Of a stretch of DNA of 64,000 bases, positions 1 through 64,000 are shown piece after piece (the stretch's first letter is position 1; each line of letters starts with the position of its first letter). The stretch spans positions 1-64,000 of the forward strand of contig NZ_JALJCW010000006.1 in assembly GCF_023634025.1 (NCBI RefSeq), written 5' to 3'. The stretch is from Hanstruepera flava (GTDB lineage Bacteria > Bacteroidota > Bacteroidia > Flavobacteriales > Flavobacteriaceae). The notes beneath the pieces are model-generated. The model did not search any database and had not been told where the DNA came from. It was given only the letters and a program-made list of their open reading frames with translations. The position numbers and the translations under genes are program-made.

Positions 1-1186
1 AATCGTGCGAACCTGCTGCATATTCCTGACCTTCATAGGTATAGGTGTCACCTGAACAGACCTGAACGGTATCGCTGTCATCTGGTGTAACTGGGTATGA
101 TAAAACATCAATATTATAATTTCCTTCACCAAAACATGTTCCTGATGCTTCTACCTTTACATCATAATTTCCAGATTGTAATCCAGTAATTATAACTGGG
201 TTATCAGATGTTACCAATGGTGTTCCATTGTTTACAGTAATTGTATAAGGTGCAGGAACACCATTACTAATATTTATTGTAATGGTACCATTAGAATCTC
301 CATCGCAAATTGTAGAACCTTGAACATTTGCTGCTATTGGACAAAGGCTATTAGCTAAACTAGCAAAACACTCTGCTAATGTATTAAATCCTTGGTCAAT
401 GTACATATCTGCAGTGGCAATAGTTTGTCCAGATGGACTCCCATAAATATCATCATCTGAAATATCTTCCATTAAGCCAGCATTTACACCACCTACTCCC
501 AAAATGAACATGTGTGTTCCTTCACTCTTTATTTGATTTGCTACTTGAACGGCATTGTAAATTTCCGCTTCTTCAGTATCTGAACCATCACCACAAAAAT
601 CATAACTGGAACTAATATTATTGGTGTCTGGTGTCCAAGCAGTTGGTACACCATCTGTAAAAACTAGCAATAAGTCTGGAGCAGCTAAAGCGTCTGCCAG
701 CATTAAACCAGCTTGCCAATTAGTTCCTCCTAAATCGCCTTGATCTGGATTATAAGTTTGCCCATTATAGGCTATTCCATCAAAATAGTTATTCATACCG
801 GTTATTACATTTGCAACTGGTGTATAGGAGTTGACAACATAATTAGCCACAGAACCAAACTCAATGACCGCAACATTAACTGGTGTACACTCTAATTCCT
901 GCAGAAAGGCGTTAACACCATTTTCAACATCTTGTTCAGCATTAGCATTACCAATAGAATTGGATTCATCAATTACTAATATAACGTTAATACTACCTTG
1001 GCAACTAACCGATAAATCTGGATTAGCCGTTACAGAGTAATTAGGGCAATCATTACAATTGTCTCCCACATCATCGGGACAAAAGGTTTGTGATTGCATT
1101 TGTGTTGAGAAAAACAATAAAGCTAAAAACAATAGCATTTTTTTCTCTGAAAGATTTTTGAGGAGTGAAATGGTAAAACGCTTCAT
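1..1186 (-). CDS. Secreted von Willebrand factor A domain protein (C-terminus outside window)
   Basis: My own translation of the minus strand from the ATG at 1186 stays open to the window edge (about 395 residues), so the C-terminus is missing. Residues 1-34 look like a signal peptide, with the hydrophobic stretch MLLLFLALLFF and a likely cut after SQ. A vWA domain follows: VILVIDESNS around residues 69-78 carries the DxSxS MIDAS metal site, and LLLVFTDG lies further on. After about residue 280 there is Ig-like/PKD-like sequence (GLQSGNYDVKVEASGTC) of the SprB-repeat or gliding type. By analogy with flavobacterial surface proteins it is probably an adhesin exported by T9SS, but the sorting domain would lie outside the window. 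The exact function is unknown. Confidence 0.8.
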   Translation of the reverse strand, partial: MKRFTISLLKNLSEKKMLLFLALLFFSTQMQSQTFCPDDVGDNCNDCPNYSVTANPDLSVSCQGSINVILVIDESNSIGNANAEQDVENGVNAFLQELECTPVNVAVIEFGSVANYVVNSYTPVANVITGMNNYFDGIAYNGQTYNPDQGDLGGTNWQAGLMLADALAAPDLLLVFTDGVPTAWTPDTNNISSSYDFCGDGSDTEEAEIYNAVQVANQIKSEGTHMFILGVGGVNAGLMEDISDDDIYGSPSGQTIATADMYIDQGFNTLAECFASLANSLCPIAANVQGSTICDGDSNGTITINISNGVPAPYTITVNNGTPLVTSDNPVIITGLQSGNYDVKVEASGTCFGEGNYNIDVLSYPVTPDDSDTVQVCSGDTYTYEGQEYAAGSHD

Positions 1187-1481
1187 AATGGTTGATTTTT
1201 GTTAATAAAAACCAAACATAAATGAGTCACAGAATATGCAAAAATGAGGCTGACATATGCTATTAATCAACCTTTTTGCTATTAATTAAGAAAAAATCAA
1301 TTTTTGAGAATTGATTTCTGTATGCTTAAAGAGAATAACCAAAAATATAATTTTTATTTAAACCACCAAACTTTTGATGTTATATATAGTTGTATTACAG
1401 ATATTTACAGACGAACGGTAAATACTATTCAATAAATACATTAATTTTATAACATAATAACAATTAAAGGCTTTATTAAAT

Positions 1482-2066
1482 ATGCTTTCTGTATTAATAG
1501 AAAACCCATTTGTAAAATTATCGGTATTAGACCTAACCAATTATTCTGTGTTAAATAAGATTTCTAAAGAAGAAAACCTTATTTATTATTCTCCTTCAGA
1601 TATTTCAACTCCAGAAAACCTTAAAGAGTATGTTCAAACAGCTGTTGATGGTTATTATCTTAAAACTACTATACCGTATTTAATATTTGATAAGCAAAAA
1701 CAAGCATATGCGGGAACAACACGATTTGGATTAATCAATTGGAAAAACAAAACCTTACATATTGGTTGGACGTGGATTGGTAAAGCATTTCAAGGAACAG
1801 GTTTAAACAAACATGTTAAATTCTTGATGCTTCAGTATGCCTTTGAGGAATTACAATTTGAAAAAGTAGAATTCAGAATTGATGAACGCAATATTCGTTC
1901 TAGAAAAGCCGTAGAAAAACTGGGTGCTACATTAGAGGGTGTTTTACGCAAAGACACCTTAATGCTCGATGGTTTTAGGCGTAGTACCTGTTGCTATGGT
2001 ATTTTAAAGGATGAGTGGCCAGGTATAAAAGAGTTGAGATTTCAGGGTTTTGATTCATATCACTAA
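1482..2066 (+). CDS. GNAT family N-acetyltransferase, RimJ/RimL type
   Basis: This 194-residue protein is of normal length for RimJ/RimL-like acetyltransferases (COG1670), which move acetyl from acetyl-CoA to a protein N-terminus or small amine in the cytoplasm. The family pattern is visible: the strand IGWTWIGKAFQGTGLN with the acetyl-CoA loop (Q-G-T-G, about residues 100-106), then FRIDERNIRSRKAVEKLGA, the conserved N-x-x-S-x-x-A-x-x-K-L-G helix, then EGVLRK. The substrate cannot be deduced. It is a single gene, convergent with the nitronate monooxygenase gene and sharing 12 bases at the 3' ends. The start MLSVLIENPF is the first ATG of the frame and gives a natural family N-terminus. Confidence 0.85.
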   Translation: MLSVLIENPFVKLSVLDLTNYSVLNKISKEENLIYYSPSDISTPENLKEYVQTAVDGYYLKTTIPYLIFDKQKQAYAGTTRFGLINWKNKTLHIGWTWIGKAFQGTGLNKHVKFLMLQYAFEELQFEKVEFRIDERNIRSRKAVEKLGATLEGVLRKDTLMLDGFRRSTCCYGILKDEWPGIKELRFQGFDSYH

Positions 2067-3002
2067 TTTATTTACTATATCCTTTACAGGCAAAATGGCA
2101 TTAGTATGCTCTATACTTGGTCCTGCAACCCAAACCGTTTTGTAGGTTGCTTTCAGCGCGGCTTTTTCTGTAGCCTTCATTCCGATATAAAAGCGTAACA
2201 TTTTGACCCATTTCTTAAGCTTTCGATTTTTATTTAAGGTTCTTTCTAGCCAAGGTGATTTCGTTCCTATTTTTTTTACATAAGGCGTATTAATCACCGT
2301 ACATGGCGTACCCGATATTCGCTCGGTTACAACAATATCTTTTGAACCATAATCTACACAAGCCTGTTTATATTCTTGTGTCACTCCTGCTTCTTCTGAA
2401 GCTATAAACGGGCTGCCAACCGAAACACCTTCGGCTCCATAACCCAATATCTCTTCAATATCGGCTTTACAGCCAACACCACCTGCTGAAATTATTGGGA
2501 TTGACACATTTTCTTTTAATAATGAAATAATTTCTTTTGGTGATAAGTTTCCTCGATGTCCACCTGCTTCATTGTTTACAGCAATAACTGCATCTGCTCC
2601 TAGCCTTTCTACTTTTTTTGCAAAATGCAAATCGGTTACATCACAAAAGACCTTTATGCCTACTGCATGAGCTTCCCGTATGGTTTCTTCAGGACTACCA
2701 AGTGATGTTATTATAAAATCACAACCTTCCTCACACAATACTCGTAATTGCTCTTTATATTTAACATTAGATTTATTTACTATCAAATTAAATCCAAAAG
2801 AGCCACCCTCAACCTTTGCTTTTTTAAGCTCTTTAATCGCATCACGCAATTCTGATAAAGTTCTGTAGTTTAATGCAGGAATGCATCCCGCTATTCCAGA
2901 TTTCATGGCTTCAGTAACCATACTGGTATTTGAAACCAAAAACATAGGCGCTTGAATAATGGGATGATTTATATTAAGCAGTTGAGTAAGTTTTGTTTGC
3001 AT
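2055..3002 (-). CDS. Nitronate monooxygenase (2-nitropropane dioxygenase-like FMN enzyme)
   Basis: At 315 residues it fits the NPD/NMO family of FMN TIM-barrel enzymes, which oxidise alkyl nitronates with O2; some family members have other roles. Visible marks are the N-terminal PIIQAPMFLVSN, NNEAGGHRGN in mid-protein (a flavin/substrate loop with the family's His after Gly-Gly), the phosphate-binding ISAGGVG, and GAEGVSVGSPFIASEE. The protein is soluble and cytoplasmic. An exact TATATTTG -7 box lies 19-26 bases before the ATG, so the mRNA leader should be short. It is probably transcribed alone, because a strong hairpin at 3137-3162 separates it from the large surface-protein gene upstream. 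Confidence 0.85.
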   Translation of the reverse strand: MQTKLTQLLNINHPIIQAPMFLVSNTSMVTEAMKSGIAGCIPALNYRTLSELRDAIKELKKAKVEGGSFGFNLIVNKSNVKYKEQLRVLCEEGCDFIITSLGSPEETIREAHAVGIKVFCDVTDLHFAKKVERLGADAVIAVNNEAGGHRGNLSPKEIISLLKENVSIPIISAGGVGCKADIEEILGYGAEGVSVGSPFIASEEAGVTQEYKQACVDYGSKDIVVTERISGTPCTVINTPYVKKIGTKSPWLERTLNKNRKLKKWVKMLRFYIGMKATEKAALKATYKTVWVAGPSIEHTNAILPVKDIVNKLVI

Positions 3003-3020
3003 ATTGGATTATGTTTCCTA

Positions 3021-3050
3021 CAAATATAGCTAATTTATTATGCGCGCATA
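3021..3050 (-). promoter_or_regulatory. Putative promoter of the nitronate monooxygenase gene with a palindrome
   Basis: Read on the minus strand, 3028-3021 is TATATTTG, an exact match to the Bacteroidetes -7 box TAnnTTTG. A 12-base perfect palindrome TATGCGCGCATA at 3039-3050 sits between the -7 and the expected -33 position, where a repressor could act. The -33 element itself is weak. Regulator binding is inference only. Confidence 0.45.
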
Positions 3051-3136
3051 GTATATTGCGTAAATAAATTATAACCTTATAGCAGGTATCATTCTAATAA
3101 CAAAACATATTCACTTGACAATAAATTTTACACTAA

Positions 3137-3162
3137 AAAGCCCAGCTAATTAGCTGGGCTTT
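3137..3162 (-). terminator. Bidirectional rho-independent terminator
   Basis: Perfect 12-bp stem AAAGCCCAGCTA / TAGCTGGGCTTT with a 2-base loop. On the minus strand it is followed by a T-run (CTTTTTAGTG). It lies 25 bases past the stop codon of the 1140-residue surface protein. Confidence 0.85.
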
Positions 3163-3187
3163 AACTTTTGATTAATATTAATAAAGT

Positions 3188-6100
3188 TTATTTTCTAGGC
3201 TTAAAAGAAACTATTTTCTTAATCATTACGCCTTTTTTAGTAGTTAATCGTACTAAAAACAGCTGATTATCAGTATTCGTCATGTCTATTGTAGTAACTG
3301 CTTCAGTTCCTTTAATATAACTAACATTTTCCACCTTTCTAATCAATGCCCCTTTAATATCAAATATTTCTAAAGTTACATCGGTTTCATAAGGTATATT
3401 GTAAGCAATATTCACTTCCTTATCAAAAGGTACTGGATAAGCTTTGAAACTGTTAACAATTCCAGATATTGTTTCGTTTCCTTCCTCACATTCAAAAGCA
3501 TCCATAAATTCAGTTTCTCCACTATCATCAGAATATATGTCCTCTTTTTCTGGACTGCACATGCAAACTATTTCACAGGTTACTGCATGAGCTATAACAT
3601 ATATACCTTCTGAATTATCTGCCATTTCGTTGTCTATAACAACCGTATAGCTATACACGTTTCCTGAAAATGATGGATTGAATGGATATTGTCCTGGTGC
3701 TACTGTTGGTCTTCCGCGATTTTCTGGATACGGATCGCAACCCACATATACATGTGCTTCATTCATTGTGAAGCCCTCAAAAATCTCATAAGTAATTTCT
3801 ACTTGTGATTCAGTATATGTTACATGAACAACACCTACTAATTCACCTCTATTGGTATCACAATGTGCTGCTCCAGCCCATAAATCCATTTTATACACAC
3901 CATAATTTGGTAAATAATTAGTCCAACCCCAACGTCTAAAATCAGGAATGAAGCATTGGTCTCCAGAATCTGCTTTTGCAAAAGCAGTTTCACAATTATC
4001 AACCAGATCAAACTCTCTGATTATAGTACAGGTTTCTGTACCTAAATTACCACAATCATCATACACCTCAAAGTCATAATAGCCAATTTGCGAACATCCA
4101 TCTTCAGATAATACAATTCGTGTTGGACCATCAAGCGTTAATGTGCCACCTGCTGAACAGTTGTCAGTCCATTTTGCTGATAATGATGGGAATTCATCAT
4201 TACACAATGTTGGTAAATCTTCTGGACACGTAATAACTGGATCGATCATATCGTACTCTCGTGATACTCGCGTGGTCTCGGTATCATCATTGCCACAATC
4301 ATCCGTAATGGTGAACGTATAAAGTCTGTACTGGATACAGCCATCTTCACTCTCGCCATCATCTACACCGCCATCTGACTGGATGCCCTGACCTCCTGCC
4401 GAACAGTTGTCTGTCCAATCCGTCGTCAAGAACGCTGGCCAATCATCGTTACAGTTTGCCAATTGGTAATCGGGTACGTCTACGATCTCTGGATCGGTCA
4501 TATCGTACTCTCTGGCTACCCGCGTGGTCTCGGTATCATCATTGCCACAATCATCCGTAATGGTGAACGTATAAAGTCTGTACTGGATACAGCCATCTTC
4601 ACTCTCGCCATCATCTACACCGCCATCTGACTGGATGCCCTGACCTCCTGCCGAACAGTTGTCTGTCCAATCCGTCGTCAAGAACGCTGGCCAATCATCG
4701 TTACAGTTTGCCAATTGGTAATCGGGTACGTCTACGATCTCTGGATCAACATCATCAGCAGCTACTGTAAATGTGGTTTCACAAAATTCTTCTTGTTCAC
4801 AATCATCGCTTACAGCATATCTTATTTTTGCTACGCCTCCACCACAAACACTAGGAGCCGTAAAGTTTTCTAATGTTACTTCTTCATCATCTATATAATA
4901 CGTAAAGGCTTCAATAACAGTACCTCCACCGCCTTCATAAGTAAAGCCAGTTGGGTTTTTCCAATCATTAAACCTAGTATCTATATCATCGGTACAACTA
5001 ACAGCATCCGTATCTGGACAATCAGGAATTAATGTTTCCGCTGTGTTAATACTATTAACAGTAAACTCTTCACTTTCGGCAGTACAACCTGGGAAACCTG
5101 CTAGCATAACTGTTGCAAACACTTTATAAACACCAGGTTCTGTTGCTGCATATGTATTGGAGTTAGGGTCTGTTCCCGGAATCAAGACGCCATCTTTATA
5201 CCATTCATAGGTATAAGTCCCGGGTGGTTGAGCTGTTGCCGTTAAAATGACTTCAGTCATAAAACAATCTAAATCTCCACCAGCAAGTGTAACCGTATAT
5301 TCTGGCGTATCACCCAAATCAAATGGTCCTGCCATATCTTTAAGTTCAGCCGTAAAGGAATCTGATGAACGTGTTTTAACAATTACGCTTCCTAATGGTG
5401 CTTGACATTCACCGCCTGTACTTCTGGTATCTAAACCTAAAAGTGTTGCGTTAATACCAAACTCTGCCAAAGTTGGAGAAATATATTCATTGGTAAAGCT
5501 TCCGCCAGGATCAATAGTTCCCCAAGAAGGTGCTGCTACGTTTGCAGATGTATTTACTTGTGCAAAAATAGCTGCTTCTCCTGTAATATCAGACCTTAAA
5601 GAAATTCTTGCATACCCATAAGGGATATTATTATCATTATTACAATTGTAAAATTCAAAATTACCATTTTCGTCTCCAAAGTTAAATGGTCTAAATGCCA
5701 ATGAATTAAATGCTGTAAATGATGCATTTCCACCAGGAAAATCATCACTATCTATCCAAGCATATAATCTGACGTCTGCTACCGATCCGCCATTGGTATA
5801 ATTAGCCGATAATATCACATCACCGTGAGTAATCACTGCTCCACTTGCTAAGTCAAATTCATAGGATGTATGACCGCAATCGGTACCGCCTGTAACTATT
5901 GTACCATTATTGTTGTTATCAGCCGGAACTTCGTCTTCATCTGGTATATACGTTACCTTTTCTCTAAAATACTCAAAGTCAATGTAACTTGTTCCATTAT
6001 CACTTCTAGTAGAAGCAGCAGCAAATGCCCATTCATCATCATTATTTGGAAAAACGGCATCTGAATCACGTCTCAAATGAGCATAAATGTCAATAATATC

Positions 6101-6610
6101 ATTCTTTTGAGGTACGTCTCCCTCTTTAATGGTCCACGTTGATGGATCATCAAAATTCTTGTCATCACCGGCACCAAATACATTAGAGTCCATATTACCA
6201 CCATTGGTATTTTGGTCTCGAATGTACACAGCATCAATCCATGTATCACCATTTACAACAGTGTAAACAGGAACTGACATTCTAAATTCTTTTGAAACAT
6301 TGGCACCAGAAGCTAATTCAGCTATGTCAGCTGCATTAGTTTCATCGATAACTCCCAGACCAGTTGCGCCTTGAACCCAATCGTCTGTTCCCATTCCAGA
6401 ATCTGGACTAAATGAAAACAGCCCAGAATAAACATCGGCATCTACACCAAAATTTACGTGTATAGATGACCCTAACGGAACTGATTGCGCTTGAACACTA
6501 TTGTTTGAATTGAGCATAAAGCCTAAAAACAAACAACAGAACAATAGCATTTTTAAAGGACTTTGCTTTACTCGCCAATCCTTAAATGAAGTAATTTTGT
6601 AATTCATCAT
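3188..6610 (-). CDS. Large secreted multidomain protein with HYR-like repeats and T9SS C-terminal domain
   Basis: 1140 residues. The N-terminus has a long signal peptide (hydrophobic MLLFCCLFLGFML, likely cut after VQAQ). Residues about 45-430 look like a beta-rich ectodomain of unknown fold. An Ig-like segment (YEWYKDGVLIPGTD) follows. Then come cysteine- and aspartate-rich modules of about 84 residues (WTDNCSAGG ... DDCGNDDTETTRV) resembling the HYR-type repeats of flavobacterial adhesins. Two of these are nearly identical at protein and DNA level, and a third is diverged. The last 80 or so residues (YPVPFDKEVNIAYNIP ... KGVMIKKIVSF) are a T9SS type A sorting domain. It should be exported through T9SS and attached to or released from the cell surface. 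Transcribed alone: terminators lie on both sides. Confidence 0.85.
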   Translation of the reverse strand: MMNYKITSFKDWRVKQSPLKMLLFCCLFLGFMLNSNNSVQAQSVPLGSSIHVNFGVDADVYSGLFSFSPDSGMGTDDWVQGATGLGVIDETNAADIAELASGANVSKEFRMSVPVYTVVNGDTWIDAVYIRDQNTNGGNMDSNVFGAGDDKNFDDPSTWTIKEGDVPQKNDIIDIYAHLRRDSDAVFPNNDDEWAFAAASTRSDNGTSYIDFEYFREKVTYIPDEDEVPADNNNNGTIVTGGTDCGHTSYEFDLASGAVITHGDVILSANYTNGGSVADVRLYAWIDSDDFPGGNASFTAFNSLAFRPFNFGDENGNFEFYNCNNDNNIPYGYARISLRSDITGEAAIFAQVNTSANVAAPSWGTIDPGGSFTNEYISPTLAEFGINATLLGLDTRSTGGECQAPLGSVIVKTRSSDSFTAELKDMAGPFDLGDTPEYTVTLAGGDLDCFMTEVILTATAQPPGTYTYEWYKDGVLIPGTDPNSNTYAATEPGVYKVFATVMLAGFPGCTAESEEFTVNSINTAETLIPDCPDTDAVSCTDDIDTRFNDWKNPTGFTYEGGGGTVIEAFTYYIDDEEVTLENFTAPSVCGGGVAKIRYAVSDDCEQEEFCETTFTVAADDVDPEIVDVPDYQLANCNDDWPAFLTTDWTDNCSAGGQGIQSDGGVDDGESEDGCIQYRLYTFTITDDCGNDDTETTRVAREYDMTDPEIVDVPDYQLANCNDDWPAFLTTDWTDNCSAGGQGIQSDGGVDDGESEDGCIQYRLYTFTITDDCGNDDTETTRVSREYDMIDPVITCPEDLPTLCNDEFPSLSAKWTDNCSAGGTLTLDGPTRIVLSEDGCSQIGYYDFEVYDDCGNLGTETCTIIREFDLVDNCETAFAKADSGDQCFIPDFRRWGWTNYLPNYGVYKMDLWAGAAHCDTNRGELVGVVHVTYTESQVEITYEIFEGFTMNEAHVYVGCDPYPENRGRPTVAPGQYPFNPSFSGNVYSYTVVIDNEMADNSEGIYVIAHAVTCEIVCMCSPEKEDIYSDDSGETEFMDAFECEEGNETISGIVNSFKAYPVPFDKEVNIAYNIPYETDVTLEIFDIKGALIRKVENVSYIKGTEAVTTIDMTNTDNQLFLVRLTTKKGVMIKKIVSFKPRK
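4269..4747 (-). repeat. Tandem duplication, 252-bp period, inside the surface-protein gene
   Basis: Positions 4269-4495 and 4521-4747 are identical over 227 bases, and the 25 bases between them are near-identical to those preceding the first copy. Period 252 bp = 84 codons, in frame. By hand count the unit is about 50% GC (114 of 227), against about 32% in a neighbouring 60-base stretch of the same gene. Confidence 0.95.
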
Positions 6611-6872
6611 AACTTACATATTTAATTAATACCCTCGTTGCATAAACAAGTAAGCTATGTGTAAAAAAGAAAAAATGGAGCAATATAGCCTGAATACACT
6701 AGCGCGTATTCAATTTAAGTTTGCTACAACCAATATATTGCTATTAAATATTCTATTGAGGAGTCATAAATATAAGCTATTTATTTTTAATTAACAAAAA
6801 AAACACACGCAATACACTAAAAAACAATTAATTACACCAACATTAAACATCAAAAAGAAAATTGCTGAAAAT
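6611..6872. other. Gene-free 5' region of the large surface-protein gene
   Basis: No coding sequence seen. It should hold the promoter of the minus-strand gene starting at 6610. Visible features are an inverted repeat GAATAC / GTATTC (6692-6697 and 6706-6711, 8-base spacer) and TGCTATTAAA at 6739-6748, which resembles a decamer found before the two other surface-protein genes. No clear TAnnTTTG box was found. Confidence 0.4.
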
Positions 6873-6906
6873 AAAAAAAGACCCAAAATATTTTGGGTCT
6901 TTTTTT
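6873..6906 (-). terminator. Strong bidirectional terminator
   Basis: Perfect palindrome centred at 6889/6890 with GACCCAAAAT / ATTTTGGGTC at its core, flanked by A-runs and T-runs that continue the pairing. It lies 35 bases beyond the stop codon of the gene at 6942-7745. Confidence 0.9.
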
Positions 6907-6941
6907 TAAGTGCTTTCAAAAAAGTTTATTACTAAAACCTA

Positions 6942-7745
6942 TTATTTCTTTATAAATTTATAGGCTTTTGACGTGTTATTAATTTCTAATTTAATTAAGT
7001 AACTACTAGGTTTTAAATTTGAAACATCAATTTGGTTATTAATAATACTCTTTCCGTCTACCTTTAAAACCCGTTCTCCAAGCACATTATATACTTCAAT
7101 ATTTGAAATTGGTTGATTGGTTTTAAACGAAAGTTCGTTGATAACTGGGTTTGGAAAGATTGAAAAACCACTAAATTCATTATCTACTGTAGATAAAGTG
7201 TTCGTGTATTGCACTCTAAAATCATCTAACAAAAGATAATCTTGATTGCTACAATTAAAGTGTCTAAAAATTAATTTAACAGATTTATTGGCATAAGTAT
7301 TAGGAATATCTATTTCAATATCTGTTGCTGATGCAGCACCACCTTGTGTTAATGTTTGCTGAAACAGCACATTGTCATATGGGCTACCTACTCCAACTTC
7401 CTGAATATATACTGTATACGATTCAAGGTAATTAGTAGCACTTGAAGAAGCTACACGTATTGTAAGCTTAATGTCATTAGCTTCATCAGGAATAAAAAAA
7501 GCTGGTGTAAAAAGGGCATTATCAGGTGTCAGTGAGCTAGAAGGTGACCCATAAAATCTACCTGATTCAAAACCAAAGGTTTCTCCCCCTGAATAATAAA
7601 ACCAGTTTGAACCATCTCCGTCTAAATCTTCACCTGACCATCCTGTTAAATCTTCACAATCTGAAGACCAAATAGTTGTTTGGGCTGTAATTGTCCCCAT
7701 AATTACCATAAACACAGTAAGGTGTAAAAGTAAATTTCGTTTCAT
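6942..7745 (-). CDS. Secreted anchor-J/cleaved-adhesin-like protein with T9SS sorting domain
   Basis: 267 residues from the ATG at 7745. I prefer this to the longer frame starting at 7868, because MKRNLLLHLTVFMVIMGTITAQ is a clean signal peptide and a -7-like TACATTTA (7772-7779) lies just before it. Residues about 25-180 form a jelly-roll-like domain of the cleaved-adhesin/choice-of-anchor-J type (SSDCEDLTGWSGEDLDGDG ... LLLDDFRVQY). The last 75 or so residues (SIFPNPVINELSFKTNQPI ... YLIKLEINNTSKAYKFIKK) are a T9SS type A sorting domain. It is presumably surface-exposed or released; the ligand is unknown. Single gene between two terminators. Confidence 0.85.
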   Translation of the reverse strand: MKRNLLLHLTVFMVIMGTITAQTTIWSSDCEDLTGWSGEDLDGDGSNWFYYSGGETFGFESGRFYGSPSSSLTPDNALFTPAFFIPDEANDIKLTIRVASSSATNYLESYTVYIQEVGVGSPYDNVLFQQTLTQGGAASATDIEIDIPNTYANKSVKLIFRHFNCSNQDYLLLDDFRVQYTNTLSTVDNEFSGFSIFPNPVINELSFKTNQPISNIEVYNVLGERVLKVDGKSIINNQIDVSNLKPSSYLIKLEINNTSKAYKFIKK

Positions 7746-7886
7746 AACTTTTGCTATTAATATTGATGGAATAAATGTATTTAAATCAGTTATTTTGTCT
7801 TTAAAGTGTATGATTTTTTCGATAAAACGCAAATTATTTGTAAGAATTATAGATTTTTTGTAATCCAAATCCTATATTAATAAAAC

Positions 7887-7916
7887 AAAAACGCAACCAT
7901 TTTTGATTGCGTTTTT
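7887..7916 (-). terminator. Bidirectional terminator between dnaK and the secreted-protein gene
   Basis: Ten-bp perfect stem AAAAACGCAA / TTGCGTTTTT with a 10-base loop and T-runs on both sides. Most likely it ends the dnaK transcript, 105 bases past the dnaK stop codon. Confidence 0.85.
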
Positions 7917-7943
7917 TTCTAAATATTATATAAAAATATTCTT

Positions 7944-7973
7944 GAGATTCCTCGACTATGTTCGGAATGACAA
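7944..7973. repeat. Short interspersed palindromic repeat (REP-like), variant copy
   Basis: GATTCCTCGACTATGTTCGG followed by AATGACAA. The outer arms ATTCC / GGAAT pair. The tail GGAATGAC is shared with the repeats beside the GIY-YIG gene, and the centre TCGACTATGTTC resembles the TCGACTCCGCTC core found at 7999-8028 and 59431-59442. Confidence 0.6.
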
Positions 7974-7981
7974 TTTATTTT

Positions 7982-8045
7982 ACTTCTTCGAAGTCTACCT
8001 TTCGACTCCGCTCAAGACAGGCTACTTGACTTCTTCGAAGTCTAC
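7982..8045. repeat. REP-like insertion with 17-bp direct repeat at the dnaK 3' end
   Basis: The 17-mer ACTTCTTCGAAGTCTAC occurs at 7982-7998 and again at 8029-8045. Between them lie 30 bases (7999-8028) containing the repeat core TTTCGACTCCGCTCAAG. The 7982-7998 copy still encodes the last DnaK codons in frame with its own stop codon (VDFEEVK then TAA). An insertion of about 47 bp that duplicated its target therefore explains the layout. Confidence 0.75.
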
Positions 8046-9926
8046 GTCTTCTACATCACTTCCTTCGTTTGATGCTCCTGCATCACCTTCTGGTTGTGCC
8101 TCTGCTCCACCTTGTTGAGCTTCAGCTTGTGCCTTGTACATCTCTTCGCTAGCTACTTTCCATGCTTCATTAATTTTCTCTAAAGCAGGATCAATAACAG
8201 CTAAATCTTTTGTTTCGTAAGCTTTCTTTAACTCTTCAAGCGCTTCTTCAATTGGTTTCTTTTTATCATCAGATAATTTATCACCAAATTCTTTTAATTG
8301 ACTTTCTGTTTGGAAAATCATAGCATCGGCTTGATTCAACTTATCAGCTGTTTCTTTTGCTTTAGCATCAGCTTCTGCATTGGCTTCTGCATCAGCTTTC
8401 ATTTTTTGTATTTCCTCTTCGGTTAATCCTGAAGATGCTTCAATTCTGATATCTTGTTTTTTACCAGTCGCTTTATCTTCAGCAGACACTTTAATAATAC
8501 CATTGGCATCAATATCAAATGTTACTTCAATTTGAGGTGTACCTCTTCTTGCCGGTGGAATACCATCTAAATGAAAACGTCCAATAGTTTTATTATCTGC
8601 TGCCATTGGCCTTTCACCTTGTAAAACGTGAATCTCTACCGATGGTTGATTATCTGCTGCTGTTGAGAATACCTGACTCTTTTTTGTAGGTATGGTTGTA
8701 TTGGCTTCAATTAACTTGGTCATTACGTTACCCATTGTCTCAATTCCTAATGACAATGGTGTTACATCTAATAACAATACATCTTTTACATCACCTGTTA
8801 ATACACCACCCTGAATTCCAGCTCCCAAAGAAACTACCTCATCTGGATTTACACCTTTACTTGGTTTTTTACCGAAGAATTTTTCTACAGCTTCTTGTAC
8901 TGCAGGAATACGTGTAGAACCACCAACAAGAATAATCTCGTCAATATCACTTTTTGATAAACCTGCTGCTTTTAATGCAGACTCACAAGGCTCAATAGTA
9001 CGCTTAACCAAATCGTCAATTAATTGTTCAAATTTAGAACGTGTTAAAGTACGCACCAAGTGCTTTGGTCCGCTAGCGGTAGCCGTAACGTAAGGTAAAT
9101 TGATTTCGGTTTGAGCAGAAGATGACAATTCAATTTTTGCTTTTTCTGCAGCTTCCTTTAAACGCTGTAAAGCCATTGGGTCTTTACGCAAATCCATATC
9201 TTCTTCAGCCTTAAACTCATCTGCTAACCAATTGATGATCTTTTCATCTACGTCATCACCTCCTAAATGTGTATCTCCATCTGTTGATAATACCTCAAAT
9301 ACACCATCACCTAATTCTAAAATAGAAACGTCGTGCGTACCACCACCAAAATCAAATACAACAATTTTTTGGTCTGTTCCTTTTTTATCTAAACCATAAG
9401 CTAATGCGGCTGCAGTTGGTTCGTTAATAATTCTTCTAACTTTTAATCCTGCAATTTCTCCAGCTTCTTTAGTAGCTTGACGCTGACTATCATTAAAATA
9501 AGCAGGAACTGTAATAACTGCTTCGCTTACATCTTGGCCTAAATAATCTTCAGCTGTTTTCTTCATTTTTTGAAGAATCATAGCTGATAATTCTTGAGGT
9601 GTATATAAACGACCGTCTATATCAACTCTAGGTGTATCGTTATCACCTTTTACTACTTTATATGGTACACGTTCTGCTTCTTTTTGAGATTCAGAATACT
9701 TGTTCCCCATAAAACGCTTAATTGAATAAACAGTTTTTGTTGGATTAGTTACAGCCTGACGCTTCGCTGGATCGCCAACTTTTATTTCACCACCTTCTAC
9801 GAAAGCGATTACTGAAGGTGTTGTGCGCTTACCTTCTGCATTAGGAATAACAACGGGTTCGTTACCTTCCATTACAGATACGCATGAATTTGTTGTTCCT
9901 AAATCGATTCCAATAATTTTACTCAT
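8022..9926 (-). CDS. dnaK: Chaperone protein DnaK (Hsp70)
   Basis: 634 residues, full length for DnaK. ATP-dependent folding chaperone of the cytoplasm, working with DnaJ and GrpE (not in this window). Visible are the N-terminal phosphate loop [16 protein letters not shown], the second phosphate motif [18 protein letters not shown], the adenosine motif [13 protein letters not shown], the substrate-binding domain start ([20 protein letters not shown]), a helical lid, and the acidic C-terminus ending EDVDFEEVK. The last codons and the stop come from a short repeat insertion that duplicated the gene's end; the product is nevertheless unchanged at its EEVK terminus. It is transcribed alone, and a sigma70-like promoter with TGTCA half-sites lies upstream. 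Confidence 0.97.
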
Positions 9927-9993
9927 AATACTATGTTACTTTTTATAGATTTTCGTTCTAAACGAAAAAGTTGTGTTCATTTTTAATTCGGTT

Positions 9994-10041
9994 TGTATAA
10001 GTCAATGATTGTGCCATGTCAAAAAATATGACAGCTTGTCA
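9994..10041 (-). promoter_or_regulatory. Putative dnaK promoter and operator
   Basis: On the minus strand, TTGACA (10022-10017) is followed after 17 bases by TATACA (9999-9994), a pattern closer to the E. coli sigma70 consensus than to the Bacteroidetes TTTG/TAnnTTTG type. Overlapping it are three half-sites: TGTCA at 10017, TGACA at 10029 and TGTCA at 10037. These form inverted pairs with 7- and 3-base spacers, as for a heat-shock operator. No CIRCE element is present. Confidence 0.45.
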
Positions 10042-10122
10042 CATTTTAATATTAATACGTTAAAACATAAGACATCTCTTCAATTATTCTTATTTTAGAT
10101 TCAGAAACAAATCGTATTTATC

Positions 10123-10620
10123 ATGAAAAAAATTGCAATCTTATTTATTACTATTTTCAGTCTAGTTATTACATCTTGTGAAGGCCCATCTGGACCTCCT
10201 GGTCCGCAAGGTCAAGATGGTGGTCTTATAGTTGCCCCAGCTTTTGAAATTGAAATAGATTTTACTCCAGGAAACAACTACGAATATTTTGAACCCTATG
10301 GTTTTGAAATTTATCCTTTTGATATGACCCTAGTTTACATACTGTGGGAAACTGTAAATGGTCAAGATATTTGGCGCTTATTACCGCAAACTGTTGAGTT
10401 TAGTGATGGTACGTTAGTATATAACTACGATTTTACTCGAGATGATGTGCGCTTCTTTTTAGATGGCACAACTGATTTTAACACATTAGATCCTTCATGG
10501 ACGCAAAACCAAGTTTTTAGAGTAGTTGTTGTTCCTGCTGATAATGTTGGCAGACAAAACTATTCTGACATTAATGTGGTTATGGATGCCTACAATATCA
10601 AAAGTTTTGAAAAACGCTAA
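10123..10620 (+). CDS. Collagen-like lipoprotein
   Basis: 165 residues. A type II signal peptide (MKKIAILFITIFSLVITSC) has its lipobox Cys at residue 19, so the mature protein should be anchored to a membrane. It is followed directly by a short collagen-like Gly-X-Y run (GPSGPPGPQGQDGG), as seen in many small flavobacterial lipoproteins. The remaining 130 or so residues are rich in aromatic and acidic residues and have no motif I recognise. No enzyme function can be assigned. Single gene between the dnaK and sdaA control regions. Confidence 0.75.
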   Translation: MKKIAILFITIFSLVITSCEGPSGPPGPQGQDGGLIVAPAFEIEIDFTPGNNYEYFEPYGFEIYPFDMTLVYILWETVNGQDIWRLLPQTVEFSDGTLVYNYDFTRDDVRFFLDGTTDFNTLDPSWTQNQVFRVVVVPADNVGRQNYSDINVVMDAYNIKSFEKR

Positions 10621-10642
10621 TCGGTTTTAAACTTTTCATTTT

Positions 10643-10676
10643 TTTGTTCTGTCATTAAGAACTAAATGTATATTTG
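10643..10676 (+). promoter_or_regulatory. Putative sdaA promoter
   Basis: TTTG at 10643-10646 and an exact -7 box TATATTTG at 10669-10676, with a 22-base spacer (slightly longer than the usual 19-21). The ATG of sdaA is 24 bases downstream, giving a short leader. Confidence 0.5.
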
Positions 10677-10699
10677 TGGCCAATTTTAACTGATGTTTT

Positions 10700-12124
10700 A
10701 TGGAATGTATTTCAGTTTTTGACATGCTCAAAATTGGTGTTGGCCCTTCAAGTTCGCATACATTAGGGCCATGGCGTGCTGCTGAACGATGGATTGAAGA
10801 ATTGAAAGCTAATAATACCTTTAATAAAGTTGAAAAAATATCGGTTGATTTATATGGTTCTTTATCATTAACAGGAAAAGGCCATGCTACAGATCTTGCC
10901 GTAATGCTTGGTTTAAGCGGTGCTGACCCTGAATTGGTTCCTGTTGAATCTATTGATGTTATTATTAAGTCTATTGAGAATTCTAAAACTATTCTTTTTA
11001 ATAATGAACTCCCATTGGATTTCGACCCTGATAAGGATATTACCTTTAACAAAAACTTTCTGCCCTTTCATTCCAATGGTTTAAAATTTTCTGCGACCGT
11101 CAATGGCAGAAAGCGTAGTTCTACATTTTATTCTATTGGTGGTGGATTTGTAGTTAAAGAAGAACGCAAAAATTCCAAGAAGAATAAAACCATTTTTCAA
11201 AATACATTTCCCTATCCCATAGCCAAAGGGACAGAGCTGCTACAATTTTGTTCAAATTTAAACATGTCTATTTCTGAAGTTGTGTTGGAAAACGAAAAAT
11301 CGATTAGACCAATTGAAACTATTGATTTTGAGTTGCAACGTATTTGGAATACCATGCTCGAGTGCATGTATGTTGGTTGCCATTCTGAAGGTGTTTTACC
11401 TGGTGGTTTAAATGTAAAACGCCGTGCTTTTGACATGCACCAAAGATTAATCGGAGATATACCGTATAATGACCCTGTAGAATGGATTGCTGCCATACGA
11501 AATACCGAAGTTAAGTTTCGTCAAATTATTAAATGGGTGAGCTGTTTTGCTTTGTCTGTAAATGAAGTTAACGCATCACTAGGACGTGTGGTAACAGCTC
11601 CAACTAACGGTAGTGCTGGCGTTATTCCTGCAGTTTTAATGTACTACTTGGTAATTGAAAATCACGATGGCAATTTTGAGGATATAAAACGTTTTCTTTT
11701 AGTTGCCAGTGAAATAGGAAGTATATTTAAAAAAGGCGCCACTATAAGTGCCGCAATGGGTGGTTGTCAAGCCGAAATTGGTGTGTCATCTGCCATGGCT
11801 GCTGGAGCTTTGTGTGAACTTCAAGGCGGTACACCCGAACAGGTTTTAGTAGCTGCCGAAATTGCTATGGAACATCATTTAGGTATGACTTGCGACCCAA
11901 TAGGTGGATTGGTGCAAATTCCTTGTATAGAACGCAATGCCATGGGTGCCATAAAAGCCATAAACGCCTCAGAATTAGCTTTAGATAGTGATCCACATCA
12001 CATGAAAGTACCTTTAGACAAGGTTGTCAATACCATGTGGGAGACAGCCAAAGACATGAACTCCAAATATAAAGAAACCTCTGAAGGTGGTTTAGCGGTT
12101 GGTGTTAACCTAACAGATTGTTAA
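10700..12124 (+). CDS. sdaA: L-serine ammonia-lyase (L-serine dehydratase), iron-sulfur type
   Basis: 474 residues, the length of the single-chain 4Fe-4S L-serine dehydratases that convert L-serine to pyruvate and ammonia. The beta-domain start is visible as [20 protein letters not shown]. The alpha domain contains [33 protein letters not shown] and [20 protein letters not shown], whose cysteines are those of the catalytic cluster. It is cytoplasmic and catabolic, feeding carbon from amino acids into pyruvate. Monocistronic, convergent with the NTF2-like gene whose stop lies 4 bases away. The start follows an exact Bacteroidetes -7 box. Confidence 0.93.
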
Positions 12125-12128
12125 CTAT

Positions 12129-12596
12129 TTAACCTTTATTGGCTTCGCAATCACTGCGTCTTCTGGAATCTATTAAGTATACTATTTTCCACTGACCGTT
12201 ATCATGAAATAATTGGAATGAATTTACACCACAATGGCTAAAATTCCCATTGAACCAAAACTCATAAGGTGTCCAAGCACTGGCCATATTTCCATCTACT
12301 TTAATAACATAATCCAATAAGCGTTCGTCCCATTTCTGATCTGCAGTACGTTTGGCAATGGCTTGAAGTAAATCATTGGAATCACCAGTTTGTATAATAT
12401 CTTTACCTTCTTTATTTCTATACGTTGATTGGGTTGGAAATTTCCCCATCATAACCGTTTTCATCAAGACAGTATCGCCTTTATGAAACCCTTCAAAAAA
12501 TGTATCAATTGCTGCTTGTACATTTTTGGTTTCATCGGTTTGACCAATAGCTGTAGAAGAAATAATAATAGCTACTAAAAGTAATATTCGTGTCAT
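12129..12596 (-). CDS. Secreted NTF2-like (lumazine-binding-like) protein
   Basis: 155 residues with a signal peptide (MTRILLLVAIIISSTAIGQ). The mature part looks like the NTF2/SnoaL-like alpha+beta cone fold: the helix VQAAIDTFFEGFHKGDTVLM, a central strand region WDERLLDYVIKVDGNMASAWTPYEF, and the C-terminal strands NSFQLFHDNGQWKIVYLID. Periplasmic members of this fold in Bacteroidetes mostly have no known substrate. The gene is alone and convergent with sdaA, so context does not help. Confidence 0.65.
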   Translation of the reverse strand: MTRILLLVAIIISSTAIGQTDETKNVQAAIDTFFEGFHKGDTVLMKTVMMGKFPTQSTYRNKEGKDIIQTGDSNDLLQAIAKRTADQKWDERLLDYVIKVDGNMASAWTPYEFWFNGNFSHCGVNSFQLFHDNGQWKIVYLIDSRRRSDCEANKG

Positions 12597-12712
12597 AATT
12601 TTAATTTTGTTTCTAATTTAATCTATCGACTTTGAAGTGAATGCCCATTAAAGAAAATTTTAACACTAATCACTTAATTTAGTACTTTTACAGCCACCTT
12701 AAAATTATAAGT

Positions 12713-13531
12713 ATGTCAGTTGCAAAAAACGATTACAAAAGAATTACTGTAAAAACATTGGTTGATATGAAGGCTAATGGAGAAAAAATTTCAATGCTCA
12801 CGGCTTACGACTATACCATGGCAAAAATTGTTGATGGTGCCGGTGTTGATGTTATTCTTGTTGGAGATTCTGCCAGTAATGTAATGGCTGGACATGAAAC
12901 TACACTACCCATAACCTTAGATCAAATGATTTATCATGCTTCGTCTGTAGTTAGAGCCATAGATCGTGCATTGGTAGTAGTTGATTTACCATTTGGAACG
13001 TACCAGAGTGATCCTAAAGAAGCTTTAAGATCAGCCATTCGCATCATGAAAGAATCTGGCGGACATGCTGTTAAACTAGAAGGAGGTAAAGAAATTAAGG
13101 ACTCTATAAAACGTATTTTAAACGCAGGAATTCCAGTAATGGGTCATTTAGGTTTAACACCGCAATCTATATATAAATTTGGAACCTATACGGTTAGAGC
13201 CAAAGAAGAACAAGAAGCCAAACAATTAAAAGAAGATGCCTTAATGTTGGAAAAAGCGGGCTGCTTCGCTATTGTACTAGAAAAAATCCCTGCAAAATTG
13301 GCTAAAGAAGTTGCCGAAAGTATTTCTATTCCTGTTATTGGCATAGGAGCTGGAAATGGTGTTGATGGTCAAGTTTTAGTGCTTCATGATATGATTGGAA
13401 TGACTCATGAATTTAATCCACGTTTTCTTCGTCGATACATGAGTTTATATGAAGACATGACCAATTCAATATCGCAATATGTAGATGATGTAAAATCTAT
13501 GGATTTCCCAAATGATAACGAGCAGTATTAG
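12713..13531 (+). CDS. panB: 3-methyl-2-oxobutanoate hydroxymethyltransferase
   Basis: 272 residues, standard length for PanB, which makes ketopantoate from 2-oxoisovalerate and methylene-tetrahydrofolate, the first committed step of pantothenate/CoA synthesis. Family signatures: [40 protein letters not shown] with the metal-binding Asp, [15 protein letters not shown] and [20 protein letters not shown]. It overlaps the next gene by one base (stop TAG shared with start GTG), so the two are probably co-transcribed. Confidence 0.95.
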
Positions 13532-14226
13532 TGAATAAAGTACTTTCAAACAAAGATAATCTCCAAGTTCTTTATGAGGACAACCATATTATCATTGTAA
13601 ACAAGCGTGCAGGCGATATTGTTCAAGGTGACAAAACTGGTGATAAGCCTTTAAGTGAAGTTGTAAAAAATTACTTAAAGGAAAAGTACAACAAACCTGG
13701 TAATGTGTATTTAGGAGTCGTACACCGTTTAGACAGGCCTACAACAGGTATTGTTCTATTCTCTAAAACCAGTAAGGCTCTACCTAGATTAAATAAATTA
13801 TTTTCAGAAAAAAAAGCAAAAAAAACATATTGGGCTTTGGTTAAAAACAAACCGCCGAAAATAAAAGACACACTTGTTCACTGGTTGAAAAAGAATCCCA
13901 AAAACAATAAATCTACTGCATATATTAAAGAAACTACGGACAGTAAAAAGGCAATACTTCATTACAATACATTAAAAAAGCTAGATAACTTTTATCTATT
14001 AGAAATTGCTTTAGAAACTGGAAGACATCATCAAATACGCTCACAACTATCTAGTATTGGTTGCCCTATAAAAGGTGATTTAAAATATGGTTTTAACAGA
14101 AGTAATAAAGATGCTAGCATTAGCCTTCATGCACGACAACTTGAATTTACCCATCCAGTTTCAAAAGAAAACATATTCGTAACCGCTCCTTTACCTGACG
14201 ATCCGGTTTGGAACGCATGTCTATAG
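13531..14226 (+). CDS. RluA family pseudouridine synthase
   Basis: 231 residues. It isomerises uridine in rRNA or tRNA to pseudouridine. The catalytic motif GVVHRLDRPTTGIVLFSKTS carries the conserved Asp (HRLDRPT), and the downstream ETGRHHQIRSQLSSIGCPI is the family's second signature. No S4 RNA-binding domain is seen at the N-terminus, so it belongs to the short RluA/RluC-like proteins; the target base is not predictable. GTG start, overlapping the panB stop by one base. Translational coupling with panB is likely, and this pair is common in flavobacteria. Confidence 0.9.
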   Translation: MNKVLSNKDNLQVLYEDNHIIIVNKRAGDIVQGDKTGDKPLSEVVKNYLKEKYNKPGNVYLGVVHRLDRPTTGIVLFSKTSKALPRLNKLFSEKKAKKTYWALVKNKPPKIKDTLVHWLKKNPKNNKSTAYIKETTDSKKAILHYNTLKKLDNFYLLEIALETGRHHQIRSQLSSIGCPIKGDLKYGFNRSNKDASISLHARQLEFTHPVSKENIFVTAPLPDDPVWNACL

Positions 14227-15060
14227 TTTTAATGTTTCAGCTACTCTATAAGGATAGTCAATTATCATAGAGGTTCCTTTTCCAGGAGTCGATTCCAACT
14301 TGAAGCTTGCTTTAACCAATTTAGCCCTATTATCCATGTTCAATAAACCGGCCCCATTTTCTATAGTATTAACATCAAAGCCCTTGCCATTATCTTCAGC
14401 TTGTATAACAAGTTTGTCTTCTAAATATTGAAGAGCAACTATAAAACTTTCAGCTGAAGCATATTTAACTGTGTTAGATAAAAACTCCTGAAAAATTCTA
14501 AACAGTATGATACTATCTTTATTGTTTCGAAGCATAGTGTTATCGCCTTCAACTTTTAATTCTGCTCTAATAAGTTGTAATCTATTCAGCCTTTCAACTT
14601 CATTTTTAATAGATTCCAAAAAACCACGATTAGCAATTACGTCGCTATTCAAAGATTTGGACAATGCTCTTACTTCCCGTAAACTATCCTTTACAACATC
14701 TTTGGTTTCTGTAAACTGGTTTTTGATGGTATCATCAACCGAAGTCGCCATAATACTTAACTGCATATTAGCAACAGAAAGCAATTGCCCAATATTATCA
14801 TGTAACTCTTGCCCAATGTTCTTTAAAGTTTCTTCTTGAATTTCTATTTGTGTATTAGAAAGTTCTTCTTCAAAAGCCTGCTGCTGCTGTATTTTATCTC
14901 GGATGAGTTTGTTTTTTCTTTTTTGAAAAACTACAAAAAACACTATAATTAAAGCACACAATACTAACAAAACACCAACCATATAAATCAACAAATTACG
15001 TTCTGCTGAAGTAGAAACTGGCTTTTGCAGTTCAAAAAAAACTAATAATTGATTAATCAT
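14221..15060 (-). CDS. Sensor histidine kinase, NarL/DesK-like (HisKA_3)
   Basis: 279 residues. One membrane helix near residues 23-46 (LLIYMVGVLLVLCALIIVFF), a coiled stretch, then a HisKA_3 dimerisation domain with the phospho-acceptor in QELHDNIGQLL (His about 87). A HATPase_c domain follows with the N-box EFLSNTVKYASA and G-box EDNGKGFD. No extracellular sensing domain is present. It overlaps by 8 bases the gene for a multi-helix membrane protein (15053-15757), which could supply the input. No response regulator gene is adjacent. The 3' end overlaps the rluA-like gene by 6 bases. Confidence 0.88.
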   Translation of the reverse strand: MINQLLVFFELQKPVSTSAERNLLIYMVGVLLVLCALIIVFFVVFQKRKNKLIRDKIQQQQAFEEELSNTQIEIQEETLKNIGQELHDNIGQLLSVANMQLSIMATSVDDTIKNQFTETKDVVKDSLREVRALSKSLNSDVIANRGFLESIKNEVERLNRLQLIRAELKVEGDNTMLRNNKDSIILFRIFQEFLSNTVKYASAESFIVALQYLEDKLVIQAEDNGKGFDVNTIENGAGLLNMDNRAKLVKASFKLESTPGKGTSMIIDYPYRVAETLKL

Positions 15061-15757
15061 AATCGGGATGTGAAACTATTAGACCAACTGTATAGGTTAT
15101 ATACATAAATGAAATCGCTATTAAATTTATACGGTTTCGTAAATTAACATAATCGGCATCCTCTAAATTAAAATAATGCTCAAAGAATACCAGCGGAGTT
15201 TGAATTAACCATAAAATCAATATAGCACAACTGATATAAAACCCTAACGCTTTGTAAAAATTCAGGATTCTATCGCTTTGCAAAACCTCCAAAAAATAGA
15301 AAAAAACACATTTCAAAATTATCATTAAGCTGGCTATCTTATTAAATGGTAATGAAGTATTAAAAAACTTTGGGAATGTAAAAACAATTTCTAAAACGGA
15401 AATAATTAAAAACATAACTAGTGATATTTTTAATATTCGTTTAGATATTTTACTATTTAAAATTTTCTGAAAGTACCAGGCAAAAAAAACTGTACCACCA
15501 ATACTCCAGAAAATGGTAAACCACCAATAATTTTTTTCAAGTAAAGTGCCTTCCAAAAAATTCAAAAAACCGTCATCCCTAACATAAGAAGCATATTTTC
15601 CCAAAAAGACAATAATCACTATATAAACTAAAAAATATATAAAATATTTAGCATTAGTTCGTCTGTACTTTTTAAAAAGGATTAACCCAGTTATCGCAGC
15701 TAAAAGCTCTAGCACAAAATAAACAAATGTGCTGTGTTTAGTTAAGAAGTCAAACAA
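15053..15757 (-). CDS. Seven-helix membrane protein of unknown function, linked to histidine kinase
   Basis: 234 residues, almost entirely hydrophobic, with about seven predicted membrane segments (for example VYFVLELLAAITGLILF, YFIYFLVYIVIIVFLG, FTIFWSIGGTVFFAWYF, LISFMYITYTVGLIV-like C-terminal helix) and basic loops such as KKYRRTNAKY. I recognise no family. The stop codon overlaps the start of the histidine kinase gene by 8 bases and the gene for the 173-residue protein lies 11 bases upstream, so the three are an operon. A sensory input role for the kinase is inference. Confidence 0.6.
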   Translation of the reverse strand: MFDFLTKHSTFVYFVLELLAAITGLILFKKYRRTNAKYFIYFLVYIVIIVFLGKYASYVRDDGFLNFLEGTLLEKNYWWFTIFWSIGGTVFFAWYFQKILNSKISKRILKISLVMFLIISVLEIVFTFPKFFNTSLPFNKIASLMIILKCVFFYFLEVLQSDRILNFYKALGFYISCAILILWLIQTPLVFFEHYFNLEDADYVNLRNRINLIAISFMYITYTVGLIVSHPDYD

Positions 15758-15768
15758 TAGTCCTTAAA

Positions 15769-16290
15769 TTATTGTGGATAATTAGCTGAAGGTGGGTAAC
15801 CACCTTGTCCATCATTCATGCCATCACCACCGGGAATATCGCCACCAACACGTTTAAAATTCAATAAAGTACTGCTTCCTTCAGATAATGACTCACTACC
15901 TGTTGGCACCATAAATACAGTCGTGTAACCAGCTCCTAATTTAGGATCATCAGGATAGGCTGCCATATAAATACGAATACCATCCATATTATAACCTAAT
16001 GCAGTAGATTGACTATCGGCATACTTTAAATAATTTTCAACATCAACCTTTGAAAACCAAACCGAACGATTATCTCCACCGCTACGAGTTACAATTGAAT
16101 CGCTAATTAAATTATATCTTGAATTATAAGCTTCATCTAATACTTTGGCTTGTTTTGGAGTAATTAATCCTGATGGTTTTGTTATTGCCATATCGTCTAC
16201 ATGAGGAGACCCTTCGCAATTTGGACAAAAGTAATATGTTGCTAATGCTCCAATAATAAGACCTAAAATAAGTGGTGTAAGTTTTTTCAT
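15769..16290 (-). CDS. Hypothetical membrane-anchored protein, first gene of the histidine-kinase operon
   Basis: 173 residues. An N-terminal hydrophobic segment (LTPLILGLIIGALATYYF) followed by CPNCEG can serve as a signal anchor. The rest is soluble and periplasmic, with ITPKQAKVLDEAYNSRYNLI and a Gly-rich tail (GGDGMNDGQGGYPPS). It has no recognised domain or catalytic motif. Its position directly before the seven-helix protein and the kinase suggests a ligand or accessory role in that signalling unit, but nothing in the sequence proves this. Confidence 0.55.
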   Translation of the reverse strand: MKKLTPLILGLIIGALATYYFCPNCEGSPHVDDMAITKPSGLITPKQAKVLDEAYNSRYNLISDSIVTRSGGDNRSVWFSKVDVENYLKYADSQSTALGYNMDGIRIYMAAYPDDPKLGAGYTTVFMVPTGSESLSEGSSTLLNFKRVGGDIPGGDGMNDGQGGYPPSANYPQ

Positions 16291-16336
16291 AATTAGTATG
16301 TTTGGTTAATATTTAGTTTTAAAGTTAACAAAAAAA

Positions 16337-17875
16337 TTAGCCTAGCCAACCTTCCCTGTCTAAACTTCTATATTGAATAGCTTCACTTATATGTGAGCCA
16401 TTTATACAATCAGAGTGTTCCAAGTCAGCAATAGTTCTTGCTACTTTTAAAATACGATCGTATGCACGAGCGGATAAATTCAATCGTTCCATTGCTGTTT
16501 TTAATAATTGCATAGAGTCATCATCCAACTTACAGTGCTTTCTTATCTGCTTGGTGTTCATTTGGGCATTATAATGCACTTTATTAGATTCTTTAAAACG
16601 CTTGGTTTGAATTTCTCTAGCAGCAGTAACACGTTTTCTTATATCTACTGATGACTCTGCTTTTCTATCATCTGACAGTTTTTCAAAAGGCACAGGAGTA
16701 ACTTCAATATGAATGTCTATCCTATCTAACAATGGTCCTGAAATCTTACTCAAATAACGTTGCATTTCGGCAGGTGACGAGGTAACAGGTGCATCTGGGT
16801 CATTAAAATAACCACCTGGACTCGGATTCATACTAGCAACTAACATAAATGATGACGGATAAGTCACCGTAAATTTGGCTCGAGAGATTGTTACTTCTCT
16901 ATCTTCTAAAGGTTGACGCATGACTTCTAAAACCTCTCTTTTAAATTCTGGTAATTCGTCAAGAAACAAAACACCATTATGGGATAGGGAAATTTCACCT
17001 GGTTGTGGGTAACTACCACCACCTACTAATGCGACATTAGAAATAGTATGATGTGGACTTCTAAAAGGACGTTGCGACATTAATCCTGTATTTTCTTTAA
17101 CACGCCCAACAACTGAATGTATTTTAGTGGTTTCTAAGGCTTCACTTAATGTCATTGGTGGTAAAATACTTGGCAAACGCTTTGCAAGCATGGTTTTACC
17201 AGCACCTGGCGGACCAATTAAAATAATATTATGTCCACCAGCAGCAGCTATTTCCATACAACGCTTAATACCTTCTTGACCTTTTACATCAGAAAAATCA
17301 AATTCTGGGAAATTAAGTTGCTTTTCGAATTCTGCTCGTGTATCAATTATGGTTTGTTCTAACTTCTCGCCTTTATCAAAGAAGTTTATGACTTGCTCAA
17401 TGTTTTCCACACCAAAAACTTCAAGGTCATTTACTATAGCTGCCTCTTTTGCATTTTGAATTGGGAGAATAAACCCCTTAAATCCTTCCTCTCGTGCCTT
17501 TATGGCAATAGGTAAAGCACCTTTTATAGGTTGCAAAGAACCATCCAATGACAGCTCTCCCATAATAAGATAATCTTCTAAATGTTCTGCCTGTATTTGA
17601 TTGGATGCCGCTAAAATTCCAATAGCCAAAGTTAAATCGTATGCACTTCCCTCCTTCCTTAAATCAGCTGGGGACATATTAATGATAATCTTCTTTCCCG
17701 GAATTTTATAACCATTGTTTTGCAGTGCTGCAGCTATACGATAGTTACTTTCTTTTATGGCATTATCTGGTAACCCAACAAGGTGATATCCTATGCCCTT
17801 ATCTACATTTACTTCAACTACTACTGTTGAGGCTTCCACACCAAACACGGCACTAGCAAAAACTTTTTTAAGCAT
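16337..17875 (-). CDS. YifB family Mg-chelatase-like AAA ATPase (ComM-like)
   Basis: 512 residues, full length. Domain order: a ChlI/Lon-like N-terminal domain (about 1-165), an AAA core with Walker [17 protein letters not shown] and sensor region [20 protein letters not shown] (Walker B LFLDE), and a C-terminal Mg-chelatase domain ([20 protein letters not shown]). Known relatives (ComM) are hexameric helicases promoting branch migration during natural transformation. A DNA-processing role in the cytoplasm is likely here, though not all YifB proteins have been tested. Single gene between the kinase operon and the end of the nap operon. Confidence 0.92.
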
Positions 17876-17921
17876 TTGAGAATCTTTCCAATAAATGTAA
17901 GAAAAGTATTTGAATTACTAA

Positions 17922-19145
17922 TTATTGACTATTCTTATAACGTAATTTTCCTGTTTCAATTTTAATGGCTGTTTTGGCAAGAACTGTAAAAACCATAGCG
18001 CCTAATGCCCAGATACCTAACGTAACACCAATCTCGATTCCAGTTGGTGTATATTCAGCTATTTTACCATAAGGCCCAGGAATAAATCCAGGAACAATTA
18101 ATCCGAATCCTTTCTCAATCCAAATGGCAACGAATAAGATAAAACAACAGAAATAGAGCACCTTTAGATTGTTTCTTAATTTATGGAATGTTAGTAGTAC
18201 CGTTGCTAAAATATTTAGTGGAATTGCAGTCCAAATCCAAGGTAAAAGAGCGCCTTTACCATGTAATCCAAAAAACAAATAATAGGCACTTTCACTATGA
18301 TGGGTTGGAGCATAGAATTCTTTAAACAACTCAGAAAACAACATAATTAAATTAATTTGAGCTGCCACAGTAACCACTAATGCGATTTTCTTTATCGTCT
18401 TGTCTTTAATATTAAATTCGGTAAACGTTCTGATAATGGCCAAAACTAATATAATTAATGCAGGTCCAGCAGCAAACGCTGATGCCAAAAAACGCGGTCC
18501 TAATAATGCATTATTCCAAAATGGACGTGCTTGTAAACCTTGATACAAGAATGCCGTGACTAAATGTATCGCAACAGCCCAAAAAACAGACAATATAGCT
18601 CCGGGAACATAAACTTTAGGATTGGAATCCTTTCCTTGATAATGTCTGAAGAGTATGTAAAACGGAATCGTAATATTTAAAAATAAATAGCCATTTAAAA
18701 CCAAAACATCCCAAGTTAACATGGAGTTTGGAAAATTAAACACTCCTATTCCAGGAATCATATGCCAAAGTACTGAAGGACCTCCCATATCGGCAACAAC
18801 AAAGGCTAAACACATAATTAAAGCGGCAACTGCCAATCCTTCACCAATTAAAACAGCTTGTTTAAAATCTATATCTTTTAATACGTATGTTGGCATAACT
18901 AACATTACTGCTGCTGCTGCCACACCCACTAAAAAGGTAAAATTGGATATATACAATCCCCAACTTACACGATCTGTCATTCCGGTAACTTGTAAACCTT
19001 CATCTAATTGAATAGAATAACAATACATACCCACAAGCATGATAAAGGTTAAAAATGCCATCCAAATATGGTACTTTTTTGAACCGTGAGTAATGGTATC
19101 TAAACTGTCCTTAACTAAACTTGAAAAAACTTTAAGTTGTCTCAT
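17922..19145 (-). CDS. NrfD/PsrC-type quinol-oxidising membrane subunit
   Basis: 407 residues with eight to ten membrane helices, of the NrfD/PsrC/DmsC-like family that exchanges electrons between the quinone pool and a periplasmic iron-sulfur protein. Typical segments are WGLYISNFTFLVGVAAAAVM near the N-terminus, ADMGGPSVLWHMIPGIGVFN, and MLTWDVLVLNGYLFLN. It is the last gene of the nap operon, 25 bases after the 4Fe-4S protein gene. With no napC in the window, this pair is the best candidate for feeding menaquinol electrons towards NapB/NapA. That role is inferred from context. Confidence 0.85.
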   Translation of the reverse strand: MRQLKVFSSLVKDSLDTITHGSKKYHIWMAFLTFIMLVGMYCYSIQLDEGLQVTGMTDRVSWGLYISNFTFLVGVAAAAVMLVMPTYVLKDIDFKQAVLIGEGLAVAALIMCLAFVVADMGGPSVLWHMIPGIGVFNFPNSMLTWDVLVLNGYLFLNITIPFYILFRHYQGKDSNPKVYVPGAILSVFWAVAIHLVTAFLYQGLQARPFWNNALLGPRFLASAFAAGPALIILVLAIIRTFTEFNIKDKTIKKIALVVTVAAQINLIMLFSELFKEFYAPTHHSESAYYLFFGLHGKGALLPWIWTAIPLNILATVLLTFHKLRNNLKVLYFCCFILFVAIWIEKGFGLIVPGFIPGPYGKIAEYTPTGIEIGVTLGIWALGAMVFTVLAKTAIKIETGKLRYKNSQ

Positions 19146-19170
19146 AAAATCGGTTTTGCCATTCTAAATA

Positions 19171-20295
19171 TTAATCCATGTAGTACCAGAATTTAGGTTC
19201 TGTTCCCAAATCTTCTTTTAGCCTAAATACTTTTTTATTCTCTAATACCCAACGAATAGTACTATTAGGGTCTAATAAATTCCCAAATACTCGTGCTCCT
19301 GTTGGACAAGCTTCAACACATGCAGGGTTTTTACCAGACCTAGAACGTTGTACACAAAATGTACATTTTTCCATAACCCCCTTTTTCCGCATGCGGTTTC
19401 CTAAATAATGTTGGTTATGGTTTACTTCGTTTTCAGGAACTTCCGGCTTACTCCAATTAAATCGACGGCCGTCATAAGGGCAAGCTGCCATACAGTATCT
19501 ACAACCAACACACCAATCGTAATCAACGACAACCAAACCATCATCTTCACGCCATGTCGCTTGTACAGGACAAACTTCAACACAAGGAGGATTATCACAA
19601 TGAAAACATTGCGTACCCAAATAAAAGTGTCCTTCCGCTGGAACTTCATGGTAGTAGTTATCATCAGCTTCATCAAACGATAAACCTTTACCATCTTTCA
19701 TTTCATGAATGCGAATATATTGCATTTGTGAACTCCTATCTTGATTATTTTCCTTAACACAGGCACTTACACAATCCATATAGCCTTGACATTTTGAAAT
19801 ATTAAATGCATAACCAAACAGCACATCGGCTTCTGCGTTTTTTGAAGACATGCTTATGGTTTTTCCAGTACGTAATTGATACGAACGCACCAATCTATCC
19901 ACCGTTGCTTTCTTCTCATCGTCAGACATCAATTTATAATTACCTTTAAATTGCTCTTCCCAATCTATCTGTGCCTTTTCCTTGGTTTCGTCATCTGTAA
20001 TCACGCTACATGATGTAGAAACAGCTCCAGCTCCTATTAATAAACTTGCTGTTAACTTTTTAAATGCCGAACGTCTATCCATTTTCACATCGAAAACTTG
20101 GTCAAAACCATCTCTGGTTCTTTCTTCTCCAATTGAGGCATTTACTGCTGCATCGAAAAACTCTTTCTCACTCAACTCTTGTTTAGGAGCATTTGAATGG
20201 CATCCACCAGACGCGTTTCCACAACCACAAGTATTGGATTCTTTTTTTCTACTGTTTAGGTTTAGAGAAAACCATTTTTTGTTGTTATTGCTCAT
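19171..20295 (-). CDS. 4Fe-4S ferredoxin-type electron transfer protein with extended Tat region
   Basis: 374 residues. It resembles the NrfC/DsrO/PsrB-type partner of NrfD proteins. Four cysteine clusters are visible: CQGYMDCVSACVKEN, CFHCDNPPCVEVCP, CVGCRYCMAACPYD and CTFCVQ with CVEACPTG, enough for four 4Fe-4S centres. The twin-arginine motif MDRRSAFKKL is at residues 72-81, not at the N-terminus. It is preceded by about 70 residues with a small Cys/Gly-rich patch (CGCGNASGGC), as in the extended-Tat proteins of Bacteroidetes respiratory complexes. Probably periplasmic. Seven bases separate it from the upstream cytochrome gene. Confidence 0.88.
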   Translation of the reverse strand: MSNNNKKWFSLNLNSRKKESNTCGCGNASGGCHSNAPKQELSEKEFFDAAVNASIGEERTRDGFDQVFDVKMDRRSAFKKLTASLLIGAGAVSTSCSVITDDETKEKAQIDWEEQFKGNYKLMSDDEKKATVDRLVRSYQLRTGKTISMSSKNAEADVLFGYAFNISKCQGYMDCVSACVKENNQDRSSQMQYIRIHEMKDGKGLSFDEADDNYYHEVPAEGHFYLGTQCFHCDNPPCVEVCPVQATWREDDGLVVVDYDWCVGCRYCMAACPYDGRRFNWSKPEVPENEVNHNQHYLGNRMRKKGVMEKCTFCVQRSRSGKNPACVEACPTGARVFGNLLDPNSTIRWVLENKKVFRLKEDLGTEPKFWYYMD

Positions 20296-20301
20296 ACCTA
20301 A

Positions 20302-20928
20302 TTATTTTCTTTCTTTTATTTTTTGTGTATTAAATCGAGCTGGCCATTTTGTTCCAAACGCAGGATTGTGAGGATTATGGCAATTTACACAGGTTAGTGA
20401 AGCCCTTGGTGGTGCCCAACCGCCTATTTCTTTACCATGCGCACCTCCTTTCCAATCTTCAAACTGTTTGGTGTGACATTGGCTGCACAATTGATAACTT
20501 GCATTAAAATCGATATGGTTACTAGTCAAACTTTTTAAGTTATCCATGTTTTCTGGATTGTGACAAGTTGTACAATTCATAGTGTTTTCGTTCGCGTGTA
20601 CAATCTCAATATCCCAGTGTGCCTTTTTCAAATCTGTGTTTTCCATATCTTGCAATGGTTTTGAATGGCATTCTGTACAAGCATAAGACTGAATTTGATT
20701 TTTCCTATCTGGTATTAAAAAAGATGTGCCATCTTCTGAAATCTCTATCAGTTCAATATTATCAAAATAAGATTCTGATGAAACCGTTACTCCTTTATAT
20801 TCTTTACTTTTAGCTTCAATTTTTTCAATTACATTATGATATTCATCTTCTTTATGTTTACATGAGTATATGCTTAACGCTAATACCGTAATTACAATAA
20901 ATTGGATAGCGACTGTATGTTTATTCAT
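20302..20928 (-). CDS. Tetraheme c-type cytochrome lipoprotein
   Basis: 208 residues. The N-terminus ends in a lipobox (LALSIYSC, Cys 23), so the mature protein should be lipid-anchored on the periplasmic side. Four CxxCH heme sites are seen: CTECH (84-88), CTTCH (119-123), CSQCH (148-152) and CVNCH (180-184). Several free histidines (for example HIDFN, GGAHGKE) could be sixth ligands. It overlaps napB by 8 bases and sits between NapB and the 4Fe-4S/NrfD pair, so electron relay to NapB is the natural guess. It is not NapC, which has an N-terminal helix and a different heme pattern. Confidence 0.82.
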   Translation of the reverse strand: MNKHTVAIQFIVITVLALSIYSCKHKEDEYHNVIEKIEAKSKEYKGVTVSSESYFDNIELIEISEDGTSFLIPDRKNQIQSYACTECHSKPLQDMENTDLKKAHWDIEIVHANENTMNCTTCHNPENMDNLKSLTSNHIDFNASYQLCSQCHTKQFEDWKGGAHGKEIGGWAPPRASLTCVNCHNPHNPAFGTKWPARFNTQKIKERK

Positions 20929-21613
20929 AACTATGTTGCCTTGAAAAATTACCGATATCTCTAATTTCTTTATTATTCAGAACATGACATTGCCTGCAAT
21001 TAATACGTTCTGGATGCGTAACCCGTATCTCTTTAGGAGCACTCGGGCCAGCATGACAAGACAAGCAATTTTCTCGCATTTGAATTTGATGGGGAATCAC
21101 AGGTGGACTACCTATCAACGCATTGTTTACACCAACTGCTGGCGCTTCTAGCTCTGGAAAATTAGTGCCTTTGAATAAACTTTGTGTTTTTAATGGCACA
21201 TGACATTGTCTACAATTCACCATTTCTGGATGTGGTGTCACAGGTGCGTAAGCATTAAACTTCTCTGTGAAACCTCCATTTTCATGACATTGTAAACACG
21301 TTTTTCCTCCCATACTTCGTTCCTCTTTTACTGGATGAGGAATACTTGGTGGTGCACCATGATAGGCCCTATTATCATAATACCCATCTAAGCTTCGTTG
21401 ATGGTTTTCATCAATAGGCATATTGGCATATTCTAAACCTAAATCAGAACGTTCAAAAACACCTGTTTCTGATGGAATCATTGGAGTTGGATTATTGTTT
21501 TCAATAGGAATATAGGCTTCTTCTAACCCTTCATAATAACTATAATTCCATACTGCAATAAATGCTGCAAATAGAATTACAAATAATGATATAATACCTA
21601 AACGTTTTTTCAT
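20921..21613 (-). CDS. napB: Periplasmic nitrate reductase cytochrome subunit NapB, four-heme variant
   Basis: 230 residues, with an N-terminal membrane or signal helix (LGIISLFVILFAAFIAVW). NapB passes electrons to NapA in the periplasm and usually binds two hemes. Here four CxxCH motifs are seen (106-110, 134-138, 183-187, 206-210), arranged as two copies of the pattern G-x-P-P-x-I-P-H, CLxCH, THPE or PHPE, NCRQCHV. The protein thus looks like an internal duplication. Next to napA (3 bases apart) and overlapping the following cytochrome gene by 8 bases. Identity as NapB rests on the motif style (YANMPIDENHQRS, NCRQCHVP) and on its position. Confidence 0.85.
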   Translation of the reverse strand: MKKRLGIISLFVILFAAFIAVWNYSYYEGLEEAYIPIENNNPTPMIPSETGVFERSDLGLEYANMPIDENHQRSLDGYYDNRAYHGAPPSIPHPVKEERSMGGKTCLQCHENGGFTEKFNAYAPVTPHPEMVNCRQCHVPLKTQSLFKGTNFPELEAPAVGVNNALIGSPPVIPHQIQMRENCLSCHAGPSAPKEIRVTHPERINCRQCHVLNNKEIRDIGNFSRQHSYE

Positions 21614-21615
21614 AA

Positions 21616-23943
21616 CTAGGCCTTTTCTACCTTAACTGCACACTTCTTATAATCCGGCTCTTTGGAAATCGGACAAAATGAATCTAAAGTAATATCATTA
21701 ATTAACATATTCTCATCAAAAAAAGGTACAAACACTTGATTTGGTGTTGGCACACCTCTTTCGTTTACAGAGGCTGGAAGTGTAATTTTACCGCGTCTTG
21801 TTGTGAGTAATACATTGTCTCCTGTTTTTATTTGTAAGCGTTCTGCATCGCCTGGATTTAATTCCACATAAGCATGAGGCATAGCTTTATGTAACACAGG
21901 AATACGTCTAGTCATAGAACCTGTATGCCAATGTTCTACAACACGTCCCGTATTTAACCAGAATGGATACTCATCGTCAGGCTCTTCGGCAGCAGGTTCG
22001 TAAGGACGTTGCCAAATAACTGCTTTACCATCTGGTTTTCCGTAAAAATGAAAGTCTTCACCATTACTGCATGCTGGATCGTATTTTGCATTAAATCGCC
22101 ATTTGGTAGATTTTCCATCTACATAAGGCCATAGCACGCCAGATTCTTCTTTTAAGACTTCCAATGGTGCCATGTTATGCTTTTTATTATCATGGTGTCG
22201 ACGATACTCATTATAAATCTCTTCAATATGTGTTTCTTCATTATAATAGAACTGTTTTTCAAAACCGAGACGCTTTGCCACTTCTACTAATTGCCATGTA
22301 TCACTCATAGCTTCACCAGGTGGTTCTACCATTTGCTCAAAATACTGTGTGCGTCGTTCTGAATTGCCATACATACCTTCGCGTTCTATCCACATGGCCG
22401 AAGGTAGAATAACATCTGCTATGTCGGTAGTTGGTGTTGGGTATATATCAGATACAACTATAAAACGTCCTTCCTTTTTTGTCGCATCTCGATAGCGTTT
22501 TAATTTTGGCATGGTTACCATAGGATTTGTAACTTGTATCCACATAAATCGGATGTCGCCACGATCTAATGCCCGAAACATTTCAACTGTATGGTAAGTT
22601 GGTTTTGATGGAATATTTTCTACTGGGACATCCCAAATTTCTGCTGCAAACTTTCGGTGCTCTTCATTCATAACCACTCCATGTGGTAATTTATGGGTAA
22701 GCGTTCCTACTTCTCGTACAGTTCCACAAGCCGAAGGTTGTCCTGTTAATGAAAATGGGCTATTACCAGGTGTTGAAATTTTTCCCGTTAACAAATGGAT
22801 GTTATATACTAAATTATTAATCCAAGTACCACGTGAGTGTTGGTTCATTCCCATACACCAAACGGACATAACTTTTTTATTTGGATCACCATAGAAAGAA
22901 GCCATATATTTTATGTCCTTGGCAGACACACCTGATATTTTTTCCACCTTTTCAGGTGTGTAATCTTCCAAGAAATTTTTATAATCTTCAAAACTTATTT
23001 TTTCTGGTTTATCGGTAAACGAATAGTTATCCTCTAATCCATATCCCATGTTGGTTAATCCCTTATTAAAATTACAATGCTTTTCAACAAAAGATTGGTT
23101 TACCCAACCATTATTAATAATCTCATAACAAATAGCGTTTGCCACAGCTAAATCTGTTTGAGGACGAAATAAAATGGATTTATCTGCAGCCATACTTGTC
23201 CGAGTAGTTCGTGTTGCAAAATCAATAATCTTTACTCCTCGTTTTAATCGTTGGTCTAATATTCGTGAAAATAAAACAGGGTGCATTTCTGCCATATTAT
23301 TTCCCCAAAGGAAAAAGACATCCGCGTGATCAATATCATCATAACATCCCATTGGTTCATCTATCCCAAAGGAAGTCATAAATCCTGTCACTGCACTTGC
23401 CATACACAATCTGGCATTAGCTTCAACATTATTAGTACCTATACAACCCTTAAACAATTTAGAAGCCACATATCCATCTGGAATAGTCCATTGTCCAGAA
23501 CCATAAATAGAGACAGCATCCTTCCCATGGGCATCTATGGTCTCTTTCATTTTAGAGGCAATTAAATCCAAGGCTTCTTTCATGGAGGTCTCAACATAAG
23601 TACCGTTCTTTTTCACCAATGGTTTGGTTAAACGATCTGTGCCGTACATAGCCATAACAGAATGGTAACCTTTAACGCAACAAAGCCCTTTATTGACCGA
23701 TGATTTTGGATCTCCTTTTACGGCAACAGCTTTGCCATCTTCTATCCCAACAAGCACACCGCAACCAACACCACAAAATCTACATGGAGCTTTTTTCCAA
23801 TCTAGATTTCCATTAGTCGGCAGTCCTCTTTCCTGTTCGTCTGCAAATAAAATTCCTGGAAACATGGTTGCTGCTGCTGTTATGGCAGAAAGCGTTGCCA
23901 TCTTCTTTATAAAACTTCTTCTGCTAGTAATTGAAGTATACAT
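21616..23943 (-). CDS. napA: Periplasmic nitrate reductase, catalytic molybdenum subunit NapA
   Basis: 775 residues, slightly shorter than the usual 800-830. Reduces nitrate to nitrite in the periplasm, using a bis-MGD molybdenum cofactor and one 4Fe-4S cluster. A Tat signal is seen (SRRSFIKKMATLSA). The cluster cysteines are in CRFCGVGCGV (54, 57, 61) plus Cys 88 or 89 in GLCCVKGYH. The Mo-ligating Cys is in NARLCMASAV (about 180), the Nap pattern. C-terminal MGD-binding domain: WHTGSMTRRIPVL and VELNPGDAERL. It sits between napD and napB with gaps of 2-3 bases. The cofactor genes start divergently, 399 bases upstream of its start. Confidence 0.95.
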   Translation of the reverse strand: MYTSITSRRSFIKKMATLSAITAAATMFPGILFADEQERGLPTNGNLDWKKAPCRFCGVGCGVLVGIEDGKAVAVKGDPKSSVNKGLCCVKGYHSVMAMYGTDRLTKPLVKKNGTYVETSMKEALDLIASKMKETIDAHGKDAVSIYGSGQWTIPDGYVASKLFKGCIGTNNVEANARLCMASAVTGFMTSFGIDEPMGCYDDIDHADVFFLWGNNMAEMHPVLFSRILDQRLKRGVKIIDFATRTTRTSMAADKSILFRPQTDLAVANAICYEIINNGWVNQSFVEKHCNFNKGLTNMGYGLEDNYSFTDKPEKISFEDYKNFLEDYTPEKVEKISGVSAKDIKYMASFYGDPNKKVMSVWCMGMNQHSRGTWINNLVYNIHLLTGKISTPGNSPFSLTGQPSACGTVREVGTLTHKLPHGVVMNEEHRKFAAEIWDVPVENIPSKPTYHTVEMFRALDRGDIRFMWIQVTNPMVTMPKLKRYRDATKKEGRFIVVSDIYPTPTTDIADVILPSAMWIEREGMYGNSERRTQYFEQMVEPPGEAMSDTWQLVEVAKRLGFEKQFYYNEETHIEEIYNEYRRHHDNKKHNMAPLEVLKEESGVLWPYVDGKSTKWRFNAKYDPACSNGEDFHFYGKPDGKAVIWQRPYEPAAEEPDDEYPFWLNTGRVVEHWHTGSMTRRIPVLHKAMPHAYVELNPGDAERLQIKTGDNVLLTTRRGKITLPASVNERGVPTPNQVFVPFFDENMLINDITLDSFCPISKEPDYKKCAVKVEKA

Positions 23944-23946
23944 AGT

Positions 23947-24186
23947 TTAATGTTTTTGTGGGGTATTAAATCCTGAAACCATTGCCAAAAGCTTTAAACT
24001 GGAAATGGCTTCTAGCTGCTCTTTTAATAGGTCTTCTTCTTCTCGACTGTATGTTTCTGTAACTACGACTAGAACATCTCTATTTTCAGCTGGAATGACT
24101 TCGCATTGTTTTATGACTGAAATGGCCTTAACTAATTCTGCTTTTTTACCTTCAAACGGATGAGCCAAATAGCTTTTTATAGGCAT
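23947..24186 (-). CDS. napD: NapD, chaperone for NapA maturation
   Basis: 79 residues, the usual NapD size. NapD binds the Tat signal of NapA and holds back export until the cofactor is loaded. The ferredoxin-like small fold is suggested by AISVIKQCEVIPAENRDVLVVVTET and LEAISSLKLLAMVSGF. It is the first gene of the nap operon, 3 bases before napA, and transcribed divergently from moeA. It is short and diverged, so the assignment leans partly on its position. Confidence 0.8.
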   Translation of the reverse strand: MPIKSYLAHPFEGKKAELVKAISVIKQCEVIPAENRDVLVVVTETYSREEEDLLKEQLEAISSLKLLAMVSGFNTPQKH

Positions 24187-24291
24187 ATCTTTAGTGGATT
24201 TTAATGAGGCTTTAATTTAAGAATAAAAAAAATGCAATGCACTATAAATGTTTATTTACAAATATTCTAAATAGTAAACTAACATTCTCTG

Positions 24292-24322
24292 TTTCTTTTA
24301 ATTAATAAAATCGCTATATTTG
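24292..24322 (+). promoter_or_regulatory. Promoter of the molybdenum cofactor operon
   Basis: TTTC (24292-24295) and an exact -7 box TATATTTG (24315-24322) with a 19-base spacer, a near-perfect Bacteroidetes promoter. The moeA ATG is 20 bases downstream. The same intergenic region must hold the napD promoter on the other strand; only a weak AATATTTG is seen there. Confidence 0.65.
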
Positions 24323-24341
24323 ACAACACATAACGAAGATT

Positions 24342-25523
24342 ATGATTTCAGTTAAAAAAGCATTAGTGTCCATCAAAAAATCATGTGAAATCACCATTCA
24401 TTCAGAGACCATTAACATCAATAATGCAATTAATTGTGTTATATCTTCTGATATTTTATCTCCAATTAATATGCCTCCATTTCGGCAATCTGCAATGGAT
24501 GGTTATGCTCTAAATATTCATAGTAATTTAAACTATGAGTTAAAAGGCGAAATAAAAGCAGGTGACAACATTAATCCCTTGTTAAAACCTGGAGAAGCGG
24601 TTCGCATATTCACTGGTGCACCAGTTCCTGACTCTGCCAATGCTGTTATGATGCAAGAGAAAACGACTATTAAAAATGAAGTATTGTATTTAACTGAATC
24701 GGTTAAACCAGACACTAACATTAGACCTCTTGGAGAACAAGTTCTTAAAGGCGATGTAGCACTTAAAAAAGGTGCCAAACTAAATTCAGCTGCAATAGCA
24801 TATTTAACCTCATTGGGTATTACCGAAGTCAAAGTTTATAAAAAACCAAAAATTGCTATCGTCGTTACAGGTAACGAATTAGCTCAAGCTGGCGAACCAT
24901 TACAATACGGACAAATCTTTGAGAGTAATGCTGCTATGTTAGAGTCTGCTTTAAAAAAATCTGGTTATGATAATGTTACTATTCATCAAGTTGCAGATAA
25001 CTATGAAAAAACGCTAAAAACTTTAAAAGAAGTCTTACACTTAAATGATGTTCTTCTTGTTTCTGGTGGGATTTCTGTAGGTGATTATGATTTTGTTGGA
25101 AGCGCCTTAAAAGAGCTTGGTGTTACTGAACATTTCTATAAAGTAAAACAGAAACCAGGTAAACCGTTGTTTTTTGGTCAAAAAGATGAAAAATACGTTT
25201 TTGCCTTACCCGGAAATCCGGCTGCAGCATTGACTTGTTTTTACATATACGTTTTAACTGCTCTAGAAAGATTAAATGGAAATTCAGATTTTTCATTACA
25301 CAAAATTAATGCTGTATCGCAGTCTAATTTCATCAAAAAGGGTAATCGTGCACAATTTTTAAAGGCTGTATATAGTAATGACTCTGTTGAAATTTTAGAA
25401 GGCCAAAATTCATCCATGCTACACACCTTTGCAATTGCAAATGCTTTGGTGTTTTTAGATGAAGATATAACACAAATTATCAAGGGTGATAAAGTTGAAA
25501 CTATTCTTTTACCAATACATTAA
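24342..25523 (+). CDS. moeA: Molybdopterin molybdotransferase MoeA
   Basis: 393 residues, full length. MoeA inserts molybdate into adenylylated molybdopterin in the cytoplasm. Motifs: MPPFRQSAMDGYALN at the start of domain III, IFTGAPVPDSANAVMMQE, the MoCF/MPT-binding domain with VVTGNEL and VSGGISVGDYDFV, and KPGKPLFFG with ALPGNPAAALTC. First gene of a nine-gene plus-strand operon ending with moaA; the genes overlap or lie within about 30 bases of each other. Divergent from the nap operon, which is one user of the cofactor. Confidence 0.95.
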   Translation: MISVKKALVSIKKSCEITIHSETININNAINCVISSDILSPINMPPFRQSAMDGYALNIHSNLNYELKGEIKAGDNINPLLKPGEAVRIFTGAPVPDSANAVMMQEKTTIKNEVLYLTESVKPDTNIRPLGEQVLKGDVALKKGAKLNSAAIAYLTSLGITEVKVYKKPKIAIVVTGNELAQAGEPLQYGQIFESNAAMLESALKKSGYDNVTIHQVADNYEKTLKTLKEVLHLNDVLLVSGGISVGDYDFVGSALKELGVTEHFYKVKQKPGKPLFFGQKDEKYVFALPGNPAAALTCFYIYVLTALERLNGNSDFSLHKINAVSQSNFIKKGNRAQFLKAVYSNDSVEILEGQNSSMLHTFAIANALVFLDEDITQIIKGDKVETILLPIH

Positions 25524-25528
25524 ACATT

Positions 25529-25867
25529 ATGGACTATAAAATAAAAAGTCGAATTTGGATTGAAGCTGATGGAGAAATTTTACTGGGTGAAGGCCGTGTA
25601 AGCTTACTAAAAGCAATAGATGAAACGGGTTCGCTTTCTAAAGCTGCGAAATCTATTGGTATGTCTTATAAAAAAGCCTGGTCGTTGATAGATGCTGTAA
25701 ATAAACGTGCCGAAAAACCAGTTACATCATCCAGTATTGGTGGCAAAGGTGGTGGTGGCGCCGAGCTCACTGAATACGGAAAATCTTTAGTTGAAACTTT
25801 TGAAACCATTAATGAAAACTGTTGGAAATTTTTAGACCATCAAATAAAACAGTCAAAACTTAAATGA
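25529..25867 (+). CDS. ModE-like winged-helix regulator, DNA-binding domain only
   Basis: 112 residues. Matches the N-terminal LysR-like winged helix of ModE: GRVSLLKAIDETGSLSKAAKSIGMSYKKAWSLIDAVN is the helix-turn-helix, followed by the Gly-rich wing (SIGGKGGGGAELTEYG). The C-terminal molybdate-binding TOBE/MOP domains of full-length ModE (about 260 residues) are absent. Signal sensing must therefore occur otherwise or not at all. It lies 5 bases after moeA and overlaps the next gene by 4, so it may autoregulate the cofactor operon and the divergent nap genes. Confidence 0.85.
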   Translation: MDYKIKSRIWIEADGEILLGEGRVSLLKAIDETGSLSKAAKSIGMSYKKAWSLIDAVNKRAEKPVTSSSIGGKGGGGAELTEYGKSLVETFETINENCWKFLDHQIKQSKLK

Positions 25868-26607
25868 TTTTGGATATAGATTATATCTGGCCTTTTTTAT
25901 TATTGCTTCCAATAGTTGCCTTTTTATACGCAAGTGTTGGTCATGGTGGAGCAAGTGGGTATTTAGCTTTAATGGCTATGTTTTCCTTTACCCCTGAAAC
26001 TATGAAACCAACAGCGCTTTTACTTAACTTGTTTGTAGCAGGTATTGCTTTCTTACATTATAATAAAGCTGGTTTTTTTAATAAAAGATTATTTTGGTCA
26101 TTTGCCATAAGCTCGATTCCATTAGCTTTTGTAGGTGGTATGATTGATATTGAAGCAACCATTTACAAAAGAATTTTAGCAGTGTTGTTGATTTTCACCA
26201 TTTTAAAAATGTTAAATGTATTTGGAAAAGAAAGTGAAAAAATAAATCACGTAAAACTTTGGCAAGGTTTAATTGTAGGTGCTATAATTGGTTTCTTTTC
26301 AGGCCTAATTGGTATTGGTGGCGGCATTATATTAACACCTATAATTTTATTGTTGCATTGGGGAAATATGAAAGAAGCGGCTGCTGTTTCGGCTTTATTT
26401 ATTTGGGTAAATTCAGCTGCAGGATTAATTGGTCAGTTCTCGAGTGGTGTTGAAATTTCATCGCAGTCTTTTATTCTGGTAGGAATAGTGTTAATCGGTG
26501 GGTTTTTAGGCAGTTATTATGGTAGTAAAAAGTTTAACAATAAAATTTTAAGACAGCTTTTAGCTTTTGTTTTGATTATAGCTTCGATAAAATTAATTTT
26601 TGTCTAG
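25864..26607 (+). CDS. TauE/SafE (TSUP) family anion permease
   Basis: 247 residues with about eight membrane helices. Signatures: ASVGHGGASGYLALMAMF near the N-terminus and the repeat-like IGFFSGLIGIGGGIILTPII, characteristic of TSUP proteins, which move sulfite, sulfonates, thiosulfate or related anions across the inner membrane. It is embedded in the molybdenum cofactor operon (4-base overlap with the modE-like gene, then directly mobA). Transport of molybdate or of a sulfur compound needed for molybdopterin is therefore a reasonable but unproven guess. No modABC genes are in the window. Confidence 0.85.
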   Translation: MILDIDYIWPFLLLLPIVAFLYASVGHGGASGYLALMAMFSFTPETMKPTALLLNLFVAGIAFLHYNKAGFFNKRLFWSFAISSIPLAFVGGMIDIEATIYKRILAVLLIFTILKMLNVFGKESEKINHVKLWQGLIVGAIIGFFSGLIGIGGGIILTPIILLLHWGNMKEAAAVSALFIWVNSAAGLIGQFSSGVEISSQSFILVGIVLIGGFLGSYYGSKKFNNKILRQLLAFVLIIASIKLIFV

Positions 26608-27192
26608 ATGCAGAAAAAAGAAAATATAACCGGAATTATTTTAGCTGGAGGCAAAAGCTCTAGAATGGGTTCAGATAAAAGTTTGCTAACTTATAATAAG
26701 GTATCATTTATTCAGCATGTTTTAAATGCTATGAAGCCTTTAGTTGAAGATATTATAATTGTTAGCAACAGTAATACTCATGATAAATTTGGCTATAAAC
26801 GTGTGGAAGATATTATAAAAGATTCAGGGCCTTTAGCTGGTATTCATTCTGGATTAAGTCAATCACCAACCGATTATAATCTAGTTTTAAGCTGTGATAT
26901 TCCACTTATTAAGACGGAAATTTTAGAGGTTTTAGTACATTCAGACTACACGAATTACGATGTCGTTCAAATACAAAGTGGAGAGAAAACCATGCCATTA
27001 ATAGCATTATATCATAAACGCTGTTCTGTTAAATGCAAAGCACTTCTCGACGAAGGAGAACGAAGACTTCGCGTGGCTGTTAAACAATTAAATACTAAAT
27101 CAATAATTATTAATTCTCAATGGGAAGATTTTGTAAAGAATATAAATACAATAGACGATTTAAAAGAGATAGAATATGCAGTTAAACATTAA
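26608..27192 (+). CDS. mobA: Molybdenum cofactor guanylyltransferase MobA
   Basis: 194 residues. Attaches GMP to Mo-molybdopterin, giving the MGD cofactor used by NapA and FdhF. The nucleotide-binding signature GIILAGGKSSRMGSDKSLL is at residues 9-27; DSGPLAGIHSGL and LSCDIPLI (metal-binding Asp region) follow. Starts directly after the stop of the TauE-like gene, and its 3' end overlaps moaD by 17 bases. Distinct from the MocA-like protein at 30853-31452, which has a different motif set. Confidence 0.93.
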   Translation: MQKKENITGIILAGGKSSRMGSDKSLLTYNKVSFIQHVLNAMKPLVEDIIIVSNSNTHDKFGYKRVEDIIKDSGPLAGIHSGLSQSPTDYNLVLSCDIPLIKTEILEVLVHSDYTNYDVVQIQSGEKTMPLIALYHKRCSVKCKALLDEGERRLRVAVKQLNTKSIIINSQWEDFVKNINTIDDLKEIEYAVKH

Positions 27193-27409
27193 ATATTTTG
27201 GACTAATTGCAGAACTTACCTCATGTGGTGAAGAACAATTAGAATTCCAAGGAACAAAAATCGAGGAAGTGTTAGAAAAGTTGTTTGAAAAATATCCTGA
27301 TTTAAAAACAAAAGATTTTCAAGTGGCTCAAAATCGTGAAATCGTTTCAAATGATTCTAAAATTACAGGTGGCGATATTGCATTGTTACCACCTTTCTCT
27401 GGAGGATGA
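27176..27409 (+). CDS. moaD: Molybdopterin synthase small subunit MoaD
   Basis: 77 residues, a ubiquitin-like sulfur carrier ending in the required Gly-Gly (LLPPFSGG). The C-terminal Gly is adenylylated by MoeB and then carries the sulfur used by MoaE to build molybdopterin. N-terminal beta-grasp strands MQLNIKYFGLIAELTS are visible. The start lies inside mobA (17-base overlap), suggesting translational coupling. Three bases separate it from moeB. Confidence 0.93.
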   Translation: MQLNIKYFGLIAELTSCGEEQLEFQGTKIEEVLEKLFEKYPDLKTKDFQVAQNREIVSNDSKITGGDIALLPPFSGG

Positions 27410-27412
27410 TTT

Positions 27413-28477
27413 ATGAGTAGATATAGCAGACATATCATTTTATCAGAAGTTGGTCAAAAAGGCCAAGACAAACTGAATTCGGCTAAAGTACTCGTTATTG
27501 GAGCTGGTGGTTTAGGTTGTCCTGTTCTACAATATATTGTAGCCTCAGGTGTTGGTCAAGTCGGCATTGTAGATTTTGATAAAGTGGATATTAGCAACCT
27601 GCAAAGACAAGTGTTGTTTGGAACATCATCAGTAGGAATGAACAAAGCCATTGCAGCCAAAAAACGATTAGAAGATTTAAATGAAACCATAAATATTTAT
27701 GCCATCCCTGAACAGTTAACAATAAAAAATGTGCTTCAAATATTTAAGGACTATGATATTATTGTAGATGGTACCGATAATTTTAGCACACGCTATTTAA
27801 TAAACGATGTCGCTTTACAATTAAATAAACCTGTAGTTTATGGCGCTATTTATAAATTTGAAGGGCAAGTTTCTGTTTTTAATTACAACCATGGCCCAAG
27901 CTATCGTTGCCTATTCCCTATTCCACCAAAAGAAGGCTCTATTGCTAATTGTTCCGAAGTTGGTGTTTTAGGTGTGTTACCAGGTATTATTGGTACTATG
28001 ATGGCTAATGAAGTGATTAAAATCGTTTTAAATTTTGATGGTGTATTATCTGGTAAATTATTGTGTTACAATTCTAAAACTTCAGAAGTATCAACATTAA
28101 AAATTAAACGTAATCCAGTTGAAATTGATAAAATAAAAAGTCAACCAGATTTATCCTATTTATCAATAGAAGACAATTGTACTGCTGTAAAAGAGATTAC
28201 CAATGATAAGCTCAACTTCAAAAAAAATATTCAGTTTGTTGATGTAAGGGAGTTTCATGAAGAACCTAAAATTGAATTATCAAACTGCCTTCAAATTCCA
28301 TTAAGAGAACTTGAAGAAAATATAAACCAAATCGATACATCTCAAACAATTGTAGCTTTTTGTCAGTCTGGAATTAGAAGCAAAAAAGCAGTTGAAATAT
28401 TATTAAATCAAGGTGTTACCAATTGCTACAGCCTTAAAGGTGGCGTTATGAGTTTATTTGAAAAACAATCGATATGA
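27413..28477 (+). CDS. moeB: MoeB-like adenylyltransferase with C-terminal rhodanese domain
   Basis: 354 residues. The ThiF/MoeB E1-like domain (about 1-245) has the ATP loop VIGAGGLGCPVLQY and the conserved RQVLFG and DGTDNFSTRYL segments. It lacks an obvious zinc CxxC pair. A rhodanese domain follows (about 255-354): VDVREFHEEP and the active loop AFCQSGIRSKK with its catalytic Cys. The fusion joins MoaD activation with sulfur transfer, as in MOCS3-type proteins. Start codon 3 bases after moaD (GGAGG lies just before it); 4-base overlap with moaE. Confidence 0.92.
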   Translation: MSRYSRHIILSEVGQKGQDKLNSAKVLVIGAGGLGCPVLQYIVASGVGQVGIVDFDKVDISNLQRQVLFGTSSVGMNKAIAAKKRLEDLNETINIYAIPEQLTIKNVLQIFKDYDIIVDGTDNFSTRYLINDVALQLNKPVVYGAIYKFEGQVSVFNYNHGPSYRCLFPIPPKEGSIANCSEVGVLGVLPGIIGTMMANEVIKIVLNFDGVLSGKLLCYNSKTSEVSTLKIKRNPVEIDKIKSQPDLSYLSIEDNCTAVKEITNDKLNFKKNIQFVDVREFHEEPKIELSNCLQIPLRELEENINQIDTSQTIVAFCQSGIRSKKAVEILLNQGVTNCYSLKGGVMSLFEKQSI

Positions 28478-28917
28478 AAGATAAAAAAATAAAAAACGTA
28501 TTTAAAGAAGGTGCTATTTCTTCAGAATTTATTGGAGAATCTATCGCGAAACACCAAACAAAGACAAGTATTGGTGCACATAACATTTTTTTAGGTCAAG
28601 TTCGTGCAGATGAAATTGATGGCAAAACAGTTTCAGCTATTGAATACACGGCATATGAAGATATGGCAAATGAAAAATTCCATGAAATCAGAGAAGCTAC
28701 TTTCGAGAAATTCAACTTAACCTGTATGCATATTTATCACAGTTTGGGTAAGGTAAAAGCAGGTGAAATTTGCTTGTTTGTGTTTGTGTCTTCACCTAGA
28801 CGAAAAGAAGTATTCAAAGCTTTGGAATATGTAGTAGAAGAAATTAAGGCAAAAGCTCCTGTATTTGGAAAAGAAATATTTGAAGATGAAACACATCAAT
28901 GGAAAGTAAACTCATAA
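28474..28917 (+). CDS. moaE: Molybdopterin synthase catalytic subunit MoaE
   Basis: 147 residues, usual size. Converts cyclic pyranopterin phosphate to molybdopterin with sulfur from MoaD. Family features: GAHNIFLGQVRADEIDGKTVSAIEYTAYEDMA, then YHSLGKVKAGEICLFVFVSSPRRKEVFKALEYVVEEIKAKAPVFGKE split over the C-terminal half, with the conserved Lys residues of the active site (KAKAPVFGKE). Four-base overlap with moeB; 30 bases before moaCB. Confidence 0.95.
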   Translation: MKDKKIKNVFKEGAISSEFIGESIAKHQTKTSIGAHNIFLGQVRADEIDGKTVSAIEYTAYEDMANEKFHEIREATFEKFNLTCMHIYHSLGKVKAGEICLFVFVSSPRRKEVFKALEYVVEEIKAKAPVFGKEIFEDETHQWKVNS

Positions 28918-28947
28918 ATCGATTCAGAAATCAGAAATTAAATATAA

Positions 28948-29859
28948 ATGGTAGACATCACCCATAAAATAAACACATTAAGAATAGCTACAGCTCAAGC
29001 TGTGGTAAAAGTCAGTAAACCTGAAACCATTCAGGCTATCGAAAATGATACAGTTCCAAAGGGTAATGTATTTGCTATGAGTAAAGCTGCTGGTTTACTT
29101 GGTGTAAAAAAAACGCCTGACATTTTACCAGATTGTCATCCTTTACCTATTGAATTTACTGGAATTGAATATGAAATTAATGGTTTAGAAATTACCATTT
29201 CTTGTACTATTAAAACCATTTATAAAACAGGTGTTGAAGTTGAAGCTATGCATGGTGCATCAGTTGTTGCTTTAAATATGTATGATATGCTGAAGCCTAT
29301 AGATAAAGGTGTTGAAATCCATCATATAAAACTACTTAACAAAAAAGGTGGCAAATCCGATTTTAAAGATCGATTTAGGAATGAACTTACTGCTGCAGTA
29401 GTTGTATGTTCAGATACGATTTCAGCTGGTCAAAAAGAAGATAAAGCCGGAAAAGCTATCATTTATAAGTTAGAAAATTGTAACGTTAACATATCAGATT
29501 ATACTATTATACCAGATGAAAAAGATGCCATTCAAGAAAAGGTTAAGCAGTACGAAAGCCAAGGCATTAATCTCATTATATTTACAGGAGGTACTGGTTT
29601 ATCTTCACGAGATGTAACACCAGAAGCTTTAGAAGGATTAATAGAACGTAAAATTCCAGGAATTGAAGAAGCTATTCGCAGTTATGGGCAAAATAGAACA
29701 CCGTATTCCATGCTATCGCGAAGTGTTGCAGGAACAATAAACAACACTTTAGTATTAGCGCTACCAGGTTCAACAAATGGAGCCAAAGAATCTATGGATG
29801 CCATATTTCCAGCTGTATTGCATGTGTTTGGAATTTTAAAAGGTGCTAGACATAATTAA
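28948..29859 (+). CDS. moaCB: Bifunctional MoaC/MoaB molybdenum cofactor protein
   Basis: 303 residues, two domains normally encoded separately. Residues 1 to about 145 are MoaC (cyclic pyranopterin monophosphate synthase accessory protein): [50 protein letters not shown] and the Lys-rich [12 protein letters not shown]. Residues from about 150 are MoaB/Mog-like (molybdopterin adenylyltransferase): [34 protein letters not shown] and [15 protein letters not shown]. The stop overlaps the moaA start by one base (TAATG). Confidence 0.95.
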
Positions 29860-30866
29860 TGGATACAAACAAAAACATATTACAAGATACATTTGGTAGA
29901 AACCATACCTATTTAAGGATTTCACTCACAGAACTCTGCAATTTACGATGCACCTATTGTATGCCTGCTGAAGGTATTCAATTGTCACCAAAGAGTCATA
30001 TTATGAGTTATGACGAAGTCTATGAAATTGCCAAAACGTTTGTAGATAATGGTGTGACAAAAATTCGACTAACAGGTGGTGAACCTTTAGTAAGAAGAGA
30101 TATTGACGTTATACTTAAAAAATTAGCATCACTTCCTGTTGAATTATCAATGACTTCCAATGCTGTAATTATAGACCGTTTTATTGAGATACTAAAGTCA
30201 TGTAACATTAAAAACATCAATGTAAGTTTAGATTCTTTAAATGCTGAAAAGTTTAAAACCATTACAAGACGAAACGATTTTGATAAGGTCTATGGTAATA
30301 TTATGCTTTTAATTAAAGAAGGCTTTAATGTGAAGCTTAATGCAGTTTTAATTAAAGGATTCAATGATAATGAAATTATTGATTTCATTGGACTCACTAA
30401 AGAACTGCCCATTTCAGTTCGTTTTATAGAGTTTATGCCTTTTGATGGTAACAAATGGGATAAAGCCAAAATGGTATCGTACGCAAAAATTATGGAGATA
30501 GTCCATTCAAATTTCAACGAAAAACAAGTTATAAGAATACAAGATGCGCCAAACGATACGTCTAAAAATTATACTATTAAAGATTATAAAGGATCTTTTG
30601 CCATTATTAGTTCAGTAACTAATCCGTTTTGCGATAGTTGTAATCGTATTCGTTTAACAGCCAACGGACGCTTGAAAAACTGTCTGTTCTCTTCTTCAGA
30701 ATCCGATTTATTAACGCCTTTACGCGAAGGAAAATCTATAGAACCCCTAATTCAAAAAGCCATTCAGACAAAATTTAAAGTTCGTGGTGGTATGGATACT
30801 TTAGAAAAGTTAGAAAAACCCGATTTACATAATCAAAACCGAAGTATGATTACTATTGGTGGTTAG
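29859..30866 (+). CDS. moaA: GTP 3',8-cyclase MoaA
   Basis: 335 residues. Radical SAM enzyme doing the first step of molybdopterin synthesis, with MoaC. The SAM cluster is CNLRCTYC (Cys 27, 31, 34), followed by KIRLTGGEPLVRRD. The second cluster is formed by CDSCNRIRLTANGRLKNC near the C-terminus, and the chain ends in the conserved Gly-Gly (TIGG). Last gene of the cofactor operon. Its 3' end overlaps the convergent MocA-like gene by 14 bases, and no terminator hairpin is visible there. Confidence 0.96.
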   Translation: MDTNKNILQDTFGRNHTYLRISLTELCNLRCTYCMPAEGIQLSPKSHIMSYDEVYEIAKTFVDNGVTKIRLTGGEPLVRRDIDVILKKLASLPVELSMTSNAVIIDRFIEILKSCNIKNINVSLDSLNAEKFKTITRRNDFDKVYGNIMLLIKEGFNVKLNAVLIKGFNDNEIIDFIGLTKELPISVRFIEFMPFDGNKWDKAKMVSYAKIMEIVHSNFNEKQVIRIQDAPNDTSKNYTIKDYKGSFAIISSVTNPFCDSCNRIRLTANGRLKNCLFSSSESDLLTPLREGKSIEPLIQKAIQTKFKVRGGMDTLEKLEKPDLHNQNRSMITIGG

Positions 30867-31452
30867 CAGCATATAATTTTTGATAATCTTCTGTTGTATC
30901 GAGGTCAGATAAAAACTCTTTTGCGTTAATGGTGTCAACATGTATTCTGTTTTTTAGAATAATAGATTTAGCACCTTTATCAGTTTGTAATGTCATTAAA
31001 TCATTAAAATAATTGGCTCCGAAAAGTGCTGGAACTCCTAGTTTATCATGACCATAGTCAGATGCTATAATTTGTTCAGGTGTACCTTTAAAAGCACTTA
31101 TCATTTCTGTAAAATAATTCTCTGGAATTAAAGGTTGATCAACAAGTGAAGTCAATATAGCCTCTGGTTTATTATCCTTTAAAGCAGCAGAAACACCTTT
31201 AGCTATTGAAGCTCCCAGACCTTTGTCCCATTCTTCATTTATAACGATGTCAATTGCTTTATTTCCTAATTTTGTTTTAATCTGATCATAATTCGAACCT
31301 AGTACTAAAATTACACGATTGTTAGTGGTTTTCATTACCTTATCAATTACATAATCCAAAAGAAATGTTCCTTTCCACGGAAGCAGTTGTTTAAGTTTTC
31401 CCATTCTGGACGAACTACCAGCAGCCAAAATAATATGTGTAATATTTGGCAT
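30853..31452 (-). CDS. MocA-like molybdenum cofactor cytidylyltransferase (nucleotidyltransferase)
   Basis: 199 residues, MobA-like NTP transferase fold. The signature HIILAAGSSSRMGKLKQLLPW has LAAGxSxRMGxxKxLL as in MocA/CoxI-associated enzymes, which attach CMP to Mo-molybdopterin (MCD form). Further motifs: INEEWDKGLGASIAKGV and SLVDQPLI (metal-binding Asp). It is followed by xdhC and the iorBA genes on the same strand, which fits MCD production for that xanthine-oxidase-type enzyme. The nucleotide specificity is inferred from this neighbourhood. Confidence 0.82.
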   Translation of the reverse strand: MPNITHIILAAGSSSRMGKLKQLLPWKGTFLLDYVIDKVMKTTNNRVILVLGSNYDQIKTKLGNKAIDIVINEEWDKGLGASIAKGVSAALKDNKPEAILTSLVDQPLIPENYFTEMISAFKGTPEQIIASDYGHDKLGVPALFGANYFNDLMTLQTDKGAKSIILKNRIHVDTINAKEFLSDLDTTEDYQKLYAANHQ

Positions 31453-31463
31453 CCTAAACGAAA

Positions 31464-32483
31464 CTAAATTGTTTTAGAGTGAATTCCTGAACGTTTTTCT
31501 TTCAAAGACATAGGCTTTTGGCCTCGCACAACGCTTAATATTTCTGATATAATAGAAATTGCAATTTCTTGAGGTGTTTCAGCTCCAATATTTAACCCAG
31601 CAGGTCCATGAATATTATCAATAAATGAACCATCTAAATCAGGACTGTATTCTAAAAATTCAGACAATAATTTCTCACGACGTTTTGAAGGCCCCAACAA
31701 TCCAATGTAAGCTGGTTTGGTGTCTTTCAATTCTAACAAATACTTGAGGTCATTAGCGTAATTATGAGACATTATAACGATGGCTGTTTCATTATCTATG
31801 GAATCCAATTCCAAGGCATCTGGAGAAACTGAAAAAAATGATGTAGTACCAGGAAAATCGGTAATTGTTTTAGACTCTAATGGTCCAGAAATTACAGTGA
31901 CTTCCCAGCCGTTAAAACTAGCCAATTGACAAAGTGTTACAGCATCATGTTCCGCGCCAAAAATCATGAGTTTAAAACATGGTGGTAATTCTTCGGAAAA
32001 CATGGGAAGGTCTTTATTGACTTCTGAAAAATTAGACAATTTAAAGGAAGAATCTTCAAATTGAATAAAACTACCTAAACCAGTAATTACACCTTCCTCC
32101 TTTTTGTAATTTGAATGAATACTGAAAGGAATTCTCCCTTTTAAAAAATTATTTAAAGTATCAATACATTCTAAACTCGGATGAAAAAGTTCAATTAATA
32201 TGTAGAGGATACCTTCGCAGCCTAAACGATAACGACCATCATAAGTCATCATTTTTGCTTGACCTGTTTTAAAAACAGATTGTGCCTCGCGTTTAATATC
32301 CTTTTCAACACAGCCACCACTCACAGCACCAATCATTTTACCGTTTTCAAGGATAAGCATACGTACGCCTGGTTTTCTATATGATGAACCATCTAATGCT
32401 ACTACTGTAGCTAAAACGGATTTTAACCCAGATTTATTTGCACGCTTATAAGCTTCAACTATTTGTTTAAATTCAAAAGTCAT
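31464..32483 (-). CDS. XdhC/CoxI family molybdenum cofactor insertion protein
   Basis: 339 residues. The N-terminal XdhC/CoxI domain (SVLATVVALDGSSYRKPGVRML, GAVSGGCVEKDIKREA) and the C-terminal Rossmann-like XdhC_C domain (LMIFGAEHDAVTLCQLASFNGW, YIGLLGPSKRREKLL) are both present. Known XdhC proteins bind and deliver the sulfurated cofactor to xanthine-oxidase-type enzymes. The immediate neighbours are the likely client (iorB, 13 bases upstream) and the MocA-like transferase (11 bases downstream), consistent with a maturation module. Confidence 0.9.
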   Translation of the reverse strand: MTFEFKQIVEAYKRANKSGLKSVLATVVALDGSSYRKPGVRMLILENGKMIGAVSGGCVEKDIKREAQSVFKTGQAKMMTYDGRYRLGCEGILYILIELFHPSLECIDTLNNFLKGRIPFSIHSNYKKEEGVITGLGSFIQFEDSSFKLSNFSEVNKDLPMFSEELPPCFKLMIFGAEHDAVTLCQLASFNGWEVTVISGPLESKTITDFPGTTSFFSVSPDALELDSIDNETAIVIMSHNYANDLKYLLELKDTKPAYIGLLGPSKRREKLLSEFLEYSPDLDGSFIDNIHGPAGLNIGAETPQEIAISIISEILSVVRGQKPMSLKEKRSGIHSKTI

Positions 32484-32496
32484 AATGAAAATGCTA

Positions 32497-34734
32497 TTAA
32501 GCTTTTAAGGCTTCTGGCTTAAAATATTTCATAAATGGTTGCTTATAAAGTCTTTGACCTGTAGCAGCATATATCGCATTAGCAACTGCAGCACCAACAG
32601 GAGGCAATGTAGGTTCACCTAATCCTGTAGGAGCAATATCACTCTTAATAAAATGCACATCAACATGTGGTGTTTGATTAATTCGAATAAGCTGATAGGA
32701 ATTAAAATTATTGGATTGCGGTACGCCATCTTTAAAAGTTAATTCGCCATACATCATGTGACCTAAACCATCAATAACACCTCCAACCACCTGATTTTGC
32801 GCCCCAAGTGGATTAACCACTACGCCACAATCTACAGCAACCGTGACCTTTTTAACAACAGGATATCCATTTTCCATTTTAATATCTGCAACTTCAGCCA
32901 CATGTGTGTTATGGCAATAATAAACCGCAAAACCTTGATAAATATCTTCTGGAGTTTTTCCCCAGTTCGATTTGTCAACTACAAGCTCAATTACACCTTC
33001 AAGTCGTTCTGGGCTGTATTGAATGCGTTCATCTGTTGTTCCTTTTACATTTTTCAATAAGTCTTTATGTAATTGTATACGGTCAATTTTAAGTTCCTCA
33101 GCTAATTCATCAAAAAAACTTTGTTCAGCACTAGCTAAAAAATTAGTGATTGGTGCGCGCCAAGCACCAGCTGTTATATTACTTGTAACTTGTGCTATAT
33201 CATATTTATAATTCTCAATAGCTCCAGCCGGAAAGAAATTTGACATGGAAGGCCAACTATTTCCATTAATACAAGCTTCCTTTAAATGATAACCTGTTAC
33301 TCTACTATCTTTTATTGATGCTAAAAACTTATACTTTGTAGGGGGACGATAAATACCAGTTGTCATATCATCTTCACGAGAAGAAATGACTTTCACTGGT
33401 TTTCTTATAGCATCAGAAATTTCAGCCGCTTCATATACAAAATCGCCATATAAACGCCTTCCAAAACCACCTCCCATTCGTGTCATATCTACATGAACAT
33501 CATCTAAATCACGCTCTAATATAGAAGACACAACGTATGCTGCTGCTTCTGGTGTTTGGATTGGACCAACCAAATGTACTTTCTCATCTGTTACATTGGC
33601 AAAGAAATTCATTGGTTCTAAACAATTATGAGGCAAAAATGTTGACTCATAAGTGCGCTCTAAAATATTGTCTGCTCTTGAAAACGCTTGTTTTATATTA
33701 CCATCTTCACGTAATGTATTGAATTCCTCTCCTTCAATCACTTTTGTTAATTCTTGACTATGATATTCTGAACTCTCAAGCTGACTGGTATCTTCCCATG
33801 AAGCCTTAAGGGCTCTTTTACCTTTTAATGCCGCCCAAGTAGAATTAGCAATTACCACAACTTTATCACTATCACTTAATTTTACAGTCCAATGGTATGC
33901 AGGATTAAATTCTGTTTGGCTTAAATATTTTCTTGCTTTGTCACCTATTGTTATTACATCTATAACTCCATTAACTTGTTTAGTTGCAGAATCATCAAAC
34001 GATTTTAAAGTTTGACCAAAAGCTGGTGGTCTTAATACACAGGCATACACCATGCCTTCTTCTTTATAGTCTAAACCAAACAACGGTTTTCCAGTAATAA
34101 TCTCATCAATATCGACGTTGCTTTTACCTTGACCAATAATATTAAAATCTTTAGGGTCTTTTAATGTTACTTTTTCGGGAACTTCCAATAAAGCTGCCTC
34201 ATTAACAACTTGTCCATAATGCAAAGTCTCTCCATTTGGATTGGAGATTACACCATTTTTTACCGAACATTCAGAAACGTCAATTCCCCATTTAGCTGCG
34301 GCTGCATTAACTAACATCTGTTTTGCTGTAGCTCCAGTTTCTCGTAATGGTTTCCAGCCTTGTCTTAAAGACTGACTACCTCCTGCTAGTTGACGTGTAA
34401 AGTTTTTAGTGTCTAAAGATGCTTGAACCACATGTACATCTTCCCATGCTACTTCTAATTCTTCTGCAATAAGCATTGGCATAGATGTTTTTACGCCTTG
34501 ACCAATTTCAGGATTTGGTGCGTAAATGGTTACTTTGCCTTCATCTGAAATTCTTATAAAAGCATTAAAATCATTGTAATTAAGTTGGCTCAAATCTATT
34601 AAGTCTTTAGGAGGTGCCACATCATCTTTACAAGCTGTAAATAAATTGAATCCAATAAGCATACCACCACTGGCTAGCGCTGAAGTTCTAATAAACGCTC
34701 TTCTACTAAATTGTATTTGGTTTGATTTTTTCAT
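32497..34734 (-). CDS. Xanthine-dehydrogenase-family molybdopterin subunit, isoquinoline 1-oxidoreductase beta-like
   Basis: 745 residues. A Tat signal is at the N-terminus (FSRRAFIRTSALASGGM) followed by a possible lipobox Cys (FNLFTAC), so export to the periplasm is expected. The large subunit carries GGGFGRRLYGDFVYEA and, close to the end, the catalytic Glu region APTGLGEPTLPPVGAAVANA. Similar to IorB and other aldehyde or N-heterocycle hydroxylases; the real substrate is unknown. It is paired with the 2Fe-2S protein upstream (11 bases) and with XdhC downstream. No FAD subunit is seen, as is usual in this subfamily. Confidence 0.9.
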   Translation of the reverse strand: MKKSNQIQFSRRAFIRTSALASGGMLIGFNLFTACKDDVAPPKDLIDLSQLNYNDFNAFIRISDEGKVTIYAPNPEIGQGVKTSMPMLIAEELEVAWEDVHVVQASLDTKNFTRQLAGGSQSLRQGWKPLRETGATAKQMLVNAAAAKWGIDVSECSVKNGVISNPNGETLHYGQVVNEAALLEVPEKVTLKDPKDFNIIGQGKSNVDIDEIITGKPLFGLDYKEEGMVYACVLRPPAFGQTLKSFDDSATKQVNGVIDVITIGDKARKYLSQTEFNPAYHWTVKLSDSDKVVVIANSTWAALKGKRALKASWEDTSQLESSEYHSQELTKVIEGEEFNTLREDGNIKQAFSRADNILERTYESTFLPHNCLEPMNFFANVTDEKVHLVGPIQTPEAAAYVVSSILERDLDDVHVDMTRMGGGFGRRLYGDFVYEAAEISDAIRKPVKVISSREDDMTTGIYRPPTKYKFLASIKDSRVTGYHLKEACINGNSWPSMSNFFPAGAIENYKYDIAQVTSNITAGAWRAPITNFLASAEQSFFDELAEELKIDRIQLHKDLLKNVKGTTDERIQYSPERLEGVIELVVDKSNWGKTPEDIYQGFAVYYCHNTHVAEVADIKMENGYPVVKKVTVAVDCGVVVNPLGAQNQVVGGVIDGLGHMMYGELTFKDGVPQSNNFNSYQLIRINQTPHVDVHFIKSDIAPTGLGEPTLPPVGAAVANAIYAATGQRLYKQPFMKYFKPEALKA

Positions 34735-34745
34735 GTGGATGTAAT

Positions 34746-35207
34746 TTATTTAATTTTATTAGCCGCTACTTCAATGGCCTTTTCTATACTGTTGTAAGAG
34801 GCACATCTACATAAATTACCTTGCATGGCGCTTCTAATTTCAGATTTATTTGGGTTTGGATTACTTTCTAGAAATGCTGAAGCTGTCATAATTTGTCCAG
34901 CTTGACAATAACCACATTGCGGTACATCAATTTCTTTCCAAGCTTCTTGCACAGGATGATCACCATTTTCTGAAAGACCTTCGATAGTCACTATTTCTGA
35001 ATTTTGTAAGCGTGAAACTGTCGTTACGCAGCTTCTTGTGGCAACACCATCAATATGAACAGTACAAGCACCACATTGTGCAATTCCGCATCCAAATTTG
35101 GTCCCAACAAGGTTTATATGGTCTCGTAAAACCCATAGTAGTGGTGTATCAGATTCTACTTCAACGGTATGAAGTTTACCGTTAACTTTAAGATTATATG
35201 TTGGCAT
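34746..35207 (-). CDS. 2Fe-2S subunit of the IorB-type oxidoreductase
   Basis: 153 residues with the two [2Fe-2S] centres of the xanthine oxidase family. The plant-ferredoxin centre is GTKFGCGIAQCGACTVHIDG plus a Cys near TRSC, and the helical-domain centre is PQCGYCQAGQIM with GNLCRCASYNSIEKAI. It lacks a signal peptide, so it is probably exported as a complex with the Tat-carrying large subunit. First gene of a four-gene minus-strand unit (2Fe-2S, IorB-like, XdhC, MocA-like). A 111-base gap separates it from fdhF. Confidence 0.92.
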   Translation of the reverse strand: MPTYNLKVNGKLHTVEVESDTPLLWVLRDHINLVGTKFGCGIAQCGACTVHIDGVATRSCVTTVSRLQNSEIVTIEGLSENGDHPVQEAWKEIDVPQCGYCQAGQIMTASAFLESNPNPNKSEIRSAMQGNLCRCASYNSIEKAIEVAANKIK

Positions 35208-35318
35208 AAAATATGAGTTTAATTCGTAAGAAATTCAACGTTTGATTTGGAATCTCTTCAAGATACGAAAATTATAAACCCAATATTTTTTTTAACGAAT
35301 AATTATAATTAGTGAGTT

Positions 35319-38048
35319 CTATATTAGTTCCTTTTTATATTTGCCTTTACTCTTTCTAATACGAACAGCGACCACTTTATATTCTGGACACATAGCCTCG
35401 CTATCATGGACATCTCCCGTAATATTATTAATCATAATATCTGGGAAATGGAACGTTGTACTTAAAATGCCTGGTTTTACCTCATCTGTGATTCGAGCCT
35501 TAACATCCACCTTACCACGAGGTGATTCTAAACAGACATAGTCTCCTTCATTAATTAAATGGGTATTGGCATCGTTAGGATGTATCATCAAATAATCGTC
35601 TTGAAGGATTTGTTCATTGGCTGTACGTCTGGTCATGGCACCACAATTATAATGCTCTAGTTCTCTATTTGTGGTTAGGATGTATGGATAATCTTTAGCG
35701 TGTTCTTTTAATTCAACCGTTTCTTCCCAAGGATTGAATTCAAATTTACCTAAACCTCTCTTGAATTCTGTTTGGTGCAAAATTTGTGTATCTGTTCCAT
35801 CTGGAGCAACAGGCCATTGCAATCCATTCTTTCCTAATCGCTCCCATTTAATACCTGCAAAGAAAGGCACTATTTGAGATATTTCTTCTAGCATACCATC
35901 TGGAGTATAATTTGGTTGTGCATAACCCATTCTATTCATAATATCAACAATTATTTGCCCATCTGGTTTTGAACCTTCAATAGGCTCAACTACTTGACGA
36001 ACAGCTTGCACACGACGCTCACCATTGGTGAAGGTTCCTGATTTTTCTAGGAATGATGCTCCTGGCAAAATAACATCGGCATATTTGGCCGTTTCTGTCA
36101 TGAATAATTCTTGTACTATTACTAAATCTGTTGATTGCAATGCCTTAATTACTTTTTGTGTATTAGGATCGGTTTGTACAACATCTTCACCTATTATCCA
36201 TATAGCTTTTAGTTTACCGTCAAGGGCCGCATCGAACATTTCAGGAATTTTATAACCAATGTGTTTTGGCACATCAACACCGTAAAATTGATTGTACTTT
36301 TTGTTAACTTCATCATTAGTGACGTCTAGATATCCAGCTCCTTGATGTGGTTGTACACCCATATCTGCAGAACCTTGAACATTGTTTTGACCACGTAAAG
36401 GATTTACTCCTACTCCACGTCTACCAATATTTCCTGTCATTAAGGCCAAGTCAGCTATTTGCATAACTGTAAATGTACCTTGCGAATGTTCGGTAACTCC
36501 TAATCCATGAAACGACATAGCATTTGGTGCCGAAGCATAAGCTATTGCAGCCGCTCTAACCTCCTCTCTAGTCACTCCTGAAACTTCTTCAATTTTATCT
36601 AAATCTATAGCTAATAATTCCTTCTTAAAATCTTCAAAACCTTCAGTTCTATTTTCAATAAAACTAGTATCAACAAGGTTTTCTGTTATAATGTAGTACA
36701 TCATCATATTCAAGACAGCAACGTTAGTTCCTGGTCTTAATGCGATGTAATGGTCTGCATATCTGGCTAATTCTGTTCGTCTTGGATCTAAAACAATAGT
36801 TACATTATCCGATTTCATGGCGAACTGCTTTAATTTAGCTCCAGTAACAGGATGCGCGTCTGTTGGATTGGCTCCAATAACCATAATACAATTGGTATCT
36901 TTTAAATCGTCAATGGAATTAGTTGCAGCCCCTGTGCCAAACGTACGTTGCATACCCAAAGCTGTTGGTGAGTGACATACTCGTGCACAACCATCAATAT
37001 TATTCGTATTAATAACAGCGCGGAAAAACTTCTGCATTAAATAATTTTCTTCGTTTGTGCAACGTGAAGACGAAATTCCAGCCATGGAATCTGGTCCAAA
37101 CTCTTCTTTGAAACCAGTTAATTTTTCAGCTATGTAATCGTAAACTTCATCCCACGACACCTTTTCAAATTCACCATTTCGTTTAATCATAGGAGAATTA
37201 AGGCGTTCTGGATGATCGTAAAATTTAAATGCATAACGTCCTTTTAAACAGGTATGACCTTGATTGACTTCAGCGTCATAAGGTGCTTGAATACTCAAAA
37301 TTTCTCCATTATGAGTTGAAACTTCCAAATTACAACCCACACCACAATACGTGCAAATAGTACGAGTCGTGTCAGTAGCCCAAATAGCTTTCGACTGAAA
37401 TACATCTGAAATTGCAGATGTTGGACATGCTTGTGAACATGCGCCACAACTCACGCAGTCTGAATCCATAAACGAATCATCAAATCCCTTAATAATTTTG
37501 GAATCGAAACCACGTCCTGACATGCTTAAAACAAACTCACCTTGAACTTCATCACAAGCGCGAACACAACGGTAACAATTAATACATTTGGATAAATCTG
37601 AAGTCATGTAAGGATGACTTAAATCTTTTTCTCTAGATAAATGATTATCACCTTCAGGGTAACGTACTTTTCTAATACCAACTTGTGCTGCAACTGTTTG
37701 TAATTCGCAATTACCATTAACTTCACAGGTTAAACAGTCTAAGGGATGATCGGTTAAAACCAATTCAATAATATTTTTGCGAAGTGCTTTTACCGCTTCT
37801 GTGCTGGTATAAATATATTGACCTTCAACAACAGGTGAATGACAGGAAGCCATGGTTTTTACTGGTCCATTTTCTTCCAAAGCCACTTCTACACTACAAA
37901 CACGACAAGACCCAAAAGGATCTAAATTAGGTGCATCACAAAGTGTTGGAACTACATGTTTTTCTTTATAACGACGTATGAAGGACAGCATGGTCTCACC
38001 TTCTACGATTTCAAATTCCTGATTATCTATATAGGCTATTTTATTCAT
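35319..38048 (-). CDS. fdhF: NAD-dependent formate dehydrogenase, catalytic alpha subunit
   Basis: 909 residues, no Tat signal, hence cytoplasmic. The N-terminal 230 or so residues are NuoG-like: a 2Fe-2S ferredoxin domain (DPFGSCRVCSVEV), DCLTCEVNGNCELQ, and two 4Fe-4S motifs (CINCYRCVRACDE, CVSCGACSQACPTS). Then the molybdopterin part with CTYCGVGCNLEVS and, in DGCARVCHSPTALGMQ, the active-site Cys in the position of selenocysteine in E. coli FdhF, followed by His. C-terminal bis-MGD domain with REELEHYNCGAMTRR-like sequence. It oxidises formate to CO2, passing electrons to the NuoEF-like partner (6 bases upstream). Confidence 0.93.
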   Translation of the reverse strand: MNKIAYIDNQEFEIVEGETMLSFIRRYKEKHVVPTLCDAPNLDPFGSCRVCSVEVALEENGPVKTMASCHSPVVEGQYIYTSTEAVKALRKNIIELVLTDHPLDCLTCEVNGNCELQTVAAQVGIRKVRYPEGDNHLSREKDLSHPYMTSDLSKCINCYRCVRACDEVQGEFVLSMSGRGFDSKIIKGFDDSFMDSDCVSCGACSQACPTSAISDVFQSKAIWATDTTRTICTYCGVGCNLEVSTHNGEILSIQAPYDAEVNQGHTCLKGRYAFKFYDHPERLNSPMIKRNGEFEKVSWDEVYDYIAEKLTGFKEEFGPDSMAGISSSRCTNEENYLMQKFFRAVINTNNIDGCARVCHSPTALGMQRTFGTGAATNSIDDLKDTNCIMVIGANPTDAHPVTGAKLKQFAMKSDNVTIVLDPRRTELARYADHYIALRPGTNVAVLNMMMYYIITENLVDTSFIENRTEGFEDFKKELLAIDLDKIEEVSGVTREEVRAAAIAYASAPNAMSFHGLGVTEHSQGTFTVMQIADLALMTGNIGRRGVGVNPLRGQNNVQGSADMGVQPHQGAGYLDVTNDEVNKKYNQFYGVDVPKHIGYKIPEMFDAALDGKLKAIWIIGEDVVQTDPNTQKVIKALQSTDLVIVQELFMTETAKYADVILPGASFLEKSGTFTNGERRVQAVRQVVEPIEGSKPDGQIIVDIMNRMGYAQPNYTPDGMLEEISQIVPFFAGIKWERLGKNGLQWPVAPDGTDTQILHQTEFKRGLGKFEFNPWEETVELKEHAKDYPYILTTNRELEHYNCGAMTRRTANEQILQDDYLMIHPNDANTHLINEGDYVCLESPRGKVDVKARITDEVKPGILSTTFHFPDIMINNITGDVHDSEAMCPEYKVVAVRIRKSKGKYKKELI

Positions 38049-38054
38049 AATCGT

Positions 38055-39707
38055 CTAATTAAAATACGGTTTTAATTCATCTTCAAAATATTGCAAAGCA
38101 TTTCTAACTGGCAAAGGAATACCACCACCATGAGCACACAACGATCCTTCCTCTAGAGTCGTTAACAAATCTGCAAACAGTTTTTTATCAATTTTATAAT
38201 CTGTTTTCAAGGCTTTTTCGGCTAGTTCATGACCTCGTTTTGTACCTAATCGACAAGGGAAACACTTACCACAACTTTCATAAGCTGCAAAATCAAATAA
38301 ATGCTCAATGAATTTCATTATTGGGTAGTCAGTTGGAACAGAAACAACAGAAGCATGACCGAGCAAAAATCCTTCTTTTGAAAAGGATTCAAAATCGAGA
38401 GTTAAATCCTTAATTTTTGAAATAGGAACTAATCCACCTAAAGGACCACCAATTTGTAACGCTTTAATATCCGTTTTAAATCCTCCTCCTAGGTCATTAA
38501 CAACTGTAGATAGAGGTGTACCCATTTCAACTTCGTACATTCCAGGATTATTAAAAAAGCTATCAAGCGATACCAATTTTGTTCCAGATGAACGCTCGGT
38601 ACCAATGTCTTTCCATGCTTGACCACCGTTTGAAATAATATAATGCAAAGCAGCCAAAGTCTCAACATTATTTACTGTTGTTGGCTTGTTGAACAGTCCT
38701 TTTTGTGCTGGAAATGGTGGTCTTACTCGCACTTCAGGACGTTGACCTTCAATGGAATTGATTAATGCAGTTTCCTCTCCACAAATGTATGAGCCTTGAG
38801 CTTGAATAATTTTAAACTGAAAATTAAAGCCACTACCTTGAATATTTTCACCTATAAGTCCAGCTTCTTGAATTGCATCGATAGCCTTTTGAACAATTTC
38901 TACCGATTCTGGATATTCTGCTCTGATGTATAGAATACCGTAATTAGCGTGTGTAACATAGCCAGAAATTAGCATTCCAAATAACACCGAGTGTGGTTGG
39001 TGTTCCAATAAATAACGATCGGAATATGCTCCTGGATCACCTTCGTCTGCATTACAAATTATAAATTTAGTATCGTTTTCTACATTACGGCAAAACTGTA
39101 ATTTCATTCCCATTGGAAATCCTGCTCCGCCACGACCACGAACATTTGAGGTTTTGATTTCTTCTAAAACATCAGCAGAATCTTGCCTAAGTGCTTCTAA
39201 AAATGGCTGATAATAATCATTAACATTGGTAAACGGCTTGGTTAATATTTGTTTCCCACTTGCCTTGACGATATAATTATCTTGATTTAAGTTTGAATCA
39301 GAATCTAAAATTTTATCCAGCTTATTTAAAGCATCGCCAGAATAATTTTTTCCATTATAATGAAACGCTGAATTCTCATGACAACGTCCTAAGCAAGTCA
39401 TGTGGCCTATTTCATCAGCTTCAAAATGATTTTTAAGCGAATCAATAACTTGCTCTTGAGTGCCAGCGCAAACACAAGCCGTACCGTTACAGACATAAGC
39501 TTTTTTGTCTTTGTTTTCTGGTTTCAAGAAATCGTAAAAACTTGCCGTTCCAAAAGCATTAGCTTTACCTATAAGAAAGTCATCAGCCAATTTGGCCATA
39601 GCTTCTTCACTTGGCGCACCTTCGGGTTTGGCTAAATTGCCCAACTTATCAAACAGGCTTTCATTTACACCTTTTCTTCCTAATAATTCACTTAAATTAT
39701 CTGACAT
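38055..39707 (-). CDS. Formate dehydrogenase NADH-linked subunit, NuoE-NuoF fusion
   Basis: 550 residues. The N-terminus (about 60-130) is a thioredoxin-like 2Fe-2S domain of NuoE type (VCNGTACVCAGTQEQ, MTCLGRCHENSAFHYNG). The rest is NuoF-like: GRGGAGFPMGMKLQFC (NAD/FMN region), CNADEGDPGAYSDRYLLE, a SLBB segment, and a C-terminal 4Fe-4S site (SCGKCFPCRLGTKRG ... SLCAHGGG). It should take electrons from FdhF to reduce NAD+. Located between fdhD and fdhF with gaps of 6 bases, a single operon. This fused architecture corresponds to FdsG plus FdsB in other bacteria. Confidence 0.9.
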   Translation of the reverse strand: MSDNLSELLGRKGVNESLFDKLGNLAKPEGAPSEEAMAKLADDFLIGKANAFGTASFYDFLKPENKDKKAYVCNGTACVCAGTQEQVIDSLKNHFEADEIGHMTCLGRCHENSAFHYNGKNYSGDALNKLDKILDSDSNLNQDNYIVKASGKQILTKPFTNVNDYYQPFLEALRQDSADVLEEIKTSNVRGRGGAGFPMGMKLQFCRNVENDTKFIICNADEGDPGAYSDRYLLEHQPHSVLFGMLISGYVTHANYGILYIRAEYPESVEIVQKAIDAIQEAGLIGENIQGSGFNFQFKIIQAQGSYICGEETALINSIEGQRPEVRVRPPFPAQKGLFNKPTTVNNVETLAALHYIISNGGQAWKDIGTERSSGTKLVSLDSFFNNPGMYEVEMGTPLSTVVNDLGGGFKTDIKALQIGGPLGGLVPISKIKDLTLDFESFSKEGFLLGHASVVSVPTDYPIMKFIEHLFDFAAYESCGKCFPCRLGTKRGHELAEKALKTDYKIDKKLFADLLTTLEEGSLCAHGGGIPLPVRNALQYFEDELKPYFN

Positions 39708-39713
39708 ATATTT

Positions 39714-40538
39714 TTAACTCACTTTAGTTTTTGTTGTATAATTCTTGGTACGTTCAGGATGCGAATAACATGTGGCACGTTCATCCCTACAAAATGCAAA
39801 TAAGGTTATACCCAACTCTTTAGCATAATCTACAGCTAACGAAGAAGGCGCAGATACTGCGGCTAAAAAAGGTATTCTAGCTTTAAAACATTTAATAATA
39901 ATCTCATATGAAATTCGACCACTAACTGTCATGATTTTAGCTTCTTTTAATTGATTGGAATTTATTAGTTTTCCAACTATTTTGTCAACAGCATTATGCC
40001 TGCCAATGTCTTCCATAGAGCATAATAATTCACCTTCAATAGTAAAAGCTGCTGCTGCGTGCGTACCTCCAGACTTGTTGAAAGCATGCTGTTTAACTTT
40101 CATTTTATCAAAAAGTTGATGGATTATGGAGATATCTATCTTTTTATTGTCGTCTATGGTTTTACCTATAAATGCCAAATCGTTTAATTCGGTTTTTCCA
40201 CAAATTCCACATGAAGATACCGACAACAAACTTCTGCTATTAGCATAGCCATCCCCTAATTTGTCTTTAGGTATATCTAAATTAACAATGGTAACAACAC
40301 CGTTATCGTTTTCTTTTTTCAAAATTAATTCAGGACTATAAGCTACATCTGTAATTAAATCTTCAGAATGCAGTAGACCACGTACTAAACTGGCATCATC
40401 ACCTGGCGTGCGCATAGATACCGTAAAAGGTTCATTATTAATATTAATTTGTAAAGCTTCTTCAACAGTAAGACTATCTATAGTTTTGTCTACAGATACT
40501 TTATCAAACTTTTTACCTTCGTATTTGCGTGTAGCCAT
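39714..40538 (-). CDS. fdhD: Formate dehydrogenase accessory sulfurtransferase FdhD
   Basis: 274 residues. FdhD transfers sulfur from IscS to the molybdenum cofactor before its insertion into formate dehydrogenase. The persulfide loop SSCGICGK has the conserved CxxC, and GRHNAVDKIVGKLI, MTVSGRISYEIIIKC and the C-terminal FCRDERATCYSHPERT region are typical. First gene of the fdhD-nuoEF-fdhF operon. The 86-base gap to the formate-tetrahydrofolate ligase gene suggests its own promoter, but I see no exact -7 box. Confidence 0.95.
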   Translation of the reverse strand: MATRKYEGKKFDKVSVDKTIDSLTVEEALQININNEPFTVSMRTPGDDASLVRGLLHSEDLITDVAYSPELILKKENDNGVVTIVNLDIPKDKLGDGYANSRSLLSVSSCGICGKTELNDLAFIGKTIDDNKKIDISIIHQLFDKMKVKQHAFNKSGGTHAAAAFTIEGELLCSMEDIGRHNAVDKIVGKLINSNQLKEAKIMTVSGRISYEIIIKCFKARIPFLAAVSAPSSLAVDYAKELGITLFAFCRDERATCYSHPERTKNYTTKTKVS

Positions 40539-40624
40539 GCTTATAAACCTATAGTTCGTAAATTATATAAAGTTAACGAAAAAGACATCATGATTGTGTT
40601 AAAGCCTTTTTTGAAATTGAGGAT

Positions 40625-42292
40625 TTAGAATAATCCTGAAATATTACCGTCGTTATCTATACTAATTTTCTCTGATGCTGGGTGAGCAGGAAGTCCAGGC
40701 ATACGCATCATATCTCCAGTAATAGGTATTAAAAATCCAGCACCTCTTGCAATCTCAATTTCTCTAACTGTTATGGTAAAACCTTTTGGTCGTCCTAAAA
40801 GCTTGGGGTCATCAGAAAGTGATTTCTGGGTTTTTGCCATACAAATTGGCAATTTTTCAAGACCTAAATTGGCTATAGTTCTTAAGTTTCTCTTGGCTAA
40901 TGCTGCATACTCAACATCATCAGCTCCATAAATTTTTGTAGCAATGGTATTAATTTTATCTTCTACAGACATATCCCAATTGTATAATGGTTTAAATTGA
41001 GAAGAACCTTCTTCAACAATATCAACAACATGTTGTGCCAAATCTAATGCTCCTTTGCCACCTTTTGCCCAAACTTCGGCAACAGCCACTCTAATACTCT
41101 GTGATTTAGCAAACTCTTGAATAACGGTTATTTCAGCATCTGTATCAGAAACAAATTTATTAATAGCAATAACAGGTGTAATTCCAAATTGTTTCACATT
41201 TTCAATGTGCTTTTCAAGGTTGGGTAAACCATTTTTTAAAGCTTCTACATTTTCTTCGGTAAGATTTTTTAAATCGGCTCCACCATGATATTTAAGTGCT
41301 CGAATTGTTGTGGTTAATACTACTGCTTTTGGTGATAAGCCTGCGCTTTGGCATTTAATATCTAAAAACTTTTCAGCACCTAAATCGGCACCGAAACCAG
41401 CTTCAGTAACGGTATAATCAGAAAGGGACATTCCCATTCTAGTAGCTATTACAGAATTTGTTCCTTGTGCTATATTAGCAAACGGACCACCATGAATAAT
41501 AGCGGGATTACCTTCTATGGTTTGAACCAAGTTAGGTTTGATAGCTTCTTTTAAAAGAGCTGCCATAGCACCTTGTACCTTGAGGTCTTTACAATAAATA
41601 GGTTCACGGTCTTTAGTGTAACCAATAAATATATTTCCTAATCGTTCCTTTAAATTTTCCAAATCATCTGAAAGACACAGAATGGCCATGATTTCAGAAG
41701 CTGCTGTAATGTCAAAACCTGTTTCTCTAGGAACACCAGAAGTTGTTCCTCCTAATCCAATAACAATATTTCGCAGTGAACGATCGTTCATATCCATAAC
41801 ACGTTTCCATGTAACCGTTCTTGGATCTAATCCAACAGAATTGGTTTTACTTTGAATATTATTATCAATTACAGCTGATAATAAATTGTGAGCTTTCTCT
41901 ATAGCTGAAAAGTCACCAGTAAAATGCAGATTAATGTCTTCCATTGGTAGTACTTGCGAATAACCACCACCTGTTGCCCCTCCTTTAATTCCGAAAACTG
42001 GCCCAAGAGATGGTTCTCTTAAAACCACAGTAGTTTGTTTACCTAATTGATTTAACCCTTCAGATAGACCAATAGACATGGTTGTCTTACCTTCTCCAGC
42101 AGGTGTTGGCGAAATGGCAGTAACCAAAACAAGATTGCTTTGTTTTACTTTTTCATTATCAATAATTGATTGTGGTAATTTGGCTTTGTACTTTCCGTAC
42201 ATGTCAATATCATCAACATTTAAACCTAATTTTTCGGCAATTTTACTAATATGTTCTAGCTGAATGTCTTTAGCTATTTCTTGATCTGTCAT
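40625..42292 (-). CDS. fhs: Formate-tetrahydrofolate ligase
   Basis: 555 residues, full length. ATP-dependent formation of 10-formyl-tetrahydrofolate from formate, in the cytoplasm. The P-loop SPTPAGEGKTTMSIGLSEGL is at about 66-85; further family blocks are FGIKGGATGGGYSQVLPMED, LHFTGDFSAI, and RPKGFTITVREIEIARGAGF near the C-terminus. The gene is upstream of fdhD-nuoEF-fdhF on the same strand, so two routes of formate use, oxidation and one-carbon assimilation, are adjacent. A terminator separates it from yheT. Confidence 0.96.
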   Translation of the reverse strand: MTDQEIAKDIQLEHISKIAEKLGLNVDDIDMYGKYKAKLPQSIIDNEKVKQSNLVLVTAISPTPAGEGKTTMSIGLSEGLNQLGKQTTVVLREPSLGPVFGIKGGATGGGYSQVLPMEDINLHFTGDFSAIEKAHNLLSAVIDNNIQSKTNSVGLDPRTVTWKRVMDMNDRSLRNIVIGLGGTTSGVPRETGFDITAASEIMAILCLSDDLENLKERLGNIFIGYTKDREPIYCKDLKVQGAMAALLKEAIKPNLVQTIEGNPAIIHGGPFANIAQGTNSVIATRMGMSLSDYTVTEAGFGADLGAEKFLDIKCQSAGLSPKAVVLTTTIRALKYHGGADLKNLTEENVEALKNGLPNLEKHIENVKQFGITPVIAINKFVSDTDAEITVIQEFAKSQSIRVAVAEVWAKGGKGALDLAQHVVDIVEEGSSQFKPLYNWDMSVEDKINTIATKIYGADDVEYAALAKRNLRTIANLGLEKLPICMAKTQKSLSDDPKLLGRPKGFTITVREIEIARGAGFLIPITGDMMRMPGLPAHPASEKISIDNDGNISGLF

Positions 42293-42320
42293 TGGTTAAA
42301 TAGTTAGTTAAGTTAATTTA

Positions 42321-42347
42321 AAAACAGTATGAAATATACTGCTTTTT
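42321..42347 (-). terminator. Terminator after the pabB-yheT operon
   Basis: Imperfect hairpin, with CAGTAT / ATACTG as core and A- and T-runs outside (one bulged base). It lies 25-51 bases past the yheT stop and before fhs. On the minus strand it ends in TTTTTAAATT. Confidence 0.6.
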
Positions 42348-42371
42348 ATTCTATTGATGAAATCAATTTCA

Positions 42372-43334
42372 TTACGAATTGGTAAAGAATTGCAAGGCTC
42401 GCTTTTCATTGTAATAATACTCACCAAACAAATGAAAACCTACATGACCACCATGCTTTGGCATTTCTAAAAATAGATTTTCATTGTTTTTTGCCTCTTT
42501 TACAGGATAACATTCTGGTGATAAAAAAGAATCGTTTAAGGCATTTATAATTAAAGTTTTTGTTTTAATGTTTGATAAAAATTGAAGGCTACTTGATTGC
42601 TTATAATAATCGAAAGCGTCTATAAAACCATGTGCTCTTGATGTGTAAACGTGGTCAAAATCTATTAAAGTTTTAATTGACTTTATGTCTTCAATTTTCA
42701 GTATATCAGCGTGTTGCTTTTGTTTGGTTTTTAATCTACTAACAAGATGTGCCTTAAACCTATCATGATATGGCTTATTTTTTAGGGTATGCAGTTCTTT
42801 ACACGAGCCGTGCAAATCACAGGGTACAGAAACAGCAATTCCGGCTTTAACTTCATTTGGAACGTTGTCTCGCTCTCCCAAATATTTTAATAGCATATTG
42901 CCACCAAGACTAAACCCTTTTAAATAAATTTCTGAATACTTTTGGGTTTCTAAAATATAATTGACTATTGCCTCTAAATCTTCCGTTGCACCAGAATGAT
43001 AAGAACGATATTTTAAATTAGGTTCACCACTACAACCTCTAAAATTTACACAAACAGCATCAAAACCGTTTTTGTTGAATAATTTGGCCGTTCCGGTCAT
43101 GTAAGGTCTTTGGGCATTACCTTCCAGTCCGTGAAGCACTATAATTAACCTAGATGTCGTTTGTTCTTCAGCAAAACTCCAATCCAAATCTAAAAAATCA
43201 CCATCGGGAAGTGTTATACGTTCACGTTTTTGTATGATGCCATTTACACGTCTTATTAATCCTGAATAGACAGTAGAAACAAAACCGTTTCTAAAAAACA
43301 TAGGTGTTTTATAGTCTGATTGAACTATCGGCAT
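42372..43334 (-). CDS. YheT-like alpha/beta hydrolase
   Basis: 320 residues of the YheT/EMB8 (ABHD1/3-like) hydrolase family. Motifs: LIIVLHGLEGNAQRPYMTG (oxyanion region), VNFRGCSGEPN, the nucleophile elbow KGFSLGGNMLLKYLGE with Ser, LNDSFLSPECYP (Asp region), and KHGGHVGFHL with the catalytic His. The substrate is unknown, an ester or lipid in related proteins. Last gene of the operon with pabB, tilS, dsbD and ade, two bases after ade. Confidence 0.88.
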   Translation of the reverse strand: MPIVQSDYKTPMFFRNGFVSTVYSGLIRRVNGIIQKRERITLPDGDFLDLDWSFAEEQTTSRLIIVLHGLEGNAQRPYMTGTAKLFNKNGFDAVCVNFRGCSGEPNLKYRSYHSGATEDLEAIVNYILETQKYSEIYLKGFSLGGNMLLKYLGERDNVPNEVKAGIAVSVPCDLHGSCKELHTLKNKPYHDRFKAHLVSRLKTKQKQHADILKIEDIKSIKTLIDFDHVYTSRAHGFIDAFDYYKQSSSLQFLSNIKTKTLIINALNDSFLSPECYPVKEAKNNENLFLEMPKHGGHVGFHLFGEYYYNEKRALQFFTNS

Positions 43335-43336
43335 AT

Positions 43337-44956
43337 TTAAACTTCTAATGGTGTAAATTGAAATACATTACCATCAAACAATCCTTTATCACTCAATTTC
43401 AAGGACGGAATAACCAATAAAGCCATAAAGCTTAAGGTCATATACGGAGCTTTCAAAGTACTTCCCAATTGTTTTGCCATACGGTCTAATTCTGCATATC
43501 GCTTTCCTATAGTTTCAGCATCTTGGTCACTTATTATACCTGCTACAGGCAATGGAACTATTTCCGTTTGATTATCGGAAACCGCACAGATGCCTCCTTT
43601 ATGTTCTATAATTATATTAACAGCTTTACAAATAGCCTCATCAGAAACACCAACAGCTATTATGTTATGTGAGTCATGCCCAACCGAACTGGCAATTGCG
43701 CCTTCTTTTAAACCAAAATTCTTGATAAAAGCTAATGCTGGAGGTTCGTTGTTATAACGATTAACAACGGTCATTTTTAAAATATCGTTTTCAATATCGG
43801 AAATTAAATTTCCGTCTAGTACTAGAGCACTTGCTATAATTTCGTTTGTAATGAGTTGTCCCTCTAGAGCTTCAATAACTCGTATTCTTTCAATAGAAGA
43901 TTCAATTCTGAAATCTGAAACTTGCTTTTTGTTCGTATTGAAATTATTAAGAATCTCAAAAGGGGTTGACGATATTTTGGATTCACCCTCATCAAAAACC
44001 AATTCACCATTAATATAGGTTTGTAGCGTTTTAAAGTTCTTTAAATCTTCAACTACAATACAATCAGCTAGATCACCAACCTTTAGTTGCCCAACATCCA
44101 ATTTGTAATGTTCAACTGGATTGACACAAGCTGCTTGAAGTACCTTAAAAACATCTATGCCTTTGTCCACTGCCCTTGCACATAATTGATTAATATGACC
44201 TAATAATAAATCGTCTGGATGTTTATCATCACTACAAAACATCATATTGCCAGAGTACTCTGGCAACAAATCAATTAAGGCTTCAAAATTTTTAGCTGCA
44301 CTACCCTCTCGAATCAACACCTTCATACCTTTTTGAAGTTTTTCCAAACCTTCATCGTAGGTAAAGCATTCATGATCTGTGGAGATACCTGCTTGAATAT
44401 ATTTTGTTAGGTCGTTACCACGTAGTCCAGGTGCATGTCCATCAATGGGTTTATTATAATGTTTTGCCCAAGCTATTTTTTTAAAAACTTCCTGGTCACC
44501 ATAAATAACTCCTGGATAATTCATCATTTCGGCTAGATATTTAATATCTGGATTTGCCATAAGGGTTTTAATGCCGTCTGAATCTATAACTGCACCAGCA
44601 GATTCAAAACTGGTAGCAGGAACGCAAGAAGGCGCTCCAAAATTAAATTTAAAAGGGGTTTGTTTACCATTCTTAATCATAAACTCCACGCCTTCAACTC
44701 CTAAAACATTGGCTATTTCATGAGGGTCTGAAACCGTAGCTACCGTACCATGCTTTACAGCTATTCTAGCAAACTCACTTGGCACTAACATAGAACTTTC
44801 TATGTGAATATGGGCATCTACAAAACCAGGTAGAATAAAGTTTTTGACATTATGTGATTTCTCTTTAATTTCAGAAATCTTACCATTAGCAATAGTAAGC
44901 TCGCCAGAGTATATTCTGCGATTAGGAATATCAACTATTTGTCCTAATATCTCCAA
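43337..44956 (-). CDS. ade: Adenine deaminase
   Basis: 539 residues, in the usual range. Amidohydrolase-family enzyme converting adenine to hypoxanthine and ammonia, with a binuclear metal site. Visible: [20 protein letters not shown] (metal-binding His-x-His), [39 protein letters not shown] and, in the C-terminal domain, [13 protein letters not shown]. Purine salvage role in the cytoplasm. It lies 3 bases after dsbD and 2 before yheT in the operon; no functional link to these neighbours is evident. Confidence 0.95.
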
Positions 44957-44959
44957 AAG

Positions 44960-47353
44960 CTATTCTTCAAATCGTTCCAAACCTTTAATCAACCATTCGT
45001 AGTATTCATCTGCATCAGGTGTGTAAGCTGTTGTACGGTTTAATAATTCCATGTCATGGTTAAGAAGCACATAATATGGTTGCGAGTTGTTCTTAAAATT
45101 TAAAGTTTGCAAGGTTGCCCACTTGTCTCCAATAGTTTTTATACTTTTTAAAGTTCCATTGGCTTTCTTAAACTTAAACTGTTCGTCTTCAGGCAACAAT
45201 TTTCTGTCATCTACATATAATGAGATGATTATGTAGTCTTCATTTAAAATATCGTACACTCTATCTTGACTCCAGACCTGCTCTTCCATTTTACGACAAT
45301 TCACACAGGCCCAACCTGTAAAATCTAACATAATAGGCTTGTTTTCTGCTTTGGCTGCTTCGATACCCGATTCTAAATCCTTGTAGCAATTTAATCCTAA
45401 AGGACATTCTGATTCCTTTTCGTAAAGACTATAGAACATTGGTGGTGGAAAACCACTCAACAACTCTAAATTAGCATATTTGGTGTTTGTTAGACCTGGT
45501 AATAAATACACCACAAAGGCAAATACCAAAACTATAAAACTCCATTTACTAAAACTTATTTTCTGGAAAGGACCATCGTGTGGAAATCTAATCTTCCCTA
45601 ACAAATACAGTAATAAGCCAATTCCTATAATAATCCACAGACCAATAAACACTTCACGTTTCAATAATCCCCAATGCTCTACTAAATCGGCATTAGATAG
45701 GAATTTTAAGGCCAATGCTAATTCAATAAATCCTAAAACTACTTTTACGGTATTTAACCATCCTCCCGATTTTGGTAACGAATTCAACCATTTTGGAAAC
45801 ATAGCAAACAAAGTAAAAGGTAAAGCCAAAGCAAGTCCAAATCCACTCATACCAAGTGTTAGTTGCGTTGCGCCACCATCGCTGGACAATGAGCTTCCTA
45901 AAAGTGTTCCCAGTATTGGACCCGTACACGAAAACGAGACAATTGCCAAGGTTAAAGCCATAAAAAAGACACCAATCCAACCACCAATTTTATTAGCTTT
46001 CGAATCCAGTGCATTACTCCATGATGCTGGTAAGGTTAGCTCGTAATACCCAAAGAACGAAAAAGCAAAAGCAATGAAAATTACAAAGAAAATAATGTTT
46101 AGGGTAACATTTGTAGATACGTTGTTTAGAATTTCAGGGTCTAAAGAATCTAACACATGAAATGGCAAACTCAATAAAAAGTAAATTAGAAAAATAAAGA
46201 ATCCATAAAGCATGGCATTTGCCAATCCCTTTTTACCGTCACCCGAACTTTTAGTAAAAAATGATACCGTAAGCGGAATCATAGGAAACACACAAGGTGT
46301 TAACAAGGCAATTAAACCGCCTAAAAAGCCTAACAGAAAAATCATAAAGTTACTTTTTTCCTTAACTTCTTCGGCTTCAAAATTATCCCAACCCGTTACA
46401 TTTAAGTTTAGGGCTTCAGAAAGCGCTTGACTTTTTTCATCAACAACAACGTCTGTTTTCAAGGTGCTTAAACTACCATCTATTGGCGTATAAAACGTTA
46501 CGGTATTTGGAGGCAAACACCTGGAATCATCACAAACCATAAAAAACACTTCAGCTGGAATGGTTTTTAAATCCGTGTCGGTTAATTTGATTTTTTGAAC
46601 AAACCTAGCTTCATTGGAAAAGTACTTGATATTCATATCAAACACAGGGTCGAATATAGCCTTTGTTTCTGGTTCGGTTGTTTTCCCTATTACAGTATAA
46701 CCAACTTTTTCGTTGAAACTAAACGCTGTTGCTATAGGTCCATCTTCACGTTCTAAATATTGTGAATACAAGTGCCAACCTGGCTCAATACTTGCAATAT
46801 ACTCCACTTCGTATTCGTCGTCTGATAATTTCTTGGCTTTTGAAGTCCACGTAACAGGCTCAAATATTTGCGAATCTTTATTTGAATTATCTTGGACAGC
46901 ATTTGGCAATTGAATATTAAAAATCTGACTATCAAAAATACATTGTTTATCATCGCATGCTTGAAAATCAACTTCACTAGTAATAGTTGATAATTCAGGA
47001 TTTAGCACTTCAATTTTTTGAGTAAACGTAGCCGAATAATCAAAAAAGGTTAAATCCATTTCAAAAACCTTATCAAACTTGGTAATACTCTCACTTTCTT
47101 CTGCCTCTCCTACAAGTTTAAAATCTTTTCCTAAAACATCTTCATCGTATGTAAACTCGGTTGGAATTGCGCCTCCTTCTGGCAAGTGCTGCGAATATAA
47201 ATGCCAATGGTCATCAATAATAGCACTATATACTATGTTGTATTCGGTATCGGATATTTTTTCAGCTTCGGCTGTCCATTTTACAGGCTGCAGTTGTGCT
47301 GAAAGTGAATTGAAAAATAAAAAAGCGACACATAAGGTAATTAAATGCTTCAT
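44960..47353 (-). CDS. dsbD: Thiol:disulfide interchange protein DsbD, with duplicated N-terminal domain
   Basis: 797 residues, longer than the usual 560-690. The signal peptide is followed by two tandem copies of the periplasmic DsbD alpha domain. Copy 1 (about 20-150) has DDHWHLYSQHLPEGG and FQACDDKQC; copy 2 (about 165-290) has PGWHLYSQYLEREDG and MVCDDSRC. Then come eight or so membrane helices with the redox cysteines in LLTPCVFPMIPLTV and VSFSCTGPILG, and a C-terminal thioredoxin-like domain with FTGWACVNCRKME. It moves reducing power from cytoplasmic thioredoxin to periplasmic thiols, for example for cytochrome c maturation. The start overlaps tilS by 4 bases. Confidence 0.93.
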   Translation of the reverse strand: MKHLITLCVAFLFFNSLSAQLQPVKWTAEAEKISDTEYNIVYSAIIDDHWHLYSQHLPEGGAIPTEFTYDEDVLGKDFKLVGEAEESESITKFDKVFEMDLTFFDYSATFTQKIEVLNPELSTITSEVDFQACDDKQCIFDSQIFNIQLPNAVQDNSNKDSQIFEPVTWTSKAKKLSDDEYEVEYIASIEPGWHLYSQYLEREDGPIATAFSFNEKVGYTVIGKTTEPETKAIFDPVFDMNIKYFSNEARFVQKIKLTDTDLKTIPAEVFFMVCDDSRCLPPNTVTFYTPIDGSLSTLKTDVVVDEKSQALSEALNLNVTGWDNFEAEEVKEKSNFMIFLLGFLGGLIALLTPCVFPMIPLTVSFFTKSSGDGKKGLANAMLYGFFIFLIYFLLSLPFHVLDSLDPEILNNVSTNVTLNIIFFVIFIAFAFSFFGYYELTLPASWSNALDSKANKIGGWIGVFFMALTLAIVSFSCTGPILGTLLGSSLSSDGGATQLTLGMSGFGLALALPFTLFAMFPKWLNSLPKSGGWLNTVKVVLGFIELALALKFLSNADLVEHWGLLKREVFIGLWIIIGIGLLLYLLGKIRFPHDGPFQKISFSKWSFIVLVFAFVVYLLPGLTNTKYANLELLSGFPPPMFYSLYEKESECPLGLNCYKDLESGIEAAKAENKPIMLDFTGWACVNCRKMEEQVWSQDRVYDILNEDYIIISLYVDDRKLLPEDEQFKFKKANGTLKSIKTIGDKWATLQTLNFKNNSQPYYVLLNHDMELLNRTTAYTPDADEYYEWLIKGLERFEE

Positions 47354-48672
47354 TGGGTTAGTTCTATTTTTAATATCGTTTTTGTATTGTTAGTTAGTTT
47401 AAATCTGTTATCCATGCGGCTATTTAGAATCCAAATAATTTCATCGTTATTTGAAACTAACAGCAAAGCCTCTTCTTTTTCTGGCAACGACCATTTTTCA
47501 TCCTTGAAAAACTTACTTAACTTCTTTTTCCCTGTCATTCCAAATGGGTAAAAATAGTCGCCTTTTTTCCATTTTCTTACTGTTAACGGATATTTTAACA
47601 AATCTTTATCAACAAAAATTGCAGAAGAATTCATTGAATTCTCGACGTCCACCTCTTGAAGTGATAACTTGCCCAAACTTGTTAAAACTAATACATCGTT
47701 ATTTGAAACCAAAATAGGCTTAAAAAACTCATCAGCATTTAAAGGCGTTAATATTAAGCATTGTCTATCCTTAATTAATCTGTATAATTCTGATTTCACA
47801 AATTTACCAGATTGTGCATCGAGTAAATTATAAACATCATCCCACTCGGTAAAACCAAAATCTTTTAGCAATTCATAGAGATAGGCTTTCGGTTCAGAAA
47901 ACTTTTTGATTTTTTTAATATCCAATACAATATGCTCACCATCAATTGTAACTACTTTTTTTTGAAATCGCAAAATAGCATCTTCTAATATCGTTTTTGA
48001 ATCTTGAAGATGGTTTTGGGTTTTATTAAAATTTTGGAGCAACTTTGGATTTAATTCCTTTAAAACTGGAATAACATCGTGCCGCAATTTATTCCGCAAA
48101 TATTTAGTTGAAGCATTACTACTATCCTCTCGCCATTTTATTTTATGCTGTTGTGCGTAATGTAAAATATCATCTCGCGAAAATGGCATTAATGGCCGAG
48201 CAATACTATCATTGAGTTCAGGAATTCCTACTAATCCATCCAAACCCGTCCCACGTGATAAATTAATAAGGAAGGTTTCCAGATTATCATCGGCATGGTG
48301 TGCTGTAAGAATATAGTCGTAATGCAATTGCTCGGCTAATTCAGTAAACCATTTGTAGCGCAATTCACGTGCAGCCATTTGAATAGATAACTTACGATCT
48401 TTAGCATAGCTTTCCGTATCAAAACTTTCAACAAAAACTTCTACATCCAAATTTTCAGCTAAATTCAAAACAAATTCTTCATCAGCGTCACTTTCAGCTC
48501 CCCTTAAGTTAAAATTACAATGGGCCAAACTGATTTTCAGCTTCAACTGATGACATAAATGTGTAAGCCCCACACTATCCAGTCCGCCAGAAATAGCTAT
48601 TAGAAGTTTTCCTTTTTTTAGAAATGGAAAATTACTTTCTATATGTTCAGTAAACCGATTAAACATGCTCAA
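47350..48672 (-). CDS. tilS: tRNA(Ile)-lysidine synthase
   Basis: 440 residues. Modifies C34 of the tRNA-Ile CAU anticodon to lysidine, an essential decoding step. The PP-loop ATP pyrophosphatase motif AISGGLDSVGLTHLC is at residues about 27-41, then HCNFNLRGAESDADE, LTAHHADDNLETFLINLSRGTGL and a RPLM block. The C-terminal TilS_C domain contains KWKKGDYFYPFGMTGKKKLSKFF. Second gene of the pabB operon, overlapping dsbD by 4 bases. Confidence 0.95.
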   Translation of the reverse strand: MSMFNRFTEHIESNFPFLKKGKLLIAISGGLDSVGLTHLCHQLKLKISLAHCNFNLRGAESDADEEFVLNLAENLDVEVFVESFDTESYAKDRKLSIQMAARELRYKWFTELAEQLHYDYILTAHHADDNLETFLINLSRGTGLDGLVGIPELNDSIARPLMPFSRDDILHYAQQHKIKWREDSSNASTKYLRNKLRHDVIPVLKELNPKLLQNFNKTQNHLQDSKTILEDAILRFQKKVVTIDGEHIVLDIKKIKKFSEPKAYLYELLKDFGFTEWDDVYNLLDAQSGKFVKSELYRLIKDRQCLILTPLNADEFFKPILVSNNDVLVLTSLGKLSLQEVDVENSMNSSAIFVDKDLLKYPLTVRKWKKGDYFYPFGMTGKKKLSKFFKDEKWSLPEKEEALLLVSNNDEIIWILNSRMDNRFKLTNNTKTILKIELTQ

Positions 48673-48681
48673 AAATAAGCT

Positions 48682-49971
48682 TTAATTTTCTAAAACCTCT
48701 CTCATAGCTCTTGCTTTCACTAAACACTCTTCGTATTCGCTTAATATATCACTTTTAGCTGTAATTGCTCCTCCAACAGAATAACTAACATATTTGTTGG
48801 TATCGTTATAGAGTATACTTCTTATAACTACATTAAAATCAAAATCACCTTGGGGCGAAAAATAACCCATTGCTCCCGAGTATAACCCACGTTTCGTTTC
48901 TTCAAGCTCTTCAATAATTTTCATAGCTGAAACTTTAGGTGCGCCTGTCATACTACCCATAGGGAATGTAGTTTTTAAAACATCAACAGGGTGCGTTTTA
49001 CTATCAATTTCAGAAGTTATGGTAGAAATCATCTGATGGACTTGCTTAAACGTGTACACCTTGCACAACTCACTTACTTGAACACTTCCTTTTAATGCTG
49101 TTTTTGATAAATCGTTTCGTACCAAATCTACAATCATAATATTTTCTGAACGTTCCTTTTCATCTTGAAACAATACCGCTTTAAGCTTATTGTCCTCTTC
49201 TAAATTATCCGAACGCTTTGCCGTGCCCTTTATAGGTTGCGATATTATACTATTTCCTGTTTTTTTTAAATACCGTTCTGGTGAAGCTGACAAAGCATAT
49301 TTATCATCCAGTTTTAAAAAGGTGGCAAAAGGAGGTTTTGAAATGTTATTAAGTTTCAAATACGTGTCTAGTGGATTAATTTGTGTGTCTTCCGCATAAA
49401 ACTCTTGACAAAAATTAGCCTCATAAATATCACCTCGATGAATATGTTCCAACATCGTGTTCAACTTCTTAAAATACTCATCACGATGCATCCGCAGTTT
49501 TATTTTTACTGAACTTTTTTCATCATGAACACTAGCATTAAAATTTGTAATAGTTTTAAAATCTGTTTCTATTTCATCAGCTACCACATTCAGGTAAGAC
49601 ATGGTTATTTTGTTATCCTTAATTAAAAATAGTTTTTGTGGTTGAAAAAAAAACAAATCTGGGAACTGTAATCCATCAAAATTATTAGACTCCAGATTTT
49701 CAGTAGCGTTTTTTAAATCGTACGTTAAGTAGCCAAAAATCCAATCGGTTGTAGCACTTTGATAGTCTTTTAACTTTTCAAAAGTCTCCACATAATCGGT
49801 TTGAATACTGGTAAAGGCATCTACCGCCAAAATAGCATCGAAGCTAGAATATTTTTGCTCGTAATGGTTAGAATCCATCCAGACAACTTCCCGAAATTGT
49901 TGACTCCATTGCAAAACTTGAATCTTGAATGCTTCAAGATTTTCAACCTGATATGTTTGGCTTTTTCTCAC
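48682..49971 (-). CDS. pabB: Aminodeoxychorismate synthase component I
   Basis: 429 residues, chorismate-binding family. Makes 4-amino-4-deoxychorismate for folate. Conserved blocks: HIHRGDIYEANFCQEFYAED, ALSASPERYLK, ISQPIKGTAKRSDN, NIMIVDLVRNDLSKTALKGS, PMGSMTGAPKVSAMKIIEELE and GAMGYFSPQGDFDFNVVIRS. It is PabB rather than TrpE on overall pattern (short N-terminus, PIKGT block). First gene of a five-gene operon, divergent from the DEAD-box helicase gene with 83 bases between the starts. Confidence 0.9.
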   Translation of the reverse strand: MRKSQTYQVENLEAFKIQVLQWSQQFREVVWMDSNHYEQKYSSFDAILAVDAFTSIQTDYVETFEKLKDYQSATTDWIFGYLTYDLKNATENLESNNFDGLQFPDLFFFQPQKLFLIKDNKITMSYLNVVADEIETDFKTITNFNASVHDEKSSVKIKLRMHRDEYFKKLNTMLEHIHRGDIYEANFCQEFYAEDTQINPLDTYLKLNNISKPPFATFLKLDDKYALSASPERYLKKTGNSIISQPIKGTAKRSDNLEEDNKLKAVLFQDEKERSENIMIVDLVRNDLSKTALKGSVQVSELCKVYTFKQVHQMISTITSEIDSKTHPVDVLKTTFPMGSMTGAPKVSAMKIIEELEETKRGLYSGAMGYFSPQGDFDFNVVIRSILYNDTNKYVSYSVGGAITAKSDILSEYEECLVKARAMREVLEN

Positions 49972-50042
49972 TAATTATTGTTCATCACAAATTACTGAAT
50001 AATTGTAGGCATTAACAAGCCTAAAACTCTATTATAAAAAAT

Positions 50043-50050
50043 TACCTTTG
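50043..50050 (+). promoter_or_regulatory. -7 box just before the helicase ATG
   Basis: TACCTTTG, an exact TAnnTTTG match ending 4 bases before the ATG at 50055. Transcription should begin at or within a few bases of the start codon, so the mRNA is probably leaderless. The -33 element is weak. Confidence 0.5.
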
Positions 50051-50054
50051 CACT

Positions 50055-51419
50055 ATGGAACAGAAAACTACTTTTCACGATTTAAAATTAAACACACCAT
50101 TATACAATGCGTTGGATGATTTAGGTTTTGTAACACCTACTCCTATTCAAGAACAAGCATTTAATGTGGTGGCGTCTGGAAAAGATGTTGTTGGTATAGC
50201 ACAAACCGGAACTGGAAAGACCTTTGCCTATATGCTGCCTATACTTCGAAATTTAAAATTTTCAAAGCAAGACAATCCGCGTGTTTTGGTATTGGTTCCA
50301 ACACGAGAGTTGGTTGTTCAAGTTGTTGAAGAAATTGAAAAACTAGCTAAATATATTAATGTTCGTGTCTTGGGTGTTTATGGAGGTGTTAACATCAACA
50401 CCCAAAAGCAAGCAGTTGCCCAAGGTTTGGATATTATTGTTGCAACACCTGGACGTTTATATGATTTAGCTGTAAGTCGCGTATTACAACTAAAGTCTAT
50501 TCAGAAATTAGTGATTGATGAAGTTGATGTTATGCTAGATTTAGGTTTTAGACACCAGCTCATCAATATTTTTGATATTCTACCAGAGCGAAGGCAGAAC
50601 ATCATGTTTTCGGCAACCATGACTGAAGATGTTGATGATTTAATTACCGATTTTTTTATTGCTCCAGAACGGGTTTCTATTGCAGTTTCTGGAACACCTT
50701 TAGAGAATATTGCTCAAACTAAATATACCGTTCCTAATTTTTACACCAAGCTTAATTTATTGGTTCATTTACTGAAAGATAACGAGACTTATAATAAAGT
50801 TTTGGTGTTTGTAGCCTATAAAAAAATGGCTGACCGTTTATTTGATGCGCTTGAAGAACAGTTTCACAATGAAACCTGTGTAATACACTCCAACAAAACG
50901 CAAAACTATCGTTTACGCAGCATAGAGCAATTTCAGGAAGGCGAGCATCGCATCTTGGTAGCAACCGATGTTATGGCACGTGGTTTGGATATTGACAACA
51001 TCTCGCATGTTATTAATTTTGATACGCCAAACTTCCCAGAAAACTATATGCACAGAATTGGTAGAACGGGTCGTGCCGAAAGAAAAGGTAACGCTCTGTT
51101 ATTCCATACCGAAAAGGAAACTGAAGCTGTAGAGCGTATTGAGTCGTTGATGAACATGACTATTCCAGAAATTCCTTTTCCTGATGAAGTTACTATTTCA
51201 ACCGAATTGATTGAAGAAGAACGGCCTCAAATAAAGGAACGCAACAATCCGTTAAAACGAAAGCTTGACGACGAAGTTGGTCCAGCCTTTCATGAAAAGA
51301 AGGATAAAAATAAAAAGGTTAATCTAGGTGGCTCATACAAACGAGAAATTGCCAAAAAGTATAAAAAGCCTAAAACTAGAGGTGATAAGAATTATAATAA
51401 ACGGAATAAAAGAAAATAA
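50055..51419 (+). CDS. DEAD-box RNA helicase (DEVD variant)
   Basis: 454 residues. ATP-dependent RNA helicase with both RecA-like domains: Q motif FVTPTPIQEQAF, motif I AQTGTGKTFAYMLP, PTRELVVQV, TPGRL, motif II VIDEVDVMLDLGF (DEVD instead of DEAD), motif III SAT, motif V VATDVMARGLDIDN and motif VI HRIGRTGRAERKG. The C-terminal tail from about 395 is very basic (KKYKKPKTRGDKNYNKRNK), as in RhlE/CsdA-like proteins that bind rRNA. Likely roles are ribosome assembly or RNA turnover. Monocistronic; the short repeats begin right after its stop. Confidence 0.93.
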   Translation: MEQKTTFHDLKLNTPLYNALDDLGFVTPTPIQEQAFNVVASGKDVVGIAQTGTGKTFAYMLPILRNLKFSKQDNPRVLVLVPTRELVVQVVEEIEKLAKYINVRVLGVYGGVNINTQKQAVAQGLDIIVATPGRLYDLAVSRVLQLKSIQKLVIDEVDVMLDLGFRHQLINIFDILPERRQNIMFSATMTEDVDDLITDFFIAPERVSIAVSGTPLENIAQTKYTVPNFYTKLNLLVHLLKDNETYNKVLVFVAYKKMADRLFDALEEQFHNETCVIHSNKTQNYRLRSIEQFQEGEHRILVATDVMARGLDIDNISHVINFDTPNFPENYMHRIGRTGRAERKGNALLFHTEKETEAVERIESLMNMTIPEIPFPDEVTISTELIEEERPQIKERNNPLKRKLDDEVGPAFHEKKDKNKKVNLGGSYKREIAKKYKKPKTRGDKNYNKRNKRK

Positions 51420-51426
51420 TACTGCT

Positions 51427-51640
51427 GTCATTCCTACGAAGTCAATAACACTCAAGGTTTTGTCATTCCTGCGTAGGCAGGAATCCAGAGATTTAACAGA
51501 GTTAATCAACAAATATTAGGCACTCAACAACACTAACCTCATGTCATTCTTGTGAAGACAACAAGACATTACTTTGTCATTCCTACTTTTCGACTTACGC
51601 TCAGGATAAATTCCAGCAGGAATCCATTTTCAGAAAATTA
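51427..51640. repeat. Cluster of REP-like repeats, several decayed copies
   Basis: Repeats of the family starting GTCATTCCT or GTCATTCTT occur at about 51427, 51462 (intact), 51542 and 51575. A TTTCGACTTACGCTCAGG core lies at 51588-51605, and CAGCAGGAATCC at 51614-51625. Only the copy at 51462 is a clean palindrome. No gene is seen in this 234-base stretch between the helicase and the GIY-YIG gene. Confidence 0.75.
51462..51486 (+). repeat. Left inverted repeat of the GIY-YIG unit
   Basis: 25 bases whose core is a hairpin: ATTCCTGC (51465-51472), loop GTAG, GCAGGAAT (51477-51484). It is the exact reverse complement of 51976-52000 on the other side of the nuclease gene. Confidence 0.9.
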
Positions 51641-51653
51641 CTAATTTAGAAGA

Positions 51654-51965
51654 ATGCATAAAAACATTCACCAATACTACCTATATATACTTTCAAACAA
51701 ATACAAAGGCACAATATACATTGGCGTTACAAATGATTTAGAGCGACGTGTGTTTGAGCACAAAAACAAACTAGTAGAAGGTTTTACCAAAAAATATGGA
51801 TTAAACAAATTGATGTATTTTGAGTCCTTTCAATATGTTAACGACGCCATTAAACGTGAAAAGAATATGAAAAAATGGAAGCGCCAATGGAAAATAAATT
51901 TAATTGAAGTAGATAATCCTGATTGGGATGATTTATCAAAAGATTGGTCTTATTTAATTGATTGA
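51654..51965 (+). CDS. Single-domain GIY-YIG nuclease
   Basis: 103 residues, the length of the stand-alone GIY-YIG (UPF0213/YhbQ-like) proteins. The motif is visible as YYLYILSNKYKGTIYIGVTNDLERRVFEHKN split over residues 7-37: YLYIL, then TIYIGVT, the catalytic Arg in LERRV and a following His. The metal-binding Glu is likely in YFESF or AIKREKNMKKWKR. Such proteins cut DNA, but few have been tested. The start codon has an AT-rich leader containing a decayed repeat. The gene stands between inverted palindromic repeats, with the right one 11 bases past the stop. Confidence 0.9.
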   Translation: MHKNIHQYYLYILSNKYKGTIYIGVTNDLERRVFEHKNKLVEGFTKKYGLNKLMYFESFQYVNDAIKREKNMKKWKRQWKINLIEVDNPDWDDLSKDWSYLID

Positions 51966-51975
51966 TATAAAAACT

Positions 51976-52000
51976 GGATTCCTGCCTACGCAGGAATGAC
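51976..52000 (-). repeat. Right inverted repeat of the GIY-YIG unit
   Basis: 25 bases, exact reverse complement of 51462-51486. Hairpin arms ATTCCTGC (51978-51985) and GCAGGAAT (51990-51997), loop CTAC. It could also act as a weak terminator for the nuclease gene. Confidence 0.9.
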
Positions 52001-52016
52001 AATAAGCGGAATAAAC

Positions 52017-52076
52017 GCAAGTGATTTTTTGGTTTTGTTTATCGGTTCGTGTTTGAGCAGTAACGGAATCACTTGC
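52017..52076. repeat. Inverted repeat in the gene-free region after the GIY-YIG unit
   Basis: Ten-base perfect inverted repeat GCAAGTGATT (52017-52026) / AATCACTTGC (52067-52076) with a 40-base spacer. A second small pair ATCGG / CCGAT follows further right. It lies 3' of the SnoaL-like gene on the minus strand. Function unknown. Confidence 0.5.
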
Positions 52077-52170
52077 ACATCGGCATATTACAGGGCCTTA
52101 TATAAAAGCAAAATCGGTTTACATCTGAACGTAATCCGATATTGTTTGTGCACATTAATATGGGTAGTTT

Positions 52171-52755
52171 TTACTGTTTTTGAATCACTTTTAATTTTCG
52201 TTTCATTCTAATGGCTATAAATGTTGGAATTAATGCGATTAACAATCCAATCATTAATCCCTTTAATGTAAATTTCAACGTTTGTGGTGTGTCGATGTCA
52301 TGACGCTGATTCCAAAACTCAACTATTTTACCTTCTTCATTAAACCTCATTACATTAATTATATAAAAAGGTTCTGCGGCAATAAATCTCCCTAGAATTG
52401 TTTTGGTGCTTTCCGTTGTAGCTGTCCAATGTGTAGCAACTAGGTCGCCCTCTGCGACTTGATAATTGATTTGACCTCCAAGTTCTACGTTTTTCCAAAA
52501 GAAATCAGCAATATACTTTTGCTCTATAGCAGGTTCAGTGACACCCTTACGGTCTCCTATGTCATGAACAACATATTCACTTGCCACGTATTTGGCATAT
52601 TTGTCCGTATTATTAGTGAACCAAAGATCCTGATAAAAATTACGAGCAATTCTTTTATTTCTTTCTTCAAGGTTTGTTGTTGAAAGATTGACCTGTTGCG
52701 AATGAGCGGTAATGGGAACTACCAAAACTGCATAAATGATAATTAAATGCTTCAT
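52171..52755 (-). CDS. SnoaL/NTF2-like protein with signal peptide and C-terminal membrane helix
   Basis: 194 residues. Signal peptide MKHLIIIYAVLVVPITAHSQ. The SnoaL-like ester cyclase fold (polyketide cyclase/NTF2 superfamily) is suggested by NKRIARNFYQDLWFTNNTD, YVASEYVVHDIGD, VAEGDLVATHWTATTE and IVEFWNQRHDID. A membrane helix (GLMIGLLIALIPTFIAIRM) plus basic tail closes the chain, so the domain would face the periplasm. No substrate can be named. Upstream on the same strand is an AraC-type regulator (86 bases away) that may control it. Confidence 0.75.
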   Translation of the reverse strand: MKHLIIIYAVLVVPITAHSQQVNLSTTNLEERNKRIARNFYQDLWFTNNTDKYAKYVASEYVVHDIGDRKGVTEPAIEQKYIADFFWKNVELGGQINYQVAEGDLVATHWTATTESTKTILGRFIAAEPFYIINVMRFNEEGKIVEFWNQRHDIDTPQTLKFTLKGLMIGLLIALIPTFIAIRMKRKLKVIQKQ

Positions 52756-52841
52756 GATTTAAAATTTTAATGCAAGCTAAACCATGATAACAAATGAGAT
52801 TTAATGCTAAAAGCCACTTTAATAGTGCTGTCAGCCAAAAA

Positions 52842-53783
52842 TTAATTTTTACAAGAAGGTAGACGTCCGAAATATTTCTTGTAGGCCTTGGTGAAACTAG
52901 ATGGATGCGAATAACCCAATAAATAGCTCACTTCAGTAGGGCTTTTAGCATTATGTTGAATTTCCTCCATAGCAAATTCCATGCGTACCCTGTTTCTGTA
53001 TTCAAAAGGCGGTAAACCAAAAACTTGTTTAAATGCATTCTTGAACTTGGAAGGTCCCATATGCGCCATTTTGGCCAAATCAGAAATGGCAGGGATTTGA
53101 TTATTGGTAGGGTTCCTGAGAATTGTCGAAATTTTGAATAGGTTTTTAAGGTCTTCTGGGTGCAGTTTTCCCGGGTTTATACCTTTTTTATGACTTTTCA
53201 ATTTTTTAAAGAACTGCTGTACGAAATCGAGAACGAGTCTATGGCATTTAATTTTATTATCCATGGCAGCTAACGCTAATGAAAGCTTCTTGTCTAAAAC
53301 AGGATCTAAATCTTCGTAGATTAGACTTTTATCTCGATCAATTAAATCCTTCCAATCCTCAAAGTAAGAACTTAAGAAAGTGTCGCTAAAACGGATAGTG
53401 GCTACCTCAGATTCTACATGAGGTGGTATTTGAGTTTCTATTTTAAGGTCTGGCCCATATAGCAAAATACCGATTGGGAGGTGCTTTTGAAAATGAATGA
53501 CTTTACCGCCAACCTTTTTCTCTTGCTTTATTCTTGATAGGTTGATATGGATAACATACCATTTAGTGTCGATAGGATTAACCGAGGTCATCGAAATAGG
53601 AACTTTGAACGGTGCATTGCCAAAATGATGAAATTCAAGCTCTCCAGGAAACTGAATGTACTTGACAACATCACCCTCAATGATCGCAGGATTTGGCTTT
53701 AGTCCATTATCTGTCTTTGTGAAGTTAAAGTAACGATCGAATTGTTCTATTATATTTTTTGTGATGTCAAGATAAATCTCCAT
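52842..53783 (-). CDS. AraC family transcriptional regulator
   Basis: 313 residues. The C-terminal 100 or so residues are the double HTH of AraC/XylS proteins: ISDLAKMAHMGPSKFKNAFKQVFG (first HTH) and SPTEVSYLLGYSHPSSFTKAYKKYFGRLP (second HTH, with the typical G-Y/F-S-x-x-S-x-F-x-x-x-F-K). The N-terminal 200 residues are a beta-rich sensing region of unknown ligand. Cytoplasmic DNA-binding protein. Its target may be the SnoaL-like gene just downstream; this is a context guess. Confidence 0.9.
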   Translation of the reverse strand: MEIYLDITKNIIEQFDRYFNFTKTDNGLKPNPAIIEGDVVKYIQFPGELEFHHFGNAPFKVPISMTSVNPIDTKWYVIHINLSRIKQEKKVGGKVIHFQKHLPIGILLYGPDLKIETQIPPHVESEVATIRFSDTFLSSYFEDWKDLIDRDKSLIYEDLDPVLDKKLSLALAAMDNKIKCHRLVLDFVQQFFKKLKSHKKGINPGKLHPEDLKNLFKISTILRNPTNNQIPAISDLAKMAHMGPSKFKNAFKQVFGLPPFEYRNRVRMEFAMEEIQHNAKSPTEVSYLLGYSHPSSFTKAYKKYFGRLPSCKN

Positions 53784-53927
53784 AGATAGTTAAACGGTTC
53801 TAGATTTATTGCTTACAACGACTTGTTATGATATCGTTATAATATAAAACAAGTAAGCGCATTTGGCTAATATCTCATGATAAACGAAGTTCGCTTTTTC
53901 CAGCTTTAAAATCCAAGCCTTGTACTC

Positions 53928-54845
53928 TTAATTATTTAAAAGGTTATTTACTTCGTAAAGATTAAACTCTGGGTTATCTTCAAAGAATTGCTTCAAATGT
54001 CTAACATGTCCGCTGCCAAAAATGATTAAAGCTCTATCACCTTCTTTTGTATGTTCAAGAATGTTACGATAAATGAATAAATTTCGCTTGTACCATTCAG
54101 CTGCTACTTCTACGCCAATGTTATTAAAATCAAAAGAGCGCATTTTATACGGAAGTCCATCAATTTCCTTTTCAATCTCTTTATAACTAAACAACACATC
54201 TGAAGTATCTTTTACAGAAATAGCTACGTTGTTGTAGTAATTGTGATTATTCAAGATTTGCTGCCAATCATTCAGATAAACAAGATTTTCTCTTACTGTA
54301 TTCTTAATGAAGTTTTTTTGTCGCTTATCCATTTGAATTTTGTAATCTGTATTGTATTCTTGATACGATTTTATTGAAAGCGTGTCTGCAATATAATCTG
54401 CATAAGGAGCTAAATATGCTCCATGACGGTCTACTGCTATGATTTCTTTAATCTTTAGTAGTTTAGCTAACTTAAATCCTATTTGATAAACTTCGTTTTG
54501 CCCATCTTTAATGTCTTTTAGTGACAAGCGGTTATTTATGTACAGACTAAACAGACTGTCTAGTTTAGCTTGTTGGGAAGGTGAAAATTCTACAAAAATT
54601 TTAGTTGGTTTATATTGAACCAACAAATCAACAACCTCCCGAATTTCGGCCTGTCGCCTTTTTGTAAAATAATCATCAATTTCCAGGTTGTAAGTGTCCA
54701 TTCCAGGGTTATTAAAATGATAGACTCCCAAGATCATCACCTCTTTTGTTGCTAGTGAGGACAACTGTGAGGGTTTAAACTTGTTTTCATTTTGATTACA
54801 TCCGGCAATAATAGCTGATACAATAAAGAATATGATTAATCGCAT
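53928..54845 (-). CDS. DUF5694 lipoprotein (TraB/PrgY-like fold)
   Basis: 305 residues from the ATG at 54845. I chose this over the longer frame from 54911 because MRLIIFFIVSAIIAGC is a proper lipoprotein signal with the lipobox Cys at residue 16. The body matches DUF5694 proteins: KEVMILGVYHFNNPGMDTYN at the start, KPTKIFVEFSPSQQ, EIIAVDRHGAY and, at the end, ALIIFGSGHVRHLKQFF. The GxxH and GSGH motifs resemble the TraB/PrgY and ChaN-like families, some of which are hydrolases or bind heme. The activity is unknown. A possible small RNA or leader lies immediately upstream. Confidence 0.8.
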   Translation of the reverse strand: MRLIIFFIVSAIIAGCNQNENKFKPSQLSSLATKEVMILGVYHFNNPGMDTYNLEIDDYFTKRRQAEIREVVDLLVQYKPTKIFVEFSPSQQAKLDSLFSLYINNRLSLKDIKDGQNEVYQIGFKLAKLLKIKEIIAVDRHGAYLAPYADYIADTLSIKSYQEYNTDYKIQMDKRQKNFIKNTVRENLVYLNDWQQILNNHNYYNNVAISVKDTSDVLFSYKEIEKEIDGLPYKMRSFDFNNIGVEVAAEWYKRNLFIYRNILEHTKEGDRALIIFGSGHVRHLKQFFEDNPEFNLYEVNNLLNN

Positions 54846-54943
54846 TATATTCACATTATGTATTTTATTAGAGTGACAGGCGAAGTTCTTAAAATTAGTT
54901 TTCAAAATCAAGTTAATGCTTTTTTTGACCTATAAAGTTAACC

Positions 54944-55044
54944 AAAAAAATCCCCTGCCCACTGGCAAGGGATTCGCAAATAATCGCATTAGTCTTCAAA
55001 ACCTTCCTAACAATAACTTATTACCATACATAAGTTCGCTCTGA
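54944..55044 (-). ncRNA. Candidate small RNA or attenuator leader
   Basis: The gene-free stretch 54846-55232 contains, on the minus strand, a -7-like TCAATTTG (55056-55049) with a TTG about 22 bases upstream, then about 100 bases ending in a strong terminator (54949-54974). An 11-codon reading frame (MYGNKLLLGRF, 54996-55031) lies inside. It may be an independent small RNA or a leader with a terminator ahead of the DUF5694 gene, which starts 98 bases after the hairpin. Confidence 0.35.
54949..54974 (-). terminator. Rho-independent terminator of the candidate small RNA
   Basis: Stem AATCCC-TGCC / GGCA-GGGATT with one mismatch and a 4-base loop. On the minus strand it is followed by a run of seven T (including two stem bases). 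Confidence 0.8.
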
Positions 55045-55185
55045 AAGTCAAATTGATTATCTGCATTACACTATTAATCAAGGTGTAATATCTTTAAATT
55101 TTATGTATTACACAACTTTACATTTAACGTTTTTAGAAAAGATTTAAACAATTCCATTAACATCATTTTCAGTTAATTGCATAAA

Positions 55186-55209
55186 AAAAGCGACCTCTTG
55201 ATCGCTTTT
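55186..55209 (-). terminator. Terminator after the esterase gene
   Basis: Perfect 8-bp stem AAAAGCGA / TCGCTTTT, 8-base loop, T-run on the minus strand. It lies 24-47 bases past the esterase stop codon. Confidence 0.85.
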
Positions 55210-55232
55210 AATTTTATAGCTAAACGTTTTTA

Positions 55233-56462
55233 CTACCTATTCTCATACTTCTCAATTTTAGCCTTATGGTAGTCATTACCACTAATTTCATAAGCACTTT
55301 TAGCATATATTAAGGCTTTTGCGAAGTCCTCTTGCGTTTCATAATAATCTGCCATGGAATCGTAGGCATTGGCACTATTAGGGTAATACGCTATAGCTTT
55401 TTCAAAATATAGTTTAGATTTATCCTGCTGTTTCATTTCCATATTCATATATCCACACATATTTAAAAGATCTTCAGGATAAGGTGGCACCACATAGCCA
55501 AAGTGCCTTTCCAGTTTCTCTGCACGATGCTCAATAATACGTTGCAATTCAGCTAATTCAGTTTCAGGATTATTTATTGCATCCGTATTTTCCATTTGGT
55601 ACCACTGAAAAAGTGATATCAAACCATCTTTAATAGACGGTTGTGGAATAGTGCCATGTAAATCATTAGGATAAAATTGCCATTCGTAATTAAGTCCGAT
55701 TGATTCATTTGTGTTAATAAATTGGGACAATTCAATATTAGAACGTGCAAACAAAGTATAATCAGAAGTATCTTGCATAACGTTATCTATAGTTATATTA
55801 GAATCCTGCATGTGCAATTGTCCACCTAAAGACATAAATAAACCCTTTCCGGTGAAATTCTTATTCAGAAAATCTGATTTAGCTTGTTTCATAATTTTTT
55901 GATCATCCCAATCTAAACTCGGATCGATACTTATATAATTTGCAAACAAATCTGGTTGATTTAACATGGTATATATAGTAAATAATCCAGCATACGAGTG
56001 CCCAATTAACGTTCTGTAATTGGTTACTGGGTATTTGTCTTCTATGTACGGAATGAGCTCTGTTTTTATAAAGGACAAGAAATGTTTTGCCTCACCATTT
56101 TCTTCATTATAAGGCATTCCGCGTCTTGATGTGATTTTTGAAGTCGTTAAATCTCTAGTTCTGTTTTCGGCATTAGAAATACCTACAATAATCATTTCTG
56201 GCATAAAACCACCACTATAATAATCGTGAACATTAACGACCGTTGGTAACAGTACATCGCCATCTAAAATATAAATAACAGGGTACTTTTCTTTTGAATT
56301 TGCATTATAACTATAGGGCAGTTGAACATAAACATCTCTAGATTCATTAAGAATATTAGAATAGACGCTATCTTTTTTTCCTATTTGATACAAATAGTCC
56401 GATTGGGCGCAGATAGTGTGTTGTAAAACAAAGCCAATAATTACATATAAAACTGTTCGCAT
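55233..56462 (-). CDS. Secreted alpha/beta hydrolase (esterase family) with C-terminal TPR
   Basis: 409 residues. Signal peptide (MRTVLYVIIGFVLQHTICAQ). Esterase-D/IroE-like alpha/beta hydrolase domain: KYPVIYILDGDVLLPTV, PEMIIVGISNAENRTRDLT, nucleophile elbow TLIGHSYAGLFTIY with Ser, and NDLHGTIPQPS with a likely catalytic His. The last 90 or so residues form tetratricopeptide-like helices (YPEDLLNMCGYMNMEMKQQ ... ALIYAKSAYEISGND). Periplasmic or outer-membrane location is expected. Such enzymes split siderophore or carbohydrate esters, but the substrate is unknown here. It lies 23 bases after the ExbB-like gene, probably in one operon. Confidence 0.85.
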   Translation of the reverse strand: MRTVLYVIIGFVLQHTICAQSDYLYQIGKKDSVYSNILNESRDVYVQLPYSYNANSKEKYPVIYILDGDVLLPTVVNVHDYYSGGFMPEMIIVGISNAENRTRDLTTSKITSRRGMPYNEENGEAKHFLSFIKTELIPYIEDKYPVTNYRTLIGHSYAGLFTIYTMLNQPDLFANYISIDPSLDWDDQKIMKQAKSDFLNKNFTGKGLFMSLGGQLHMQDSNITIDNVMQDTSDYTLFARSNIELSQFINTNESIGLNYEWQFYPNDLHGTIPQPSIKDGLISLFQWYQMENTDAINNPETELAELQRIIEHRAEKLERHFGYVVPPYPEDLLNMCGYMNMEMKQQDKSKLYFEKAIAYYPNSANAYDSMADYYETQEDFAKALIYAKSAYEISGNDYHKAKIEKYENR

Positions 56463-56485
56463 TTTGATATATTTAATTTTGTTGA

Positions 56486-56866
56486 TTAATCTTTTTGTAA
56501 GCCTTTTAAAATTAGAATACCAACTCTTGCTATAATAAACGTTAGTAAACCATAAGTTGCTGTAATTAAGGAAACCTTCAGTCCGGCAGCAAATATTGAT
56601 GGGTCAGGATCACCCATGGCTTCAACCGTATCAAAAGCCGTAATTAGCCCTAAAATAGATGCAAAAAAACCAATTACTAAACCTAACAAACTGCTGTCTA
56701 TAGCTAGACGGAGCATTTTTTTAGATTGTCCAGCATTTGATTTTAAACTTGTAAAACCTTTTATTAAAAAGACTACAGACAAGATTAAACATATTGTAAT
56801 TAGAGACATCATTACAGGACCTCCATCTGTAAATGGACTAAATAAAAACGGAAATAGAAAAGTCAT
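56486..56866 (-). CDS. Short MotA/TolQ/ExbB-like proton channel protein
   Basis: 126 residues with three membrane segments (MMSLITICLILSVVFLIKGF, SLLGLVIGFFASILGLITAF, AAGLKVSLITATYGLLTFIIARVGIL). The last two match the channel core of the MotA/TolQ/ExbB family (GLVIGFFASILGLITAFDTVEA ... GLKVSLITATYGL). It is shorter than true ExbB (about 240), and no ExbD/TolR partner gene follows; the neighbour is an esterase. Function is therefore open. First gene of a two-gene minus-strand unit, divergent from lytS. Confidence 0.75.
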   Translation of the reverse strand: MTFLFPFLFSPFTDGGPVMMSLITICLILSVVFLIKGFTSLKSNAGQSKKMLRLAIDSSLLGLVIGFFASILGLITAFDTVEAMGDPDPSIFAAGLKVSLITATYGLLTFIIARVGILILKGLQKD

Positions 56867-57032
56867 AATTTTTGTTTTTTTGTTAATGTATTCAAACTTA
56901 TGGCGTTTTTGAAAATAAAATTATGGTTTTGCGATAGTTAACCTATTTAGCACTGTAGAAAACAAAAATGCAGAAACCAGACCTAATCTTGTTATCTGTC
57001 TATAAAATTAACATTCTAGCGAAAATTCGTTG

Positions 57033-57040
57033 TATACTTG
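57033..57040 (+). promoter_or_regulatory. Putative -7 box of the LytS-like kinase gene
   Basis: TATACTTG, one mismatch from TAnnTTTG, 13 bases before the ATG at 57054. It lies inside the frame extension from the TTG at 57030, which argues against that earlier start. Confidence 0.35.
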
Positions 57041-57053
57041 TAAACAGTCTATC

Positions 57054-58109
57054 ATGATGTTAAAACAATTAATCAAGAAATTAGTTTTTAAAGGAGTATT
57101 GCACACGCTGTTTTGGTGCTGTGTGTTGCTGTTTTTTACGTATTTCTTCGATTCAAATACGTCAAATTATCAAGACACTTTACTGTTTTCATTGTTTTTA
57201 ATGCCCATTACAATGGCAACAACCTATGTTTCCATCTATAAACTCATACCTGACTATTTAGTTAAAAAACGCTATTGGCTTTTTGCAATTTATAGTGTTT
57301 ACACCTTAATAGTATCTACATATTTAATAGTGGTTTCCGTTTTTTTTAGTCTGATTTACCTAGCTGGTTTTGAATACTCCAATATGAATCCGCTTACTCA
57401 AAATATCATTATAGTAGCTTCGGGTGTGTATTTAATTGTGGTAATAGTAAGTGCCTTTAAACTAATGCGAATAAATTTAAGCCACGCTAAAAAAACCAAG
57501 GCTCTTGAAACTAAAATTCTGGAAACCCAACTAAAGCTTAAAGAACAAGAACTGAACTATTTAAAAATGCAAATACATCCGCATTTTCTGTTCAACACAC
57601 TCAATACCATGTATGGCTTTGCCCTTAAAAAAGCCGATGAAACACCAGAGATGATTTTAAAGCTATCAAATCTGCTCGACTACCTACTCTATCAGGCCAA
57701 TAAACCATTTGTATTATTAACTGACGAAATTCAACATATTGAAGATTATATCGAGCTTGAAAAAATGCGCTTCAACAACACCTTAAATATTATCTTTGAT
57801 TATGAAAACGTTAACGACACCACCACAATTGCGCCTATGTTGTTGTTACCCTTTGTTGAAAACAGTTTTAAACACGGTAGTTTAATGGAAGGTGTATTAA
57901 CAATAAAAATTAAGCTGACTTCCCATGCTGATACGATTTCATTTTTAATTGAAAACACTAGTTTTAAGACTGATGATACACCATTACATGGCATCGGACT
58001 AAAAAACATTGAAAAGCGATTGGAATTGCTTTACAGAAATAAGTACGATTTAAATATTATTAATAACGACAAATCGTTTAAAGTAGAACTACATTTAAAA
58101 ACCAAATAA
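57054..58109 (+). CDS. LytS-type sensor histidine kinase (His_kinase/5TM-like)
   Basis: 351 residues from the ATG at 57054; a TTG 24 bases earlier would extend the frame, but it overlaps a -7-like box. Four membrane helices (VLHTLFWCCVLLFFTYFF, LFSLFLMPITMATTYVSI, LFAIYSVYTLIVSTYLIVVS and NIIIVASGVYLIVVIVSAF), a coiled linker, then the LytS-type His_kinase domain with the acceptor in LKMQIHPHFLFNTLNTMYG and ATPase motifs PMLLLPFVENSFKHG and GIGLKNIEKRLELLY. It signals to the LytTR regulator encoded directly after it (no bases between stop and start). Confidence 0.92.
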   Translation: MMLKQLIKKLVFKGVLHTLFWCCVLLFFTYFFDSNTSNYQDTLLFSLFLMPITMATTYVSIYKLIPDYLVKKRYWLFAIYSVYTLIVSTYLIVVSVFFSLIYLAGFEYSNMNPLTQNIIIVASGVYLIVVIVSAFKLMRINLSHAKKTKALETKILETQLKLKEQELNYLKMQIHPHFLFNTLNTMYGFALKKADETPEMILKLSNLLDYLLYQANKPFVLLTDEIQHIEDYIELEKMRFNNTLNIIFDYENVNDTTTIAPMLLLPFVENSFKHGSLMEGVLTIKIKLTSHADTISFLIENTSFKTDDTPLHGIGLKNIEKRLELLYRNKYDLNIINNDKSFKVELHLKTK

Positions 58110-58826
58110 GTGTCAACCCATAAGAATATAAACTGTTTAATTGTAGATGACGAGGCTATAGCACGCGAAGTTATTAGCTCGCATGTATCAAAAATTGATA
58201 ACATAAAAATCGTTGCCAGTTGCAGTCATGCTATGGAAGCCTTTAATATTATTCGCAGCCACGACATTGACTTGGTGTTTTTAGATATTAACATGCCTGA
58301 TATTAGCGGCATCTCTTTTGCTAAATCCATAAACAGTGATATCAAGATTATTTTTACAACAGCCTATCGCGATTATGCTGTGGAAGGATTTGAGCTACAA
58401 GCGGTTGATTATTTATTGAAACCCATTTCGTTTGAGCGACTGCTAAAAGCTGTAAACACCTATTTTGAAGTGTATAAAAACACGCAACAAGAAAGCTTAA
58501 AACCACAAGAAACCAATGCGTTTATGTTTGTACGATCTGATAGACGTATGATTAAAATTGACTTTAATGCCATTGTTTATATTGAAAGCTACAGCGACTA
58601 TATTAAAATACACTTACCAAAGGAAACCATAGTTACGCGAGAAACCATAACAGCCATTGAGGCCAAATTACCCACAACCGATTTCTTACGTATTCACCGC
58701 TCGTTTATTGTTTCTATTGCCAATATTTCGTCGTTTACCAACGAGCATGTTGTAGTTGGCAACCAAGCCTTAACCATTAGCAGGAGTTATAAAAAAGAGG
58801 TGTTAAAGGTTTTGGAGCGGTATTAA
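58110..58826 (+). CDS. LytTR family response regulator
   Basis: 238 residues with a GTG start immediately after the kinase stop. The receiver domain has INCLIVDDEAIAREV, the phospho-acceptor Asp in LVFLDINMPDISG (about 59), and the conserved Thr and Lys in IIFTTAYRDYAVEGF and YLLKPISFERLL. The LytTR DNA-binding domain (about 140-238) contains DRRMIKIDFNAIVYIESYSDYIKIHL and FLRIHRSFIVSI. Together with the upstream kinase it forms a complete two-component system. Its targets are unknown; the divergent exbB-like/esterase unit is a neighbour candidate. Confidence 0.95.
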   Translation: MSTHKNINCLIVDDEAIAREVISSHVSKIDNIKIVASCSHAMEAFNIIRSHDIDLVFLDINMPDISGISFAKSINSDIKIIFTTAYRDYAVEGFELQAVDYLLKPISFERLLKAVNTYFEVYKNTQQESLKPQETNAFMFVRSDRRMIKIDFNAIVYIESYSDYIKIHLPKETIVTRETITAIEAKLPTTDFLRIHRSFIVSIANISSFTNEHVVVGNQALTISRSYKKEVLKVLERY

Positions 58827-58909
58827 GAAGAAAAGCAAGTTTTGTTTATAGTGATCTTGTCAAAATTAAGTTATGACAAAAAATTACTGATGGTTTTTGT
58901 TAGCATGAG

Positions 58910-59310
58910 TTATTTTTTAGATTGAATGTTCAAATCATCAATTTTATTTCCAATTTCATTAGAAAATTCAGTCGTTAAACTTATTGATTTCCTTAACTTG
59001 TCAATTAAATCTTCTAGTTGGTTTAGTAATTTTTTCTTGGCTATATTTAAATCTTTTTGAATTCTTGGAAGAGATTCCACACTCTCATATAATCATCTCC
59101 TACATCCTTATTTATAAGCTCTTGTGGATGAATTTCAGAAATTCCAGGTGCTGAATGAGTTTCCCATTTAATTAAATCAATTATTATATTCTGTTTAACT
59201 CAGAATGTCAAATTTAATTCTTTTGTCACCTCTTCAATGGCAATTCTTTCTTCTTCTAAATCAGAAGGTGAAGCAATAAAAATTGAATATTTTGTTACAG
59301 TTTTTGCCAT
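58910..59310 (-). pseudogene. Decayed DUF4062/TIR-like effector gene
   Basis: Reading from the ATG at 59310 gives MAKTVTKYSIFIASPSDLEE and onwards: EEERIAIEEVTKELNLTF, then an in-frame TGA, then VKQNIIIDLIKWETHSAPG and PQELINKDVGDDY. This is the N-terminal domain (SPSDxxxER ... W-E ... P-G) of DUF4062/TIR-like proteins often linked to NTPases in bacterial defence. After GDDY the frame breaks. A shifted frame encodes a coiled-coil tail (IQKDLNIAKKKLLNQLEDL ... IDDLNIQSKK) ending with TAA at 58910. The middle and catalytic parts are gone. The surrounding 638 bases (58827-59464) hold no other gene. Confidence 0.7.
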
Positions 59311-59391
59311 TTGATTTTATAATTTTTGCTAACGAAAGTTAAAATTTTATTTAAAGAATTCGTGTTCAAGCTATAAACAGTTAAAAACAAA

Positions 59392-59417
59392 AAAAGCGAA
59401 CCATTTGGTTCGCTTTT
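59392..59417 (-). terminator. lpd terminator
   Basis: Perfect 12-bp stem AAAAGCGAACCA / TGGTTCGCTTTT, 2-base loop, with T-rich and A-rich flanks. It lies 48 bases beyond the lpd stop, with a short repeat between them. Confidence 0.85.
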
Positions 59418-59426
59418 ATTATTAAG

Positions 59427-59453
59427 ACCTCTCGACTCCGCTCGAGGTGACAA
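59427..59453. repeat. REP-like palindrome between lpd and its terminator
   Basis: ACCTCTCGACTCCGCTCGAG followed by GTGACAA. Arms CTCGA (59431-59435) / TCGAG (59442-59446). The core TCGACTCCGCTC is identical to that inserted at the dnaK end (7999-8028). Confidence 0.75.
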
Positions 59454-59464
59454 TCCTTTTTTGA

Positions 59465-60865
59465 CTAAATATGCAATGCACGATCATCGGTAGCAGCTAA
59501 AGCCGCTTCTTTGATAGCCTCTGTAAATGTTGGATGCGCATGAGACATTCTGGAAACATCTTCAGCAGAGGCTCTGTATTCCATAGCCACTACAGCTTCA
59601 GCAATCATATCGGCAGCACGTGCACCTATCATGTGAACACCTAAAATTTCATCTGTATTTTTATCGGCAAGGATTTTTACAAAACCATCCAAGTCCATAC
59701 TCGCTCTACTACGTCCTAATGCACGCATTGGAAATTGACCTACTTTATAATCTACACCAGCTTCTTTAAGTTGCTCTTCAGTTTTACCAACAGCAGCTAC
59801 TTCTGGCCACGTATAAACCACGCCTGGAATTAAATTATAATCGATATGTGGTTTTTGCCCTGCAATAGTTTCAGCTACAAAAACCCCTTCTTCTTCAGCT
59901 TTATGTGCTAGCATGGCACCTTTTACTACATCACCAATAGCGTAAATATTACTGGCTGATGTTTGTAAATTCTCATTAACCTCAACTTGTCCTCTATCGT
60001 TTAATTTTACACCAGCTGCTTCAGCATTTAAACCATCTGTATATGGACGACGCCCAACAGATACTAAACAGTAATCACCTTTTATTTCAACTTCTTCTCC
60101 TTTTTTGTTATCGGCTTTAACAACTACCTCATCTCCTACACGCTCAACCGACTTCACTTTGTGAGACACGTTCATGGTAAATTTTGCTTTCTTAAAGACT
60201 TTGTTAAGCTCTTTAGACAATCCTGAATCCATTGTTGGAATAATACGGTCCATATATTCTACAACCGTAACTTCAGCACCTAATCGTCTGTAAACCTGAC
60301 CTAACTCTAAACCAATAACACCACCACCAATAACGATTAAGTGTTTTGGAATTTCTTTTAGTTTCAAAGCTTCGGTTGATGTAATGATACGGTCTTTATC
60401 GATATTGATAAACGATAAATTTGACGGTTTTGAGCCTGTAGCAATAATGGTGTTTTTGGCTTCAATTTCAGTTGTTTCATCACCAGAAATTGTAATATGC
60501 GTGGCATCTTTAAAACTGCCTAAACCTTGATAAACATCAATATTATTCTTCTTCATTAAGAAATCAATTCCACCAGTAGTTTGATCGACTACGGCTTGCT
60601 TTCTTGCAATCATTTTTTCTAAATTCACTTTAATATCGCCTGGAACTTCAATACCATGCTCTTCAAAATGTTTTACAGCATCTTCGTAATGGTGCGACGA
60701 ATCTAAAAGGGCTTTACTAGGAATACAGCCTACATTAAGGCAAGTGCCACCAAGTGTTGCATATTTTTCGATTATTGCGGTTTTCATACCTAGTTGCGCA
60801 CAACGTATAGCTGCTACATAACCTCCAGGTCCAGAGCCAATAATGGCTACATCGTAAGAATTCAT
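59465..60865 (-). CDS. lpd: Dihydrolipoyl dehydrogenase (E3)
   Basis: 466 residues, full length. FAD enzyme that reoxidises dihydrolipoamide of 2-oxoacid dehydrogenase and glycine cleavage complexes, producing NADH. Motifs: FAD loop VAIIGSGPGGYVAAIRCAQLG, redox disulfide GGTCLNVGCIPSKALLDSSH, NAD loop LIVIGGGVIGLELGQVYRRLG, second FAD motif NIYAIGDVVKGAMLAHKAEEEG, and the C-terminal His-Glu dyad region SHAHPTFTEAIKEAAL. It is encoded alone, far from E1/E2 genes as usual in this group, with a good promoter at 60902-60933. Confidence 0.96.
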   Translation of the reverse strand: MNSYDVAIIGSGPGGYVAAIRCAQLGMKTAIIEKYATLGGTCLNVGCIPSKALLDSSHHYEDAVKHFEEHGIEVPGDIKVNLEKMIARKQAVVDQTTGGIDFLMKKNNIDVYQGLGSFKDATHITISGDETTEIEAKNTIIATGSKPSNLSFINIDKDRIITSTEALKLKEIPKHLIVIGGGVIGLELGQVYRRLGAEVTVVEYMDRIIPTMDSGLSKELNKVFKKAKFTMNVSHKVKSVERVGDEVVVKADNKKGEEVEIKGDYCLVSVGRRPYTDGLNAEAAGVKLNDRGQVEVNENLQTSASNIYAIGDVVKGAMLAHKAEEEGVFVAETIAGQKPHIDYNLIPGVVYTWPEVAAVGKTEEQLKEAGVDYKVGQFPMRALGRSRASMDLDGFVKILADKNTDEILGVHMIGARAADMIAEAVVAMEYRASAEDVSRMSHAHPTFTEAIKEAALAATDDRALHI

Positions 60866-60901
60866 ATGATTGTTTTTATTCTGAAATTATTAAAACGAGT
60901 A

Positions 60902-60933
60902 CAAAAGTACGATAATGATTTATGATTTACGAA
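60902..60933 (-). promoter_or_regulatory. lpd promoter
   Basis: On the minus strand, TTCG (60933-60930), a 20-base spacer, and an exact -7 box TACTTTTG (60909-60902). The ATG is 37 bases downstream. Confidence 0.6.
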
Positions 60934-60961
60934 TGAGATTGTGTGAATTTTTTGTGAATAC

Positions 60962-61588
60962 TTAAGACGGGAATCCTAACATTTCACCCATACCAACCGT
61001 AAACAGCCAACAACCATAAATGGCATGTTCTACAGACACTAAAAATGTGGAACGTGTTTTTTTAAATGTCAATGCAAAAAGTAGTCCGCCAAGAAAGGTA
61101 ATTACAAGAACCAAAGTGTTTTTAAAAAATAAATGCCCTAATGAAAAGACAATGGCATTTACAAAAAGAAATAACCTATTATTGGTAAACAAACTTTCAT
61201 AGCGTTGAAAGAAAAATGTGCGATACAATACCTCTTGTGGATATACTGAAAACAAGCTATAAATAAAAAGTATGAATACCCAAAATTGAGGTTTTGTCCT
61301 TACTACTACAAACAGGTTTTCTTTATCTGTAAACCAAACAAAAGCAGTTGTTAATACCATAATTAGCATGAACTTAACTAGAGTTCTTTGCCAAAATAAC
61401 TTCCAGTTAATATCCTTTCTAATTTTTAAGGAACTCTTCTCTACTCGAATTAAAATAAATACAACATAAGCAAACCCAAGAATTCCTAAAATAAACTTTA
61501 TCCAAATAGCGTAATCCAACACCAAGCTAATGGGAAACAAAACAAAAACTATAAATAATTCACCGAGTTTGTAATTTGAACTTTTCAT
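60962..61588 (-). CDS. CPBP family intramembrane metalloprotease
   Basis: 208 residues with six or so membrane helices. The conserved CPBP/Abi motifs are visible: PQEVLYRTFFFQRYE (Glu-x-x-x-Arg, here preceded by E-V), FSLGHLFFKN with its His, and VEHAIYG with a third His. Family members are CAAX-type proteases, or protect against bacteriocins; the specific substrate is unknown. It follows the Lrp gene by 2 bases on the same strand, so the two are probably co-transcribed. Confidence 0.85.
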   Translation of the reverse strand: MKSSNYKLGELFIVFVLFPISLVLDYAIWIKFILGILGFAYVVFILIRVEKSSLKIRKDINWKLFWQRTLVKFMLIMVLTTAFVWFTDKENLFVVVRTKPQFWVFILFIYSLFSVYPQEVLYRTFFFQRYESLFTNNRLFLFVNAIVFSLGHLFFKNTLVLVITFLGGLLFALTFKKTRSTFLVSVEHAIYGCWLFTVGMGEMLGFPS

Positions 61589-61590
61589 GT

Positions 61591-62049
61591 CTAAATATTT
61601 ATTGCTGTAGTATGCTTAACTTCGTTAATGACAAACATACTATGGGTACTACCAATATGATTTATGGATGTTAGTTTATTAACCATAAACTCTCTAAAAG
61701 CTTCCATATCACTAACTAAAACTTTCAATAAGTAATCATAGTCACCACTAATATGATAACATTCCACAACTTCCATTAAGTTAGCTACTTCTTGTTCAAA
61801 TTTAACAACATACTCTTGAGAGTGCTTAACCAATTTTATATGGCAAAAAGCAACAAAATCCTTATTAACAACAGCTTTATCAACTAAAGCCACATAACCC
61901 GAAATCACACCTTCACGTTCTAGTTTTTTTATACGTTCATAAACCGCTGTAACAGAAAGATTTAACTTGATTGATAATTCTTTATTGGTTTGTTTGGAAT
62001 CGCCTTGAAGGAAACCCAATAACTTCATGTCTGTTTGATCTAAATGCAT
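61591..62049 (-). CDS. Lrp/AsnC family transcriptional regulator
   Basis: 152 residues. N-terminal winged HTH (MKLLGFLQGDSKQTNKELSI, then KLNLSVTAVYERIKKLEREGVI), linker, then the RAM ligand-binding domain (CYHISGDYDYLLKVLVSDMEAF, SMFVINEVKHTTAI). Such proteins form octamers that sense amino acids. It is divergent from the methionine gamma-lyase-like gene, 166 bases between the starts, which makes that gene the most likely target. The HTH/RAM pattern is complete, so the protein should be functional. Confidence 0.94.
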   Translation of the reverse strand: MHLDQTDMKLLGFLQGDSKQTNKELSIKLNLSVTAVYERIKKLEREGVISGYVALVDKAVVNKDFVAFCHIKLVKHSQEYVVKFEQEVANLMEVVECYHISGDYDYLLKVLVSDMEAFREFMVNKLTSINHIGSTHSMFVINEVKHTTAINI

Positions 62050-62086
62050 GAATTGAAAATTTTTCGTTATAAACTGAGGCTACAAT

Positions 62087-62094
62087 CAAATATA
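62087..62094 (-). promoter_or_regulatory. -7 box of the lrp-like gene
   Basis: TATATTTG on the minus strand, exact match to TAnnTTTG, 38 bases before the ATG. The -33 region is not clear. The shared intergenic region is very AT-rich, as expected for Lrp sites. Confidence 0.45.
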
Positions 62095-62215
62095 TTACTT
62101 TAAAACTATATTTAGAACTAATTGTAGTTTTATTTTCTAAAAATATACAATACTATTGATTAATTATCTAAAATTAACGATTTTTACATCAATTATAACT
62201 AAAACACAGTAAATC

Positions 62216-63442
62216 ATGGCATTTAAACCCGCAAACAACATACAAGACTTACAATATTTTGGAGAATTTGGAGGTGTTAATCCCTCTATTTCCGATTCAT
62301 CTACATACACCTTTTTATCGGCCAAAACCATGTTCGATACTTTTGAAGGTAATGCAGATGGGTGTTATTTGTATTCACGTCACTCCTCACCTTCCAATTT
62401 ATATTTAGGCGAAGCTTTAGCTGCTATGGAAGGCACCGAAACAGCTCATGTAACGGCATCTGGAATGGGAGCCATAGCACCAGTTATCTTGCAACTTTGT
62501 GGAGCTGGTGACCATATTGTTTCCAGTAGGACTATTTATGGTGGTACGTATGCGTTTCTTAAAAATTTCACACCTCGTTTTAATATTGAAACCAGCTTTG
62601 TAGATATTACCAAGTTAGATGTGGTGGAAGCTGCAATTACAAAGAACACCAAAATATTATACTGCGAATCGGTCAGTAATCCGCTATTAGAGGTTGCAGA
62701 CATTAAAGGCTTATCTGAATTAGCCAAAAAATATAATTTGAAATTAGTTGTAGACAATACGTTTTCTCCTTTATCAATTTCACCGGTTCAATTAGGAGCA
62801 GATATCGTGATACACAGTTTAACCAAATTTATTAATGGATCGTCTGATACCGTTGGAGGTGTTATTTGTGGTACTCAAGAGTTTATTAACGATTTACGAA
62901 ATGTTAATGATGGTGCTTGCATGTTATTGGGTTCAACCATGGATAGTTTAAGAGCAGCATCTGTTTTAAAAAACTTAAGAACCCTTCATATTCGTATGCA
63001 ACAACACAGTAAAAACGGTATGTATTTAGCCGAAAAATTTGAGAACATGGGCTTAAAAACAGTATATCCTGGATTACAATCACATCCTTCTCATGAGTTG
63101 TTTAAATCTATGATGAATCCACAATACGGATTCGGAGGTATGTTAACAATAGACGTTGGTTCTTTGGATAAAGCCAATGCTTTAATGGAGCTTATGCAAG
63201 AAAAAAATCTTGGTTATTTAGCCGTAAGCCTTGGGTTCTATAAAACATTGTTTAGTGCTCCAGGAAGTTCTACCTCTTCAGAAATTCCAGAAGACGAACA
63301 AGCTGAAATGGGATTAAGTGATGGCCTTATTCGCTTCTCAATTGGTTTAGATGCTGATATTGAACGTACATTTGAAATGATGAAAGCCTGTATGGTAGAA
63401 TTATCCATTTTAGATGATAAAAAGCAAGCTGAATTAATTTAA
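62216..63442 (+). CDS. PLP-dependent Cys/Met metabolism enzyme, methionine gamma-lyase-like
   Basis: 408 residues of the Cys/Met_Meta_PP family (trans-sulfuration enzymes), cytoplasmic. Visible are the PLP-phosphate region YSRHSSPSNLYLGEALAAME, VTASGMGAIAPVILQL, VVDNTFSPLSISPVQLGADI and the Schiff-base Lys in VIHSLTKFINGSSDTVGG, plus SLGFYKTLFSAPGSSTSSE near the end with the conserved Ser-rich substrate loop. Methionine gamma-lyase (methionine to 2-oxobutanoate, methanethiol and ammonia) is the likely activity, but cystathionine lyases share these motifs. Divergent from the Lrp-like regulator. Confidence 0.85.
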   Translation: MAFKPANNIQDLQYFGEFGGVNPSISDSSTYTFLSAKTMFDTFEGNADGCYLYSRHSSPSNLYLGEALAAMEGTETAHVTASGMGAIAPVILQLCGAGDHIVSSRTIYGGTYAFLKNFTPRFNIETSFVDITKLDVVEAAITKNTKILYCESVSNPLLEVADIKGLSELAKKYNLKLVVDNTFSPLSISPVQLGADIVIHSLTKFINGSSDTVGGVICGTQEFINDLRNVNDGACMLLGSTMDSLRAASVLKNLRTLHIRMQQHSKNGMYLAEKFENMGLKTVYPGLQSHPSHELFKSMMNPQYGFGGMLTIDVGSLDKANALMELMQEKNLGYLAVSLGFYKTLFSAPGSSTSSEIPEDEQAEMGLSDGLIRFSIGLDADIERTFEMMKACMVELSILDDKKQAELI

Positions 63443-63465
63443 ATACAGACGTTTACATAATTTAT

Positions 63466-63498
63466 AATAACGCTTTAGTCCTTACCTAAAGCGTTATT
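63466..63498. terminator. Bidirectional terminator between the convergent genes
   Basis: Perfect 13-bp stem AATAACGCTTTAG / CTAAAGCGTTATT with a 7-base loop. It overlaps the stop codon of the minus-strand hydrolase gene (63475-63477) and lies 24 bases past the stop of the plus-strand gene. Confidence 0.85.
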
Positions 63499-64000
63499 TG
63501 TTTTACCCTTAAGGCGTTCCCATAGTTCTGAAAGTGCTTCAGACACTTTTTCCTCACTGCGCTCAAAAGGCTTCATGCTTAACTCTCCCTCTTTATCATA
63601 AAGTTGAAAACTAAATACTGATGAATTAGGGTTATTCTTATCTGCCAATGGATAACGCAAATCATTATATCTATACAAGTTGTCTTCCAATTTATAGATA
63701 CTGTAATAGTTATTACTAAACCAAGCCAACCTCTCAACACGCTGATAATCTTCAGGTGTCAAATCTCTTATCTTTGGTATTTTTACCCAGTCTGAAAAGC
63801 GATTCCCTTCATCCAGCAAAGAATAATATCCTGCTAAATAATAATCCTCTTTTTCAACAGTGCCATACCACAAAACATTGTTAAAAATTGTAGGTTGTGT
63901 ATAGTATCTATTATAAGTAATCCCGTGCTCTTGTAATGACGATCTAAATATTGAATCGATATAAATTTTATTCAGTAACGTAAACAACATATATACGGAA
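63475..64000 (-). CDS. Metal-dependent hydrolase, YdjM-like (N-terminus outside window)
   Basis: The minus-strand frame is open through the window edge, so only the last 174 residues or so are present. A methionine at 63990 is inside the gene rather than the start. The sequence matches the C-terminal half of the flavobacterial YdjM/LexA-binding-like membrane-bound metal-dependent hydrolases: FNNVLWYGTVEKEDYYLAGY, SLLDEGNRFSDWVKIPK, WFSNNYYSIYKLED and RYNDLRYPL. The catalytic His residues lie in the missing N-terminus. Function of this family is poorly known. The gene ends in the bidirectional terminator. Confidence 0.7.
   Translation of the reverse strand, partial: SVYMLFTLLNKIYIDSIFRSSLQEHGITYNRYYTQPTIFNNVLWYGTVEKEDYYLAGYYSLLDEGNRFSDWVKIPKIRDLTPEDYQRVERLAWFSNNYYSIYKLEDNLYRYNDLRYPLADKNNPNSSVFSFQLYDKEGELSMKPFERSEEKVSEALSELWERLKGKTNNALGKD

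Follow-up and report, generated by a model that had tools for sequence, protein, structure and literature searches.

The window analysed here, 64,000 nucleotides of a Hanstruepera flava contig (NZ_JALJCW010000006.1, positions 1 to 64,000), contains a small GIY-YIG nuclease gene with an intact ORF that lies between two copies of a short palindromic repeat (Table 1). The two copies form a perfect inverted repeat (29 of 29 bases, 485 nt apart). Read from the outside in, each arm starts with an unpaired tag, goes on with a stem of 8 bp around a loop of 4 nt and closes with a short tail (TTGTC-ATTCCTGC-4 nt-GCAGGAAT-CCAG), and the 20-nt hairpin core (ATTCCTGC-4 nt-GCAGGAAT) lies at 51465-51484 and 51978-51997. 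GTAG is present in the repeat only as the 4-nt loop; the tag is TGTC. A first-pass annotation of this DNA had reported 25-base repeats at 51462-51486 and 51976-52000 that are exact reverse complements, each a hairpin, enclosing one intact single-domain GIY-YIG gene. All of this held, and the full perfect repeat is longer, at 29 bp. The right repeat had also been placed 11 bases past the stop codon; it does adjoin the gene, but 10 bases separate the stop from the right 25-mer.

Table 1. Features at the GIY-YIG locus (positions in the window)
Feature	Position	Strand	Remarks
DEAD-box helicase gene	50055-51419	+	left neighbour of the GIY-YIG unit, named by eye
Direct repeat, left copy; 3' end of the DEAD-box helicase gene	51389..51420	+	direct-repeat family D2
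Decayed left-half repeat copy	51426..51444	+	reference copy of direct-repeat family D1; intact left repeat 84% identical to it
Left terminal repeat, CGTC-type REP: TGTC tag, stem ATTCCTGC, loop GTAG, stem GCAGGAAT, CCA tail	51460..51488	+	tag faces away from gene
Decayed left-half repeat copy	51542..51560	+	79% identical to the 51426 copy (family D1)
Split repeat copy: TGTCATTCCTAC ... GCAGGAATCC, ~29 nt of other sequence (TTCGACTTACGCTCAGGA...) between the halves	51575..51625	+	by eye; right half paired in inverted-repeat search
Single-domain GIY-YIG nuclease gene, 103 aa, conserved GIY-YIG residues	51654..51965	+	PF01541, E = 9e-15
Right terminal repeat, perfect inverted copy, identical loop	51974..52002	-	tag faces away from gene
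Direct repeat, right copy, possible decayed target duplication; overlaps right REP end	51994..52025	+	family D2, 78%; score 14.5 vs null maximum 15, weak in this genome by itself
Unrelated gene	52171-52755	-	right neighbour of the GIY-YIG unit

A search for the core at up to 3 mismatches gave 2 matches in the window against 0.15 expected, both with 0 mismatches; 3 of 100 shuffled windows likewise reached two matches at this tolerance. As single-stranded DNA, the repeats folded with -7.7 and -7.5 kcal/mol (z -5.7 and -5.9), and none of 200 shuffles was equally stable. The window-match count, a reversed-pattern control and the folding against shuffles led us to reject a chance origin of the repeats. 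The right REP resembles a terminator-like site on the minus strand, and no described structured RNA was matched over 51300-52200 (0 Rfam matches at the gathering threshold). In the split copy, the middle of the repeat is replaced by the insert with TTCGACTTACGCTCAGGA, which we take to resemble another widespread dispersed repeat, so that this copy is possibly one repeat inserted into another.

In Pfam, the window protein matches PF01541, T5orf172 and, at E 0.63, DUF6945. There was no Y1 (HUH tyrosine) transposase family among these Pfam matches and no known transposase among the profile matches. Residues Y11, Y22, G24, H36, E69 and N88 are invariant in 58 sequences and R32 is present in at least 90% of them; we assume that the GIY-YIG residues Y, Y, R, E and N have the catalytic roles. 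With this domain and these putative catalytic residues, the protein falls within the GIY-YIG superfamily. Its predicted structure (pLDDT 92.3) matched the UPF0213 fold 1zg2 best, followed by Slx1 and the UvrC N-domain, with only 1zg2 at E < 0.001, and the nearest solved sequences are likewise the UPF0213-type single-domain proteins 1zg2 and 1ywl. Both Pfam and the structure model indicate a single 103-aa domain with no separate DNA-binding domain. There were weak matches to phage homing endonuclease and group I intron endonuclease models. Two other assignments were rejected: an anti-phage defence gene (PADLOC matches were weak, best E 0.0057) and a phage gene (none of 50,697 phage records gave a match at E 1e-5). 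Existing annotation names such genes by family only or as "excinuclease ABC subunit C".

Tagged repeats around other GIY-YIG genes

In the 3.09-Mb genome there are 9 exact copies of the 24-mer GTCATTCCTGCGNAGGCAGGAATC and 0 of its reversed control. We located the 20-nt core at 14 places, and at 5 of these one of three GIY-YIG genes lies within 200 bp; by simple arithmetic, ~0.014 core copies would be expected within 350 bp of those genes. Nine PF01541 matches are present in this genome. The ATTCCTGC repeat lies on both sides of the window gene, on both sides of a second GIY-YIG gene (L012, with inverted copies on its two flanks) and on one side of a third (L010), the other side of which holds a divergent palindrome. 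By eye, L013 and L015 lie within arrays of a different repeat starting GTCATTCAGA and L011 adjoins a third repeat type; no repeats were visible by eye in the flanks of UvrC (L016), of a long nuclease of a second kind (L018) or of L017. Since different GIY-YIG proteins in one genome have different repeats, the repeat pattern is gene-specific. An oddity confined to one locus was rejected, because further GIY-YIG genes of the genome carry repeats and L012 is framed too.

We then turned to 60 genomes, counting that of the window. A homologue of the window protein (E <= 0.001) was present in 35 of them and the core repeat in 17; the reversed control pattern gave zero matches. For the framing of relatives we used a de novo test that is blind to the motif and scores the best ungapped inverted repeat between the 250 bp on either side of a gene. 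In a first sample of 63 GIY-YIG genes in 60 stretches, selected from the homologue matches in the 60 genomes, a score of at least 13 was reached by 29 of 63 GIY-YIG genes versus 13 of 747 other genes of the same stretches, and by 5 of 183 controls of up to 180 aa. A second sample comprised the best 80 of at least 541 relatives in the genome collection, picked by protein similarity alone (L120 in this sample is the same place as L058 in the first set). Here 61 of the 80 scored at least 13 versus 12 of 332 controls, and two of the top-scoring controls were GIY-YIG genes themselves. The second sample included Winogradskyella, Algibacter, Kordia, Arenibacter, nine Bradyrhizobium, Polaromonas and Desulfosarcina as well as Ignavibacteria, Omnitrophota, Chloroflexota and several candidate phyla. 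Thus inverted flanking repeats are commoner at these genes than at others, as the first-pass annotation had anticipated.

The orientation of the repeats was biased. When both a tag and a clean hairpin were required, 47 of 80 second-sample loci had tags pointing outward on both sides versus 4 of 328 controls, one of which is a GIY-YIG gene. The corresponding counts in the first sample were 13 of 63 relatives versus 1 of 688 controls; the low figure of 13 reflects the several repeat classes whose palindromes are longer or imperfect. When any tagged hairpin up to 300 bp away was accepted, the counts were 71 of 80 loci versus 42 of 328 controls (second sample) and 22 of 63 versus 29 of 688 (first sample). 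In the 80 loci, upstream tags were outward in 57 cases and inward in 24, and downstream tags outward in 61 and inward in 12. In Bradyrhizobium, two units (L147, L156) have terminal inverted repeats of 43-45 nt with one mismatch, and in this genus the left and right REPs can differ in the stem, which is unusual for a simple transposon. Recognisable flanking repeats are absent in some members of distant subclades. Among 21 units with intact ATTCCTGC ends (L120 excluded), left and right loops agreed in 12 versus 4.7 expected (0 of 5000 shuffles were as high), so the two ends evolve together or arose together.

A plasmid collection gave 33 records with a relative, from which 11 regions were selected for different organisms, without control genes. 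Outward tagged repeats lie on both sides of the gene in 7 of the 11 (Azospirillum lipoferum 4B, N. gonorrhoeae, Novosphingobium, Sphingobium, Rhizobium CIAT894, Shinella and Neorhizobium), a tagged repeat lies on one side in 2 (Photobacterium and Aeromonas), and no tagged repeats were found in the remaining 2 (Planktothrix and Spirosoma). In additional scans, L199 had them on both sides, L200 downstream only and L201 upstream in inward orientation only. The tags are CGTC and TGTC in the plasmid set and CCTC in S. meliloti and R. tumorigenes. In S. meliloti Ak57, the GIY-YIG gene lies among CCTC-tagged dimers, which we take to be RIME elements; the tagged hairpins around the gene in the N. gonorrhoeae record are presumably dRS3. 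On the Planktothrix plasmid, the gene (L241, 992-1276) is located between an MmeI-type restriction enzyme and DISARM drmA, with no tagged repeats within 400 bp. Three plasmid-labelled records (CP090106.1, NZ_CP119140.1 and NZ_AP026896.1) are 2-5 Mb long and chromosome-like.

Repeat copy number, dimers and protein clade

Copy number of the tagged repeat GTCATTCCTGCNNNNGCAGGAATC was surveyed in 249 Flavobacteriaceae genomes. Of the genomes with a nuclease scoring at least 140 bits, 19 of 20 have the repeat (mean 11.7 copies, median 10) versus 47 of 229 others (mean 1.09, median 0); a rank test on repeat number at this split, with kinship ignored, gave 6e-16. The 140-bit cut-off was chosen after the scores were known, and looser cut-offs gave 26 of 38 versus 40 of 211 (at least 101 bits) and 45 of 101 versus 21 of 148 (E <= 1e-20). 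The correlation between repeat number and presence of the nuclease proposed in the first-pass annotation is therefore seen. That annotation had also reasoned that repeats equally abundant without the nuclease would speak against its reading. Against the reading, 5 of the 148 genomes without a relative at E <= 1e-20 (G123, G137, G158, G198 and G258) carry at least 5 copies. These five hold 6-15 copies of the ATTCCTGC repeat, which may reflect recent loss of the nuclease or another enzyme. In one genome with a close relative (G076, where that gene has an internal stop), the repeat is absent.

Repeats also occur in pairs. Among the matches listed, pairs less than 600 bp apart comprised 19 with tags outward, 7 with tags inward and 1 direct; the 19 outward pairs include some that frame GIY-YIG genes. 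Among the matches listed, 9 of 10 pairs spaced 44-75 bp apart had tags outward, and the lone inward pair of the ten (62 bp, G023) lies inside an array of GIY copies. Thus, inverted REP dimers are dispersed in these genomes, as REPINs are. A REPIN-like dimer and the two ends of a GIY-YIG unit alike have their tags outward.

We then compared repeat type with protein clade. Repeat-class labels were taken from the flanks of 136 of 143 proteins (those shorter than 75 aa were dropped), with the classes defined after inspection of the flanks. The tree comprised 135 proteins (L120 excluded), 117 of them labelled and 18 without a recognised repeat that stayed outside the label counts; as a tree of short proteins, it has 60 of 132 inner branches unresolved. 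It required 19 label changes versus 50-59 in 200 shuffles (mean 55.9). When labels were shuffled only within the 12 genomes that hold several types, 26-40 changes were needed and 0 of 200 shuffles reached 19; repeat type therefore follows protein clade and not merely genome. Because the classes were set post hoc and the 140-bit cut-off was chosen with the scores in hand, neither the clade test nor the copy-number test was blind. The classes CATTCAGA, TTGCGAGG and GTCGAAGG, which occur at other GIY-YIG clades, are longer or imperfect palindromes and may lie outside the strictly defined CGTC REPs.

Slots with and without the gene

Among relatives within the genus, the window site is occupied by the same unit in one genome (G001), by a solo repeat tagged on both sides and no gene in another (G004), by a decayed repeat in a third (G003) and by no repeat in a fourth (G002). 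The end of the helicase gene holds a GIY-YIG unit in four more genomes, in the same orientation in L110 and L118 and in the opposite one in L111 and L117. Close relatives of the window protein also occur elsewhere, at sites unrelated to this one, next to a LytTR-type gene, trpB/trpA, ksgA and others (neighbours named by eye). The gene is common to several genera at one slot, with losses, so its movement is not frequent. In the trpB-trpA neighbourhood (named by eye), GIY-YIG units with different repeat types are present in different genera (L034, L044 and L119, also L126 and L128), and the site may therefore be a hot spot.

At the helicase site, the 3' end of the helicase gene is repeated beyond the unit as 26 perfect bp in G001, ~50 bp with 3 mismatches in L118 and ~52 bp with 4 mismatches in L111; this repeat is weak in the window and in G004, and it is absent beyond the unit in L110 and L117. 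It is a possible target duplication, long and variable: the direct repeats at this site range over ~26-52 bp, with no fixed length among the sampled loci. Seven strong direct repeats flank units overall (L111, L113, L114, L116, L149, L175 and L058; L120 excluded). Five of these were discounted as target duplications: (i) those of L113 and L116 adjoin tandem paralogues, (ii) that of L114 reflects a tandem gene duplication, and (iii) those of L149 and L175 contain repeat units. With five of seven explained otherwise, a target duplication is counted only at the helicase site (L111) and possibly at L058. The direct repeats of L149 and L175, ~30 and 107 bp long, carry pieces of tagged repeat and lie on both sides of the gene.

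An intergenic slot in Bradyrhizobium was followed in 60 genomes, in 9 of which the whole dimer-GIY-dimer query was matched. The layout was measured in 23 of the 60, and 21 of them are listed. Among these 21, four hold the same dimer without the gene (G294, G295, G323 and G333), nine hold a quite different CGTC dimer, and three have no recognisable REP (G288, G286 and G291). In G299 the gene lies between two single inverted REPs, and G311 is a hybrid. Slots with and without the gene are thus found both here and at the helicase site, which bears out the expectation of the first-pass annotation that empty sites exist. In close Rhizobium plasmids we saw no clean gain or loss of a repeat dimer; one 50-kb stretch of pSymB compared between two S. 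meliloti strains has one dimer, present in both. At L069 (G023:C20), an intact gene has two truncated GIY-YIG copies next to it, at 9365-9527 and 9648-9852. Both carry one identical internal deletion and are interspersed with REPs; they are a possible step from the full unit to a gene-less dimer.

Possible roles of the nuclease

Di Nocera et al. (2013, PMC3733652) divide REPs into a GTAG and a CGTC superfamily. By their description, a CGTC REP has the tag CGTC, with TGTC or CCTC as frequent variants; its stem of 8-9 bp nearly always starts with AT, its loop measures 4-5 nt and its tail is mostly CCA, and most of these REPs are dimers. The authors place them in five phyla, between and inside genes, with Bradyrhizobium, Azospirillum lipoferum, S. 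meliloti, Neisseriae, Rickettsia and the phylum Bacteroidetes among the hosts. The window repeat has the tag, the AT-starting 8-bp stem, the GTAG loop and the CCA tail of this description. The difference lies in the enzyme. The authors report having checked tyrosine and other transposases near CGTC REPs, and describe the REPs as without associated transposase genes; these "apparently lack a dedicated transposase" (PMC3733652). Here, a GIY-YIG gene is associated. The term GIY-YIG has 0 occurrences in the text of PMC3733652, and full-text searches, judged by the titles and abstract openings of the matches listed and with most subscription journals and preprints outside their coverage, returned no literature tying GIY-YIG to REP-type repeats. 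ATGAC, which according to PMC3767692 marks rickettsial RPE-4, -6 and -7, is the REP tag read on the opposite strand. RIME elements of rhizobia (mentioned and cited in PMC2573895) and dRS3 of Neisseria (named in PMC2267715) have a parallel here, in that tagged-hairpin repeats also surround the GIY-YIG gene in S. meliloti Ak57 and the N. gonorrhoeae record.

The likeness to REP/RAYT systems, REPtrons and REPINs extends to short palindromes with an unpaired 4-nt tag, to one small dedicated gene between inverted REPs, and to dispersed singles and inverted dimers. However, RAYT is an HUH Y1 transposase and the REP tag linked to it is GTAG, whereas the enzyme here is a GIY-YIG protein (PF01541) and the tags are TGTC, CGTC or CCTC. 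The window system would work like REP/RAYT but is not a member, because it has neither the HUH enzyme nor the GTAG tag. With insertion sequences the unit shares terminal inverted repeats (29 bp in the window), but a known transposase is absent from it. GIY-YIG homing enzymes exist (the I-TevI type and free-standing genes of phages), and Penelope-like elements carry GIY-YIG as well. In these, too, a GIY-YIG nuclease is tied to mobile DNA, but the window unit is framed by REPs and has no intron, reverse transcriptase or extra DNA-binding domain.

We consider that the window protein is probably the dedicated nuclease of a CGTC-type REP family, RAYT-like with different chemistry, with a putative role in recognition and mobilisation of the repeat. 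The first-pass annotation had proposed a REP-like system with a different enzyme, and the flanking repeats, the copy number, the clade tracking and the match to CGTC REPs support that proposal. The full element would be REP>-GIY-<REP with tags outward, and dispersed single REPs and tags-outward dimers would be non-autonomous forms derived from it, in the relation that REPs and REPINs have to RAYTs. The enzyme would recognise the hairpin of its clade as a palindromic duplex, a cruciform or a single strand and would nick it at or near the tag; host repair or replication of the nicked ends could then copy the unit or the dimer to new places. Slx1, a branched-DNA nuclease, is among the nearest solved folds and thus fits structure-guided nicking. 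A broader reading, which would make this a new class of mobile repeat system and which we regard as evenly poised between right and wrong, is that small GIY-YIG nucleases are the mobilising enzymes of the CGTC REP superfamily across bacteria (the apparent rhizobial RIMEs and neisserial dRS3 included), each clade recognising its own hairpin and copying by nicking instead of by HUH tyrosine chemistry, with dimers left as non-autonomous units. The parts shown here are the association, the orientation, the specificity of clade for repeat, the copy-number correlation, the conserved residues, the gene-less slots and the concerted ends.

The main rival is a homing endonuclease without an intron, in which the gene copies itself into REP dimers by cutting gene-free ones and being copied in by repair, while the REPs spread otherwise and serve as landing pads. 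The Bradyrhizobium slot, with a single dimer where there is no gene and two direct dimer copies around the gene, is what such homing would give; GIY-YIG homing enzymes are known, and the window protein weakly matches homing and group I intron endonuclease models. We nevertheless think it unlikely. Landing pads need neither a repeat number that follows the nuclease nor a repeat type that tracks the clade, single REPs and not dimers often flank the gene (the window, L054, L110 and G299), and the second DNA-binding domain of known homing enzymes is absent.

Next comes a host or domesticated structure-specific nuclease that trims or resolves REP cruciforms, or is autoregulated by its flanking hairpin terminators, without spreading REPs. 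The UPF0213-like and, more weakly, Slx1-like fold and the terminator-like right REP on the minus strand are in keeping with such a role, and TnpA-REP itself is termed a domesticated transposase in PMC8266576. This explanation seems to us improbable to a greater degree than homing, since regulation needs neither outward tags on both sides nor matching loops, and it does not need multiple non-homologous sites, truncated copies among REPs or, within one genome, several paralogues that each have a repeat type of their own. Finally, a passenger, that is, a short gene unrelated to the repeats that was caught between them and carried or inverted by host recombination, would account for the two orientations at the helicase site, as expected of inverted-repeat recombination, but it is very improbable and was rejected, because control genes of the same loci are rarely framed, short ones included, and the specificity of clade for repeat persists when labels are shuffled within genomes.

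Returning to the dedicated nuclease of a CGTC-type REP family, Di Nocera et al. did not settle whether an enzyme spreads CGTC REPs, or which one (PMC3733652). A clade-matched GIY-YIG partner puts a name to the enzyme and to the substrate of each clade, provides natural controls in the form of gene-less slots and of clades with different repeats in one genome, and thereby makes the question of how CGTC REPs spread directly testable. If true, the REP problem would have a second solution with no relation to RAYT, and the retention of several tiny GIY-YIG genes in many such genomes would be explained.
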